Positions 1 to 64,000 of a DNA stretch of 64,000 bases are shown one piece after another (positions within the stretch are counted from its first letter, which is position 1; the number at the start of each line of letters is the position of its first letter). Source of the stretch: Dastarcus helophoroides (taxonomy: Eukaryota > Arthropoda > Insecta > Coleoptera > Bothrideridae); the NCBI GenBank assembly GCA_028583605.1, contig CM053327.1, positions 18,959,629-19,023,628 of the forward strand, written 5' to 3'. The position numbers and the translations under genes are program-made. Below the pieces are notes generated by a model that saw only the letters and a list, made by a program, of their open reading frames with translations, ran no database searches and was not told the origin of the DNA.

Positions 1-156
1 TTTTTTATTAGACGTTCGTCTTTTCTCTACCATTATCAAGTTCGTTATTTTAAATACGGGCCTATAATTTTTATTGCATCCTTGTGCAGTTTCTGAATCT
101 CCGACTTCTTTGAGGTATCAAACTTTTATGTGATTAAACATTTTGTGACTGTAAAC

Positions 157-1210
157 CAGTGGCGGCTGGTCTTAAAGAGCGCAAGAGCGCGCGCTCCTCG
201 TGAAATGAGCGATCTATTCTTTTCAGTTTAATATAAAAGACTTGGATTTATCACATTTTTAAACACAAAATAATGATATACTAATTAACTAATAATACTT
301 GCGAGTGACTTGAAATAAAGTACGCAAACTTTTATTCCATTATATTATATACTATGAGGAAATTGAAATACGTTGGTGCGCGCAGAATTATGCACCTAGC
401 GTGGCTGCCATGCGATGCCTATCAACGGCATCCACGGGATACGGAGAAATAAACACCACGTTAAAGCTAGCCCGGGGTACGCCGCTCCGCGCTTATGCGA
501 TATTGCCAAATGGTGAATACGAGTCAGAATTTGGAGTGTGTATTTACGGTTTATGATGCTAAATGCGTAGGTGCCGACTGATTTGATTGCGATTGCTAAT
601 TGTGCCGCTTACAAGCCTAACTCCAATAGTACCCCTATTCACAAAGAGATAGGAATACCCATTCTAGGGTCTAATTATTAATTTGTATATTTGGATTTAA
701 ACAATTTTGATGAGAAAGTAATGAACACCTTATTTCTTTAAAAGATCGTAGGGCGGACTTTGTTTAAAAAAAATTTTTTTTTGTGTTTTTGTAGAGTTTA
801 ATTAGAACTTTGTAATAAAATATATTTTATTTTCAAATGCAGTTTTCATGAAAAATCGATATAATTGTATTCCTACGAAAGCAAACAAATTTAATTAAGT
901 AACCTAGAGCCGCAACGACGTGCAACCGTACAGAGTATTTTAAAGGGGCTCAGAAATGTCGATAATGTTGTTTTTTTTTTCGTACTTGATGAAAATAATT
1001 TAGGGATGATAACCCAAACATATTTTGGAGGTTATAAGATGTTAATTAAAATTTAATTCGTAAAAATACTATTAAATATCACACCTTTTGTATCCCTTTT
1101 ATTTCTCTTAAATTTAATACCTTGCTATGGCACTGGAGTCGCCTAAACTCTTAACTACTAATATTTTTGCACCTGCGCACCCCCTGTCAAAAAGTCACCA
1201 GCCGCCACTG
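157..1210. mobile_element. Non-autonomous hAT element, 1054 bp
   Basis: The ends are inverted repeats: CAGTGGCGGCTGGT at 157-170 and its exact complement at 1197-1210. The 8 bases CTGTAAAC lie directly outside on both sides (149-156 and 1211-1218). An 8-bp target-site duplication with termini beginning CAG(T)G is the hallmark of the hAT superfamily. The interior is AT-rich with no open frame resembling a hAT transposase, so it must have been moved in trans. Inside the left end is a short GC-rich run of GAGCGC-type bases. The boundaries are exact to the base. Confidence 0.9.
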
Positions 1211-1218
1211 CTGTAAAC

Positions 1219-1947
1219 TACCATCAAGGAAAAACACCCTTTTCAGATAAACGTATTTTGTATTTTTGAATAATAGTTAACCAGAATGTAATAAAATATT
1301 ACAAACTAAGTATGATAGCTATTGTTTTATTTGTTATTTGTTATTTGTTATTCTAAATATCCATAGTTGCTTTGTTCGAGTTATTAATCATTATTTTTTA
1401 TGGTCAATTGTTTATGGGTATGCCTGCGGTTTTTTGTTAAAGTTTATTTATTTTGCCATTACCCTTTTTCTTACCAACTAATTGCATTGTTATAATTTTA
1501 TTGTAAACAATAATTCCTTACTAATTAAGAAAATAATACAGTAATGTTAATCTAAAATGAAGTGTTTTTTCCTTGATGATGATTTGAAGTTACGAAACGT
1601 TTAGCCACATACATCAATAAAATCGGAATTTTAAAAAAAAAATTAAAAAATTGGAATAATATTAATAATAAATTGAAACTTAGAAAATGATATCAAAAAG
1701 TTGAGAAAACGTTTAAAATTTCGGAAAAATTTAAGGAAAATTTAAATTTCGGATACTTAATAAATGGTGTCATTTTGAGAAAAAACTTAACATTGAATTT
1801 TTTCTTTTAATTTGGATGTTTTCTGGAATTTCAGTGTTTTCCAAATTTGAGAGGGTTCGCCATTTATTATTTGTAAAGGTATTGTGTATTCAAAACACTG
1901 TTCTAATAGAGCTTATTTTAAGAAAATATTAAAAAAAGCAAGAAATC
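1219..1947. other. AT-rich intergenic DNA, no gene seen
   Basis: The stretch contains a short run of TTATTTG units near 1327-1352. From about 1620 to 1830 it carries degenerate AT-rich phrases of the GAAAATTT/TTTCGG kind seen throughout the window. No protein or RNA gene could be supported. Confidence 0.5.
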
Positions 1948-2007
1948 TTGCTCCTTGCTAATTTTTTTGACAAGAAATCTTGCTCTTGCCAAAATAACTT
2001 CTCTTGT

Positions 2008-2046
2008 CTTGTTCTTGCTCACAAATGTCTTGTGAGCAAGAACAAG
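2008..2046. repeat. Perfect 17-bp-stem hairpin
   Basis: CTTGTTCTTGCTCACAA at 2008-2024 is exactly complementary to 2030-2046, with a five-base loop ATGTC. The surroundings (about 1938-2065) are rich in further CTTG/CAAG words, including a second imperfect pair (CTTGTCTTG on the left, CAAGACAAG on the right), so the fold can extend with a bulge. It resembles the tip of a palindromic MITE, but no outer boundaries or target duplication are visible. Confidence 0.7.
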
Positions 2047-2059
2047 AAAAAGCAAGACA

Positions 2060-3060
2060 AGAAGAAGAAAATCGTGAAACAGTGTGGACGACTAAAATTG
2101 TGTGGCTCTGGGGTACTGATATCGTGGTATCATGCTCTAGTTTTCTGCTGGAATTCCATTATGATTATGAGTGAAACTTAAAACATTAGCACTTTTATTA
2201 GACCAAACTAATTTTATGCACGATTTGTATCTGCTTGCAAATTGGTTTTCTATTACTGCAAAAAGTTGCACGATTTACTTAAAAACTGAAAGCATCAAGT
2301 CAGTAACAGGCTACAATTAAACAATGAATTATTCAGTCGATTTCACAAAATATTATGGTTTTATGCTTTTATCATTATTTTGTTTTATGCAATTATTAAT
2401 GATATTTTTGTATCATAATAGCATGGATTCTACTCAGGACCAATTTAAAGCTTGTCTTAATTTTTTAACTTCTTTTATTTTCTTATTATATTATTTTATT
2501 GCACTATTTTCAAACACTTGAAACTACCTGTCTTGCCTAGATGTTTCACTTGTTTTAGATTTCTATAAAACTCGCAAATTGAAAATGTTTACGTATCGAT
2601 TTTAGTTGGTATTGATTTGTATTTAATTTTTCCAGTTTATTTTTGAACCATAAAGTAAATAAAGATTCTTTAAAAAAATTATTTTTGCATCATGTTGTTT
2701 GCATTCATCTGCATGTGCATTTGTAAATTCTTGACATATTTTAAACCTCTGATGGCGCTATCATGGAGTAATAAAATACATAAATGTAATTTACACTCAG
2801 TATCAGCAAACTGTCTCTTTTGGTGGGCGTACATTAAGAGGTCATATTACTCGAGAGTTTGACGTTACTGAACGTTAATGTAATTCTGATAATTCTCGAC
2901 TTCTGTAGAATCAATTACGAAAATATTATGTAGACAGTTTTAAGTGGTAGCACTTACAAATAAAAAAAATAGCAATTGTCAGAAAGTGCATTAATAAATC
3001 TTGACGGAATTAAGGTATTTCTCGTCTATCCAGTGTCCATAAGAAAATATAGGCTAGCTA
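2060..3060. other. AT-rich DNA, no supported gene
   Basis: Short open frames here (for example a 65-codon hydrophobic frame at 2324-2521) have the Leu/Phe/Ile-rich composition expected of AT-rich non-coding DNA. They have no recognisable domain. No repeats with clear boundaries were found. Confidence 0.4.
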
Positions 3061-3072
3061 GTGTTCACTAAA

Positions 3073-3155
3073 CATCGATAGGAACTATCGATAATATCGA
3101 TAGCTTTGACTATCGGAAGCTATCGATAGTAACGTTGCATAGTATCGATAGTTCT
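3073..3155. repeat. Cluster of TATCGATA palindromes
   Basis: Within about 80 bases there are at least four full copies of the self-complementary octamer TATCGATA and further partial ATCGATAG words, in both the ACTATCGATA and CTATCGATAGT contexts. In Drosophila TATCGATA is the DRE bound by DREF, but the same palindrome is also common in insect repetitive DNA. No gene start lies nearby, so a repeat-derived origin is more likely than a working promoter. Confidence 0.6.
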
Positions 3156-3409
3156 TAAGAAGCAACGTTCGTCTTTTAATAAAAATGTTTAATGTTTCGT
3201 GAAAAATCTTGAGAACTTTTATTTTAAATTCTAGGTTCAAACTTGGAATTTTCACACTCGAAAATTCCAAAAATTTTAATGCTAAAAATTTCCAGTAAAA
3301 AAAAACATATTTAAATTAAACTTTCATTTCTTACAAAAATTCTTGTTAATTGTCGAAAATTCGCAAGAAATCTTTTACTTGAAGTTTGCTAAAAAAAGAA
3401 TTTGAATAC

Positions 3410-3820
3410 TGTTACGGACTTTATCGGTTCGAATTGATTCACACGTGAATTTACTAATACTAATATATTTACTATTACATTTACTATATTTATTAATATA
3501 TTTATTACTAAACTAAACTTGGATCACCATAATTGAACAATTAACTCACTTATTATTGACTTCTACTAACTCACTAATTACACTGACTCTGACTGACTCG
3601 AGGGACAGCTGACCGCCTTATACAGTTTTGGCATCCAAGTTCTAGAACAATCCAGTAGATAAGGCTTATCGTTTGCCAAAATTTTGGGAACGCTTATCTT
3701 CCGTTTGCTTCGTTATTGCGGTCGCTTTCCCCTTATCAGATCATTCTAGAAACTTTTCTTATGTACTAAATTCTACAATTCTATTCTAAATTCTATTCCA
3801 TCTATTTACATTGCGTTACA
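3410..3820 (-). mobile_element. Solo LTR, Ty3/gypsy-like, 411 bp
   Basis: On the minus strand it starts TGTAACGC and ends CGTAACA. It is flanked by the 4-bp duplication ATAC (3406-3409 and 3821-3824). Its minus-strand 3' end (TTCGAACCGATAAAG then GTAACA) matches the end of the plus-strand LTR at 54135-54466 and, more weakly, the one at 36610-36846, so all three belong to one family. TG...CA termini and a 4-bp duplication fit a gypsy-type retrovirus-like element. No gag/pol or second LTR is present, so it is a recombined solo LTR. Confidence 0.8.
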
Positions 3821-3939
3821 ATACCTTTTTCTACCCCTTAGGGACGAATTGCTTTATAAAATTCTCACAGAGGACGTAGGAAATTTCGAACTACTGACAC
3901 CGTTTGCCGCTCGCCGATCGTCACTTCAAAGGAGATAGC

Positions 3940-4775
3940 TATCAAAAAAAATCGATCTTTTTGTTAAAACTTAAATTAAATTTCCTAAGTTTCCTAAAGT
4001 TGAGAATATTTAGATTGTTATAGAAATATCGATGCAATTTTGAAAAAATAAGGAATTTTGAAAAAAGTAGAAATTGAAAAAAAATTATTAGTAGAAATTT
4101 CCAGAAACATCGCTTTTTGATATACAAGAAACATGAAATATTCGGAAATTTTAATTTAAAAAAAACAGGAAAAGTCGAAAAAATTGATTTAAAAAATAAT
4201 GATTTTTGAAAAATACTGTCAAAATATCAAGAAAAGTCAAAATGTTTAAAAGATAATACAAAATGTCCAAGAGAATGTTCAATTTTGAGACAAAAAAGTT
4301 GAATTTTTAAAAATAAATTCTTAATTTCGAAAACGACTAATTTCGAGAAAAAGAACCAATTTTGGGAAAGTCGCAATTTCTAGAAAAACCAAATTAAAAT
4401 AAAAACCCAACCCTTCGGAAAGAATCGAAAAATGTTGAAAATTCAAATAATGCCAAAATATTTCTAAAGATGTTGTGAAAAAGAGTCGCAATTTTTATTT
4501 CGTCATTCCAATTTTAACATAATATTTAAATTTTAGTAATGAATTGAATGTTTTTCTCGAAATTCCCCAAAGATATTTTTCTCAACATTTTTGATAACAT
4601 GCCAAGAAAACAGACGAATTTCGAGAAAACCGAATTTCAGGAAAAATTGCGAGAAAAAAATCGACATATTTTGGAACTAAAACATCGCATTTTGAAATAA
4701 ATATAGAAATTTCGCGAAGTAATTGAAATAAGGCGAATTTTAAGATACAGTTGAAATTACAACTTAAAAAAATCA
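3940..4775 (+). mobile_element. Fragment of dispersed AT-rich hAT-like element (copy C)
   Basis: This apparently simple AT-rich block is collinear with 63240-64000 and with the reverse complement of 25400-25900. The shared order of landmarks includes AAAACCCAACC, TTGCGGAAG-like words, TAACATAATATTTAAAT, and GGAACTAAAACATCG near the end. It is therefore a decayed copy of a longer interspersed element, not a local satellite. It stops abruptly at about 4775, next to the SINE-like units. Open frames on either strand are compositional and not supported as genes. Confidence 0.7.
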
Positions 4776-4787
4776 AAACTAATGTAG

Positions 4788-4930
4788 TAGCTAGCGGATA
4801 CTGAGAGGGTACGTTATGTGAAATAAATGGTTAGAGTTGAGAGTAGTGGTGGCGATAGAGGAGCCTGACCTTTAACGTGACGGTCCTGGGTTCGACTCCC
4901 AGTCGTTGATCACATATTTTTAACTCTACT
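4788..4930 (+). repeat. tRNA-like SINE unit 1
   Basis: The sequence GGTTCGACTCC (about 4892-4902) is a good RNA polymerase III B box inside a perfect T-arm: stem CTGGG/CCCAG with a seven-base loop. Upstream, GGCGATAGAGGAGCC can form a D-arm-like stem. The anticodon and acceptor stems do not form properly, so this is a tRNA-derived SINE head, not a tRNA gene. The unit is bracketed by short complementary words (AGAGTT and AACTCTAC). A second unit follows about 270 bases downstream. Confidence 0.65.
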
Positions 4931-5061
4931 GCAGTTTCAGAAGTGGCATTAGGGATCCACCTGACAGCATAGCGTTTATGTTTATGTCTTATGTTTACCG
5001 AAGTGTCGGATTATGGCCGACAGCCGAAGACAGCTGATTTGTCAAGAATGGCCGAGCAGTA

Positions 5062-5220
5062 GCAGACAGCGGATACCGAGAGGGTACCTTATGTAAAATG
5101 AACGAGTAGAGTTGAGAGTGAGTTGAGAATAGTGGTGGCGATAGATGAACCTGGCCTGTAACGTGAGGGTCCTGGGTTCGGCTCCCAGTCGCTGATCACA
5201 TATTTATAACTCTACTACAC
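5062..5220 (+). repeat. tRNA-like SINE unit 2
   Basis: This is a diverged tandem relative of the preceding unit, with the same order of words: GCGGATACCGAGAGGGTACC, AGAGTTGAGAGT, GTGGTGGCGATAGA, GGTTCGGCTCC, GATCACATATTTATAACTC. The T-arm stem CTGGG/CCCAG is intact although its loop differs by one base from unit 1. About 130 bases of unrelated sequence separate the units. Confidence 0.65.
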
Positions 5221-5224
5221 TAAA

Positions 5225-6075
5225 AAAAAAAGTGACAGAATTTTGACAGAAAAAATAATGCAAAAAAAGAATTGAAAAAGCAAATTTTTTAGAATAAAGT
5301 CGAAATTTCGAAAAAACTAATTTTAAGAGAAAAAGTCGAAACCAGAAAAGTTAAGTACCAAATTTTGAGATAAAAATAAAAATATCGAGGAAAAGGCAAA
5401 CTTTCAGAAACCAGTCAAAATTAATGAAAAGTCAAATTTAAAAAAAATCAAAATCTTCAGAGAAATTCGATGTTAATAAAGATAAGAAATTTGAAAAAAA
5501 AAACGAAAAGGCGCAAATGAAGAAAAAGATCGAATTTTTTTGAGAAAGTCAAATTTTAAGAGAAAGATACAATTTTGAGCATCGTCGTTTGTGAAAAAAC
5601 GAAACTTGAACAAAAAATCAAAATTTTAAGAAAAAGACAAATTTCAAGAAAAATATTTAGATTTCCAGGAACATACAGAATCAGATTTTAAGATAAATTT
5701 CAAATTTTCAACAAAAACTCTGATTTTGAGAAAAATATCGAAATTCCGATATTTTAAATTCGTTTTTATTTCGATTTTATTATCGGAAACAAACGAATTT
5801 GAAAAAGAAAGATTCGAAATTTGAAGAATAAGATCGAAATTTAGTAAACATTTGAAATTGCCCAGAGGGAGAATCTGGTTTTATTGAAATTTTGGAAAAA
5901 GGGCGAATTTTGAGAAAAATGAAATTTTCGGAATATTCTCTTGACTGCTTCAATCGGGCATGCGCCCCAATTTGCCTAACCCTAAGATTTCCAAAAAAAA
6001 TCATTATCAAACTTTCTAGATAAAAGATGAATTTTGAAAAATAAATTGAGTTTTTTTTTAATTCTCCTCAAATTC
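5225..6075. repeat. AT-rich degenerate repeat block
   Basis: The block consists of loosely repeated phrases of the type AAAAGTCGAAATTT / TTTTGAGAAAAA, spaced 15-40 bases apart, mostly in one orientation. No exact period is visible by eye. The 76-codon minus-strand frame at 5780-6010 lies inside this low-complexity DNA and is not supported as a gene. Confidence 0.6.
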
Positions 6076-6099
6076 ATAGATAAGTAAAAAAAAATTAGC

Positions 6100-6182
6100 T
6101 CGGGCTGTTGACTGTTTACTGTAGTAATTGGTACGGAACCTTAAGAGTGAGAACTCGATTCGCTCTTGGCTGATTTTTTAAA
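6100..6182 (+). repeat. tRNA-like SINE fragment
   Basis: GGCTGTTGACTGTTTACTG, AGTAATTGGTACGGA and CTCGATTCGCTCTTGGCTGA occur in the same order, inverted, at 26995-27065. That shows a dispersed short repeat. AACTCGATTCGCTC resembles a degenerate B box. Only the head is recognisable. Confidence 0.55.
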
Positions 6183-6230
6183 AATTTATCACATAGGGCG
6201 GGAGGGAGACGCAAACATTTGATTTTATTA

Positions 6231-6246
6231 AAGGGCGACGAAGTAT
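6231..6246. repeat. Left target-site duplication of LINE
   Basis: AAGGGCGACGAAGTAT is repeated exactly at 7441-7456. The pair brackets the minus-strand LINE fragment, so these are the duplicated target bases created when that copy inserted. Confidence 0.9.
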
Positions 6247-6322
6247 TATTATTATTATTCTTATGGGGTAGGTTATCCCTGCAGCACTAAAGCTTTTGCT
6301 TATTGTGCCCCCAACGATTATC

Positions 6323-6538
6323 TTATTGTTTTCTCGTTCTTTTGAGAAATTCCAGAACCCACTTTATGGTTGTTTTCACTATTGTCTTTGGTTCAGTCAG
6401 GGCATTCCCAAAGCTGGAATGTCTATCCCTTGTCAGAGCCGGACCTTCACATAATATGCGTAAAGGAGTTTTTTCTTTCTCTCCACACATTCTACAGATA
6501 GAATTTTCTTTTACGCCAATTGTTGTAAGATGTTTCAT
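6323..6538 (-). pseudogene. LINE ORF2 C-terminal Cys motif remnant
   Basis: The frame contains CRMCGEKEKTPLRILCEGPA followed by LTRDRHSSFG. This is the C-x2-C ... H/C type end found downstream of RNase H in ORF2 of several LINE groups, where it is thought to contact nucleic acid. It lies in the expected order after the RNase H remnant on the same strand and is separated from it by frameshifts. Confidence 0.75.
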
Positions 6539-6958
6539 TAAGGCACAGTGTCCCGTAAATAGTCCAACTGTCCACCTGATCTGATTTTTGCTTAAGTGTA
6601 ATAGTTCTCTGGCTCTGTTTGTGATGGTGCGTCAATAAACTTCCGCTATTGCCTTAGACCGTTGACACCCCTCCAGTGAGTGCTGTGTTCTTTCCTAAGT
6701 AGTTCTTTTATTACCTCTTTTGCCGCTTTGTAAGCAAGCGGACAAAGTAGGCTCCGGTCCTACTAGAAGAAACTCGGCTCCCATTTTGGCTAGAAGGGCT
6801 GCTCTTTCATTTCCTTCAATTCCTCGATGGGCCTCAACCTATCGAAATATAACTGTATTGTCCTGTGCCAAAAGTTGCTTAGCTTATCAACACAATCTTT
6901 GACCGTCCTAGAGTTTATTTCATAAGCTCTCAGCGCATTTAGTGTTGCTTGGCTGTCG

Positions 6959-7440
6959 CTATACGATTCTCTTATTTGTATAAGACCTCCTGATCATTGC
7001 TTCAGCACAGGCTGTAATTGCAGTAACTTCTGCCTGAAATATGGTTGCCAAAAATCCCAGGTTTATGTAAAATTCATTCCCTGATTCTTTGCTGGTTATT
7101 CGCTCACCAGTACTTAACTTTGTTTTGGATCCATCTGTGAACCAGATTGATTCATTCTCTCTTTTTTGGTTCTGGCTAACTGAACTCTCCTTTCCAGGTA
7201 TTACTACCCGGTAGTGTTTGTGAAAGTTGGGGATACCCTTTGTTCTGTCTGATGACATACTTAGCGTATGGTTCGCACTTGAATATTTTTTTGTAGGGCA
7301 TGTTGATCTAGGTGATTCCATTCCATACCCATTTGTTTTTAGCCTGTAGGCTGCTGACAGGGCCTCCGCCTCCACCACCAAATGAAGTGGAGGCAAACCT
7401 AGCAGTGCTTCCATTGCTGCAGTGGGCGTTGTTTGCATCG
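6959..7440 (-). pseudogene. LINE ORF2 remnant: RNase H domain
   Basis: The frame enters at the truncated 5' end and runs to a stop at 6959. The open frame extends upstream to an ATG at 7483, but that start lies in flanking DNA. Recognisable pieces are TAAMEALLGLPPLHLVVEAE (the conserved linker before RNase H), then WFTDGSK carrying the first catalytic Asp, then FQAEVTAI carrying the catalytic Glu. The frame breaks just before the third motif. In the next frame YSDSQATLNALRAYE follows, and in a third frame HRGIEGNE (about 6806-6829), the usual ending of this RNase H type. At least two frameshifts are needed to read all motifs. Confidence 0.85.
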
Positions 7441-7456
7441 AAGGGCGACGAAGTAT

Positions 7457-8022
7457 ATTAAGGTTTGGAAAGCACCGATTCAAAGGTAAACAATCCTATG
7501 CAAATTTACAATCCACAAAACGTAAATATCATATGTCCTAACAAAATCATGATAAACAAGAAAATGGTTTTAATCTTTTTGACGACTATAAAAAGGTGGT
7601 ACCCTAAAATATTTTGGAAGACTAAAATAATGAGATTATTTTTAACAATTGAAAAAAAACTCATGAAAATTTCCTGGACACCCTTATAGCTTCAGCCCTC
7701 TTGAACCTGACCATCTACTGCTTAGCAATTGCTGGAAATAAGTTCAATCTCAAATTACATTTTGTGACTCACCTTCAATCCTTAAAATTTTTTATGCTAA
7801 TAGTTGGGAGTTTAGAAAAAATTTGAAACAATTCCTATAGTGATGGTTTTTTATTTTCATCTCTCTTCAGTATCTAGCCGTATTAATAGACTCAACATGT
7901 GATTTCTCTTGCCACTCTCCTGACGTGGGGGTTCTTGAATATTTCTTTGGCTAAAAATATTACTTTGGAAGGGTAGTTCATTTATTAACCCAAATACTTT
8001 AACTTATACTTCTATCAAAAAT
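7457..8022. other. AT-rich DNA, no gene seen
   Basis: The DNA continues the target sequence interrupted by the LINE. The 74-codon plus frame at 7465-7689 has no recognisable domain and starts at the LINE junction. Confidence 0.4.
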
Positions 8023-8130
8023 TGACTATCGAAATGCTTGAGGGCAACCTGTGTTGTGTTTTTTAATCTTTATTGGTTTCAGGGGAAAAGATTTGTATTT
8101 CAATTTTTGAAGATAACCAAGATAACCAAA
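8023..8130 (+). mobile_element. Penelope-like tail fragment, plus strand
   Basis: The sequence CTATCGAAATGCTTGAGGGC, then TGTTGTGTTTTTTAATCTTT, TTGGTTTCAGGGG and TTTTTGAAGATAACCAAG, matches the two better-preserved copies at 9530-9760. Here the upstream half of the hammerhead-like motif is missing. The order of words (stem, GAAA, poly-pyrimidine-rich tail) is the arrangement at the ends of Penelope-like elements. Confidence 0.55.
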
Positions 8131-9529
8131 AAAAAAATACTTTATCATTTTAAACAATAAAAATGCTTATGTTTCTGTTTTGCTTTAACGCCAAGATTAA
8201 TAACCATTTGTATTTGTAGTAACATCTAATATATGGTAGCCAAAAAGGTGGAAGTTCATTATATTCATTATCAATTGACAGTTGACAGTTGCAGGTATAC
8301 CAATGACCAATGACGTTTGTCCATCAACTTTTGATAAGTAACCAAAGAGGTAGGGTTGTGCCACTGGAACCCCGTATGTATTAATATGGTATGCTAAGGA
8401 TGACCACTTTGCAACTTTCCATATTTATATTGTTTTTGTCTCAACCTGAAATATGCATTTTGTGCTAGCTTTCTAAGAATTATATCTATGTTATTGCCCA
8501 AAGTTTTAATTCTTCCTTCTTTCCTCTCTTTTGAGATAATGTGTAAAGATGAAACGAGGTACCTTTAATCCTATATCCAATTTATTAACTAAAATCAAGG
8601 CTAGAAGCCCAGTGAAGACCCACGATGTGGGTGTGGTGTCTTGGCGGACAGTCGTGATGCGTGTTGCACAGATCAGCAAAGGGAGTGTGCACAAGATGCA
8701 GGGCTACGCCCCAGCACATCAGCCAACCCCCAGGACCGCCTTTGTGGACTTCCGCGCAGCAGGATAACATAAAACCGAACAAGAAGTGAAAGGCTCAAAT
8801 TTTTCAGTGAATGCACCGCATGGAGAAAGTTGGAACCAATTCCATAGAGGGCGCTCACGTAAAGGTTGGAAGATAGCTGTATTGAACGGATTTGTTGAAG
8901 TATCCGACCTCTTTGATTTGTTGCGATCCTGATGGAAGTTAGGTTTGAAGTCGCTATATTCGCGGGGTAAACCTTCAAAAATATTGTTGTAGTGGTAATA
9001 AAATAATAAAATAAATAATATTTTTTACAGACAATATGAATATAAATTGTTAATTCATACAGAAATTTTATTCATGAAATTTGAAAATGTAGGAGAGTCC
9101 ATGACATGTAATAATAATCCATAGAAAATAGTCCAGAACATAGAGAAAGGTTATAATAGAATAGAAAAATTATATTACAGTTTACCAACCATTTATTATA
9201 TATTTTACCTTTCTACTTTAGAGATGGCGCTAAATGAATAAATTACCATCCGTCCATATATGTATATTACATATATGCATCCGTCCACATAGGCACGAAA
9301 TAGGCGACCGCCTAGGGCACTAGAGTTTTGGAAACACCGTTCAACCAAGGTGGTTTCTTTTTTTAGTAAAAAGTGTAAGAACTGAAACTAAATAACTAAG
9401 ATAAAGCTCCTGTCCTTTTGAAAAGGTCCGTAAATCGACAATTGTGTAGAGGGAGACGAATTTAAAAAATTCTAAGACTCATATATTTTAATTTTAAAGT
9501 GAAAATTGTAGCATTGGTGGAACATACTG
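8131..9529. other. Sequence between inverted Penelope-like tails
   Basis: About 1.4 kb lie between the plus-oriented tail on the left and the minus-oriented tail on the right. Overlapping open frames at 8506-8978 on both strands are relatively GC-rich but match no family I know. No GIY-YIG or reverse transcriptase motif is visible, so if this is a Penelope-type unit its coding region has been lost or replaced. Confidence 0.35.
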
Positions 9530-9654
9530 GTCCTTGGTTATCTTCAAAAATTGAAATGCAAATCTTGTCCCCTGAAACCAAGAAAGATTAAAAAACACAA
9601 CAACGGTTGCTCTAACGCGTTTCGATAGCCAAGCTATCATCTTCAGAGAGATAT
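9530..9654 (-). mobile_element. Penelope-like tail with hammerhead-like motif, minus strand
   Basis: On the minus strand this reads CTGAAGA, a stem-loop, GAAAC, then GCGTTAGAGCAACC, TTAATCTTTCTTGGTTTCAG and TTTTTGAAGATAACCAAGGAC. It is the mirror image of the next copy (9660-9765), giving an inverted repeat with arms of about 100 bases around 9655. Ends of this kind, with a GAAACG word after a short hairpin, are known from Penelope-like retroelements. Confidence 0.6.
9610..9650 (-). ncRNA. Hammerhead-like ribozyme motif
   Basis: On the minus strand: CUGAAGA (9646-9640), one extra U (9639), stem II GAUAGC/GCUAUC (9638-9633 and 9629-9624) with a UUG loop, GAAA (9623-9620), a minimal stem III (AC and GU around a two-base loop), then U at 9614 as the predicted cleavage base. 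AGAG (9613-9610) can pair with CUCU (9650-9647) as the start of stem I. The extra U before stem II departs from the classical core. Similar variants occur in Penelope-like elements, but activity is uncertain. Confidence 0.5.
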
Positions 9655-9659
9655 TAACG

Positions 9660-9765
9660 TTAGTATTTCTCTGAAGATGATAGCTTGGCTATTGAAATGT
9701 TGTGTTTTTTAATCTTTCTTGGTTTCAGGGGATAATATATGTATTTTAATTTTTAAAATTGTAGC
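9660..9765 (+). mobile_element. Penelope-like tail, plus strand, decayed motif
   Basis: CTGAAGA at 9671-9677 is followed by GATAGC-TTG-GCTATT and GAAAT. The second stem strand has changed C to T and the base after GAAA is T instead of C, so the hammerhead-like fold is weaker than on the minus strand. The downstream tail (TTAATCTTTCTTGGTTTCAG) is well preserved. Confidence 0.55.
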
Positions 9766-9769
9766 AAAG

Positions 9770-10345
9770 GAAACTCAACATTACAACATTTATAATTTTT
9801 TTGACATTCGTAGTTTTCATTTCATATTTTTAATTCCTTATTTAAATTTCGACTTAAAATCGAATTTCTAAAGGTACGTTTACACCAAACATTTTATTCC
9901 GTGCATTTCTCTCTTGTGAGATAAAAAAATATAGAACATCTTGTCGAGTAATTTATCTCAGCTGTGTAAATAAGTCTCGGATAGCTTGCTTCTCTTCCGA
10001 TAGTAAATAGTATACACTTAATATATTTTTTCTCAGAGAGAAATTGTACGGAATAAAGTGTCTAATGTAAACGTATCGTCGTTGATTGCAATCAACGGTA
10101 CCGTTAAGAAGATCGACATTTTAAGATGAAAATCAAAATGTATCCTCAAAAATTCAGATTTAAAAGAAGAATTTTTTAAGCTTTAATATTTCAAATTTAA
10201 GCTGAGAATTTCGAGAAAAAGGTTAAAATCTTGCGTAGATAAAGTCGAAGTTTTAAAATAAGTGTTTCAAGATAATCGAATTTGAAAAAAGGGAAGATAT
10301 TGAAAATGTGATATTCAAATTTAAAATTGAATTTAGCGCGCTATC
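9770..10345. repeat. AT-rich degenerate repeats
   Basis: The stretch has loosely repeated AAATTTCGA/TCGAATTT phrases. No gene or bounded element is seen. Confidence 0.45.
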
Positions 10346-10429
10346 AGCGTGACAGCTGACATGAATGCAGATGTCTGCTCTGCCATCCGGACAGAGAAAA
10401 CATGGCGTCTTAAGTTTCTGTGGTTTTTG

Positions 10430-10732
10430 CATATATGTAATACTTCTATATGGCGTGTTTTGTACCTTCGATTGTGTTCAAAAGGCGCGATGGATGTATA
10501 TGTTTGTCTTTTTGGAGGACAGAATTTATTAACCAATCCCGCTTCTCGACAGTTATCTTTGTTGTCATTCACTTATTAGTGTTCCCGCCCATCTTGTCAT
10601 GTGTTCCCGCTATAAATGAATGAATGCTTGTCCTCCAAAGAGTACGACATATACTTTCATCTCACCTTTTTGACAACGCATTTTGTAGTGGCGATTATAC
10701 ACAACACGCCATATAGAAGTATTACATATATG
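10430..10732. mobile_element. P-like MITE, copy 1, 303 bp
   Basis: The terminal inverted repeats start CATATATGTAATACTTCTA and continue to about 27-35 bases. The outer octamer CATATATG is itself a palindrome. The target-site duplication GGTTTTTG is exact at 10422-10429 and 10733-10740. Termini beginning CAT with an 8-bp duplication recall the P superfamily; hAT is the alternative. The copy at 19862-20157 shares most internal words, such as GGCGCGATGGAT and TTAGTGTTCCCGCCCATCTT. It has no transposase; the two overlapping open frames of 76 and 79 codons are not supported as genes. Confidence 0.88.
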
Positions 10733-10744
10733 GGTTTTTGGTTG

Positions 10745-12830
10745 TAAAAAAAGTTCCGAAGAATAAAATGCTTAAAAGTGAATAAAATATCAATATCTGA
10801 AAAAAAAGTCCAGATTTTGAGAGAAAGTCGCAATTTTGTCAGAATTTTTGAACTTCTTTAATAAAGTCAAAATTTGCACGAATGGGTTTTATAGCTCGTC
10901 CTAAATTTTAAAAATTCGCAATTTCTTTAAAAAGATCGAAATTTTCAGGAAAAGGCGAACTTTTCAAACAGTCAGTTATACAAAAATTCGAAGTTTCGAG
11001 AAACAGTAGAAATTTTTTAAAAAATCAGAATTTTTAAATACTGTCAAAATTTTGAAAAAAGTTCATATTCTGAACAGTCAACTTCGAGAAAAAGTCTCTT
11101 GGGGATAAAAGGTCAAAATTCTCAAAATAAAGAAAGAAATTCTGAAAAAAGATCAAAGATTTCAACAAAGTCGAAAGTTTGAAAAAATTTATTTTTTCAA
11201 TAAAGCCAAAATAATCTAAGAAAGTTGAATTTTTTAAATAAAAATTAAATTTAGGTAAAAGTCGACATTTCCAGAAAAGCTCGAAATTTGCAAACAAACT
11301 AAAAATTCGGTGAAATAGTAAACATTTTGAACAGTCAAATATTTCAAGTAGAAATTTTCTAAAAAGGTCAATGTTTTCGAAAAAAAAATGCTTCAAAAAA
11401 CTGAAAAGGAGTCGTCAATGTCAACATTTTCAACCAATTTTAAATTTACAAAAAATCCAAAATTTTCAATAAAGATTAAATAAAATAATATATTATATTT
11501 CAAAAAAGTCGAACATTTATACAATTCAAAATTTTGAAAAAGGTCGAAATTATTTTAAATATGTTGAAATTCTTAAAATATATTATTTTCAGCAAAATCT
11601 AAATTTTGGGAAAAAGTCAAAATCTTAATAAAATATTAAAAAAAAATATTTTTTTAAAAAGGGCCAAAACGACTTTGGATAAACCCAACATTTCAAAAAA
11701 GTTGAAATTTTCATCAAAAGACGAATTTTTTAAATAAAAATCAAATTCATGTAAAAGTCGAAACTTCCGAGATATGGCTAAATATTTTTACATAGCAAGA
11801 CATTTAAAAAAAATGCAAAGTTATCAAAAAAGGTGTTTCAAAAAATAAAATTTACAAAAAATGTTTCGAAAAAATATCGACTTTTTGTGTCATCATTTTG
11901 AATTTACAAATGTTTCCCAAAAAGACCAAGGTTTGAAACTAAGTTGAAATTTAGCAAAAAGTTTGGATTTTGAAAGAAGGGCGAATTGTGAAAAAGTTGA
12001 AATTTTCAAAATAATTCAATATTTGAAGTTGGAAATTTTCAAAATATCTAAATATTCGAAATGTTCAAAAAAGGTCAAAATTTTCAGCAAAAGTCGAAAA
12101 TCAAGAAATTCTTTTTTCCAAAACTTCCAAATTCTAAAAAAAGTCAAAATCATGAAAACAAAGATCAATAATTTTAGGTTAATGTTCTTAAAAGTCGACA
12201 TTTTCCAAAAATTCAAATTTAAAAAAAACTGGAATTTTAAAGTCAGGTTTATCAAAAGGGCAAAATTTCGAATCATAATTAAAATTATTTTCAATAAAAA
12301 GAGAAATTTTGAAAAAACCGGTTAAAATTTTTAAAAGTAAATCGAAAATTTGCAGAGATTTGAGAATTTGAGTACTTAGGTAGTTTGAGAGACAAGTCAA
12401 AATATTCAAACACTGTCTTAGCATTTTCAAAGGGGGTTGCAATTTAAAAAAGTTCCAAAGAGGAAATGTTTAAAAGAAAAAAATTTTCAGAAAAGTCAAG
12501 GTCATAACTTTCAAAATCAAATCAAATTTTGAGAAAAAAGTAGCATTTAGGGAGTGGAAATTCTTAAGATAAATGAAAATTTTGAGAAAAGGTCGAATTT
12601 TGGATAATTTAAAACGTCGACATTTTCAGGAAGAAAGTACGAAATTTTCAAAAAAAAAATAACGGAAATTTATAAAATGTCCAAATTTTAAATAAAACCC
12701 GAATTCTTGAAATGTCGAAATAAGTCAAAAAAAATGTTTCACGAAATTTTGAAAATATGTAGTCATAATTTTTAAGAACGTTGAAAAATCTAAATATTAA
12801 AATATGTGGTGTTAAGTAAGTTCGCGGGAG
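10745..12830. repeat. AT-rich degenerate repeat block
   Basis: About 2 kb of phrases such as AAATTTTGAAAAAAGTC and TTCAAAAAAGGTCAAAAT, mostly with the purine-rich strand on plus. The 120-codon frames at 11034-11396 (minus) and 11963-12325 (plus) are Phe/Leu- or Lys-rich translations of the repeat itself. Their extreme composition and lack of domains argue against real proteins. Comparable composition occurs inside the hAT at 12936-15844. Confidence 0.6.
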
Positions 12831-12935
12831 GGGTGGTTTATGTCTCCAAAGCTCCCTTGGGTGCGCCACTGTTTGATTCATATTCTTAAATTCTTCATCC
12901 TACCAATACCAATAATGTCCAGATATTATTGATTA

Positions 12936-15844
12936 CAGGCCCGTAACCAGGATCTTTTTTCGGAGCTGCGATCCTTCTGCTAGTACTACCTAGTCTTTGT
13001 TTGCGTTTAGGTTAGAGCTAAGAAGCCACGGTCCAATACTACTTTACTATTAATATTATTATTGTATAAAAGTATACTAAAATATAAAAAAATACACTAA
13101 AACATTTCTAGAGTCTAACTCTTCTAACATTCTGACAAAGTAATTTAACAACGATGTTGCCTATTTATTTTAATTTAATTTCTAAATAAAAACAGATGTG
13201 TGGGTAAGATGATAGAATTACTCGAAAGACATTCCTTTTCTAAAATTTATCTTTAAACTGTCTTCTATAACTAACCTGCTCTTTTGTATGAAAAATGCCC
13301 CTAGAAAGTGCTCTATTTAAAGACATGGTTTGAAATCAGCTAGAGAAACATCTTTTTTTAAATTTTTTTCAAATTGCGATTAAATTCATAATTTTAACTT
13401 TTATCTTAAATTTAAAGTTTGCACCCGAACATTTAGAATTTGGATATTCTTTCTAAATTCTGGAAGACTAGATGTTTTTCCAACTCTTTTTCTAACTGGC
13501 AACAACTTTAATTCCTACGTTTGTTCTTTTGGGCAATTTTGGGAATTATTGTTGATATCTAAATTTGCAATGTCGAAATGCATTTGATTTTTCCGAATTT
13601 CAAAAAAAGGTTTTTTGCTATAAAGTTATTTATCGTTTTTTTTTCAAGTTTTACCTTTAATCTCAAAATTTCGACCTTTTTCAGAAATTTTCAATTTGAA
13701 TTAGATTTTTTGTTAACATTTTTCTCAAAATTCAAAGTTTAAAATCTTGGTATTTACTTCAAACCCAAAAATATTTTTTTAAACTTCGATGCTTTCTAGA
13801 AATCTGGAACTTTCGCCAAAAATTTTGTGAAAAATGTTAGATATCGAAATTATGGAGTTTTTTGAATTTGGAATTTTAATTCAAAATGTCTAGAAAAGTC
13901 TACATTTAGAGTGGACAAATTCGTTCTAGAAAATGTTTAATTATAACCGTGTTTATACTTAAAAATAGCCAGAATTCATTAATAAACATTTCCGAAAATA
14001 TTAAGTTTTTTAGAAATTTTGAATTTCGGAACAAAAAGTAGGATATGTTAATTCTTATCAAAATTCGAACTCGACATTTTTAGTTTTTTAAATTCGAAAT
14101 TTTAGAAATAAGTTGACATTTACAATTACATTTTAAATCCGAAGAAAAAAGAAGATATAATTTTTGAAAAAAAAAAGGTTTGAAGTCAAAATTTTCTAAA
14201 AAAATTTCTAATTTTCAAAGGATAAAACTATTAACAAAAGTTAATTAACACTCAACGCTTTGTCTTGAAACAAAATTTAAAAAATAAACTTTGATATTTC
14301 CTGAACTTTTAGTGTTTTCTCAAAATGGCCAGGGGATTTTTTTAAAATTAAATGTCTAGAAAGAAAGTCAGAATATTTTGAAGAAGTCTGAATTTTGAAC
14401 CAGTGCTAATGTAAAAATTTTGAAAAATAAACTAATGTCATTAAGTTCATTTTTTTTTAATTTCAACTTTAATCTTGATATTTTTAAACTCGTCGTGAAA
14501 AGTTGTAAATATTTTATAAATCTTCTAAAAAGATGAATTCAAAGTTGAAATATCGTAATTAAAATTAAAAAATTTCTTAATTAAAGTTAAAATTTGATAA
14601 CTAAGATAAAAATTTCAATATTTTTTTGGAAGTTTTCACTTGGAACTCGAATTTTGGAGAAAAAAATCGAATTTTCGAAATCGTAATCAAAATATAAACT
14701 ACATAACAAAAAATTTCGAAATTTTTTATTATGAAGTTAAAACTTTTTAAATAAGTTAAAAATTTCGAACTAAGCTGATGGATTAAAGCTATTAAAAATC
14801 CTGAATTTTCCAACTTAAAAATGCTCAAGTTTTGTGCCAAACTCGAAATTTATAAAAGAATCGACATTTTAGATATTTTTTTTTAAAGTTCAGTCGCCCT
14901 GTTAGAAAAATTATAAAAGGAATTTATACAAAAAACTTATTCAAAAAAGTCTTCTTACAATAATGGCTTATAAGAGATTTTGTTATTGAGTAAAGGGCTT
15001 AATATTCAAAATTTTATTTAAATACCGAATTTAAAATTTAAACTTTTAAATTTCAAAACTGTAAAACTAATATCACAAAATCTAAGTTTTTCTCAAAATT
15101 TGGTGGTAAATCTCGAAAAATCGCTTGTATAAATTTCCAGTTCTTCTCAAAATTTGAATTTTTTTTTTCAAAATAGGTGTTTAAGCTTGAATAACTTGCG
15201 AAATTCAACACTATTTTAATAAAATTGAAAACGTAAGATTGAAATTTCAAATAAAAAAAAGAAATTTCAAGAAAAGTTTAAATTTTTCTAGAAACGAAAT
15301 CTCAGATTTAAAGGTCAACATTTTGGAAAAAATTTGAATGAGTTTAAGGTAAAAATGTTAAGATTTAGGGTGAAAATTCGAGAATGAACTCGAAATCTTA
15401 AGAACTTCTTCATTTGAAAATGTTATACCCTTCTGAATATCCTAAGTATAACATTAAATCTATTTTTTTTAATTTCGACAGATTTTAAAATGTTATGTTT
15501 TGTAAATTGTGTAGTTTTGGCTTGTTAATGCCTTTTTTTAAGAGTATTTTACCTTTTTGGTGCCTTCTTTAGTTTCTTGTTTTTGCCTAATATAACATTT
15601 TGCTCACCTTTTTACCTTGCCTTGATTGTGCTTAAAATCCGGTCTCTAACAATAAGAAATGGCACCAAATTTGAAAAAAAAAAACATCTTCGGATTTCAG
15701 TACGAAAACAAAATGTTCCATTAAAAATGGTTTTTAAGAAGGTCGCACATCTGGAAAGTTCAGTTCTATCTAGTGTGAAGCCAAAAAATTTCCGGGGGTG
15801 GGGGGCTGTAGCCCCCTAGCCACCCCCCCCTGGTTACGGGCCTG
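12936..15844. mobile_element. Large non-autonomous hAT, 2909 bp
   Basis: The ends are CAGGCCCGTAACCAG (left) and its complement (right). The right end is preceded by a C/G-rich run. The 8-bp target duplication ATTGATTA is exact at 12928-12935 and 15845-15852. The termini resemble those of the elements at 56204, 60563 and 60683. The interior is almost all AT-rich degenerate repeat (13340-15480). Open frames at 14601-14840 and 15053-15250 are repeat translations. No transposase is recognisable. Confidence 0.88.
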
Positions 15845-15852
15845 ATTGATTA

Positions 15853-17475
15853 AATATAAATTGGCGGAATTTTCAAAACTTCAGGGCGCTGTGTGTACGG
15901 GTATGTATGTACTACGAGCACGAAATATTTCCAACTTACTTTTCTGTTTCCTGCAATCCTGATAAAAGTATACGCAATAATTCCAACGATTTAGTGTCGT
16001 GAAAGTCATCTTGGTTTAAACTAAAACTACCTAACAAAACAGGATTAACGTGAAACCAAAACTAGTATAAAACTGTTTATCTAATAAATATTAAATCAAA
16101 TTACTAATTAATCCAAATTTTCCAAAGTTTTAAATAACTCTGATATTATGGTATCTTACTTACTTGAGTGTTTTTATAAATTTAACAAAGAAGTCGAAAT
16201 AAATGCATACAAAATTTAAAAAAGTCTTATATCATAACTTCTAAAATTTAAAATATTCAATAAAGCCGTTGAGGTATTTATTATCTATCTAAATATTTAT
16301 GCAAATGAAGAACACCTTGTATCAGGACACTAGAAGACTTCAAAGGTATACTGATTTAAATACAGGCATGTATATTATGAACATGAACAATAATGGATTT
16401 TACCAATGAAAATAGGAAATCAAGAAAAATTAAAAATTATGTTTGATAATAAAGGAATAATTATAATTTATTTGCTTATTATTCAAAGCTAAACTGAGCG
16501 AAATCATATTAATAGAACATACTGAATTTGAATAACCTGTGGTTGAGTAATTGTAATTGTTCTAATTCTTATCATTTGTAAGCTACACAAAACGTCCTTA
16601 TCAAATGATAAAATTGACAAATGTGTATAATCCAACGAGCGTTTTCTACACATTTGTCGTTCTTGAAATTCTAAAACTAAAGGACGATACTTTGCCTCAC
16701 TTCTGCAATCCTGTTACCTTATATAAAAATTTTCTGGAAAAAGCTAGAAAACAGAATTCTGGTTTTGAGAAAACAGCACAAACATTAAATAAGATAACTA
16801 ATAAATTCTTTTTTGAGTGCCCGAGTACTGTGGCAATAATAAAACTTATGTGAATGCAGAAATATATCACATATTATGGATGAGAAAAAGATGGAGATAT
16901 TGGGCAGTGTAAGCGGAAGAAGGATGGGGAATTGGATCAGTGAAGCAACTTCTACGAGGGGAACGATGTAATTACAATAACACAGAACCGTATTAGGAAA
17001 TTTTCTTAATTTTAACAAATGTTTAGAGACTACATTTTTTATTGTATTTCATTTTTAATATAACTTTTTAACATATTGAAGGTGTTGATGACGTGAAGGC
17101 CTACGAAGAAATTTCTCTAACTTTGCTGCGACAATCAGGAAGCTTCCTTTTTTTTTCATTACACCCTCAATTAAAATCTTAAAAATTATGAAATAAGCAA
17201 AAATGTTGTTAAAATATCTTTTAAAAAGGCTAACTTACGCTTCTTTGAAAAAAATAACATAAATAATGTTTTTTTTGCGACGACGACGATGACATATGAC
17301 ATGCGACATATCAAATTATTCAGACAATTTTGTCAAATTTGAAAAAGAGAATTAAATATAGTGTCTACAAGAAAAAACAAAATGGGCACAAATTCTTGAA
17401 AATTACAGAACATGAAAAATAATTAACTATGCCACTGAAAACTCTTTGAAAAACCAAATAAAAATGATTCAAGAA
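15853..17475. other. AT-rich intergenic DNA
   Basis: No domain is recognisable in the 82-codon frame at 16605-16853 or its antisense partner. A short (GAC/GAT)-rich stretch lies near 17279-17295. Around 17400-17450, TAATTAACTATGCCACTGAAA matches a piece near 26950, suggesting another old dispersed repeat. Confidence 0.4.
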
Positions 17476-17477
17476 TT

Positions 17478-17625
17478 TTTTTAATCGGACTACAAATAAA
17501 GAAGTTGTGCCGGATTTTAGAAAATGACGTTTTTCACTTTTTTCTTGATAAAATCTAAACAAGTCGGTATTGAATTTTTTCTCAATGTCTTGTGATGAGC
17601 ATAAAGTTCCGCACTACTTTGCCCA
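17478..17625 (+). repeat. Dispersed repeat, copy 1
   Basis: TTTTTTAATCGGACTACA, then GAAAATGACGTTTTTCACTT, TTTTTCTTGATAAAAT and TGAGCATAAAGTTCC, recur in order at 32871-33020. Both copies are incomplete and no ends or target duplication can be assigned. Confidence 0.6.
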
Positions 17626-17734
17626 TTTAACCCATTTTCTATTTCCACTATAATAACGAAGATACCCATGTTATCCCACGTCCACTGGGACATCCTGTTT
17701 ACAATAAATAGAAAAAAAAAGGCACTCTGGGGAC

Positions 17735-18195
17735 TGCTGACAGAAATGAAAACTGTAAACTAGGAAATAGGAGTGGTTTTTCTTTAATTTTCAAATTAAT
17801 TGGGTTACCAAAAATTTTAATTGAATAATTTGTATATTAAAATTATCATCATAATACCTGTTGTGTCAAGTATTATATGTAGTACTCAGTACTCGCTGTT
17901 GTAATGCATAGTGATTCTGCAATTAAAATAAAAATCAACATTGATGAACTTTGTTTACCTTGTTTAGATGGAGGTTCACTGGAGGTTAGGTTAGTTTGAT
18001 TTAATTTTTGCTTATAGACTGCTTCAGTTATGCGTGTTTCTTTTCTATATACATAATTTTTCCAATTTTTATCACAAGTTCATGATATTTGATAGTTATC
18101 CGTCTTTGTTTATATTAATTATTGACAGCCTAAGCAAATGTCAGTAGTCCAGAGTGTTAACTATCAATTAGTTGCAACGTTGCCTAAGTAGAGTT
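17735..18195 (+). repeat. Dispersed repeat, uninterrupted copy (empty site)
   Basis: The sequence is collinear with 58035-58337 joined to 59476-59620. Landmarks are CTGCTGACAGAA, GGTTTTTCTTTAATTTTCAA, TGGAGGTTAGGTTAGTTTGA, ATAATTTTTCCAATTTT and TATCAATTAGTTGCAACGTTGCC. At 18045-18055 it reads TTCTATATACA, exactly where the other copy carries a 1138-bp foldback. It is thus the unfilled version of that insertion site. The nature of the host repeat itself is unknown. Confidence 0.8.
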
Positions 18196-18239
18196 GGTGT
18201 GCTGTAACTGTAAACTGCAGCTAAACGAAGTTAAATATG

Positions 18240-19160
18240 TAAGTGTTTTGAGAAACTCAATGCGGTCCTGATTTTAATGTCAGACTATGATTTAGATCCA
18301 TAATAATTGGCCTTCTATTACTCATTCCTTAGCAATGAATATTGATGAAATAAACATTTAAATTCAGGGACATCTTCCTGAGCACAGCTTCGAAGTTAAA
18401 ATATACAAATTACAACATAAAGCACGTACGTCATATATGTATTGTAAATTTTCTGTAGAACGTCAATACTCTTCCCGGTTAAAACTTGCTCTAGACTAGC
18501 GCTACAAACTGCTACCGCTACTTCTCTTCTGTTTTCCTGGTAAATGTGCTCGAAATTCAGCAACCATGTGTAACCATAAATGTTACGTCATATGTGGAAC
18601 CCATAAAATATAACTTTCATATGTGATCATCTTTCATCTTTCTTGCTATATGCCACATAACGGTAGAGTGAACCCCCAAAGGCAAGGTTTAAATAAGCAG
18701 AAACAGGAATAAAAGAATCAAAATAAAAATGTGGAAATTGTTTAATGAAGCCACTTAAAATTTCAACTTCTTGGTCGCTTTAAAGTTATGAAAATAAAGT
18801 AAGAAATTAAAACACAAGAATATTTCCTTTTTAATTAAGATATTTAATTCGCTGCCAGCGGTTTGTTATGCGCAGAAGTATTGATTTAGTTTTCTATGTC
18901 TAAATGTCTATGTAAAAGATTCTCCCACCATTGCCTCCTCGATTTGTTGATATCCTGGTCTAGGAACGAAACCATTTGCCAGACAATAAAAAAAATACAC
19001 TCACATTAGTTGGAAGGGGGAAAGAGATGGGAAAACGAGAAAATTGGAGATGGAGCTTGGAGAAAGTTTCAAATGTGACTGCTACGTGAATGAAATCCGT
19101 CCTTCTTTATTTAACACATCAACACCTTTTAATAAATGTCGGTATTTTTTCTCCTTTTCA
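18240..19160. other. Intergenic DNA, no gene seen
   Basis: Mixed-composition DNA in which I recognise no coding, RNA or bounded repeat feature. Confidence 0.4.
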
Positions 19161-19171
19161 TTAACCGTCAT

Positions 19172-19328
19172 CAGTGGCGGATTATCCATAAGGTAAATTA
19201 GGCAAGTTGCTTAGGGCGCGAACCTTTGCGGGCGCGCGTCCAAAAGTACACCACCCTTTATTTTAGACATCGAAAATAATTTGTGACGCATCATAATTGC
19301 AAAGGTGTCAATATTTAATCCGCCATTG
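19172..19328. mobile_element. Short hAT-like MITE, 157 bp
   Basis: Left end CAGTGGCGGATTAT, right end complement CAATGGCGGATTAA: imperfect terminal repeats of about 13 bases. The left-end style matches the hAT at 157-1210 (CAGTGGCGG). Flanking octamers ACCGTCAT and ACCATAGT agree at only four positions, so the target duplication is not convincing. The interior contains the GCTTAGGGCGCG run often seen inside such ends. Confidence 0.6.
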
Positions 19329-19468
19329 ACCATAGTCAATATGCTTTTATGGTATTCTGTGTTTTGTTTTTAAAAATTCTAAGGTTTTGAAGTTAAAATT
19401 TAAGAGATATCACGAGTTTCACTTAATATTACTACAACTACACCGGCACAGCACCCTGTCACAGCTGT

Positions 19469-19488
19469 CACACACACACACACACACA
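19469..19488. repeat. (CA)n microsatellite
   Basis: An uninterrupted run of about ten CA dinucleotides follows CAGCTGT. Confidence 0.85.
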
Positions 19489-19861
19489 TCAGATATAATG
19501 GCAGTTGTCAAATTTTTTGAGGGTAGTGCGGAGTGTGAGGAGACGAAGGAGTGTCGAAATAAATTTTATTTTTAGTCGCCAAAATTAGTCAGGGCACGTC
19601 TTTTTTAGTTGTAGAAAATAAATGCAACGGAACAAAAGGATTCAATGGAACTATTGTGGCGAGAGGATCTTTTTTTTTTTTGACCGTCAAAATTTTTGCC
19701 TCTAATTATATGTAAGTAGGATCGATGTATTACGGCGCCCTGTTTTTTTTTGATCATCAAACATTTTGAGGTACGTCCATTTTATCCTAGGAAAGGGCCA
19801 AATCGCTATTTCTCTCTTATCCTACTAAAGGCTTCTAATGCACAGACCAATAGGTTTGAAC

Positions 19862-20157
19862 CATATATGTAATACTTCTATATGGCGTGTTTTGTCTCTT
19901 TGTGTCAAAAAGGCGCAATGGATATGTTTGTCTTTTTCGAGGACAGAATTTATTAACCAAACCCGTTTCTCGTCAGTTATCATTGTTGTCATTCATTTAT
20001 TAGTGTTCCCGCCCATCTTGTCATCTGTTACCGCTATAAATGAATGAATGCTTGTCCTCGAAATAGTACGACATATACTTTCATCTTATCTTTTTGACAA
20101 AGCATTTTGTAGTGGCAATTATACACAACACGCCATATAGAAAGTATTACATATATG
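19862..20157. mobile_element. P-like MITE, copy 2, 296 bp
   Basis: The terminal repeats are the same as at 10430 (CATATATGTAATACTTCTA...). The exact 8-bp duplication GTTTGAAC lies at 19854-19861 and 20158-20165. The interior is closely similar to copy 1 with small indels. The insertion lies in the outer part of the hammerhead-bearing hairpin. Confidence 0.88.
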
Positions 20158-20162
20158 GTTTG

Positions 20163-20260
20163 AACATTTATTAGATTCGAAGTTTGGAAACCAAATACAG
20201 GTTTCGATTTTGTTAGATCTCGTCAGTTTGGCATATCCAACTCGAATGCTAACAAATGTT
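20163..20260 (-). ncRNA. Type I hammerhead ribozyme
   Basis: On the minus strand: stem I strand ending CCAAA (20231-20227), core CUGACGA (20226-20220), stem II GAU/AUC (20219-20217 and 20208-20206) with an eight-base loop, GAAA (20205-20202), minimal stem III (A20202 and C20201 pairing with U20197 and G20198 around a two-base loop), and A20196 as cleavage base of a GUA triplet. UUUGG (20195-20191) then pairs back with CCAAA. An internal loop (AUAUG against UUU) is followed by CCAA/UUGG and a long outer stem. All conserved hammerhead core positions are present. Stem II is short (3 bp), so activity is likely but not certain. Confidence 0.75.
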
Positions 20261-20479
20261 CCGACAAGTAAGTACTACTGTGCATTAGAATCCTTGTCTT
20301 CTGGGAAATTTCCTAGAGAGCAACCGCTTCGCTAGGTGGCAGTGTTTCAACTGTTGGTAGTTCAGCTACCTATGATTCACTATACATGTCTGGAGGGCTG
20401 CATGAATTTGTAGTCTAGATTGCATTCTACTTGCATACCTTATAAAGGCGTTGAACTCTTTTTCTACTGAACAGATAGA

Positions 20480-22020
20480 TGAAGATATTTTTTTTTTAAA
20501 TTCGTTGATTAAAATAAAAACTTGAATATTTGAATTTACAGTTGGAATTTCCTTATTAAAATGAAAATTTCGAGGCCATTAAGGATTTTGAAAATATTTC
20601 CGTCAGTTCGGGTGTTTTTGTGTTTGTTCAGAAATTATGACTTTTTCTAAAATTTGTACCTTGGCTCAAAATCTAGTTTTTTTTCACAATTTTGCATTTG
20701 GACCTACCTATTAAAACTCGAATTCCTTTATTTCGATTTTTGTCGCAATTAATGTTATATACTCTTTTTTTTTTTCAAAATTCCAAGTATAGATTTTTCA
20801 TATTTCAAAAAAATCAGTCTAAAATCTTAAATTCGTAATTTTAAATTTAATGTATTCATTCTAAAGTCGATATTTTACGAAAAAAATGTATACTTTGTTA
20901 GAAAAAAATCATTCTCGAGGAAATCTTCATCATTTCTAGAACACGGATTTTATCTAAACAGTCTTTATACCATTTTCGAAACCAAATTCGAAATTTTGGG
21001 AACAACTGAAAATATGTTTTTTAATATTCGACCTTTTTATTTCGATGAGGCCCAAAATTTTGCAAAAAATCATTAAATTTCAGACATGAAGGAAGAATCT
21101 GAAATTAATAAAGTAGGATTCGCGAGAAAGAGTCAAGATCCAAACTTCAAGATGCAAACTTCTTAAGTGAGTTAAATTAATTTGTTCATATACATATATT
21201 TTGTTTTTTACACTTTTGTCATTGAAATTTTGTCATTATACTTTTTTATATTTTCGAAATTTATGAAATATGTATTTTTCTTATGAAACTTTTTACAAAT
21301 TTCAAATTCTTTTTCTACTTTATTTCCAAGATTTCAATCTCTATATTTCCAACTTTGGTTTCAAAATTTTGATATGGGTTTCGAAATTTCGGGTTACAAC
21401 TTTAAACTTATCTCGATTAATATGATCACGAAAGTAAAATATAGGGAAAAATTTGATATTTGAGTTTGAAACTTAAAAATGATTGCAGAAAAAACTGGAA
21501 ATTTTGAAAAAACGTCCTTCTCAAGGAATACTTAGTTCATTTGAGAATTTTTATCTTTAAATTAAGTGAATATTGTTTTTTTTAATTTACAATTTAGATT
21601 CGAAGAAAGAATTTTTTTAAAAGAATCAATGGCCATTCGAATTTCGAAATTTTCATTTTGTTCTTGAATGTAATCTTAAAAGTTCGAAATATCGAGAAAA
21701 AGAAAAAACAATCGAAATTTTCAATTTAAAATCGAAATAAATAAGAAATAAGAAAAAATTGAAATTATAACCTACACGTGAATTTAAAGGAAAATATACC
21801 TTAAATAAATTCAGTCTAAACTTTTTTTCTCAAAATTTAGATGAAAAATTCTCAAATGCTAAATTCCACAAAATTTTTACAAACGTTGAGTTTTTTCTCT
21901 GAAATTTTGACTTTTGCTAAACTTTCCAGATTAAATTTGAAATTAATATTTTTCTCCTTCCTAATTTCGCCATATTATCGTAATGTTGTGATTTTAAAGA
22001 ATTTGAAAGCTACGTCATTT
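20480..22020. repeat. AT-rich degenerate repeat block
   Basis: Phrases such as AAAATTCGAATT, TTTTTCAAAATTTCG and TCGAAATTTTGGG occur in mixed orientation. The 60-codon frame at 21841-22023 is a repeat translation. No element ends are assigned. Confidence 0.55.
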
Positions 22021-22029
22021 TAGAGTTTG

Positions 22030-23350
22030 CACAATAAGGGCACAATAGGTGCATCCAATGACTTAATTTGGGGATGGCAGGTGGCAGAATTTAGGGTAAA
22101 AAGAGAAAATTAGCAATTACTTTGTGGTGCAAATGGTCTAAAGAATTAAAGAACTCAAAAAACCAATAATTTAATGCTAATTTTGTTAAATTTCTCGGAG
22201 GGAGGATCCGGGCCCTTCCTTCTTCCATGTAAGCATTCCATACTACCAAGGCTCCCGGTACACTTCGCCAACCCAGTTGAAAAGCTGAAATTGCGCTACT
22301 GGGAGCACGGTGAGTCTGATACGTTTCTTTTGATCTTGCCAGAGACTAGATCTGCCTTATAATTTTTCCTTTTGTTTTTTTCATCCTTATTCATTCGACT
22401 TGAATTACACTAAATTTATTTTAGCTTACTAAGCCTAGTTAGTAAAATATTTAAATATTTTATATTTTATAAACAAAGAACAAAGCTCGTATAGTATAGG
22501 TAAGCTTGCATATCAACATGTAACATGTTAAATTATTCCGCGCCTATGAGATATGTCTCAAGGCTTGTCGCAATACATAAAACTCGATATTTATTATTGG
22601 TATCGGTTTCTGTCATAATATTAATCATTTCATATAAAGACGATTCCAGTGTTATTGTAAATGAATTTTCTTTTAAGCGCATTGCTAGTGAAACAATAAT
22701 TGCCACTATCTACCTCACTGATGATAGTTGCATCGGATATTCACCCCTGTAGCGGCAAAAATTCTGGGGTTAGCCTTAGAGCACCTCCTATAGCATCATA
22801 GTTGCCTGGTAACAAATGCGGGATAGTGACGTTGCAGTGGCACGAATGATAGACGGCTGACAGGTGTCCCTCACCGTCGTGTCTGCTTTGGTCACTCTCG
22901 AATTCCTTAATAGCCGGTCACTTGGACGGAAGAAGCGCTCGGAGGCTGCGTGAAGAAGTCGAGGGAAGCAAATGCGCGGCACTGGCGCACCATCTTCCCC
23001 ATTTCTATCAGGAACACATGAGATTGAGAAGAGTTTGAAAACAATTTGTTGTCAGGACTGTTCTAATCACGTTTGCTTTGCTTGGCGACACCTAGCGGAG
23101 AGAAGCAGCGATACATAGAATGAACAAGTAGAATACTGCACGTTTATTTTGCATATTTATGCAAAATCAGCAAAATAAGGATGTAAAGGAGAAAGAAGTT
23201 CATACTTTCATACCATCACCTTCCAGTGAATTCTACAGCTCATTGTCATCTTCCTACAAACTTACAATAATATGAGCACTAATGAGCAGTAGGCATACCC
23301 GCATAAGATCTCACAGCATTCATTATTATTTTTATTTCGGTAATCATTTG
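22030..23350. other. Mixed intergenic DNA, two GC-richer islands
   Basis: At 22195-22350 a GGAGGGAGGATCCGGGCCC run precedes a 62-codon frame with no known domain. At 22740-23110 the DNA is notably richer in G+C and CpG than its surroundings, with a 64-codon minus frame. Neither matches a family I know, and no splice or promoter pattern is convincing. They could be fragments of diverged elements or exons of an unseen gene. Confidence 0.35.
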
Positions 23351-23355
23351 ACCAG

Positions 23356-26300
23356 GGTCGGCCTTAGCCATTGCGTGCCTCAGGGGGGGGGGGAGGTTAG
23401 ATCTTTGCGAGGCCCTTGTTTTTGTGGAATTAGTCTTAACATAGGCAGTAGCTAGAATAGGGCAGGGCCGCTAGCCCACCACTCCCTGGCTTATGCAGTT
23501 AAACTAAAATGTATATTCAACTGAGAAGACTTTTTCTAAAAAAATTCCATTCGGCAAAATTCGTCCTTCTTTAAGCTATTGACATTTTCTCGAAATTTCG
23601 ATTTATTTCTCAAAATTCGTCTTTTTTCATAAATTTCTTAAGAAACTTCAGTGTTATTCCCAAAACTCGATTTCTTTATCAGAATCCGACTTTTGTCAAA
23701 ATTTCGAATTTTTATCTCAACATTCATCGTTTTATTTTTCGAAATTCTACCATTTCTCAAAATTCAATTCTTTCCGGAAACTTTTTTCTTTAAATTTAAC
23801 TTTTTCCTCAAAATTTGATCGATTTTTTGACAAAAATATTTATCTGGAAATATTTATAATGACTCTTTTAGAAATTTTGTAAAAAGACAAAAATTTCGAG
23901 AAAATTTGCCCTGGAATGGTTTATAACTGAAATACAACTTGTTTCTCAAAATTTGGACGTTTATCTTAATATTGAACATTTTCTGACTTCGGGTGGGGCA
24001 GATCAGGGCGTATGTCTGCCTCTGATTCAAGCGGTTCGTCCTTTTTCCAAAATTTCGACAAAATTTGACTCTCTCTGAAGAATTTCTAGTGTTTACTAAA
24101 TTTCGACTCTTTTCTTAAAATTTCGATTTTTTTCTTGTTTCTCAAAGAAAATAAAATCGATATTTTCAGAAAAAAACGAATTTAAAAAATTTGAAACTTG
24201 GATATTTTAGTTAAAATCAGTCTTTTTTCGCAAATTTTTAATTTATCCTAAAACCTCATCCTATATGTTCCCAGAAATCTGAATATTTTTCCTAGAAATT
24301 CGTATCCTTCTTAAAATTTTGACTATTTTTCAAGATTTGATTTTTCCATAAACGGTTATTCTCAGAATTTTTCTTGAAGTTTGAATAAATTTCGATCTTT
24401 GATGCTTCATTTGGTAGTTTTTCTAGAAATGTCGACTATTTTTAAGAGATTTCGTTTTTTTTTAATTTGTTTATTTTTATTAACATCAGGTTTTTCTGAA
24501 GATTTTGATCTTTTAGAATTTGATTTTTCAGAAATTTTGACAGGTTTCTTAAAATTTGCCCTTTTCTTGATATTTTTATATCAAAACTCGATATTCAACT
24601 TTGCTAAAATTTTTGAATTTTTGTCTTAAAATTAGTTTAAATTCGTCTTTTTTAAAAGTTCGATTTTATTCTCAAAAATTCTACTTTTTGGATTCTTGTT
24701 TTGGAAATCATTTTTCCCATCAAAATTCTGTCACTATTCTGAATAGTTGTCTTTTTTAAAATTTTGACTTTTTTAAATTTAGGTCCAGAATTTTCAACTT
24801 CTAATTTCGCCTTATTTTCGAAATTTTGACTTATTTCAAAATACGATGTTTTAGTTTCTGTAACTTTATGGATTTTTTTTTTAAATCTGAATATTTTTCC
24901 TGGAAATTCGTATCTTTCTTAAAATTTTGACTATTTTTCAAGATTCGATTTTTTCATAAACACCTATTCCCAAAATTGTACTTTTTTTGGAAGTTTGAAT
25001 ATATTTCGATCTTTGATGCTTCATTTGGTAGTTTTTCTAAAAATGTCGACCGTTTTTAGAAGATTTCGGTTTTTTAATTCCTTTATTTTTATTAACATCA
25101 GATTTTTCTGAATATTTTGATCTTTTAGAATTTGATTTTTCAGAAATTTTGACAGATTTCTTAAAATTTGCCCTTTTCTCGATATTTTTATATCAAGATT
25201 CGATATTCAATTTTGCTAAAAATTTTGAATTTTTCTCTTAAAATTATTTAAATTCGTCTTTTATGAAAATTGGACTTTATTTTCAAAAATTCTACTTTTT
25301 GGACTCTTGTTTCGGAAATCATTTTTTCTTTCAAAATTCTGCCACTTTTCTGAATATTTGTCTTTTTTTTTAAATTTTGACTTTTAAATTTGGCTGCAGA
25401 ATTTTCAACTTTATATTTCGCCTTATTTTCGAAATTTTGACTTTTATTGCAAAATACGATGTTTTAGTTTCTGGAACTTTCTGGACTTTTTCCTCGTAAT
25501 GGGCCTTTCCTTTAAATTTCAGTTTTCTCGAAATTCGCCTGTTGCCTCTAAATTAGATCGGCATATTATCGAAAATATAAATGTTGAGAAAAATATTTTT
25601 GTCTAATTTCGAGAAAAAGATTTCTTGTACATTCAATTTTTTTATTGAAATTTAAATATTGTCACAATTAGAATAAAAAAAGTAAAAATTTCGAGAAAAG
25701 TTTCTTTGGAAATTGCGACTTTTTTTACAATATCTGACCTTTGGAAATATTTTGGCATTTTTACAATTTTTAACATTTTTCGAGTTCTTCCGAAAGGTTG
25801 GGTTTTCATTCGATTTTGGTTTTCTAAAAAAATCCTTTCCCAAAATAGGTTTTTTTTCTAAAAATTTGTCGCTTTCACAATTACGACTTTATTCTACTTC
25901 TTCCTCCCAAAATTGAAACTTCATTCGTTTTAATATTCGATTTTATCTGAATTTTTTTAAACTTAAATTACCGAAAATTTCATGGTTTTCAAACTTTGTC
26001 TTATTCTGGAAATTTTGACTCGTACTTCAAATAGGGATATTTTATGCTTCTGGTAATCTCCACTTACAGTAAAAAGTTTTTCTTAAAGTTCCAACTTTTT
26101 CTGAAAATTACATCTTTTTTTTCACAAAACTCCACCTTTAAAAATATATTTTTTTCGAATTTTCAAAATTTTGTTGAGATTTTTCGAAAAGTTAGAATTT
26201 TATTTTGAAGCACGATTTTCTAAACATTGCAACTTTTTCCCAAAATTCGTTTTTCCTCGAAATTCGTCTCTTTCAAAATTAAACTTTCTCTTGAAAATGT

Positions 26301-26623
26301 TCATTTTTCTTCAAGAGATTTCTCTACATTTCGACTGGTATTTTTCAAAAATCGTTATTTTTCAAAATCTTCGAAATTTCGATAGTCTTTCAAAGTTTTC
26401 CGAAAGGTTCGATTTTTATTTTAGATTCAATTTTCTGACTGTTTTCGCAATTTCGCAACTATTTCCAAATTTCAAAGTTAATCTGAAAATTCGATTCCTC
26501 AGTTCATGTAGTTAAATGAAAATATACATATGTATACTCAATCCGAACGTTTTCCGGTTTTTTTATCAATTTTTCAAAATGATTCTCGGCCCTCCCTGAA
26601 CGAAATGCCTGCCTGTGCCCATG
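23356..26623 (-). mobile_element. Dispersed AT-rich hAT-like element (copy A)
   Basis: The right terminus reads, on minus, CATGGGCACAGGCAGG followed by TTCGTTCAGGGAGGG, the same end as at 60563. Minus-strand sequence from 26623 down to about 25400 is collinear with 60563-60682 plus 62817-64000. It contains the undivided site ACTACATGAACT where the other copy carries a nested hAT. The left limit is uncertain: 23356 begins CAGGGTCGGCC, with a G-run, which looks like a hAT end but does not match the right end well. Two tandem 612-bp units lie inside. Confidence 0.65.
24276..25495. repeat. Two tandem AT-rich units, about 612 bp each
   Basis: The word GATGCTTCATTTGGTAG recurs at 24401 and 25015, and TCTGAATATTTTTCC, TTTTATATCAA and GATACG-like words repeat at the same offset. 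The units are roughly 24276-24887 and 24888-25495. Differences are scattered substitutions and small indels. The 82-codon frame in the first unit does not persist in the second, which argues against coding. Confidence 0.75.
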
Positions 26624-26639
26624 ATAATACATAAATAAA

Positions 26640-26990
26640 TACACATTAGATTTGTAATAGAGTTGTTTTAAAAGCTATTGTTATTTAATCTTTTCTTATT
26701 GTTAGTCATCGCAACTTAATATGATACTGAATTCAAACATGTGGTAACTCCAAACTACTTCGTAGGACGCACTTGTAAGAGTTGTCCCTTCCGACAATAA
26801 TATCTTTTTTACCTGATCAAACCGATATGTTCCAGAAGATGTGCGGTACAATTCTGTTCATTAATTTTTGTACACAGTTTGGTATTTTCTATGTACCTTT
26901 AGTTGAAATAATCAGTTAATTTGGCGAAAGATTTTGAAATAACTTGACGTGGAAATAATTAACTACGCCACTGTAAAGTTTTTAAGCAAA
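26640..26990. other. Intergenic DNA, no gene seen
   Basis: A short match to 17400-17450 (TAATTAACTACGCCACTG near 26950) marks an old dispersed repeat. Nothing else is recognisable. Confidence 0.4.
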
Positions 26991-26994
26991 AAAA

Positions 26995-27065
26995 GTCAGC
27001 CAAGAGCGCATCGGTCTCGCAAAATTAGACTTCCATACCAATTACTACAGTGAACAGCCAATAGA
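26995..27065 (-). repeat. tRNA-like SINE fragment
   Basis: Reverse complement of the repeat at 6100-6182: GTCAGCCAAGAGCGCATCG, TACCAATTACTACAGTGAAC and AGCCAAT in mirrored order. Same family, opposite strand. Confidence 0.55.
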
Positions 27066-27900
27066 CCAAATTACATCATTTTTACTTATGCATAAATTTG
27101 AATTTTATTCAAATATTTTCGTATTATAACTGAAAAATAAAAAAAATTGTCAGATATACACACTTTTTTCTACAATCGGTCCAAATATTCATTCGTACAA
27201 TAAGTCGATGACTATCACAGTTTATGAGATCGAGTCGGATCGCAATAAAATTTTCGATTCCAACGGCAATTACTGTGTTGTGTGTAATTTAATAAACTAG
27301 TGCTAACTCCGAAAATATTCATCTAAATGAAATAATGTAAAAGACAATTTTGATCTGTATTCTATCGTTCAGATAAATTAAGTTTTTTATTTGAAAAAAA
27401 AAAAGTATATATTACTATATGAGTCAAAGAGCCTTGGAATGCAAGCATCTCTTTTTCCATAAAATATATTTTTTCTTAACAACTATTGCGACACCAAAAA
27501 AACCTGCAGTGTTCTGCTAATCTAAGGTCCAATATCTATTAACCCTACAAAAACTAAAATTTATCTTTAGAAATCCAGGAGAACAGGGAGAGATTTGACA
27601 CATTTTGAGCTGTGTAATTAAGAAGATTGAACCGAAAATTATAAAAAATATTTTAGGTTGTTAGAAGTAGCTCATTTAACTGATACCTCATACGACATAT
27701 AAACTAAGATTTGGTTTTACGGAGACCAAATTAACCCCCTATTTTATTATAAACTTATTTCTTTTTTTAATTGTTGGTTGGCGGTATTTGCGTAGATCAT
27801 CGAGAACTCACGCTGTACAAAATTTCAAATTTCTACGTTACATAGTTTTTGAAAAAAACCTCTTTGTGACAGACGGACGAACGGACACGAGGGTCAGATT
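27066..27900. other. AT-rich DNA, no gene seen
   Basis: Around 27868-27888 there is a GACAGACGGACGAACGGAC run of the kind common in insect intergenic repeats. No bounded element is identified. Confidence 0.4.
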
Positions 27901-27947
27901 ATAAGTGTTCCAGACAGAGACTAAATAGACTGAACATTTCAATGCTG

Positions 27948-28118
27948 AGATAATAAGCCTTGTATATACGAATATATACAAGTTTATTACGATGCAATTG
28001 AAATCTAATTTCATTAGAATCTAATGAAAATTAGACTGCAATTGCAAAGTTCACGTAGATGAGGCAAAGCTTGTATCACGGGTTGCATCGCAACATCCAT
28101 AGATACAAACGTCCTCGG
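27948..28118 (-). repeat. Inverted partial monomer at 5' side
   Basis: The reverse complement matches 28511-28686, from CCGAGGACGTTTGTATC to GGCTTATTATCT. It abuts the first direct monomer part, making a large inverted repeat with arms of about 95 bases (centred near 28082). It lacks the ribozyme portion. An inverted 5' piece is typical of Penelope insertions and of twin-primed LINE insertions. Confidence 0.85.
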
Positions 28119-28350
28119 CAATTGCAGTCTAATTTTCATTAGATTCTAATGAAATTAGATTTCAATTGCATCGTAATAAACTTGTATATATTCGTATATA
28201 CAAGGCTTATTATCTCAGCAGAGAGTAATGCTTCAATTAGCATGTAGCGAAAATGTTTGCGTGATAAACAGTTAAAAGTCAGTTACAAGTCACCCAATGG
28301 AGGTTTGCTCTCTTGGATACTTATACGACTGACTAACGGCTTTAAATTGG

Positions 28351-28429
28351 AAGTGTGTACAACCACCGTACCATGCTGACGAGGCCAAGGAAGGCCGAAA
28401 CTAGTCTATGGTTGCGGTTGTACATATTT
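28351..28429 (+). ncRNA. Type I hammerhead ribozyme, copy 1
   Basis: Core CUGACGA 28376-28382; stem II GGCC 28383-28386 with GGCC 28393-28396 and a six-base loop; GAAA 28397-28400; minimal stem III with A28400/C28401 pairing with U28405/G28404 around UA; cleavage base C28406 (GUC triplet). Stem I inner helix is 28370-28375 with 28407-28412 (6 bp, one G-U). An internal loop ACCGU against UGC follows. The outer helix is 28356-28364 with 28416-28424 (9 bp perfect), extendable to 28351-28429 with wobble pairs. Every conserved position of the fold is satisfied. Confidence 0.9.
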
Positions 28430-28816
28430 TCAATTTTAAGCACGTTTAACTGTTTAATTACAGAACATTTAATTGGTCATTTGTCAAAACTAGATGAAAG
28501 TAAAGTCACGCCGAGGACGTTTGTATCTATGGATGTTGCGATGCAACCCGTGATACAAGCTTTGCCTCATCTACGTGAACTTTGCAATTGCAGTCTAATT
28601 TTCATTAGATTCTAATGAAATTAGATTTCAATTGCATCGTAATAAACTTGTATATATTCGTATATACAAGGCTTATTATCTCAGCAGAGAGTAATGCTTC
28701 AATTAGCATGTAGCGAAAATGTTTGCGTGATAAACAGTTAAAAGTCAGTTACAAGTCACCCAATGGAGGTTTGCTCTCTTGGATACTTATACGACTGACT
28801 AACGGCTTTAAATTGG

Positions 28817-28895
28817 AAGTGTGTACAACCACCGTACCATGCTGACGAGGCCAAGGAAGGCCGAAACTAGTCTATGGTTGCGGTTGTACATATTT
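28817..28895 (+). ncRNA. Type I hammerhead ribozyme, copy 2
   Basis: Identical to copy 1 at every base of the fold, shifted by 466. Core CUGACGA 28842-28848, GAAA 28863-28866, predicted cleavage after C28872. Cleavage at both copies would release a 466-nt RNA (28407-28872) with 5'-hydroxyl and cyclic phosphate ends, suitable for ligation into a circle. Confidence 0.9.
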
Positions 28896-28956
28896 TCAAT
28901 TTTAAGCACGTTTTACTGTTTAATTACAGAACATTTAATTGGTCATTTCAATGCTG

Positions 28957-29559
28957 TCTCATGCGTTCAGTTGAAGCTAAAATGCGGGGTAGTGGGAAGC
29001 TGCACCCCACTACTCTTGGACATGGCCGGATTAAGTTAAATTTATAAATACGAAACTTGCCGCGTAACGGTTCTAACGATTTAGATGAAACTTTAGAATT
29101 AGGGGCTTTTGGACCAATAGGATAATTTTTACAAGTGCTTTTTGGTAAAAGTTCAGGAGAACTATTTTCAAAGACATCTTGGTTTAATAGTAAAATAATT
29201 TTCTTTCAATACGCGACGCCTGTGTACAATATTGTCAAGCCGGTGCTGTAAACACGTCATGATTGCAGTGAAATGGCGGCGCGCGCACGCCGATAATTGA
29301 ATATTTATATATTTCATTTTTACCTACCCAAAGAATGAAACTCTTGATTTTCCTTCACTAATGTGTTCACTGAGGTTTCAACAATGATCCACAATACACT
29401 TCCCCATATTTTCAGGCCGTTTTCTAAAAAAAACCCCGATGTTATGTTCGCAACGGTCTGTCAAATAATGAGAGTGCTGGGTTGAGCTAGGCTTCCGCCA
29501 GGCTTTCAACTGGCTTCACTGCTTACCGTCTTACGTTCAGTCTATTTAGTCTCTGGTTC
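28957..29559. other. Flank of retrozyme, no gene seen
   Basis: The stretch contains a small hairpin (GTAGTGGG at about 28988-28995 with CCCACTAC at about 29005-29012). It ends in GTTCAGTCTATTTAGTCTCT (29535-29554), the exact complement of 27916-27935. This 20-bp inverted pair encloses the retrozyme and its right flank and may mark an older element. Confidence 0.5.
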
Positions 29560-29739
29560 CAGAGCTGGGTAAATTACTTTTAAAAAGGAATAATTATATT
29601 ACCCATTACTTTTTCAGAAAAAGGAATGAATTTACTTCGAATTACATTACCATTGCTTAAAAATAATTCAATTATCCATTACTTAGAAAAGGAAATTAAT
29701 TACAAATCAACTACATTTTCAATTACTTTTAAATTTTAC

Positions 29740-31250
29740 AAAAAAATACAAAAAATAGATTTTGTTTAACGAAAATTTCGACTTAATTTTCAAAATTTAG
29801 ATTTAATAATTCCGACTTTTTTGAAAATTCCGACTATTCAAAATCTCGACATTTTTGAGAATTTTTACATTTTTTTTTAATTTCGCATTTTCTCTTTTTT
29901 TTCGAAAATTTGATCACTTTTAAACATTTCGACTTTTTATTGGAAAATATCGCCTTATTTTGAATATTTCGACTTTTTTGAACATTTATATATATTTTTT
30001 TAAATACTGGCTTCTATTAAAAATTCAGACTTTTATTTTAAAATATTGACCTTTTGAAAATTCCAAATGTATTTGAAGAAGTCGATTTTTATAGAACAAA
30101 TCCACTTTTTTTAAATTTTAACTCATTTTCAAAATTTCGATTTATTTGAAAATTTTAGCATTTGAAAATATCCGCTTTTTTCGGAATTTTGACTTTTCTC
30201 GAAATGTTCACTTATATTTGAAAATCTCGACTGCCAAAATGTTAACTTTTTCTCGAAATTTTAACTTAATTTTAAAAATTTGGCCCCTTTTTGCTTTTTT
30301 CTTAATTCCAACTTTTTGAACTCCGACCCCTTTTTATAATTTAAATTAATTTTTGAATTTATTGAGTTTATCTCGAAGTTTTGAATTTTTTGAAAAATGT
30401 TGACTTTTTTTAAGATGTTTTATTTACTTTTGAAATGTTCACATTTTTTTTAATCTCTCTTATGGAAAATTTATAGCTTTTTTAAAAATTTTTCAAAATT
30501 TGTCTTTTTTAAAAGAATTGTTTTTAAAAATTTAAATATTTTGAACGATTTCTAGTTTTTCTTAATTTCTGAATAACATTTTTCAAAAATCTTCGATTAT
30601 TATTGAAAATTTTTGATTCGTATTTCATTGGCTTTTTCTTCGCCAGTTACTCCTTCCACAGATTTTCTGTAACCTTCTGCTAAGGATTGGCAATCTCTTA
30701 TAGATTGCCCCAAGCAATGATTGCAGTGGATCTTTTTTAATCGTTGTTTGTGACTCAATAATAATAAAAACCAATAAAACATGAATGAAAATTACACTAC
30801 AGAATATAGAAAATTTTTGACTTCTATTTTAAGAATTTCGAATTTTAAATTATCGATTTTTTTTAAACGTCAACATTTATCAAAATATTAACTTTTTCTC
30901 GAAGTTTTAACTCTGTTCAGAATTTCGAATTTTTTTAAAATTTCGACTTTTCAAAATTTCTACTTTTTAAAATTTCGACATTCATGAAAATTTCGACTCT
31001 CTCCCAAAATTTAAATTTTTTCGAATTTTCGAATTTTTATGAATTTGAATTTTTGAAAAATTCGCCTTCTTTTGGAACAGAATCTGACGTTTTAATTTGC
31101 GAATTTAAAGCTGGCATTTCAAAAAAAGGGCACTTCTTTTAAGATAAAAAGCTTCGGAAAAAAGACAGAATTTGGAAGAATTTTCGAGTTTAAAGTTGAA
31201 ACATGGAATTTAAAAAAAAAGAGCACTTTTTAGTAAAACTTTAAAATTAC
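29740..31250. repeat. AT-rich degenerate repeat block
   Basis: Mostly TTTTCAAAATTTCGACTTTT-like phrases, opposite in orientation to the block at 10745-12830, interrupted near 30620-30790 by non-repeat DNA. Confidence 0.55.
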
Positions 31251-31664
31251 ATAAACAAAAACCCTGATTTTTAATGGAAGACATTCGTAACAAATAACAT
31301 AGCATAGTCGACGGCATCTATTTGCACATTAAGCGTTTGTTATGAGTTTTGATTTGTCAAAAATGTCGGTACGCCCGATTGAAATTGTCTCCGAGTAGTG
31401 AAGTGCTGATATAAAGTTTGGTTAGCGCAAAATCATGATTATTCTTGTATCATGATGCAAAATTGTATAGCTGATTTTACAAATTTATTCTTGTTTAAGG
31501 TGTATAAAGCAAGAATGACAGGAATAACATCTATCATTGCAATGGAATTTCAAAAAGGAATTTAATTAGTTAGGAACTTGGTTCTTTCATTACAGAGTAT
31601 TTTAAAAAAAGTAATCGGTACCTGAAATTAATTCCTTTAAACAAATTACCAAAATTACACATTA

Positions 31665-32718
31665 CAGGGTATCCCCGTCTTAAGTGCCTTAAATGAAACA
31701 GGTGACAGAAAAAGTAATTTTAAGGAAACAGTTTCCTATGGACATGTATCCGAAAACTCTTAATAAAAAAGATACCAGGCGTTAAAATTTGAATAAAAAA
31801 TAAGGTTTGTCTGTTTCACTTTCAAGTTTTCAGAGATATTTAAACTAAATTTTGGACACTTGGTGTGCAGATAAAAGATCATACAATAAGATAAAATTAA
31901 GTTTCTATCTCAACCAGTGGCGGAATTACGGGTAATCTCTAATGTTGTTTTGAAAAAAAATTAGTACGTCATTAAACAAAATGAAATAAAATACAATTTT
32001 TAGATACAGCATTTAATTCTGAAGAAAAGTTTTCTCTTGACAATTTTTTTTGGATTCATTATCTTATGTTTTACATAGGAACTGTTCGAATACAATGTAT
32101 GCTGATCTTTAAATAACCAGAGGCTAACCTAAAGAGGGACAAGTTTAAGATGCTACAACACTGGATAAAATGAAATGAAATTACAGTTTTGAATACAGCT
32201 GACTCAACTTTTATTCACATTTGTCACTATTGTAACAGAATTTAAATTTTTGGGACTTTCCTTAGTGAAAGTACGAGTTAGACTGATGTTTTTTCCAAAA
32301 CCAACGACATGACGCAACCAGTGGCAGATACGAAAAAATGTGAAGAAATAAATTTTATCCAGAATTAAATGCTTTACTAAAAACAGGTATTTTATTTCAT
32401 TTCCTTTAGTGGTGTAGCCGGGTTTTTCCTACAATAATATCACAGATTACTCGTAACTCCGCCACTGTATGAGATAGAAACTTTATTTTATTTTATTTTG
32501 TGATTCTTCATCCATACACTAGGTGTGCGAAATTTGGTTTAAATATCTTAGATAACTTGAAAATGAAAAAGTAAAAACTTTTTTAATAATTCAAATTTTA
32601 ACACCTTGTATCTTTTTTATTAAAATTTTGTGGATAGATATTCATAGAAAAGGTGTTGCTTAAAATTATTTTTTCTATCATCTGTTTCATTTAAGGCACT
32701 TAAAACGGGGTCACCCTG
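31665..32718. mobile_element. Foldback element, TA target, 1054 bp
   Basis: Ends CAGGGTATCCCCGTCTTAAG and, complemented, CAGGGTGACCCCGTTTTAAG. The inverted arms run about 275 bases (31665-31940 with 32440-32718), sharing GTGCCTTAAATGAAACAG, CACTTGGTGTGC-like and GTTTCTATCTCA words in mirrored order. TA flanks both ends. A CAGTGGCGGAATTAC word lies symmetrically in both arms, resembling a hAT end captured into the palindrome. No transposase. TA duplication and short CAGGG termini fit a Tc1/mariner-type mover. Confidence 0.85.
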
Positions 32719-32870
32719 TATATTACATTTTTATTAAAGTAATGCAATTATAATTCCTTTTTTGAAAAATGTAATTAAATTAGTAATACATTTTGTAATG
32801 ATTAGTGTCCAACTCTGCAGGGTTCCGTTTTTCCTTTTAAGGTACGAAACCCTAAAATCGATTAAAAGTA

Positions 32871-33020
32871 TTTTTTAATCGGACTACACATAAATAAGTT
32901 ACACTAGATTTGAGAAAATGACGTTTTTCACTTTTTTCTTAATAGAATTTAAATAAGCAGGTATTCAAATGTTTTCTCGATATCTCAATGGCTTGCTGGA
33001 GAGCATAAAATTCCTCACTG
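32871..33020 (+). repeat. Dispersed repeat, copy 2
   Basis: Collinear with 17478-17625 (see that entry): TTTTTTAATCGGACTACA, GAAAATGACGTTTTTCACTT, TTTTTCTTAATAGAATTTAA, GAGCATAAAATTCC. Confidence 0.6.
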
Positions 33021-33780
33021 TCTCACGGCCAGTGGTACACTGTATAGATGTGAATTTGGAAAAAAAATTATTAACATTTAGAAGCCTGTATGAGATTGTA
33101 TTTTACATAATATTAACCTATGTACAATAAATAATGTAATATAAGATTATCAAGCAAATTCATTCATCGATATTTCGAAATAAAATAAATAATAATGATT
33201 TATTAAGCAAAATATTTTTTTTCGATGTACCCAGATTTTCAACTACCGTGTATATCAAAAATATTTTTAGATAATGTGCCCTTGTATACCAAACATTTAA
33301 TGCCTTATAATTTCGTTCTATCTCTTCGCATAAGTGCGACAGACCAGGAACCCACCCTGTACCTAAAATACTCCCTGTGATAGGTACAAAATACTAAATT
33401 TAAGAAAATAAGAAATATTTTTCGATTTAACAACAATTAAATCATCGATTAAAAAGCATTAAAAAGTTATACAGATGTAAACCCTTCTAAAATATTGCAT
33501 TAAACGACAACAAAGACCAGTTTCATTAGCATTGTTCTCTGAGGCTTTGCCCGCTGATTCATATATGGGCATTAGGGTGTGGTAGACTTAATATAATCGC
33601 TGGAGATCTACTTGTTTGGAAACAAAGGAAAATTGAATATTTGTTATTTTAGCAACTATAACAATGAACCTGATTCCATTTTGATTAGTGTGGTTGGTGC
33701 ATTCACGACAACGATATGTGTATGCAAATATAACGTCAGGGCTATGCGGTAAATTTTCAAAATGCCGCCCCATAATAGTT
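33021..33780. other. Intergenic DNA, no gene seen
   Basis: The 61-codon minus frame at 33588-33773 has no recognisable domain. CCACCCTGTACC near 33352 resembles the end of a foldback element, but no partner was found. Confidence 0.35.
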
Positions 33781-35035
33781 TTATCTACTTTTTTTTGAAA
33801 ATCTTAATTTTTTTCACAGTTTCGAACTTTACTCAAAATTTCGACTTTTTTTGAATACTATGAATTTTTATTGTTAAAAATTATGAACTTGCGACCTTTT
33901 TAAAATTTTCAACTTAAGAAGAAACCCTTCGATGTTATTTTCAAAATTTAAATACTTTTAAAATCTTAAATTTTTTGAAAATGTTCATTTCATAATTGGA
34001 CTTTTTTAAAAATTTTGATTTTTGAATATTTCGTCTTTTTCTCGAAATTTTTATTTTGCTAATTTTGCTATAAATTTCGATTCTTTTCGAAGAATTCTAC
34101 TTTCTTTAAAGTATCAGTTTTTTTTTATAAATGTAGACTTTGAACATTTCGATTATCGAATTTTCGACCTTTTAAAAGTTCCGGTTTTTTTAAAATTCTA
34201 CTCTTTTAAATCATTTCAACTTTTTTCAAAATTTGGACCTTTAAAAATTGCCATTTTGAAAAAAAAGATCTCTTTTTTTCAATTTCCATCATATTTGAAA
34301 GATTTAACCTTCTACTTTTTTTGAAAATGTTAAGTTTCGAAAATATTAACTTTTATTCGAAGTTATGACTTTTTGAAAAGCAGGGAATTTATTTATATGT
34401 TTTCACTTTTTTTAATAAGATCCACTCCTATTTCAAAATTTCAACTTATTTTGAAAAATGTCTATTTTTTTTAATTTTTCGAATTTTTCGAAATATCGTC
34501 TTTTCTCCAGATTTCATTTTACTCGAAATTTTGCCTTTTTGAATATTTTATTTTTGAAGTTCCATTTTATTTTTAAATCTATTGAAAAAAAAATTGAAAA
34601 TTTCGAGTTTTTTGAAAATGTTGCCACTTCTATTGAAAATTATAAATTTCACAGTTTCCAGTCTTTTCAACATTTACTATCTTTTTTTAAATATGACTTT
34701 TTCTTAAATTTTAGATTATTTTAAAAATTTTGATCTTCGATTTCAACTTTCAAAAGTTTTAAGTTTTGAAAGTTGCACAATTTCGACATTATTAAATATT
34801 TTTGTTTATGATTTTTTTGTATACTTTTGTCAAAACTGCTGCTCAAAATTCCTTTCTACTTTTTTATAATTTTGCCCTTTGCGAAAAATTCTACTTTATA
34901 CAAAAATTATTAAAAATGTTTACTTTTTGTTTCAATTTTGATTTCTTTTAAAGTTCGAAAACTTTAAATTTTGACCTCTTTTAGGATTTTGAGTTTTCTT
35001 GAACATTTCAAATTTTCTCCAAAATTTTTATTTTC
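33781..35035. repeat. AT-rich degenerate repeat block
   Basis: Dense TTTTGAAAATTTTGACTTTT-like phrases. The Phe-rich frames at 34022-34324 and 34458-34724 are repeat translations. Confidence 0.55.
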
Positions 35036-35087
35036 GTAGTTCATTTTTTTGGATGAATTTCTTCCTCTCGTAGTACGAAATACGAGA

Positions 35088-35225
35088 AAAAGGAGCGTAG
35101 AAAACCAACGGCGCATGAAGAAAACCAAGATTTAGTAGATGCTGCTGTTGTCCAAGATCCGCACTTAAGAACCAGAAGAATAAGTGTGACATTACAAATA
35201 AGCCAAAAATCGGTTTCATGATTGT
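35088..35225 (+). pseudogene. Transposase HTH fragment, inverted duplicate
   Basis: The plus strand encodes YEKKERRKPTAHEENQDLV, then AAVVQDPHLRTRRISVTLQI and SQKSVS, a diverged copy of residues about 58-110 of the minus-strand fragment at 35041-35685. The two copies face each other, so the locus can fold back on itself. It ends at 35225 in CATGATTG. Confidence 0.8.
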
Positions 35226-35685
35226 TGTGTAAAAACAAGTCCAAAAAGTCATTTTGTTCTTGTAGTTTTCGTAACGCCCACTCACAAAACTGCATTCGGT
35301 TGTTGAAATCAGCTTGATTGAGTTCCTGTACTAGCTGGACACGATACGGATGAAACTTATTTTTACGCAAGATTCGTGAAACCGAGGTTTGACTTATTTG
35401 TAATTCCGTGCTTATTATTCTGGTACTTAAATGCGGATCTTGGACAACAGCAGCCGCTACTAAAACTTGGTTTTCTTCATGCGTCGTTGGTTTTCTACGC
35501 TCCTTTTTCTCGTATTTCGTACTACCAGTTCGCTCAAACCTCTCTCCCAATTTAGCGAATGCCGCTGAATTCGGATGTTTCCGATCGGCAAAGCGTTGGG
35601 CATAAGTTCTTGAGGCAAGAAATGGATTTCTGTCAGCACTGCCCAAGGCGTAAACCATATCGACCAATTCTTCTTGAGAAAACAT
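35226..35685 (-). pseudogene. DUF4817/mariner-type transposase N-terminus
   Basis: Starts MFSQEELVDMVYALGSADRN at 35685, then FADRKHPNSAAFAKLGERF and TGSTKYEKKERRKPTTHEEN, AAAVVQDPHLSTRIISTEL, QISQTSVSRILRKNKFHPYR and NRMQFCEWALRKLQEQ. This is the insect DUF4817 helix-turn-helix followed by the second HTH of Tc1/mariner-like transposases. The catalytic DDE/D region, normally next, is absent: after WALRKLQEQNDFLDLF the open frame runs to 35041 through the antisense of the inverted duplicate. Full-length relatives are about 350 residues, so this is roughly the first 145. Confidence 0.82.
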
Positions 35686-35689
35686 TGTC

Positions 35690-36605
35690 TTTCACTACTA
35701 ATACCAAGACCTCGCGACAACAATGAGATAAACTGTCAGTTATTGCCGGACAAACGAGACGAAACAAAACCGCGACATCCAGGGCTAACGCGATAATACG
35801 AAATTAATTAAAATTTTTACAAAATTCTAAATTTCTCAAAAATTATTGGACGGAGGTGGCAATACCTGGTACCAAAAAAAGGTAATTTAATTTCGCATCC
35901 GATAAGATAATTCAAGATAGGTGGTTCCATTTGAAAAAATTAAGTTATGCATGTTTGCACAACTGAAGAATTGAGTCGACGGATGTGAAGAAATTTAAGA
36001 AACCTTGCTAACAGCAAAGACGTAAACAAATACTCCATTTCTTCCTGAATCTAAAACCGTATGCCACACAACTCTGAGTCATTGCGTTTGGAAAATATCG
36101 TTAATGGCGTCAAGTTCCGAAATCGTCAAATTTAACCAAAAAATTAAATTACGCGAAAACCGTTCAACTAAGGGCCTATGTCATCTTGATACATTTATAT
36201 TCATTTTTAACAAGGAATCAAAAAATGTAAAAATACATAGGGTGTTCTATTTAAAATAAGAAAGTTGTGTTCATTTCCTGTGCAACCGGAAGGCCGCCAT
36301 ATTTGGCAATAATTTAAGGTTGTGAAGAACTTTATGTTGAACAACTTTTATTCCAAAATTTTTCGATATTTTGAACGATACGCCTACCAAAGACCGATTC
36401 CCGCTTAGTGACTCACCCTGTAGAAAAGCGATGTGTAAAAATTTTTAAATATTGAATGGCTCAAATTATATTTTAATTCAGCTGCTTATGTCGGCCCCCT
36501 TAAGGTGGTGCCTCTTTGCGTCATAGCACGGCACGGTCCTGAGTAACTTCATATAACAATAACGATTATTTACCAAATTCGTGGATGCTGTCCGTCCCGA
36601 ATTGT
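35690..36605. other. Intergenic DNA with foldback-like fragment
   Basis: At about 36236-36421, ATAGGGTGTTCTATTTAAAA, AATAAGAAAGTTG and a distal GACTCACCCTGTAG resemble the ends of the foldbacks at 37674 and 58338. The short terminal repeats match only loosely, so this is probably a deleted foldback. The rest is unrecognised. Confidence 0.4.
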
Positions 36606-36609
36606 GTAT

Positions 36610-36846
36610 TGTTGCTTGTCATTGGTTCAAAAATTAAAACTTCGTGAATTGTAAACACTTTATTTCACACTTAGTTCGGAACACTGCAATTATGATTCAC
36701 TTAACTAGCAGACTATCTAACTATCTGAATATCCGACTAACTGAGGGAAAGACCACCGCGTATTTATACCATTCCGGTTTCTAGAACGGATCTCCGCTTG
36801 CGGAAATGTCTGGAGTGCTTATCTGCCGTATCCCAGTTAATTAACA
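36610..36846 (-). mobile_element. Solo LTR of the same family, partial
   Basis: On minus it contains CGGCAGATAAGC, TATAAATACGCGGT (a TATA-like site), CTTTCCCTCAGTTAGTC, GTGTTCCGAACTA, AAATAAAGTG (polyadenylation signal) and ends GACAAGCAACA. The order and words match the LTR at 54135-54466. The 5' boundary (36846) abuts the next inverted-repeat element and is approximate. No target duplication is seen. Confidence 0.7.
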
Positions 36847-36849
36847 TGG

Positions 36850-37669
36850 GGTTATTGCACTTTTTGGAAAATAATTTTTTTTTTGCTTATTATATTCAAT
36901 AACCCACCGGATGTTGTTGATTCGGCTTTTATTGAGATTTCTTTATATGGAAAAGTTTTTAAATTGGAGTCCAAAATTTGTTTTATAAATTTGGGGATGT
37001 ATAACTAAATTTTTGGGCTAAAGGGCTGAACCAATTTTTACTTTTAAGTAAGTCATTTGATGTGAAATTTAATCTCCTTCAATTTTGGTAACAATAAACT
37101 TTTCTACAGGATGCGACATTTTCGACTTATAAGCAAAAAACTGAAACAAGTGCTAAAAATCGCGATTTTTTTTTTTAAATTAAATTTTGTCATACCATAA
37201 ATATATTAATTTTGTAGGAAAATATTATTTTTGAACACACACAATGGCAGAACGTGAAAATTTAAATCATTCAACCAGTGTGAAAATACCTCTTATTCTA
37301 AAAATTTATATTTGAGGGCTAAATGGTTTTAAGGTATTATTCTTATAGAAAATTTAAAATAAATTCTTAATTGTTTTTAATTATAATCTTAATTAAATTA
37401 TTACTAAGAGTGCCAAATAAAAGATATAACACTTTAGTACAGAAATGTCATGAAATAGGCGGGAAATTAAAAAAAAATAAGAAAGGAAAAAACATTAAAA
37501 ATAAATTTCGCAAGTTCAACCATTGTTAAAATTACAAGAAATTTTTTTAACTTTAATATGAAAACTTTCCCATATAAAGGGATCATAATAGAAGCAGAAT
37601 CAATAACACCTGGTAATTTGTTGAATGAAATAGGTGAGAAAATTTTTTTTTCCAAAAAGTGTAAATACC
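36850..37669. mobile_element. Inverted-repeat element adjoining LTR
   Basis: GGTTATTGCACTTTTTGGAA on the left mirrors TTCCAAAAAGTGTAAATACC on the right. Further in, TTGATTCGGCTTTTATTGAG and TTTATATGGAAAAGTTTT (36914-36960) mirror 37560-37615. Arms are about 110 bases, with unrelated AT-rich DNA between. The outer flanks do not show a clean TA duplication. Confidence 0.6.
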
Positions 37670-37673
37670 TATA

Positions 37674-39487
37674 CCGGGTGTTTTTTTTAGTTGGGAGGTT
37701 ACCTTTATATGGAGTATCACTCATTATAAAGGTAAACTGATTTTGTCGATATGGCTAATTGGAACTAAACTACCTTTCAAAAATATTTTCAACTTCCTCC
37801 CACTTCCGATTATACCGGAAGTAGACATCAACTTTCTTATTTTAAATAGCAACCGCCAAATTTTATATTTTATTTGGATTCTACGTAGAAAAATAAGATA
37901 AGTTTATGTATACATGTTTATTGCTATCTTTGGTAGTTTTTAAGATATTTCAATTTTTCGGAATAAACTGACAGAAAAGAGGGTTATTTTGACTCTTTGT
38001 GTCTTTTTTATTATTTGCAATAAAAACATGAAATTTGGGTTGAAGTCGTGAAATATTATGGAGACTATAATAACGTAATGAAGTTTTACATTTTAATACA
38101 GGGTGATGGAAATTTTGTGATCTTTATTTTTTTTGTTTTATTAAAAAAAAACTGTTTTTTTAAATCGGAACTATGTGTTTTTTAAACATTTTTGAATTCC
38201 TCACGTAAAAAGAAGAAAAAAGTTATATGACTAATTTTTTTAAAATTCTGCACCGTTACAGAGATATAATGCAAAATGAAAAAGAAAAATATATCTTTTT
38301 TTTCTCTAGTAGCAACTTGGTAGTAGTCAACAAAATTTTCAAAAAAAAAAACACAACCACAAGGCTTAAAAATGTTAGGCATAATACATTTAAAAGATAA
38401 CCGCACAAGACGAATAAGTTTTTGGCTAATTGTTAGAATACTTACTGAAAAATGTTTAGGTAGCCACGAATGTAAGTTTCGTAAAAATGGTTTGGAGTAA
38501 TCAAAATCAACAAGAAATGTTCAAGAAAATTCGTCCTTTAACTGTTATGCTGTTAGATTAGAACTCAGAATTTTTTAGCGTTAAATTTTACAATGAAAAT
38601 CAAAATGGAAATTTTTTAGTAATTTTTTTTACGACTACTGCATGACAAGCATATTGCTAGGAACAATCGGATGTGCTTAAAAACGTTACTCAATTCGAAA
38701 TCTTAAAATATGTCTTTAAATGTATTGAAAGAGAAGATCGCCCTTGTTGTTCTTGATGTAAATTTTTTGTCAATTATTTTTATTTCCTATTACTTATTAT
38801 GATCAATTCTTTAAGCTTTTATGGCCCACAGTTAATTTCCTATTTGAACAAACAAGAAATGTTTGATTTTTTTTATTTTGAGATTTATGTAAAATACCTC
38901 TGTAACGGCACAAAATTTTAAAAAATAAGTAATATAACTTTTTTCTTCTTTTTATGTGAAAAATTCAAAAATGATTAAAAAACATATAGTTCTTATTTAA
39001 AAAAACAGAGTTTTTTTGAATAAAACCAAAACCGCAAAGATTATAAATTTTCCATCACTCTATATAATAAATGTAAAATCTGTTTACGTTATTATAGTCT
39101 TTATAATATTTCCTGACTTCAACCCAAATTTCATGTTTTTACTGCAAATAATAAAAAAGATACAAAGAGTCAAAATAACCCTCTTTTCTGTCATTTTTTT
39201 TCGCAAAATTGAAATATCTTTAAAACAATCAAAGGTAGCGATAAACATGTATACATAAACTCACCTTATTTTTTTACGTAAAATCCGAATAAAACATAAA
39301 ATTTGTGGGTTGCCATTTAAAATAAGAAAGTTGATGTCTACTTCCGGTATAATCGGTAGTGGGGGAAGTTGAAAATATTTTTAGAAGATAGTTTAACCCC
39401 GATTAGTCCCATCGACAAAATCAGTTTGCCTTTATAATAAGTAGTATTCCATATAAAGGTAACCTCCCAACTAAAAAAAACACCCGG
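37674..39487. mobile_element. Foldback element, TA target, 1814 bp
   Basis: CCGGGTGTTTTTTTTAGTTG at the left is exactly mirrored at the right, and TA flanks both ends. Arms of roughly 700-880 bases remain alignable towards the centre near 38600. Mirrored words include GGGAGGTTACCTTTATATGG, CTTCCGGTATAATCGG, AGTCAAAATAACCCTC and TCTGTAACGG. Arms differ by scattered changes, so it is not a recent assembly artefact. No coding capacity. A transcript would form a very long double-stranded RNA. Confidence 0.9.
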
Positions 39488-42358
39488 TATATAATATGTT
39501 AAATGCGAATAGTATCGCTATTTAGGCAGGATTAAACGGCATCAAAAAAAAATCTCTTTTTTTCTAAAATTGCTTTTAGACTGCCACTCAAGTTAAAAAA
39601 GCCAACTTAATAAATAACGGACACCCTAGTGTCCAGTTTAGTTTCAGTAATAGGGTAAAGTGCCCCAAATTGAACCATTTTTTTAGAAAAATGCCTGTAG
39701 TTTTGTAATTGCATGATTGTAATATTTTATATGCCGTTAAAATTTGAATTAAATTTTTGGAAATCTACTGCAGCCTTATGAATCCTCGGAATGTAATACT
39801 TCCGAAGTAAAAAAAAATTTTTGTAGGATTGCAAATGGTTCAATATAAGAAACTGGTTGCCAAATTTGAACCAATAGTTCCTCAAATTGAAACTACCTAT
39901 AAAAATTATGAGTAGGTACCACAAAACATATATATTAAGAAGACAGGGTACATAGAATTATACCACAACACGTTGACAGGAACGGGTAGTATGTATATGT
40001 ATGTAAATATATGCACATACGTCAATCTTCTTCTTCCTTTATTTGATGAAGGACTTTCTCAATTTATATTTGCCCAGACATTCACTATTATTAATAGATT
40101 GTCGAAATAAAATTCGATTTCTGAATTATTCATTTATTTTCCAAACCAAGCAATATTACATTTTAAATGATAATATGTGATTAAACTTTACAATAAATTT
40201 ACATAATAACAAAATATTTGAAAACAATGTTGTCCTAAATAATGAGAAGATAAAATATCACCAAAAGTGTACATTGTTACATAAATTTTTCATTGCAGAA
40301 AGATCAGCCCTTGTATTTTTTATTTTAAATCTGTTTTGAAACTTTAGAAGTAACATTGCGATGAATTTGGTACATTTTTGATTCTTCTACAGTCAAATTC
40401 TGCCTCAGATTTACCAATTTGGTAACAACATTCCTGTTTGACTTTTCGAGAGAAAAGAAAATTGATTAATATGAGACATTTTTGAACAGTTTGTGCCTTT
40501 TTGTAAGTAATTATGATCTAATACTATATTCCTTGCAACGTTGCTTCCATTTAGACTAATAACAGCTTCATTTTAGATAGGTCCAAAACTCGAAGTTGAA
40601 AGTACATTTAAGTCATTTTTATTTGCCTGTTTAGGCATACGAGAGGGTTTAAAATTTTCTGACAAGTATTTAAATAATCTGATTCATCAAAATGGTCATC
40701 ACAGCTACTATAATTTTCACAAGAAAAGTAGGAAAACCAGAAGACCCGAAACAGTACCTTGACCATGAAAAGTTTTTTTTTTATAATCATCACTAATGAT
40801 ATAAGCATAACATGCATTCTTATAGGAAGGGTATTTGCATGAATAATTTATCTTACCGATAGTAGATGAAACTGTTATTAAGTTGGATAAAATTGAAATT
40901 AACCAAGTGATCTATAAAATCAGATTTCCAATTGGCAAATGTAAACTTAACACTATAAGAAAAAGCAATCACCCATCGATGTATGCTACACAAACCTATT
41001 GCCACCTAAAACAAAATAAAAAATTGGAGAAGTTGTGATTACGGTAAAGTAAACGTACCTGTAACATATCTTCGTTAACAGTCGAACTTCCTACCCATAA
41101 AATGGACTCGTTTTAAACATAAAAAGCTAATAAGTCTAAAAAATAACATAACCCATCAAAGTATAATAAAGCATAGTTGGTGGCTGCTTTATCAATTCAC
41201 TATAAAAGTAACAGAAGGTGATATAAATAACCACTTACGACAATATGCAACAGCATAAAACCGCGATAAGTAAATAAAAAATAAAACCGCGTAAACGAAA
41301 CCCTAAAATAACAGAAATTAACGAAGTTGACATTTTTGACATTATTTGCATTATCATTTATCGCAGACATGCCCATCACTTTGTAATTATCTGCTTCAAT
41401 AAGCGCATCAAAAATATCTTCTGTCTAACTTGATTATGAATACAAATTGTATAATACTCTTTCTTTTTAATTGCTTTGCAGCGTCACCAACGGGGCGGAG
41501 GTGAACTACTAGTTGAAGTTGACGTGTTGCCAAGGTCATGTATTAAATTTCACCCCCATGGTAGGTACTTTCAAAAGACAGTTACATTTTTATTTAAAAA
41601 TAGAAAAAACAGAAAAGGGTACAAATCTACAAACAATATACATACATGTAAAGAATAAATTTAAAAAAAAAACAAGCATTGAAAAACAAAAATAAACTAA
41701 AAACTTAAGGAGTTTTACACACATGTCTGACAAATAAACTTCTTGAGCAAACTCACTTTTACGCATTTGCAATAAAACCACGTTTTGCACTTCACACATC
41801 AAATCATATCCTGAAATTCTTCCTCTTCGCGTTCCTTACAATATCAACGTTGCTTGTCATCTGCCGTTGCTACTTTAGTCCGATTTTTTTTCTCAAACTT
41901 TTGTTGGGACTACTAGTGAGTTCTACTACTTTCTTAATACCGAAGGCTTTGTTGCCTTTCTTTAAAGATACAGCTTCGACACATTTAGATAATGGAGCAA
42001 TTTCCAGTAAGCTGGCGGAGAATTTTGATGGTCAGTTTTCTGATGAAGTTTTGGTAACATCCATAGAGAGAGATGTTGAACAATTTCTGTTTTGAATATT
42101 TTTTTAAAGTGCTAATGGAATATCATCGTTAGGACTAAAGCCTTTATTTTGAACTTTATTTGGTTCAGGTTTAAGAACTACGGATCCAGCAAAATCCCAA
42201 TCTTAAAAAACATATCTATCTACTTGCAATACTCTAGGTGCCCTAAATCCATTAATGTAATTTTCTATCGTTGCCGTCTTTCGATGAACTTTATTTAATA
42301 ATGAAACCACCTGCTACTGTTACACTCTCTGTCCAAGATTAGTACTTAACCATTCGAA

Positions 42359-42490
42359 CGATCAAGTGATTGCAGACGATGTGTCGTATGACCTGGCAAC
42401 TGCACCATAACAATTCCATTTTCTAGTGCAAGTAACAGAGCATCTAAGTAAGACTTTGAACATCTTTTACAGTGAGTCGGAAAAGAGATT
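42359..42490 (-). pseudogene. pogo-like transposase DDE-domain remnant
   Basis: Reads SKSYLDALLLALENGIVMVQ then LPGHTTHRLQSLDRSNG and a stop. ENGI-V-----PxHTTHxLQxLD is the conserved end of the DDE catalytic core in Tigger/jerky-type transposases. The segment with the first two catalytic acidic residues is not present between this and the HTH, so an internal deletion removed it. Confidence 0.8.
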
Positions 42491-42539
42491 CTGAGTTTAA
42501 TAATATTGCTTCGACAACAATTCTTCTAAAGTAGTATTG

Positions 42540-42690
42540 AAAAATAGCGGTTCCTGCCTAATAATTTAATAAAACCTTTGGCCACTTTGTTTGACTCTCG
42601 AATATGCCGAAGTAACGTCGATTTAGGTATTCCATAATCGTTACTGCATTTATTTAGACCTTTTTTCCCTCTTTGTATTCTCCTAGCGCT
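42540..42690 (-). pseudogene. pogo-like transposase HTH remnant
   Basis: Reads GLNKCSNDYGIPKSTLLRHI then RESNKVAKGFIKLLGRNR. A helix-turn-helix with the YGIPKSTL signature is the pipsqueak-type DNA-binding domain at the N-terminus of pogo/jerky transposases. A stop follows shortly. Its position, close to the right-hand terminal repeat and before the DDE tail on the same strand, is as expected. Confidence 0.75.
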
Positions 42691-43186
42691 AGTCCCAAAT
42701 CTCGAGCAGACTATTTTCCCTAATTTCCCCCTTTAGACATTTGCAAAAAAACCAGACCATTTGGAAGCTCGTAAAGCAGACAAAAGTTTCCTAATTTGAG
42801 GTTCACTTTAGGCAACCATTTATGGTGCAAATTGGGAAACTGTCAATAAGATACATATTGTAAACTTACGTTTCAAAATACGTAAATTTTAAATACTCGT
42901 AAGTAGTGTTGCATATGCCAAAAACTATGGCAATTTTAGTGACAATTACAAAAATGTTCCTTCCTTTAACAGAATATCAAAATTCTCTTAGAGACTTAGA
43001 TCTAGTTTTATGCGAAAACTGTGAACAACACACATACAGGCGGGAAATCGCTGAAATTGTTGAGCTTACCTCATCTACACACATATATTCAGCTGTTTAA
43101 CGCAGGTGGCGCTTAGTGTTTAATAAGGTAGGAAAATTTAGGGGGTACAATTTAGGAGGCGGTTCAATTTGGGGTACTTTACCCTA

Positions 43187-44455
43187 CCTTAAAATATTGT
43201 TTTTGTTCCAGAAACAGTGAGATAGTTATTCAAATAAGGATTTAAACTGATAAAATAGATAAATGCATGCGACAATACGACATGTGTACATGTAAGGGTT
43301 TAGTCTATTTTTACACATTAAACTGTTAACCCATATTCTAGGAATTGATTGATCTGATTTCCTAAATTCATTTTTACTTCAGACTTTCAGGAAGCATTTA
43401 AATAGCACAGTCAATTAACCACTCTATTAGTTTCAATTGGATGGGTGCTACAACACCAACAATATAATTATTTTTTATATCAGGTTAGCCTAGAAAATAC
43501 TTTGCATAAATGTTCACTGAGGCTACTCATTTTAATGTAGAACCTAATTACAACAAACTCGCGTACTTTTTTACTTAGAACCACAAAGTTCATTGTTCTA
43601 CGATGCATCACAATTTCTATAAATAAATTTCATTTCGTACTTAGAATATCATGACAGCTGTTAACCACAAATATTTAGTAATGTAACGCTAGTGTGTTTT
43701 TCTTCGTTGTGTATTACAACTTTATTTATTTCCTTTTGATCTGAATTTAGCGTCTGCGGTATGCGTCTTTTCCTGCGTTTAGAACTTGCGATTTCTTGCA
43801 AAAACGCCTTTTGACTTGATGTCTGTATTGAACAAAACGCCGTTCAATCGGCGCATGCGAAACCCTCACGGATTTCCTGTGTTGGCTTCGGTCAGGGTTT
43901 CCGAAGTTTTATTGCACCAGCTGGTCTAGATATCTATGATGAATAGCTCGATATTTTCTAGGGGTGTTAAAACTAGTCTTTAATATAATTTTTCTGTAAA
44001 AAGATAATGTTTTAAAGTAGAGAAAAAAAATTAAATTTATGTCTCTCCTAATTGTGGAGATTTTAGCTGCAACAGTAATGTTTGATAGGGCGAGAGAATT
44101 TTTTTATATACTGCTACTAGCAGACAGACGTGACTGTCTCAGCACCGAATCTAGAATTTTTCCAAGCCTGGAATTAAAGATTTTAAAAACCTCACAAACA
44201 AATAGGGTTGTTAAGATTGTTTTAGATGCGACTACTAAATTCCCTTGTCAGAATTAGCACACACACGTACCAATCCTCAGCCTTCTCTCACCCTCACCAA
44301 CACACAATCCACTTGCGTTCAAAAATCAACTTTAACATGCTTTCAAAAATCAACTGAGGATGCATTTCAAAGTGAGATGTCTAATAGATTCATTCGGGAC
44401 GATTTCGGTTTTGTAAATCTCGTGACACACAGATTCACATTGACATATGAATAAC
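43187..44455. other. Intergenic DNA, no supported gene
   Basis: Open frames at 44039-44257 and 44245-44454 have no known domain. Around 43740-43910 the G+C content rises. I cannot assign any function. Confidence 0.4.
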
Positions 44456-44459
44456 GTTA

Positions 44460-47090
44460 ACAATTTTACCTTTTTTTTTGCTCATTAAAATTCGACTTTA
44501 TTCTCGAAATTACGACTTTTTCTAGAGAGCTTCATTTTTTCTCGAAATTTCTGATTTGTGAAATATTTTTTCGAATCGAATTTTAAATTTTTTAGAATTG
44601 TGTTCTTTCTCCAGAAATGTTTATTATTATACTTTCTTTTTGAGATGTTGACTATAACTTAGATTTGGAATTTTGGAATTTAAACTCGAAATATACTTTA
44701 TAAGCCTTGGATATTTCTTGAAATATTACCCTCTTTTTCTCAAGATTTTTAGTTAAAACTTGATATTATTAGTTTTTTTACGTGTCAATTTTAGTTTCAA
44801 GATTAAAAAATAATATTCTCAAACTGACGATGATTGTAAATAATACACAACTTTTTTTTTTATTTTTAAATTGAAACTTGCAAATTTCAACTTCAAGGCA
44901 GTAAACTGTTTTGGTAGGTTTATTAACTTTTTTTAATTATTTCTTTTTTTTTTCGATATGTTCGCCTTTCAATCTCGAAACTACAACTAAATATGGAATT
45001 TAAATAAAAAATTACTTTTTATTTCTTAATTTTCGATTTTACTCAAAATTTATTTTCTAGATTTTTTGGTTTTCTAGATATTTTCATGCTATTCACTTTT
45101 CCTTTCTTTTCTTTTCTTCTCTTTTCTTTCCTTTTCTTTTCCTTTCTCTTCTTTTCTTGGTAATGTTAAATTTAACTTTCGAAAATTAATTGCAAATTCC
45201 ATCTTCCTTGCAAGATATCGACTTTTTAATTTTCAAAATTTTCTCTTTTATTTTCTGGAAGAGGTGGCTTTAAATTTGAAGTTTCGATCTTTATCCTAAA
45301 ATATTGCGTCTACACTTTAAAAATTGCGAAAGTTTTTCAGAGAAGAAGAAAGAAGTCAAATTTTAGGAAAAATTTCAAGGGAAAAAGTCAAAATTTTAAG
45401 AAAAGATCGAAATTTAGACAAAAAAGTTTGCAGTTTTCCAGAGAATTTAAATTTTGAGAAAAAATTTGAAATTTTGAGAACAAACGATTTAAAAAATCCA
45501 AAACTTTTGATAAAGTCGAATTTTCAGAAAATTGATAAAATAATTTCGAAAGAAAAGAAAATGTCGATAAAACTTTCAGTTTCGAGAAGAGTATTGAATT
45601 TTAAAAAATGGTCAAAATTTCTCAGAGAAAGTCAAATTTTAAGAAAAAAAATCAAATTTTTAGATTTGAAAATCGATGAATTTTGTTCGAAATACATACT
45701 GAAATTTCTAGAGAAAGCTTAATTTAAAAAAGTGATTTCGAAAAAAATGAATTCGTCAAAAGTTGTCCAAAAAAAAGCAAAAATTTTAGAAAAAGACTTC
45801 GAATTTTGTACAACAGATTGAAATTTACAGAACAAATTTAATAACCTGAAATTTTCAGACAAATCTAAATTTTGTTAAAAATTCATAAAATTTCGAAAAG
45901 AGAAATTCTAAAAAATTGAAAGCCTAAAGAAAATTGTCGAACTTTTTCAGACAGTCGAAATTTTTCAGAGAAGAAGAAAAAAATATGCAATTTCCAGAGA
46001 AATAAGTTTTGACAATAAAATGAAATTTCGAGAACGACGAATTAAAAAAAAAACTCCAAAGTTTCCGATAAATCATATTTTGAGAAAATTGCTAAAATAA
46101 TTTCTAAAGAAAAGAAAATGTTAATAAAACTTCTACTTACGAGCAAAAGTATTGAATTTTAAAAGAAGGTCAAAATTTCCCAAAAGAATCAAATTTTAAG
46201 AAAAAATCAAATTTTGAGATTTGAAAATAGATGAATTTAGTTCGAAATAAAAGTTGAAATTTCCAGAAAAAACCGAATTTAAAAAAAAGAGATTTCGAAA
46301 AAAATAAATTTGTCTCAATTTCTCAAAAAAGATAAAATTAAAAAAAAAATGTCAAATGTTCAGATAAATTCAAATTTTGATAGAATTGGTAAAATAATTT
46401 TGAAAGAAAAGACAATGTTGATACAACTTTCAGTTTCGAGAAAAATGTTGAACTTGAGAGAAAGGTCAAATTTTAGGAAAATAAATTAAATTTTCAGATT
46501 AAGTCTGACATTTTAAAAATTGACGAATTTCGTCGAAAAAGCGCAGCTTGCAGAAACAATAAAATGTCGAATTTCAAAAGTGGACGAAAACAACCGAATT
46601 TTCCGAAACAAGTCGAAATTTGTAGAAAATAAATAAAAATTTAAATGTTCAGTAAAAATCAATAACTTGGGCAAAATGGCTAAATTTAAAAAAAGGACGA
46701 ATTTAAAAAGAATATAGGAATTTTTGAGGAAAGTGTTAAAGTGTTGAAGGTCAAAATTTTCCAAAGAAAGTCAAATTTTGAGATTAAGTCAAACATTTTG
46801 GAAATATATAGATAAATTTCGTCGAAAAAAGCGCAGCTTGCAGAAACAATAATATGTTGAATTTTAAAAGTGGACGAAAACAACCGAATTTTCCGAAACA
46901 AGTCCACATTTGTAGGAAATAAATAAAAATTTAAATGTTCAGTAAAAATCAATATTTGGGCAAAATGGCTAAATTTAAAAATAGGACGAATTTAAAAAGA
47001 ATATACAAATTTAGAGGTAAATGGTAAAGTGTTGAAGGTCAAAATTTCCCAAAGAAAGTCAAATTTTGAGATTAAGTCAAACATTTTGGA
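44460..47090. repeat. AT-rich repeat block with 280-bp tandem units
   Basis: Degenerate TCGAAATTTT phrases with strand polarity changing near 45300. From about 46530 two units of roughly 280 bases repeat: GCGCAGCTTGCAGAAACAAT, GTGGACGAAAACAACCGAAT, ATTTAAATGTTCAGTAAAAA and ATGGCTAAATTTAAAAA. A third lies at 48340-48540 beyond the jockey-like LINE, which therefore inserted into the array. The 132-codon Lys-rich frame at 45324-45722 is a repeat translation. Confidence 0.7.
45098..45158. repeat. Pyrimidine-rich (TTTTC)n tract
   Basis: Some 60 bases made almost only of TTTTC, TTTCC and TCTTC units, all pyrimidines on the plus strand. Confidence 0.85.
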
Positions 47091-48325
47091 TCTAGGAGGA
47101 CAGGTGGATGTAGTTTACACAGTATACAGAAAGCTTTTGATCAAATAGACCATTATTTACTACTATCCAAATTAAAGGGTTTTGGTTTCACTGAGGATTT
47201 AATACTGCTGTTCACATCCTACCTGTCTCCCAGAAAACAATTTGTCGAATATGGAAGTCCACAAATCTCAGAAATATATAACAACTTCCGGAGTTCCACA
47301 GGGATCAAATCTAGGCCCATTTCTCTTTTTCATTGAATGCGACCACTTTGCTATTTGCAGACGATCTAAAAATCTACAATAACGTTACTAATATTAACGA
47401 TTGCTTTTACTAACAAGAACAATTAAATAACATTTTAAGCTGGTGCAATAGTAATTTCTTAAAATTAAATATATCCAAATGCAAAATAGTAACTTTTACT
47501 CGCAAACGAAATTATATATTATTCGACTATAATATCAGTAATTACACCCTGGAAAGATGCTTCTGAACTGAAAGATCTTGGAGTTGTATTCGACGACAAA
47601 CATAGCTTTTCGAGCCATATCTATCATACCACTAAATTCCGTTCATAAGTTACTTGGTTTTTTTTTAGGCAAAACTGGAATTGTTTTTCAAATATTAGAA
47701 GTTTGTAAGTACTGTATTTTTCATATATTAGATCTAAGTTAGAATATGCAACTTTGATATGGTATCCTAATTACCAAAATGATATAGGGCTAATTGAGTC
47801 GACTCAAAGAAAATTTCTAAAATTTATGTTTTTCAAGTCCCAAGGTTTTTATCCTGATAGGAGGTATTGACACCAGAATTTTGCTAGATATGTTTAACAT
47901 GAATTCTTTATGCAATAGGAGAAATTGTATTGTAATTAACGTTTTTATATAACCTACTGCATAATAATATTGACTGTATGTCTTTGATTAATAAGATTTG
48001 TTTTTTTGGTTCCCCGGCAACATTCTGGTGAAAATAACTGTTTTTATTGTCGAAATTTCCGTACTAACATTATGCATAGATCACCAATATATAACATGTG
48101 TAATGTATTCAATAGCATTTCGAATTATTGTGATATTAATTATGACCAATTAAAAACTATAATCAACACATATCTGGAAAGCCGAATATAATTTAAGCTA
48201 CATACACATTAATGTTCTGTACCGTATAATTTCATTAACTTTTGTATTTTGATAGTTTAAATGTTTCCTGCAATTGGGTATGTACCTGTTGGAAATAAAC
48301 GTGTTATTTATTTATTTATTTGTTT
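47091..48325 (+). mobile_element. jockey-like LINE, 5'-truncated
   Basis: Plus-strand pieces in several frames: KAFDQIDHYLLLSKLKGFGF and FTEDLILLFTSYLSPRKQF (palm/fingers), SGVPQGS, LFADDLKIYNNV (catalytic FADD intact), LSWCNSNFLKLNISKCKIVT, then LKDLGVVFDD. These are the reverse transcriptase motifs of the jockey group, in order. The 3' end has AATAAACG and a (TTTA)n tail (48304-48325). Flanks ATTTTGGA (47083-47090) and ATTTTGAA (48326-48333) are the target duplication in the AT-rich array. Many frameshifts; inactive. Confidence 0.85.
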
Positions 48326-48329
48326 ATTT

Positions 48330-49010
48330 TGAAAATATATAGATAAATTTCGTCGCAAAAATCGCAGTTCGCAGTTCGCAAAAACAATAAAATATCGAAT
48401 TTTAAAAGTCGAAGTTTAAAAAAAACAGAATTTTGCGTAACAAGTCCAAATTTGTAAAAACGAAATAAAGGTTTAAATGTTTAGTAAAAGTCAATTTTGG
48501 GGAATATGCCGAGATTTAATAAGAGGACGAATTTAAAAAAAAAATGTAGCAAGTTCTAGAAAAAAAGCCGCAATTTAGAACTAAATTCGAAAAAATGTAA
48601 TTTTGGAAAAAAGGGAAATTTGAGAATATATCTAATTTTCGAAAAAAGAAAACTTTGAAAAAGAGGTCGAAAACTTCAAAAATTATTTTATTTAACATCT
48701 CCAATTACTTTTAATTTTTATTTTTTTTTATTAAAAAATCGACAATAGGATAATTTTTTGAGAAATAAGTTGAATCTTCCATTTAGTCGAATCAAGAAAA
48801 AGTAAATTATTTCACAGATTTTATAGTTTTGAGAAGAAATGAAGATGTGAAGTAAAAATATAATTTTAGGAACAAAATAGATATTAAAAAAAATACTAAT
48901 ATAGAGAAGAGTTAAAAAAGTCGAAATTGCGAAAAAAAGGCAAATTTTGAAGTAAAGGTTTAAATTTTGAGAAATAAAAGGTCTTTTGGGGTGAATATAT
49001 TTTCAGTTTG
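48330..49010. repeat. AT-rich repeat block continued
   Basis: Resumes the array interrupted by the LINE (AAAATATATAGATAAATTTC at 48332 as at 46801), with a third diverged 280-bp unit. Confidence 0.65.
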
Positions 49011-50320
49011 ACTACATGAGTCAGAGGGGTCTCTCTCTGTCCCATACTTCGTCTGATTTATCTGATTTAAATTTAAAATAAAATGTAAAATTAGAAATAA
49101 AAATTTGTGACTCTTTGAAATTCACGAAATCATTTTTTTTTTCTTGCGGCTAGTTCTTTCGGTTTAAAAGTTTGCCGACCCCTGTTCTAATGCATCAAAA
49201 CAGGCTTCTTCCACAGAATGAGAAATATGTGACACATAATCCAAGAGTAACAGAAGTAGGAATAAGAGTGAAAGATCAATAAAATTTAGGTGTTGATCGA
49301 ACAACTATAAATTAATATCATTAGACTACTTTTTTCACTAAACCCTCAATAAAAGATACCCTCACAGTGAGGCATTTTTATCAAGCTCTTTCTATTGGCT
49401 ATTGGCGTATTTCAATAAGGTGTTCCCTCAATTTGCATTGTAGAGTTCACTTGAAAATTAATGAATAATCGATGGAGTGCAACACTCGCATGAACTAATA
49501 ACGCACGGATAGCATATGTCTGGATTGGATAACGATTCGAATTTAAGTTCTGCGTCTAGCAGGAAAAGACAGTAGGAGTGTTCTTATTATATCTTCCGAT
49601 TGTTCATCACAAGAAGACAGTTAGTGTCAACATCGCGAGAGGCCCTGCCATCACGATTTTGTCTGCAGTTTCTTGCCAGGTTGCCAGTTCTCGTTTCACA
49701 TATTCCCTTAAATTGCAGCGAATCGATGAAATATAAGCAGCCCTCCCAAATGCAAATACAGTCGGGTGTTACTGAGAATAAAAATAATCATACCACTTTT
49801 GGCTAAAACTTTATAAAATGAAAATAATACAGACTTAAACATTTCTCAGAATAAATATAATAAATGTTATTCAGACATCAAAATTCATAACCATGGATGG
49901 ATAACTTTCGCAAAAAAGTGATGAAAAAGCATCCAAAGAGTAGTTAGTAACTTATCATCACATCAGAAGTGATGGAATTTACTAACCAATGAGGAAGAAA
50001 TTAAATTTATTTATTTGAATGGCTGCTATGTACGTTATAAACTCTTGAGGAATGTCAGAACTTGTCGACTTAATTGAATTTAAATGTAATTTCATAACGT
50101 GTTCATTCATAATTTTTACGAAAAATGTTTTAGGTGGCTTATTTGTAGTCGTTCACGAGAATAGTGAAGTTGTAATTTCTATTATTGTGATATCTTACGC
50201 GCTAAATAAATGACAATTCATAAATGTTTTTTCAATGAGAAGGAAAAATAGTACAAGCGGAAATAAGCCACACCACTTTCTATACACTTTTCGATTAAAT
50301 TTCTTATAAGGAATGCAGTA
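49011..50320. other. Intergenic DNA, no gene seen
   Basis: The 68-codon frame at 49600-49806 has no recognisable domain. No bounded repeats noticed. Confidence 0.4.
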
Positions 50321-50329
50321 TCCTTCTTC

Positions 50330-51720
50330 TAAAATCCATGCTTTTAACATACTTTTGGTCCAAATTCTTTGAAAAATATCGAAAGTTTCATTTCAACTTA
50401 ACTATTTCTACCATTTTTCTAATAAAATTTTGAGTTTTTGGCCAACACTTTAAATTGACTCAGAAATTGTTCTGCTTTAATAGCAAAATTTCGACTAAAA
50501 TCGTCATAACTCGTATTTAAAGAAAAAATTGAGGAAAATAGTTTGAAAATTTAAATTCAAACGCAATATTTCCAACGTATTTTTTTAAAATATCGAGTTG
50601 TTAATGGACATTTTGAATCCAATCTTAAAACAAAAAATGTTTCTGGATTCTCACTTGTATTTTAAAATATCGAGGAAATCTTACAAACGTACTTTTTCAG
50701 GTAATTGATTTCAAATTGCTAAATATTTTCTAAACAATGTTGAACTTTTTACGAAATTTTAAATTTTTTTAGAATTTCCACTTTTTTTTGTAAATTTTCG
50801 ATTTTATTTCAAAATTTCTATTCCAATCAGTAATCAGAAAAGTTTGACTTGATATTTGAAATATCAGAAATAAAGTTGTAAGGTAGTGTTAAATGTCACA
50901 AATTTTAAAAAACTTACAAATTCGTAATTAAACTTAAAATTTTCAAAAAAATTGAAGAATTCTAGATTTTTTCTTTTAAAAACCGTTTCCAAATATTAAA
51001 AACTCAATAATTCCTGAAATTTGAACATTAAACTTACTCAATATTTCAAGGACAAATGAACAAATTTGAAAATTTATTTTCTGCGACATCTAATTTTCTT
51101 TTTTAGTTGACAAAAATCAAGCTCTTTTTATTTTAATATAGGTAAGTATGCATAATAAATGACTTGAAAAAATCATAACGTCTTTGGGAAAGATGTTTTT
51201 CTTATTTTTAGTTGTATAAGCGATAGGGATCTAAAATTGCTTATGAAAAATTTAAATTCCCCCTTTGTCGAAATTTCATTTTTTTTTCTTCAAATTATTT
51301 TTTAAATTTTGCAAATGATATTTTCTGCGAATTTCAACCTTTTTCGAACTTTCACGATGACATGAAATGAGAAAGTGGCAATGATAAAAAAATATATTAT
51401 TTTAAAATTTTGAATTTTTGTTCCTAATTCCTTCTAGGTAACGTTATTTTCTCTAAATTCGTTTATTTTCCTAAAAGTATGCCAAAACTTGAAAAAAAGC
51501 AGCAATAATTTCTGGAAATATTTTTTTCTTGGAAATTTCGAGGAAAATATTTATGGAAAATTTCAACATTTTACTCTAAGTGTCAAGAGTATGTCAAAAT
51601 TTAAATGATTTAAAAAGATAAAAATTGTCAGGAAAATGATTTTTCAATAATTTTACTTCTTTTTGCAAACTTTAAACAATTTAAGAAACACAAATATTCT
51701 GCTGAGAGACAAATTTCATC
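50330..51720. repeat. AT-rich degenerate repeats
   Basis: Loosely repeated AAATTTTGAATTTTT and TTTCAAAATTT phrases, weaker than in other blocks. Confidence 0.45.
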
Positions 51721-51780
51721 TTTTTCATAAATTTTTCAAAACTAATGTTGCCTCCCCTGAAGCAAATCTTGACTACAGCT

Positions 51781-52066
51781 ATGTATCTGCCTGAAAGCGT
51801 TTTCTGAAACATTTAGCAAGCTTTAATAGATGATTTTCAAAAGCCGTTTTTACATTGCAAGATGAACAATTGGATTAGAGACTTCAAACTAGTTCAACAA
51901 AAAACAACAATCACTGATCATCATCGTCATAATCAGCCACTTTGAGTCCACTGCTGGAAGTAGGCCTTCCGTAAATCATTCCATTTCCTTCGGTCCTTAC
52001 GATTACGATACACATCATGTCTAGGTCTCCATTCTAGGATTTTCTTGGTCCATCTTCGATCTTTAA
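51781..52066 (-). mobile_element. RTE-type LINE 3' end, tandem copy
   Basis: On minus: a frame ending KDRRKWNDLRKAYFQQWTQS then G and stop, followed by a TGATTATGACGATGATG tail and about 120 bases of 3' UTR. The same ending and UTR recur in the neighbouring copy (52067 onward) at a 286-bp offset. WxxLxxAYxQQWTxxG is the usual C-terminus of RTE-clade ORF2. Upstream sequence differs from the neighbour, so these are two truncated copies. Confidence 0.75.
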
Positions 52067-54134
52067 ATGTATCTGCCTGAAAGCGTTTTCTGAAACTTTT
52101 GGCAAGCTTTCATAGATGATTTTCAATCGAATCAATTGGATTAGAGTCTTCAAACTAGTTCAACAAGAAACAACAATCACTGATCATCATCATCATAATC
52201 AGCCACTTTGAGTCCACTGCTGGAAGTAGGTCTCCCGTAAATCATTCCATTTCCTCCGGTTCTGAACACTTTCCATCCAGTTGGGCTGGATACTCATTTC
52301 AGTTTTATAATTCTTTCGAGCGCGTCTGTAACACCGGTTCTTTTGCTGATTATACGATTTGGAACTCTTTCTCTGAGGAATATACAGGTGGACCATAAGT
52401 AATGGTACACAGAGCAATGATGGATTTTTCGAATAAAAATAATGTGATTTAGCTACATTTACCTTATACCAAAAGTTGATATTAACAGAGATAAAGGGTT
52501 TCAAAGTTGAAAAAAATATTTCGATTTTTTCGTATAATTATAGAATGAATTTTAATATAAGCACGAAATTTGGCACAAGGGGGTTTCTTAAGTCGACAAA
52601 CTCTAATTTGCTAACATATTACCAATAGCTGATAGGGGGCGCTACCTGCGCTATCCTACATAATTCTAAATCATCATAACTTTTTTGTGCACCCACGTAT
52701 ATTAATTTTAAATGGGTTATTTTATTTCCCCATATTTTTTACGTAAAAAAGGTGTACTTTCTGAAAGTTGATGAGAGCAACCGTTTCCAAGATATTTGCC
52801 TTTAAATCTTGAAGTGCCTTGGTTTTAAATTATTAATATATTACATTTTCGAAGTAGGCTTGAAAAAAAAGTAATAATAAGGTAGCTTTTAAATTAATTT
52901 ATGTCAAATATTACTTTGCTGATAATAGTATTACCTAAATTTCGTCTTAATTTTTTGGATTTTCTTTATTGACATTTTCAAAATTTAGGTAATACTATTA
53001 TCAGCAAAGTAATATTTGACATAAATTAATTTCAAAGCTACCTTATTATTGCTTTTTTTTCTAACATAGAGATGTGAGATATGATCTCTGAGTCTGCACA
53101 AGAAAATTTTAATAGTCTGGGTGGTCAAGGCAGATATTTGGAGATAAATTTCAATAAGAGACAGCCAGATTTTTAATTGTTTACAATCCTTTTACATGAA
53201 AAAGGTCATTTTCCACATACTTATTTTTGAAAATAAATTTTGTTTTGGTATTTTGTTTAAATTTGCTTTAGAAATTTAAAAAATATGTGTAATAATAATG
53301 CCAGTAGAGTAATATTTGATATAAACTATTTTGGAGTCAGTTTTATTACTTTTATTTGGAAACCTAATGCGAAAAATTCACATTTACATAACTTAAAATA
53401 AACGTACGGCAAACTTTAAAGGCAAATATCTTGAAAACGGTTGCTTCTATCAACATTTAGCAAGTATATCGTTTTTACGTAGAAAATGTAGGTAAATAAA
53501 AATATCTATTTAAAATAGGTGTACATGAAGACACAAACAAGTTATGATGCTTCAGAATAATACAAGGTAGCGCAGGTAGCGCCCCCTATGAGTTACTGAC
53601 AATCTGTTAGCAAATTAGAATTTTTTGACCAAAGAAACCCCCCTATGATAAATTTCTTGTCTATAGTGAAATGTGTTCATCAGTTATGCGAAAAAATCAA
53701 ATTTTTTTTTTCAACTTTGACACCCTGTATCTCAGTTAATATCAACTTTTGGTATAAGGTAAATGTGGCTAAATCACGTTATTTTTATACGAAAAATCTA
53801 CTCTTGCTCTATGTACCATTACTTATGGTCCATCCTGTATTCAATATTGATCTCTCCATTGCTCTCTGCCCCACTTGGATTTTGTTTATTACCTTCTTAG
53901 TAAGGGTTGGTGTTTCGGCTCCATATGTTAGAACCGGACACATACATTAAACAAACAAAGACCTTCTTCGTCAACGACATTTAAATATCTGATTTAAATA
54001 CGTCCCTCAGTTTTTCGTAAGCTGCACATGTCAGTCCTATTCTTCTGGTTCATTCGGGGATCTGGTTGTCTCTTCCTAATTTAATCTCGTAAACTAAATA
54101 TTTATGGGTATACACTTGTTCTGCTTGCCTGTAC
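52067..54134 (-). mobile_element. RTE-type LINE 3' half, minus strand, with nested foldback
   Basis: Reading right to left: YTHKYLVYEIKLGRDNQIPE, AAYEKLRDVFKSDI, NIWSRNTNP (degenerate TYGAETW region), AESNGEINIEY/MERSILN, then interruption by the foldback at 52385-53837, then LRERVPNRIISKRTGVTDAL, QPNWMESVQNRRKWNDLRET and YFQQWTQSG-stop with a TGATGATGATG-like tail. This is the thumb and C-terminal part of an RTE/BovB-type ORF2. Several stops and frameshifts are present. The 5' half, in opposite orientation, lies at 54490-56203 beyond a solo LTR. Confidence 0.8.
52385..53837. mobile_element. Foldback element inside RTE LINE, TA target, 1453 bp
   Basis: Left end CAGGTGGACCATAAGTAATG, right-end complement CAGGATGGACCATAAGTAAT. 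Arms share mirrored ACCTTATACCAAAAGTTGAT, GGGGGCGCTACCTGCGC and ACCGTTTCCAAGATATTTGC words. A near-perfect inner palindrome (about 52863-52945 with 52981-53062, arms about 80) sits off-centre. TA lies at both ends. Removing the element with one TA restores a continuous LINE frame across the site. No coding capacity. Confidence 0.88.
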
Positions 54135-54466
54135 TGTAACAAAATTAATTATAGAATTTAATAAGCAATTTTTCTAGAAAATTTGATAAGGGGAAGCGAC
54201 CGCGATAATGAATCAAACGGCAGATAAGCGCAAACTATAAGTCTTATCTGTACGTTCCTTCTATAAACCGGAACGGGATCTATCAATACGCGGTCGGCTT
54301 TCCCTCAGTTAGTCAATGAACAAGTTAGATAATTAAACAGAGTTAGTGAGTTAATTAGTCAATTGGTCAGTTAGGTGAATTATAATTGAAGTGTTCCGGA
54401 ATCAGTTTGGAAATAAAGTGGTTACAATTCATGGAGTATTAATCTTCGAACCGATAACGTGCAACA
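54135..54466 (+). mobile_element. Solo LTR, gypsy-like, 332 bp
   Basis: Starts TGTAACAAAATTAATT and ends CGATAACGTGCAACA. It contains CGGCAGATAAGCG, TCTATAAACCGGAAC (TATA-like), CTTTCCCTCAGTTAGTC and AAATAAAGTGGTTACA (poly(A) signal), all shared with the LTR at 36610-36846. Flanks GTAC and ATAC differ by one base. It lies at the junction between the two oppositely oriented LINE halves. Confidence 0.8.
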
Positions 54467-54489
54467 ATACGTTGAAATGTTTTTGGCCA

Positions 54490-56203
54490 GTAAAAGGTTG
54501 GTCATGTATTGTGTTTTGAAACGAAAGAGGTAAAACCCTTATAGAATTTCTTCTGAAACACAGGCTGTATGTCATGCTTACTTTTAGAAAAGCCCTCAAA
54601 GAAAATGGACTTGGCAGTTACCAAACGGCATACATAAGAACGAAATTGACTTTATAACTATTAACAAAAAAGATGCTGTTCAAGACGTAACTGTATTAAA
54701 CAGATTTTCAACTGGTAGTGGCCATAGAATAGTTAGAGCAAAGATAGTCTTGAACATAAAGAAGAAAAGAAGAAATATGGTAGCAAAGACCGAAAAAGTC
54801 AATTTGCCCCGATTATTAACACAAGGGCATATCAGAAAGAAATAGAGAGCAATGTACAAAACGACGTACAAAACGAAACCAATATTGAACAGCTGAATGA
54901 GTCGTAATGAGGGTACTAAAAAAGGCGCAAAGGAAATGTGAAGATAGGCATACAAGAAAAATTTTAAAACTCACTAAAGATAAAGGAAACCTAATGCAAA
55001 GAAGAAGCGAAATGACAGATAAACACACAACGATCATAGCAGAGCTAAGGATTTTAAACAAAAACATTTCAAAGGACATTACGAAAGATATACGGATCTT
55101 TAACACTAAAGAAATAAGTAATGCCATAAAAGAAAACAAAAGCCTAAAAGTTCTAAAACGAAAGATGAAGACAGGGACAAAGGATATCTACAAGTTGAAA
55201 AATAAACAAGGACACATTATATACGAACAACAAGGGATTTTGAAAAACATTGAAGAGTATTATAGTTCGCTACATAGTAGAAATGATTCCATCCAAGAGG
55301 CAGAAATCCCAGTAATATCTGTATTACTGGGATTTCTGATCGAGGGTCAAAGGAACTTCCAGATATAACCGAGAAGAAAATTGAATCAGCCCTAAGCAGC
55401 ATGAAGAACAACAAAACCCCGGGAGAAGATGGCATTGTAAGTGAAATGATAAAATTGGGAGGTAAATGTGTCATAAAAGCCCTAAAAACTCTTTATAATG
55501 CCTGCCTCTTGGGAGGAAATACACCAGAACAATTGAATATAAGATTATCATGCATAAAAAGGGAGATATAACGGAAATTGGAAATTATCGACCTATCAGT
55601 CTGCTATCTTATTTATATAAGGTCTTTATGATTACAATTACAAATAGACTAAGATCTAAGCTAGATTTCCTCCAATTGCTAGAGTAAGCAGGATTTACAA
55701 GTGGCTTTGGAACGAACGACCACCTACAAATAATAAAGTTCTTGCTCGAAAAAGTTATAGAATACAACACACCATTGATATTAATATTTGTAGACTTTAA
55801 GAAAGCATTTGATTCAGTCCAACATAGCTCTATGTTAAAAGCGCTTACAGAGTGCAGTATTGATCATAGGTATACAACCCTTTTCCAGAATATATATAAT
55901 AGTGCAACAGCTACACTCAGAATGTTCTATGGGGACACCAACAAATTTCCCTTGGAGAAAGGGATTAGACATCTCTCCTAAATTATTCACCGCTTTGTGG
56001 CAGAGCGCCATGAAGAACAACAACTGGGGAAATATTTGAGTTAACATCAATGGAGAATATCTGAACAACCTGACATTCGCAGACGGCATAGTCCTTATTG
56101 CAGACCGGGTAGATCACGTATGGGAACTCCTTCAAGATCTTCAAAGTTCTTGTGCACGAGTTGGTCTTAAAATTAACTTTTCCAAAACGCAATCACTGAT
56201 ACC
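54490..56203 (+). pseudogene. RTE-type LINE ORF2: endonuclease end and reverse transcriptase
   Basis: In order: NEIDFITINKKDAVQDVTVL then FSTGSGHRIVRAK (end of the APE endonuclease; the usual SDH is here SGH), a Lys-rich linker (open frame 54907-55368), [48 protein letters not shown] (catalytic Asp in VDF), KGIRH, then LTFADGIVLIADR (catalytic FADD changed to FADG) and FSKTQSLI where it ends at the hAT. Stops and frameshifts occur throughout. Both the endonuclease and the polymerase active sites are mutated, so this copy is dead. Confidence 0.87.
55301..55338. repeat. 16-bp perfect palindrome within LINE frame
   Basis: CAGAAATCCCAGTAAT (55301-55316) is exactly complementary to 55323-55338, with a six-base spacer. 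It falls where RTE proteins have an IPxI-type loop before the fingers domain. It may be a small inverted duplication in this copy. Confidence 0.8.
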
Positions 56204-56787
56204 CAAGGGCGTACCCAGGGGGGGGGGGTGGTTGAGGGTGTGACACACCCCTAAACTTTCATGCTGAGTCGGCATTTTCGTCTGAGTCGGATTTTTTTAC
56301 CAAAGTCGGCATATTTCAGAAATTCTTCTGTAAAGTCGACTGGATTGCAAAAAAAATTGAATTCAAATTAACGCGCGCGGAAATGTTCGTGCACAATATA
56401 CTGTGGCACATATATTCGTGTGAAAATATAATATGGCGTGGCGTGTTACTTTTTTGGGCAAAGGATATTGTCGACGAAATTAACGTTTCAAAAATTGTTG
56501 AAACCTGGTCTCAATTGAAACACCGAAGAATTATCACTTGACTTTTTTTGCAATTTTTATTATCATATGTCATCTTTTATATGAAACAATAAAAAGTACT
56601 ACGAGACAAAGTAGTTATTTTTGCATGTAAACCTCTATAAAAAGAAATTTCACATTCATGTTTATAGGTGATTAGTGTTTTATAGGTAAAATCAATTTGT
56701 ATTTCACAGTCGACAAATTTTTCTAATCGAGTCGGCATTTTTAACTTGATTCACCCTCCCAAAAGCATCAGGCTCGGTACGCCCTTG
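56204..56787. mobile_element. Non-autonomous hAT, 584 bp
   Basis: Left CAAGGGCGTACCCAGG followed by a nine-G run, right-end complement CAAGGGCGTACCGAGC. Target duplication CTGATACC / CTGATACT (56196-56203, 56788-56795; one difference). It inserted at the 3' edge of the plus-strand LINE half. No transposase frame. Confidence 0.88.
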
Positions 56788-56799
56788 CTGATACTATCT

Positions 56800-58030
56800 C
56801 TATTAATTTCCTTTTTTCACAGGGGTCCTTTTTTGAAAATTGAAAGCTTTCAGGTAATTTTAAAAATGTGAATAATATCTCACAATGGATTGTCAAAAAA
56901 TACAAAAAATCAACTTTTAGCAAAATCCAAAATTGACGTCAGGTACAAATATTAACTGCAGAAAAGGCTCCAATTATTTTAAAGTCGAAATCTCAAGTTT
57001 AAATCTAAAATTTTGTATTAGGTTATGGTTTAAATCAGAGTCGTGGTTGGTGAGGCAGGTGCAACAGATGTAACGGCACAAGGACCAAAGGTAAAATGGG
57101 CACCCAGAAATGGCGATGATGATTTGTTTTTGTTGGTTATTAAAAACATTTTAGGGCGACCAGGTGTTTAATAATTGTAGTTTTTTTTTGTTCTTCAGAA
57201 ATATTTTTGGGTACAACCTTTCTGTTCTGGGACCTTTTAATATAGTACATGGGGCCTGTAAAAGCTGATTACTGCTCTGATTATTTTATTGTTTATTTTT
57301 AGTTCTAAAAAGTACCAGACAATTTAAAAATGGTTTTAACAAAAAATCAACCTCAACTTCAATTTTTTGAAATTTTAATTAATAACCTTTCTAAATTAAG
57401 AATTTTTTATAGAGACTTTTTTTTCGAAATTTCGGCTTTGATAATAATTTGTTTCCATTTTTATTTCTTTTTCTATAATTTTATTGTTAAATTATTTCGA
57501 CTGGTTTTATACTATTTTCTGTCTTTATTTTTTGTGTTAAAATTTTGACCATAATTCCGAATTTTGAAATTTACACTCGAGTGTTCCAAAACTAGTGCAA
57601 ATATGTAGATTACAGTAGAATAAAAAAACGTGAAACTTGTAAAAAAAGAAGATATCATTTTGAATAAAAAATGTTCATATTCCTAGAAAAAGTTAAAATT
57701 TTGAAATGGGACCTATTTATAAAAAACATTCCTGTATAAACTGCACATTTTGAAAAAAGTCGTTCTGAGATTAAAATCGAAATTTTTGAAGAAAACTCAT
57801 AATTCAGAGAAAAACTGGAATCTGAAAAATTCCCTTCGAGAAAAAAGTAAAAATGTTGGATTTGTGATTTCAGTTTTCGAATAAATAAATAAATAAATTG
57901 AAATAGATGAGGAATTTTGTAAAAAAAGGTTTCAAAAAACTAATAGAAGCTGAAAATTTAAGGAATGTTGATAACATTAATAAAGCAATTAAATTCGCAA
58001 ATTCTCAAAATTAAAAAAAAACAAGAATTA
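56800..58030. repeat. AT-rich DNA with degenerate repeats
   Basis: Mixed AT-rich sequence. TCGAAATTTT-like phrases are clear from about 57660 to 58000. The 72-codon Phe-rich frame at 57330-57548 is not supported as a gene. Confidence 0.4.
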
Positions 58031-58034
58031 GGCG

Positions 58035-59620
58035 ACAAACTGCTGACAGAAGTAAAATCTTAAAACTTGGAAACAAGACGGGTTTTTCTTTAATTTTCAA
58101 ATTAATAAAAATAAAAAACTCAGAATTTGTAAATTAAAATCATATTCACTCCTGTTGTACAAACTACTGTAGTACCCACTGTTGAATTATACACTGATTC
58201 TACAATTAAACAATTAAAATAATAATTAACATTGATAACCATTCTTTACCCTATTTGGATGGAGTTTGATTGGAGGTTAGGTTAGTTTGATTTAATGTTA
58301 GCTTATAAACTGCTTCAGACTACATATATCATTTCTACAGGGTGAGTCAGAAAGAATGAGCCAACACTAAACTGGAAATACTAGACACAAAAATATTACG
58401 ATTGAGCTCAACGTGCCTTATACTAATGTGGCTGGTTTACGAGATACAGGGCGTTTTTTTTCCTGAAATTTCCCAATAACTGGAAAAATTTTGATGCTAT
58501 AAATCTAAAAATTAAAAGTTTTATGTTTTTTGGTGTAAGAATAACGAATTTTAAGTTTATTTTGACCTTTCTCCTAGAGGGCGCTAGATAGGCCATATTA
58601 TTTATGTAAATTTATAATTTTTTTTTCTATGTTGAGTTACGCTCAAAACAAATAAAGGATATAAAAGAGCGATCAATTCTACAAAGAAAAGGTACTCCTG
58701 TTTGAGTCATCTAAAACTGTCCGTTTTTAAGATATTTGCATTTAAAAGTTTTAATGTATTTTTCTTTACGATTTTTTAAGACGCAGATATAATATTTTTT
58801 CAAATTTGAAAAATTTAGTTTTTCAGAACAAATTAAATTATCTTTACATTTAAAAATAATAGGGAAATTTTCATTTTGAGATTTAAGAAAATGAAATTTA
58901 AAATTTAATGAAGTATGTGGTAGACACTTCCAATATTTGATTTGAAGTTTGTTATTGTCTCTAATACCAATAATTTTAATAGTTATTTACTGTGGCTTTG
59001 ATCCCTTTTCCGTTTCTTTGCATATTTTAAAAATAAAAAAATCATAATAAATTACATTGAACCTTTTAAACGCAAATAACTCAAAAACCGATAGCTTTAG
59101 GCAACCCAAACAAGAGTACCTTTTCTTTGAAGAATTTATCGTTCTTTTATAATATCGACCTGCTTTAAGCATGATAAAAAAAATATGTTTTAATTTACGT
59201 AAATAATAATATGAAACTAGCATCCTCTAAGGGTAGTCAAAATAAACCTAAAATTCGTAATTGTTGCGCTGAAAAACATAAAATTCCCAAATATTAAATT
59301 TATAGCATCAAAACTTTCTTACTTATTGAGAAATTACAAAATAAAATTTAAACCTTGAATACCCTGTATCTATTAAACCAGCGACATTAGTGTAAGGCAT
59401 GTTGAGGTCAGTCGTAATATTCTGATGTGTAGTATCTCCAGTTTAGCGTTGGCCCATTCTTTCTGACTCATCCTGTATATACAAAATTTTTCCAATTTCA
59501 ATCACAACTTCATAATATGGATAATTATTGATCTTTGTTTATAAATATTAATTATTAACAGCTTACGCAAATCTCAGTAGCCAGGAGTGTAAACTATCAA
59601 TTAGTTGCAACGTTGCCACT
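58035..59620 (+). repeat. Dispersed repeat, interrupted copy
   Basis: Collinear with 17735-18195 but split at 58337 by the foldback element. The right part resumes at 59476 with TATATACAAAATTTTTCCAATT and ends near TTGCAACGTTGCC. Confidence 0.8.
58338..59475. mobile_element. Foldback element, TA target, 1138 bp
   Basis: Left CAGGGTGAGTCAGAAAGAAT, right-end complement CAGGATGAGTCAGAAAGAAT. Mirrored words continue almost to the centre (GCCAACACTAAACTGG, ACGTGCCTTATACTAATGT, TTTTGATGCTATAAATCTA, CTAGAGGGCGCTAG-like, AAAAGGTACTC), so arms are about 450-500 bases. TA (58336-58337 and 59476-59477) is the duplicated target, confirmed by the unfilled relative at about 18049. No coding capacity; the 78-codon minus frame is arm sequence. 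Confidence 0.92.
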
Positions 59621-59995
59621 TCAGAACAGATAAATTGTCTTATTTTCGATTACGATATTTAATTCATTTAATGATTTTCTCAATATCAAATTATTGTATT
59701 GTGCTTTTCATATTTTTTTTTTAGTTATTCACTTTTAAATTATTTTTTAAATCGTAGATTGGAACAACTTTTTATGTTTTTCTTAACTTACTTTAGTAAC
59801 TATAACATAAGCAAACGATATACGATGGTAATAATGATATAAGTATTTATTGCAATGTTAATAAATATTGCAATTCCTATAACAATTTTTAATCATTAAT
59901 TGCCAAATAGTTTCCACTGAGAATATTATTTACGTTCTGCTCCGGAACTATCCCGCCCTAACCTTCTTATATCCAATTGAAATTCATACTCTTGC
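59621..59995. other. AT-rich DNA, no gene seen
   Basis: No recognisable feature. Confidence 0.4.
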
Positions 59996-60004
59996 CATTA
60001 GTCA

Positions 60005-60095
60005 GTATAGTTTAGCTGGTTAGAGCGGCAGATTTTCCTTCATCGATCTGATATGTCGCAGGTTCGAATCTCTCTGTCGAGTACGCGGTCTTAAA
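60005..60095 (+). repeat. tRNA-like sequence (SINE head or tRNA pseudogene)
   Basis: TAGCTGGTTAGAGCG (about 60013-60027) is a good A box and GGTTCGAATCT (about 60060-60070) a good B box at tRNA spacing. However the T stem has mismatches and the anticodon stem CAGAT/ATCTG encloses a 12-base loop. A working tRNA is therefore unlikely; polymerase III transcription is possible. Confidence 0.6.
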
Positions 60096-60562
60096 TACTG
60101 TTACATATCTTACTCATAGTTGCATAATACTGTTAATATTGGAGCATGTTGGTAACGCAATTAGCTTGATGGTGACGCAAAATCATAATTTTCCTCCTTA
60201 CTAAAATCTGTCAACGTGCCTAAAGAATTTTAAAATACGAAATTAAAATCCTGAGAAAAAGGCCAAAATGTCCATAAAAAAGTCACATATTACTGAAAAA
60301 TTTCAATATCACGTTTGGAATTTTAAAAACATATCCAACTTTTAAGAAATTAAGAAGAAGTGAATTTAAAAAAAAACTGAAAGTTTACCTACATTCGAAA
60401 TTTTGAGCAAAAACCCGATATTAAGTCTTGCGAGAAAAATTAGGATTAATAGAAAAATTTGAATTGAAATAATAAAAAAACACATTTTCGAGAGAAAAAT
60501 CGAAATTTTCAAATCAAAGGCAAAATATACACTTTGTCCAAGATAACCAAGGTCACTATGAG

Positions 60563-63500
60563 CATGGGCGTAGGCAGGATTTTGTTCAGGGAGGGGCAAG
60601 AATCATTTTGACAAATTGATAAAAAAAAAGAAAACCAGAGAACGTTCCGTTTGAGTATATGTATATTTTCAATTAACTACATCAGGCACGTAGCCAGGAT
60701 TTTCGTTCGGGGAGGGCCCAACTCCCCCCTTTTTTATGTTAGAGACATAAACTTCTTCGAATTGAGCAATATTGCAAAATTAAAAAAAAAAGTTGAGTTG
60801 TTAAATCAATTTCCTTGGTCTTTTACTTAGTGCTTATTTTTTACTTTTGCGTAAAATTTTCAATATTAACTTCGAAATTTGAACTATAATTTGAAACTCT
60901 CAAGTTCGACTTCAGTCTCGATATTTAAATCTTTCAATTCTAGTCTATCTCGACATTTTGAAAAAAAAATTAGAATTACCCAGTATTTTTTTCAAAAGAC
61001 GTGATTTTTGAACTTTTCAGAACAGCTTCAAATTTCAGATCAAAGTTGAAATTGGGAATATTAGATATTAAAGATGAAATAAAAAAATTTTAATAGAAGC
61101 TTCCATTTTAATTTGTAATTTCGATTTTTGTCGAAACTTTAAATTTATTTTAGAAAAAAAAGGGTGAATCTAAAAATCTTCAGGAAAAGCACAAATTTGG
61201 ACGAAAAATTAAAAGGATAAAAAAAGAAAAGAACTTTATCAAACAAAATCCAGGAGCTTCGAAGTTAAAGTCAATTTTTTTTTAACTAAAAATGTTGAGT
61301 TTACCGAAATATTTGGAAAAAATTTAAATATTGAGAAAAAACCGAAAATTTTCTGATGAAGCAAAAATTTTGGGTTTAAACTAGAATTTTTTTTAAAGTA
61401 AAAATTTCGTGACTAGAATTAAAATTGGAAAAAATGAAAGCATACAATTTTTAGTGCAAAGCGAAAAATTTAGAAAAGAAATAAAAAAAACTGAAATTGT
61501 AAAATAAAGATCTTTAGAAAAATTTAAAATTTTAAACAAAAAAAACGCAAACATTATAAAAAATAGTTCTAGCTAAACTGAAAAGTTTAAGAAAAACGAA
61601 ATTTATAAAATCATTTTTTTAGAAATTTCGATTTTAAAGTCAAAATGGAAAAATAAAAATGTTGATATTTCTAAATTATTTCAAAATGTTAAATAAAAAT
61701 TAAGTCTTAAAAACATCAAAAGTTGGAATTTCAAATGAAAATTTCCTTTAAATAAAAGGAAAATTAAAAGTCCAAACTTGAATTTAAAAAAAGTTTATAT
61801 TTTTAAACTTAAATGAATATTTTGAAAATAATGTCAAAATGCGTATAAATATGTTTATCAAAAGAGAGAAATCTCTGAAAAAGTTGAAATGTTGAATTTG
61901 AATCAAAAATTAAAAGAAAGTTGAAAGAATTTTATAAAAAAAGTTGATATTTCGAAAATTTCTAAAAATAATTGAAATTTAGAAAAACGTTGCAATATAT
62001 AGAAAATTTATGAATCAAAAGTAAAACATTTTTGAGAAAAAACACCAGAATTCGGCAAAAAATTATTTATAAGTCCTTGGAAATTAAAAAAATAAATTAA
62101 TGAAATCGATTATGTGCTTACTGAGACGTAAAATTGGAGAAAATAATTTAGAATTTTCAATTTAAACTTGAAATTTTGTTAAATTATCAAAATTTCTAGA
62201 AAATATTCTTCATAAAATATAAGAAGACACATTAATTATTTTTACGTAAGCGTCTTTTATTTTTTTTCCATTTTGGTAATTAGTAAAAATAAAGAATAAA
62301 ATCTAGTGGCCTTAACATTATATAAATTTGATAAATAAAAACGTGAAACTTACCAAAGAAAAATTTCCTAATATCCATTTTAAGTTCACGTTTTTAACTT
62401 ATCACCGATCAAGAGTCGACTTGTCGACTAATTCTTAACTCGTACCATAATCATGATTTGTATTGTATTTCCTATGGCAATTTGGCAATATGAAATATGA
62501 GCCAATATAATAAAGTAAATTAGGTATAAGAATATGTCCTTTGACTGCAATGCCGCTGCTGCACGTACGTGACGTTTGAAGCATATATTGGGAAGCCTTG
62601 AGGTCATTGCCAATTTTTCTTAAAATGCCTGCATGGCGATTTTGCTTAGTAGTTAGCAATTTCGGAAATTATTTACATGCTTTAATATACAATCAACCAT
62701 TTTTCTATTGATATTTTAATTCGTATCATTGTAAATTTTTTGGCGAATATTCATTTCGGAGGGGGGGGGGGGTTCCGGACCCCTTGGACCCCCCTGGCTA
62801 CGTGCCTGAATTACATGAACTAAGGAATCGAATTTCCAGATTAACCTTGAAATTTGGAAATAGAGCCGAACTTTGCGAAAGCAGTCAGAAAATTGAATTT
62901 ATAATAAAAACCGTACTTTTCGGAAAACTATCGAAATTTGGAAGATTTTGAAAAATAACTTCGAAATGTCGAGAAAAAGATTGAAATCTCTTGAGGAAAG
63001 ATGAACATTTTTAAGAGAAAGTTTAATTTTGGGAGAAACGAATTTCGAGGACAAAACGAATTTTGGGAAAAAGTTGAAATGTTTGGAAAACCGTTCTTAA
63101 AATAAAATCCTAACCTTTTGAAAAATCTCAAAAAATGTTGGAAATTCAAAAACTTATATTTTTAAAGGTGAAGTTTTGTGAAAAAAAGATGTAATTTTCA
63201 GAAAAAGTCGGATTTTGAGATAAATTTTGTATGTAAGTTAAGATTTCCAGAAACATAAAACATCCCTATTTGAAGTACGAGTCAAAATTTTCAGAATAAG
63301 TCAAATTTTAAGAAACATGAAATTTTCGGAAATTTAAATTAAAATAATTTTTAGAAAAAACCGAATATTAAAAAAATTAAAGTTTAATTTTCAGAGAAAA
63401 AGGTAGAATAAAAGTGTAATTTCGAAAGCGACGAATTTTGAGAAAAAACCCAATTTTGAGAAAGGATTTTTTAGAAAACCAAAATTGAGAAAAAACCCAA

Positions 63501-64000
63501 TTTTGAGAAAGGGTTTTTTAGATAACCAAAATTGAATAAAAACCCAACCTTGCGGAAGAACTCGAAAAATGCTGAAAATTCTAAAAATGCCAAAATATAT
63601 CCAAAGGTCAAATATTGTGAAAAAATTCGCAATTTGCAAAAACACTTTTCTCGAAATTATTACTTTTTTGTTCTAATTTTGACATAATATTTAAATCTCA
63701 ATAAAGAAATTGAATGTAAAATAAATATTTTTCTTGAAATTACCCAAAAATATTTTTCTCAACATTTTCATTTTCGATAATATGCCGATCTAATTTAGAG
63801 ACAACAGACAAACTTCGAGAAAACTGAAATTTAAAGGCAAAAACCCATTTGGAGAAAAAAATCCAGAAAGTTCCAGGAACTAAAACATCGGATTTTGAAA
63901 TAAAAGTCAAAATTTCGAAAATATGGTTAAATATGAAGTTGAAATTTCTATCACGACATTTCGGTTGGTAAAAATTAAGCAATTGCACCATTTTCTGTTT
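60563..64000 (+). mobile_element. Dispersed AT-rich hAT-like element (copy B), runs off window
   Basis: Left end CATGGGCGTAGGCAGG then TTTTGTTCAGGGAGGGG, as at the right end of copy A. 60563-60682 and 62817-64000 are collinear with the reverse complement of 26623 down to about 25400. The gap is a nested hAT. Open frames at 62928, 63391 and 63740 on minus are repeat translations. The far end lies outside the window. Confidence 0.75.
60683..62808. mobile_element. Nested non-autonomous hAT, 2126 bp
   Basis: Left CAGGCACGTAGCCAGG, right-end complement CAGGCACGTAGCCAGG (16 identical), the right end preceded by long G and C runs. Target duplication AACTACAT / AATTACAT (60675-60682, 62809-62816). 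The relative at about 26503-26520 has a single undivided copy of this target. The interior is AT-rich repeat (60840-62230) plus about 400 bases of mixed sequence with frames of no known domain (62428-62659). Confidence 0.9.

Follow-up and report, generated by a model that had tools for sequence, protein, structure and literature searches.

Animal non-LTR retrozymes, as described in PMC7229834 through its discussion, are tandem units of 170–400 nt with type I hammerhead ribozymes, a low GC content, target duplications over 4 bp and a highly self-paired RNA; two-armed head-to-head insertions and two fixed start sites do not figure in that description. One of their ribozymes, Amex1 of the axolotl, has a stem III of a single pair closed by a palindromic loop, and its cleavage is weak in a single ribozyme and stronger in a dimer (PMC7229834). 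The same pages describe plant LTR retrozymes, whose dimeric hammerheads give circular RNA but are of type III, and which carry LTRs, a primer-binding site and 4-bp duplications. Penelope-like elements were named there as a strong candidate for bringing retrozymes back into the genome, without proof (Cervera and de la Pena 2020, PMC7229834).

Penelope-like elements have a hammerhead, arms placed head-to-head, a tail on one inverted end, duplications of 8–10 bp and an internal start of reverse transcription tens of nucleotides past the ribozyme cut, according to the relevant sections of PMC3846280 and PMC11167929. Bdelloid copies are reported with inverted pLTRs, 8–10-bp duplications and, in some cases, a tail at one inverted pLTR, and in that report the layout is ascribed to self-priming on antisense RNA (PMC3846280). 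For Anolis, the experimental sections of PMC11167929 describe a Penelope protein that cuts and extends both target strands, starting internally on the RNA at two neighbouring sites, one at either end of the tail; by subtraction of the published positions, the start is a stem-loop 85–92 nt past the hammerhead cut. Top and bottom strand showed no apparent difference in start site in those sections, ribozyme mutations were without effect on insertion in vitro, and the main substrate was unprocessed RNA (PMC11167929). Strand-specific start sites and a circle are therefore both unnecessary in that system, which counts against the insertion mechanism proposed below. Retrozymes and the inverted arms of Penelope are thus already known.

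The window analysed here is the whole 64-kb stretch of DNA. Its plus strand carries the hammerhead core CTGACGAGGCCAAGGAAGGCCGAAACTAGTC twice, at 28376–28406 and 28842–28872, exactly 466 bp apart. A search with a general hammerhead pattern gave three matches in the window (these two cores and 20226–20196 on the minus strand), where 0.08 matches were expected and none of 100 shuffles reached three; the window is AT-rich, and the count exceeds chance for such sequence. The regions that hold the two main hammerheads with their full stem I, 28339–28441 and 28805–28907, are identical, and over the longer comparison of 28118–28482 with 28584–28948 only one of 365 positions differs (28448/28914), outside the hammerhead fold. 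The features of this pair are:

28339–28441, plus strand: hammerhead copy 1, stem I complete; core 28376–28406, predicted cut after C28406
28805–28907, plus strand: hammerhead copy 2; core 28842–28872, predicted cut after C28872
28407–28872, plus strand: unit predicted to be released, 466 nt; minimum free energy of the circular fold -162.8 kcal/mol, GC 0.371

An earlier note on this DNA had proposed two identical, complete type I hammerheads at this spacing, and most of its account was confirmed. The core is intact and the ribozymes are of type I, open through stem I. Stem II is GGCC/GGCC as the note had it, with four pairs and a 6-nt loop; stem I consists of two helices around an internal loop, as also claimed, with six proximal and 21 distal pairs (G-U counted); and the cleavage positions proposed, 28406 and 28872, are correctly placed on the fold. 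The two-pair stem III of the note has to be given up, since it would leave a loop of 2 nt, which would be sterically unreasonable. Stem III reads instead as a single A15.1–U16.1 pair capped by the palindromic tetraloop CUAG, an arrangement like that of the axolotl ribozyme as described in PMC7229834. Because the loop is palindromic, ACUAGU of one ribozyme could pair with ACUAGU of another. A monomer with a single-pair stem III may be predicted to cleave poorly. The covariance search that the note had suggested gave a divided answer: at Rfam gathering cut-offs nothing matched anywhere in the 64-kb window, and under permissive settings RF02275 (Hammerhead_HH9) matched both copies at 22.5 bits (E 0.0079 over 1,101 bases), below its curated cut-off of 52. 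A curated Rfam hammerhead match is a supporting sign for the retrozyme class and not its definition. Among the first 40 insertions dissected, 103/105 ribozymes with both stem I strands fit the core pattern and two fail.

The element is more than the plain tandem dimer that had been described. It is a composite, spanning 27943–28948, of a tandem sense arm and an inverted arm of 177 nt that is 100% complementary to 28510–28686, and it is flanked by 13-bp duplications. With unit position 1 set at 28407, the first base after the predicted cut, its parts are:

27935–27947, plus strand: left 13-bp target-site duplication CATTTCAATGCTG; last 5 bases common to the inverted arm
27943–28119, minus strand: inverted arm (B-arm), from unit 280 back to 104; start site B lies at its outer end
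28118–28948, plus strand: sense arm (A-arm), 1.8 units, from unit 178 to unit 76; start site A lies at its outer end
28944–28956, plus strand: right 13-bp target-site duplication CATTTCAATGCTG; first 5 bases common to the sense arm
28477–28497, plus strand: start site A region, unit 71–91; hairpin loop 28484–28490, formed only when the whole unit is folded; overlap with box 2
28680–28689, plus strand: start site B region, unit 274–283; short hairpin with loop AGCA at 28683–28686
28302–28317, plus strand: box 1, GGTTTGCTCTCTTGGA; resembles part of a second element at 20.3 kb

The predicted empty site, made of the two flanks and one CATTTCAATGCTG, was matched across the junction at 94–100% in all 40 places scored of 825 candidates, and CATTTCAATGCTG was single-copy at these 40 places. 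Thus, the target is a member of another repeat family. Perfect inverted ends of 21 bp (27915–27935 and 29535–29555) surround the retrozyme insertion and suggest that the abundant repeat hosting it is probably a DNA transposon.

Copies were counted across the host genome (538.9 Mb, 50 contigs). The exact 31-nt core occurs 567 times and its reversed control not once. Among 100 of these 567 places, 22 of the 27 close neighbours on the same strand lie exactly 466 bp apart, which supports a retrozyme-like identity. Close neighbours on opposite strands, in the same 100 places, are head-to-head in 13/13 cases and never tail-to-tail. Pattern scans of viral contigs, a set that may omit near relatives of the host genome, returned 0 and 0. 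We dissected 60 loci. Sample 1 comprised 40 loci (the window and 39 others) scored of 1790 candidates and is biased to young copies; L001–L008 were duplicates of other loci and were left out. Sample 2 comprised 20 further loci chosen by position on contig 1, leaving out two sample 1 places and the box-2 places of a family of about 300 bp. For the analyses of ends, junctions and duplications in sample 1, alignment pieces under 45 nt were dropped (small extras, at L036 and L044). The same limit was used in sample 2, with a cut-off of 20 for flipped loci; a 31-nt piece of L073 was dropped, L082, with a B arm of 22 nt, was taken without this filter, and L089 was scored by one piece only.

The ends at which reverse transcription would have started fall into two narrow zones of the unit. 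In sample 1, 60 of 61 such ends lie in A (unit 76–87, 37 ends) or B (unit 277–287, 23 ends), windows that were chosen after the first table of ends had been seen; the only exception is an end of L012 at unit 453. The two zones are also combined in a regular way. Among two-armed insertions, 20/21 in sample 1 and 9/11 in sample 2 (within 75–87 and 273–287) have one end in A and the other in B, which gives 29/32 over both samples, while A+A or B+B was found in 0/32. If ends were independent, 29 mixed insertions out of 29 would have a probability near 1e-9, the other three two-armed insertions being set aside. In sample 2, L073 (258/83) and L075 (273/100) each have one end outside the A/B windows, and the insertion at L092 is in three pieces and does not read clearly. 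Single-armed insertions end in A in 17 cases and in B in two in sample 1; those of sample 2 end in A at L079, L081, L089 and L091, in B at L074, L085 and L088, and in neither at L076. No poly(A) was seen at the insertion ends examined.

In the predicted circular fold, start site A has a 7-pair hairpin with the loop UCAAAAC (78–84), and the ends lie in and beside this loop; the hairpin is absent when 60–125 is folded alone. Start site B begins in the loop AGCA (277–280) of a 3-pair hairpin. The triplet UCA is present at unit 78–80 and at 275–277, and nine of the 23 B ends fall exactly at 277, against only 4/37 A ends exactly at 80. A start motif common to A and B is at best suggested.

An inverted arm joined to a sense arm within one target duplication is also the outcome of twin priming, which produces the 5' inversions of LINE-1. 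Applied to the present element, twin priming would have a LINE enzyme start at the 3' end of the RNA, with the second strand primed at a chance internal complementarity. The geometry is alike, and both outer ends of the window copy show short microhomology (TGCTG and CATTT), both in favour of this reading. However, the second site is confined to 277–287 (23/61 ends) instead of being scattered, and, unlike LINE-1 5' inversions, the retrozyme has fixed internal starts at both ends and no poly(A) where ends were examined. We consider LINE-like twin priming unlikely. As a one-off event behind the window copy it was dropped, since copies elsewhere show fixed start sites.

Next, we considered the target duplications, the junctions between arms and the relation of the two arms. 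Two-armed insertions of sample 1 have an exact duplication of 10–14 bp in 19/21 cases (7 bp at L009, 5 bp at L012), and none of 420 mismatched flank pairs reached 8 bp. Single-armed insertions of sample 1 kept 10 bp or more in only 4/19 cases (control, 1/342 mismatched pairs). In sample 2, whose copies are more diverged (pieces 87–100% identical), 9 bp or more was kept in only 4/11 two-armed insertions (control, 1/110). A cruder control within loci, with shifted flanks, gave means of 3.2–8.0 bp and maxima of 14–30 at four loci. The inner arm junctions are scattered along the unit, and the inner ends closest to the ribozyme cut are at unit 461 and 16. In sample 1 the arms overlap by 1–13 nt in 13/21 insertions and by 54 nt in L010, abut in two, and are separated by gaps of 2–15 nt in five. 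The arms are long: 52/61 exceed 466 nt and the longest has 2082 nt. Arms that run beyond one lap would require a circle or an uncleaved multimer as template, not a cleaved linear monomer.

With ten letters dropped at arm ends, minor variants were common to both arms in 35/88 cases within one insertion and in 199/2414 between insertions, a sharing that fits one template RNA for both arms. L010 contributed 27 minor variants in one arm to this comparison, probably through misalignment of the palindrome. In direct comparison, arms of one insertion differed at 49 of 7446 positions and arms of different insertions at 2108 of 152228; for most insertions, an arm of some other insertion matches as well as the partner arm.

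The tendency of minor variants to be common to both arms would also follow if the inverted arm were made by self-priming on an antisense transcript or by snap-back of the first cDNA, and self-priming is the published reading of the same head-to-head layout in bdelloid Penelope, in the part of PMC3846280 that treats it. Snap-back would be expected to fix the point of turn-around and to let the outer end vary, and the opposite is observed, with fixed outer ends and scattered inner junctions, so we regard such an origin as rather improbable. That the tandem and inverted copies are no more than satellite DNA, or rearrangements of later date in which a hammerhead happens to lie, is highly improbable and largely refuted for the dissected young two-armed copies: tandem arrays do exist and single-armed copies often have no clear duplication, but copies are dispersed, with target duplications and an empty site, and the close opposite-strand pairs are head-to-head in 13/13 cases and never tail-to-tail among the 100 places of 567.

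The outer ends and their pairing, the duplications, the empty site and the head-to-head order of the arms are observed in the genomic copies. From them we infer that the 466-nt tandem-unit transcripts would self-cleave at the hammerheads and then circularise, and that the two target strands would be cut some 10–14 bp apart by a reverse transcriptase/endonuclease of presumably Penelope type. Both cut ends would be extended on circular or multimeric retrozyme RNA, one strand primed at A, 76–87 nt past the ribozyme cut, and the other at B, 277–287 nt past it, perhaps by two reverse transcriptase subunits. Both cDNAs would run towards the 5' end of the RNA, often for more than one lap, and would then be joined head-to-head, often via short microhomologies. 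In all, the retrozyme RNA, as a circle or a multimer, is likely to be reverse-transcribed by Penelope-type machinery that starts on both cut strands of the target.

A Penelope-like way of working is well supported for the retrozyme. Its insertions have the head-to-head arms and the tail on one end that are seen in Penelope (29/32 retrozyme insertions; 4/4 identified copies of PLE1, a resident Penelope-like family). The element is not itself a Penelope element, because the open reading frame for reverse transcriptase and GIY-YIG endonuclease that Penelope-like elements carry is missing: the 466-nt unit, circular reading included, has no open frame above 89 aa. Extension of both target strands, as inferred here for the retrozyme, was obtained in vitro for Penelope in the experiments of PMC11167929. 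The spacing of the start sites differs, being about 200 nt in the retrozyme against a tail of 30–40 nt in Penelope, going by the published passages.

Structure supports filing the element as a non-autonomous animal non-LTR retrozyme. The earlier note had pointed to a retrozyme; dimeric type I hammerheads, the lack of an open reading frame, the duplication and the 567 cores uphold this, and the simple tandem form has had to be revised. The traits of animal retrozymes are present: short tandem units without an open reading frame, a GC content of 0.371 (under 45%) and a duplication over 4 bp, and the tandem type I hammerheads and strong self-pairing of the RNA are as outlined in PMC7229834. The 466-nt unit lies outside the 170–400 nt given there, which is a reported size range and not a definition. 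The dimeric arrangement is also that of plant LTR retrozymes, whose ribozymes are of type III in that account and not of type I as here. In a literature search, mainly of titles and abstract openings, retrozymes with two start sites or with consistently mixed ends were unreported; an earlier description is possible.

Penelope-like elements are plentiful in the host genome, with at least 91 GIY-YIG matches at E 1e-3 or better among 150 scored of 1070 candidates. PLE1 has a minimal hammerhead with a palindromic CGCG loop III, and its copies have two kinds of end: one follows ..TTTCA, about 61 nt beyond the cut, and the other carries an additional tail that closes with ..CCACCA. In all four two-armed PLE1 copies identified (L053, L065, L067 and L095/L096), a tailless end is combined with a tailed one; L095/L096, whose middle part is not in the data, was counted as one copy. 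Flank sequence of 11 bp is shared at L053, 7 bp at L065 and 8 bp at L067. At L050 there are two tailed ends on opposite strands, which we take as separate insertions because they face each other 1.1 kb apart. As read from these copies, the end pairing of PLE1 follows the same rule as that of the retrozyme, at a shorter spacing. Among the resident Penelope elements, none was found with the retrozyme's own start-site sequence, and that of PLE1 differs. At the loci of a second family, PLE2 (L093, L094), no hammerhead was found, and the only retrozyme match there is a 135-bp piece elsewhere in L094.

Three further observations concern these loci. At L057 (1227–1333), 108 nt that are 76% identical to the retrozyme hammerhead region adjoin a PLE1 copy and run on the strand opposite to it, perhaps as an old insertion or perhaps as a sign of kinship; at L053 (65–1467), retrozyme pieces lie within a PLE2 copy and adjoin its endonuclease match; and at L058, near a minus-strand pattern match at 2726, CCTAA is repeated close to a GIY-YIG match. 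Read on the complementary strand this is TTAGG, the common telomere repeat of arthropods, which hints at an arthropod host.

The two fixed, mixed ends constitute a readable record of insertion and tie retrozymes to the Penelope mode of insertion. We tentatively suggest that the RNAs of retrozyme and Penelope may both have two dedicated start sites, one per strand, used by a dimeric enzyme on one RNA, probably a circle; bidirectional target-primed reverse transcription would then be the normal process, and the one-sided tail would be the stretch between the sites. The A+B rule offers an explanation for the one-sided tail and the inverted arm of Penelope, and it predicts a short reaction that is testable in vitro.

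The third pattern match of the window, 20226–20196 on the minus strand, is another hammerhead candidate, a diverged one (HH9 at 21.5 bits with E 0.015, against a cut-off of 52), in an element at about 20400–19830. Box 1 lies upstream and box 2 downstream of its hammerhead, in the same order as in the main element, and it adjoins a 300-bp repeat with inverted ends of about 38 bp. It looks like a decayed retrozyme of a second type. Genome-wide, 1098 places (control, 1) contain the box TTTGTCAAAA-N-GATGAAAGTA, which is also found in an element of about 300 bp with inverted termini (L068–L072). This second box-2 family was rejected as a retrozyme, a hammerhead pattern being present in 0/5 loci examined. 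Elsewhere in the window, no further copy of the main element was found, apart from chance matches no longer than 25 nt, and no tRNA genes. An open frame of 216 aa at 35044–35691 (minus strand) resembles a transposase N-terminus by eye only, and a tandem repeat of about 290 bp occupies 46488–47090 in 2.1 copies with 91% matches.
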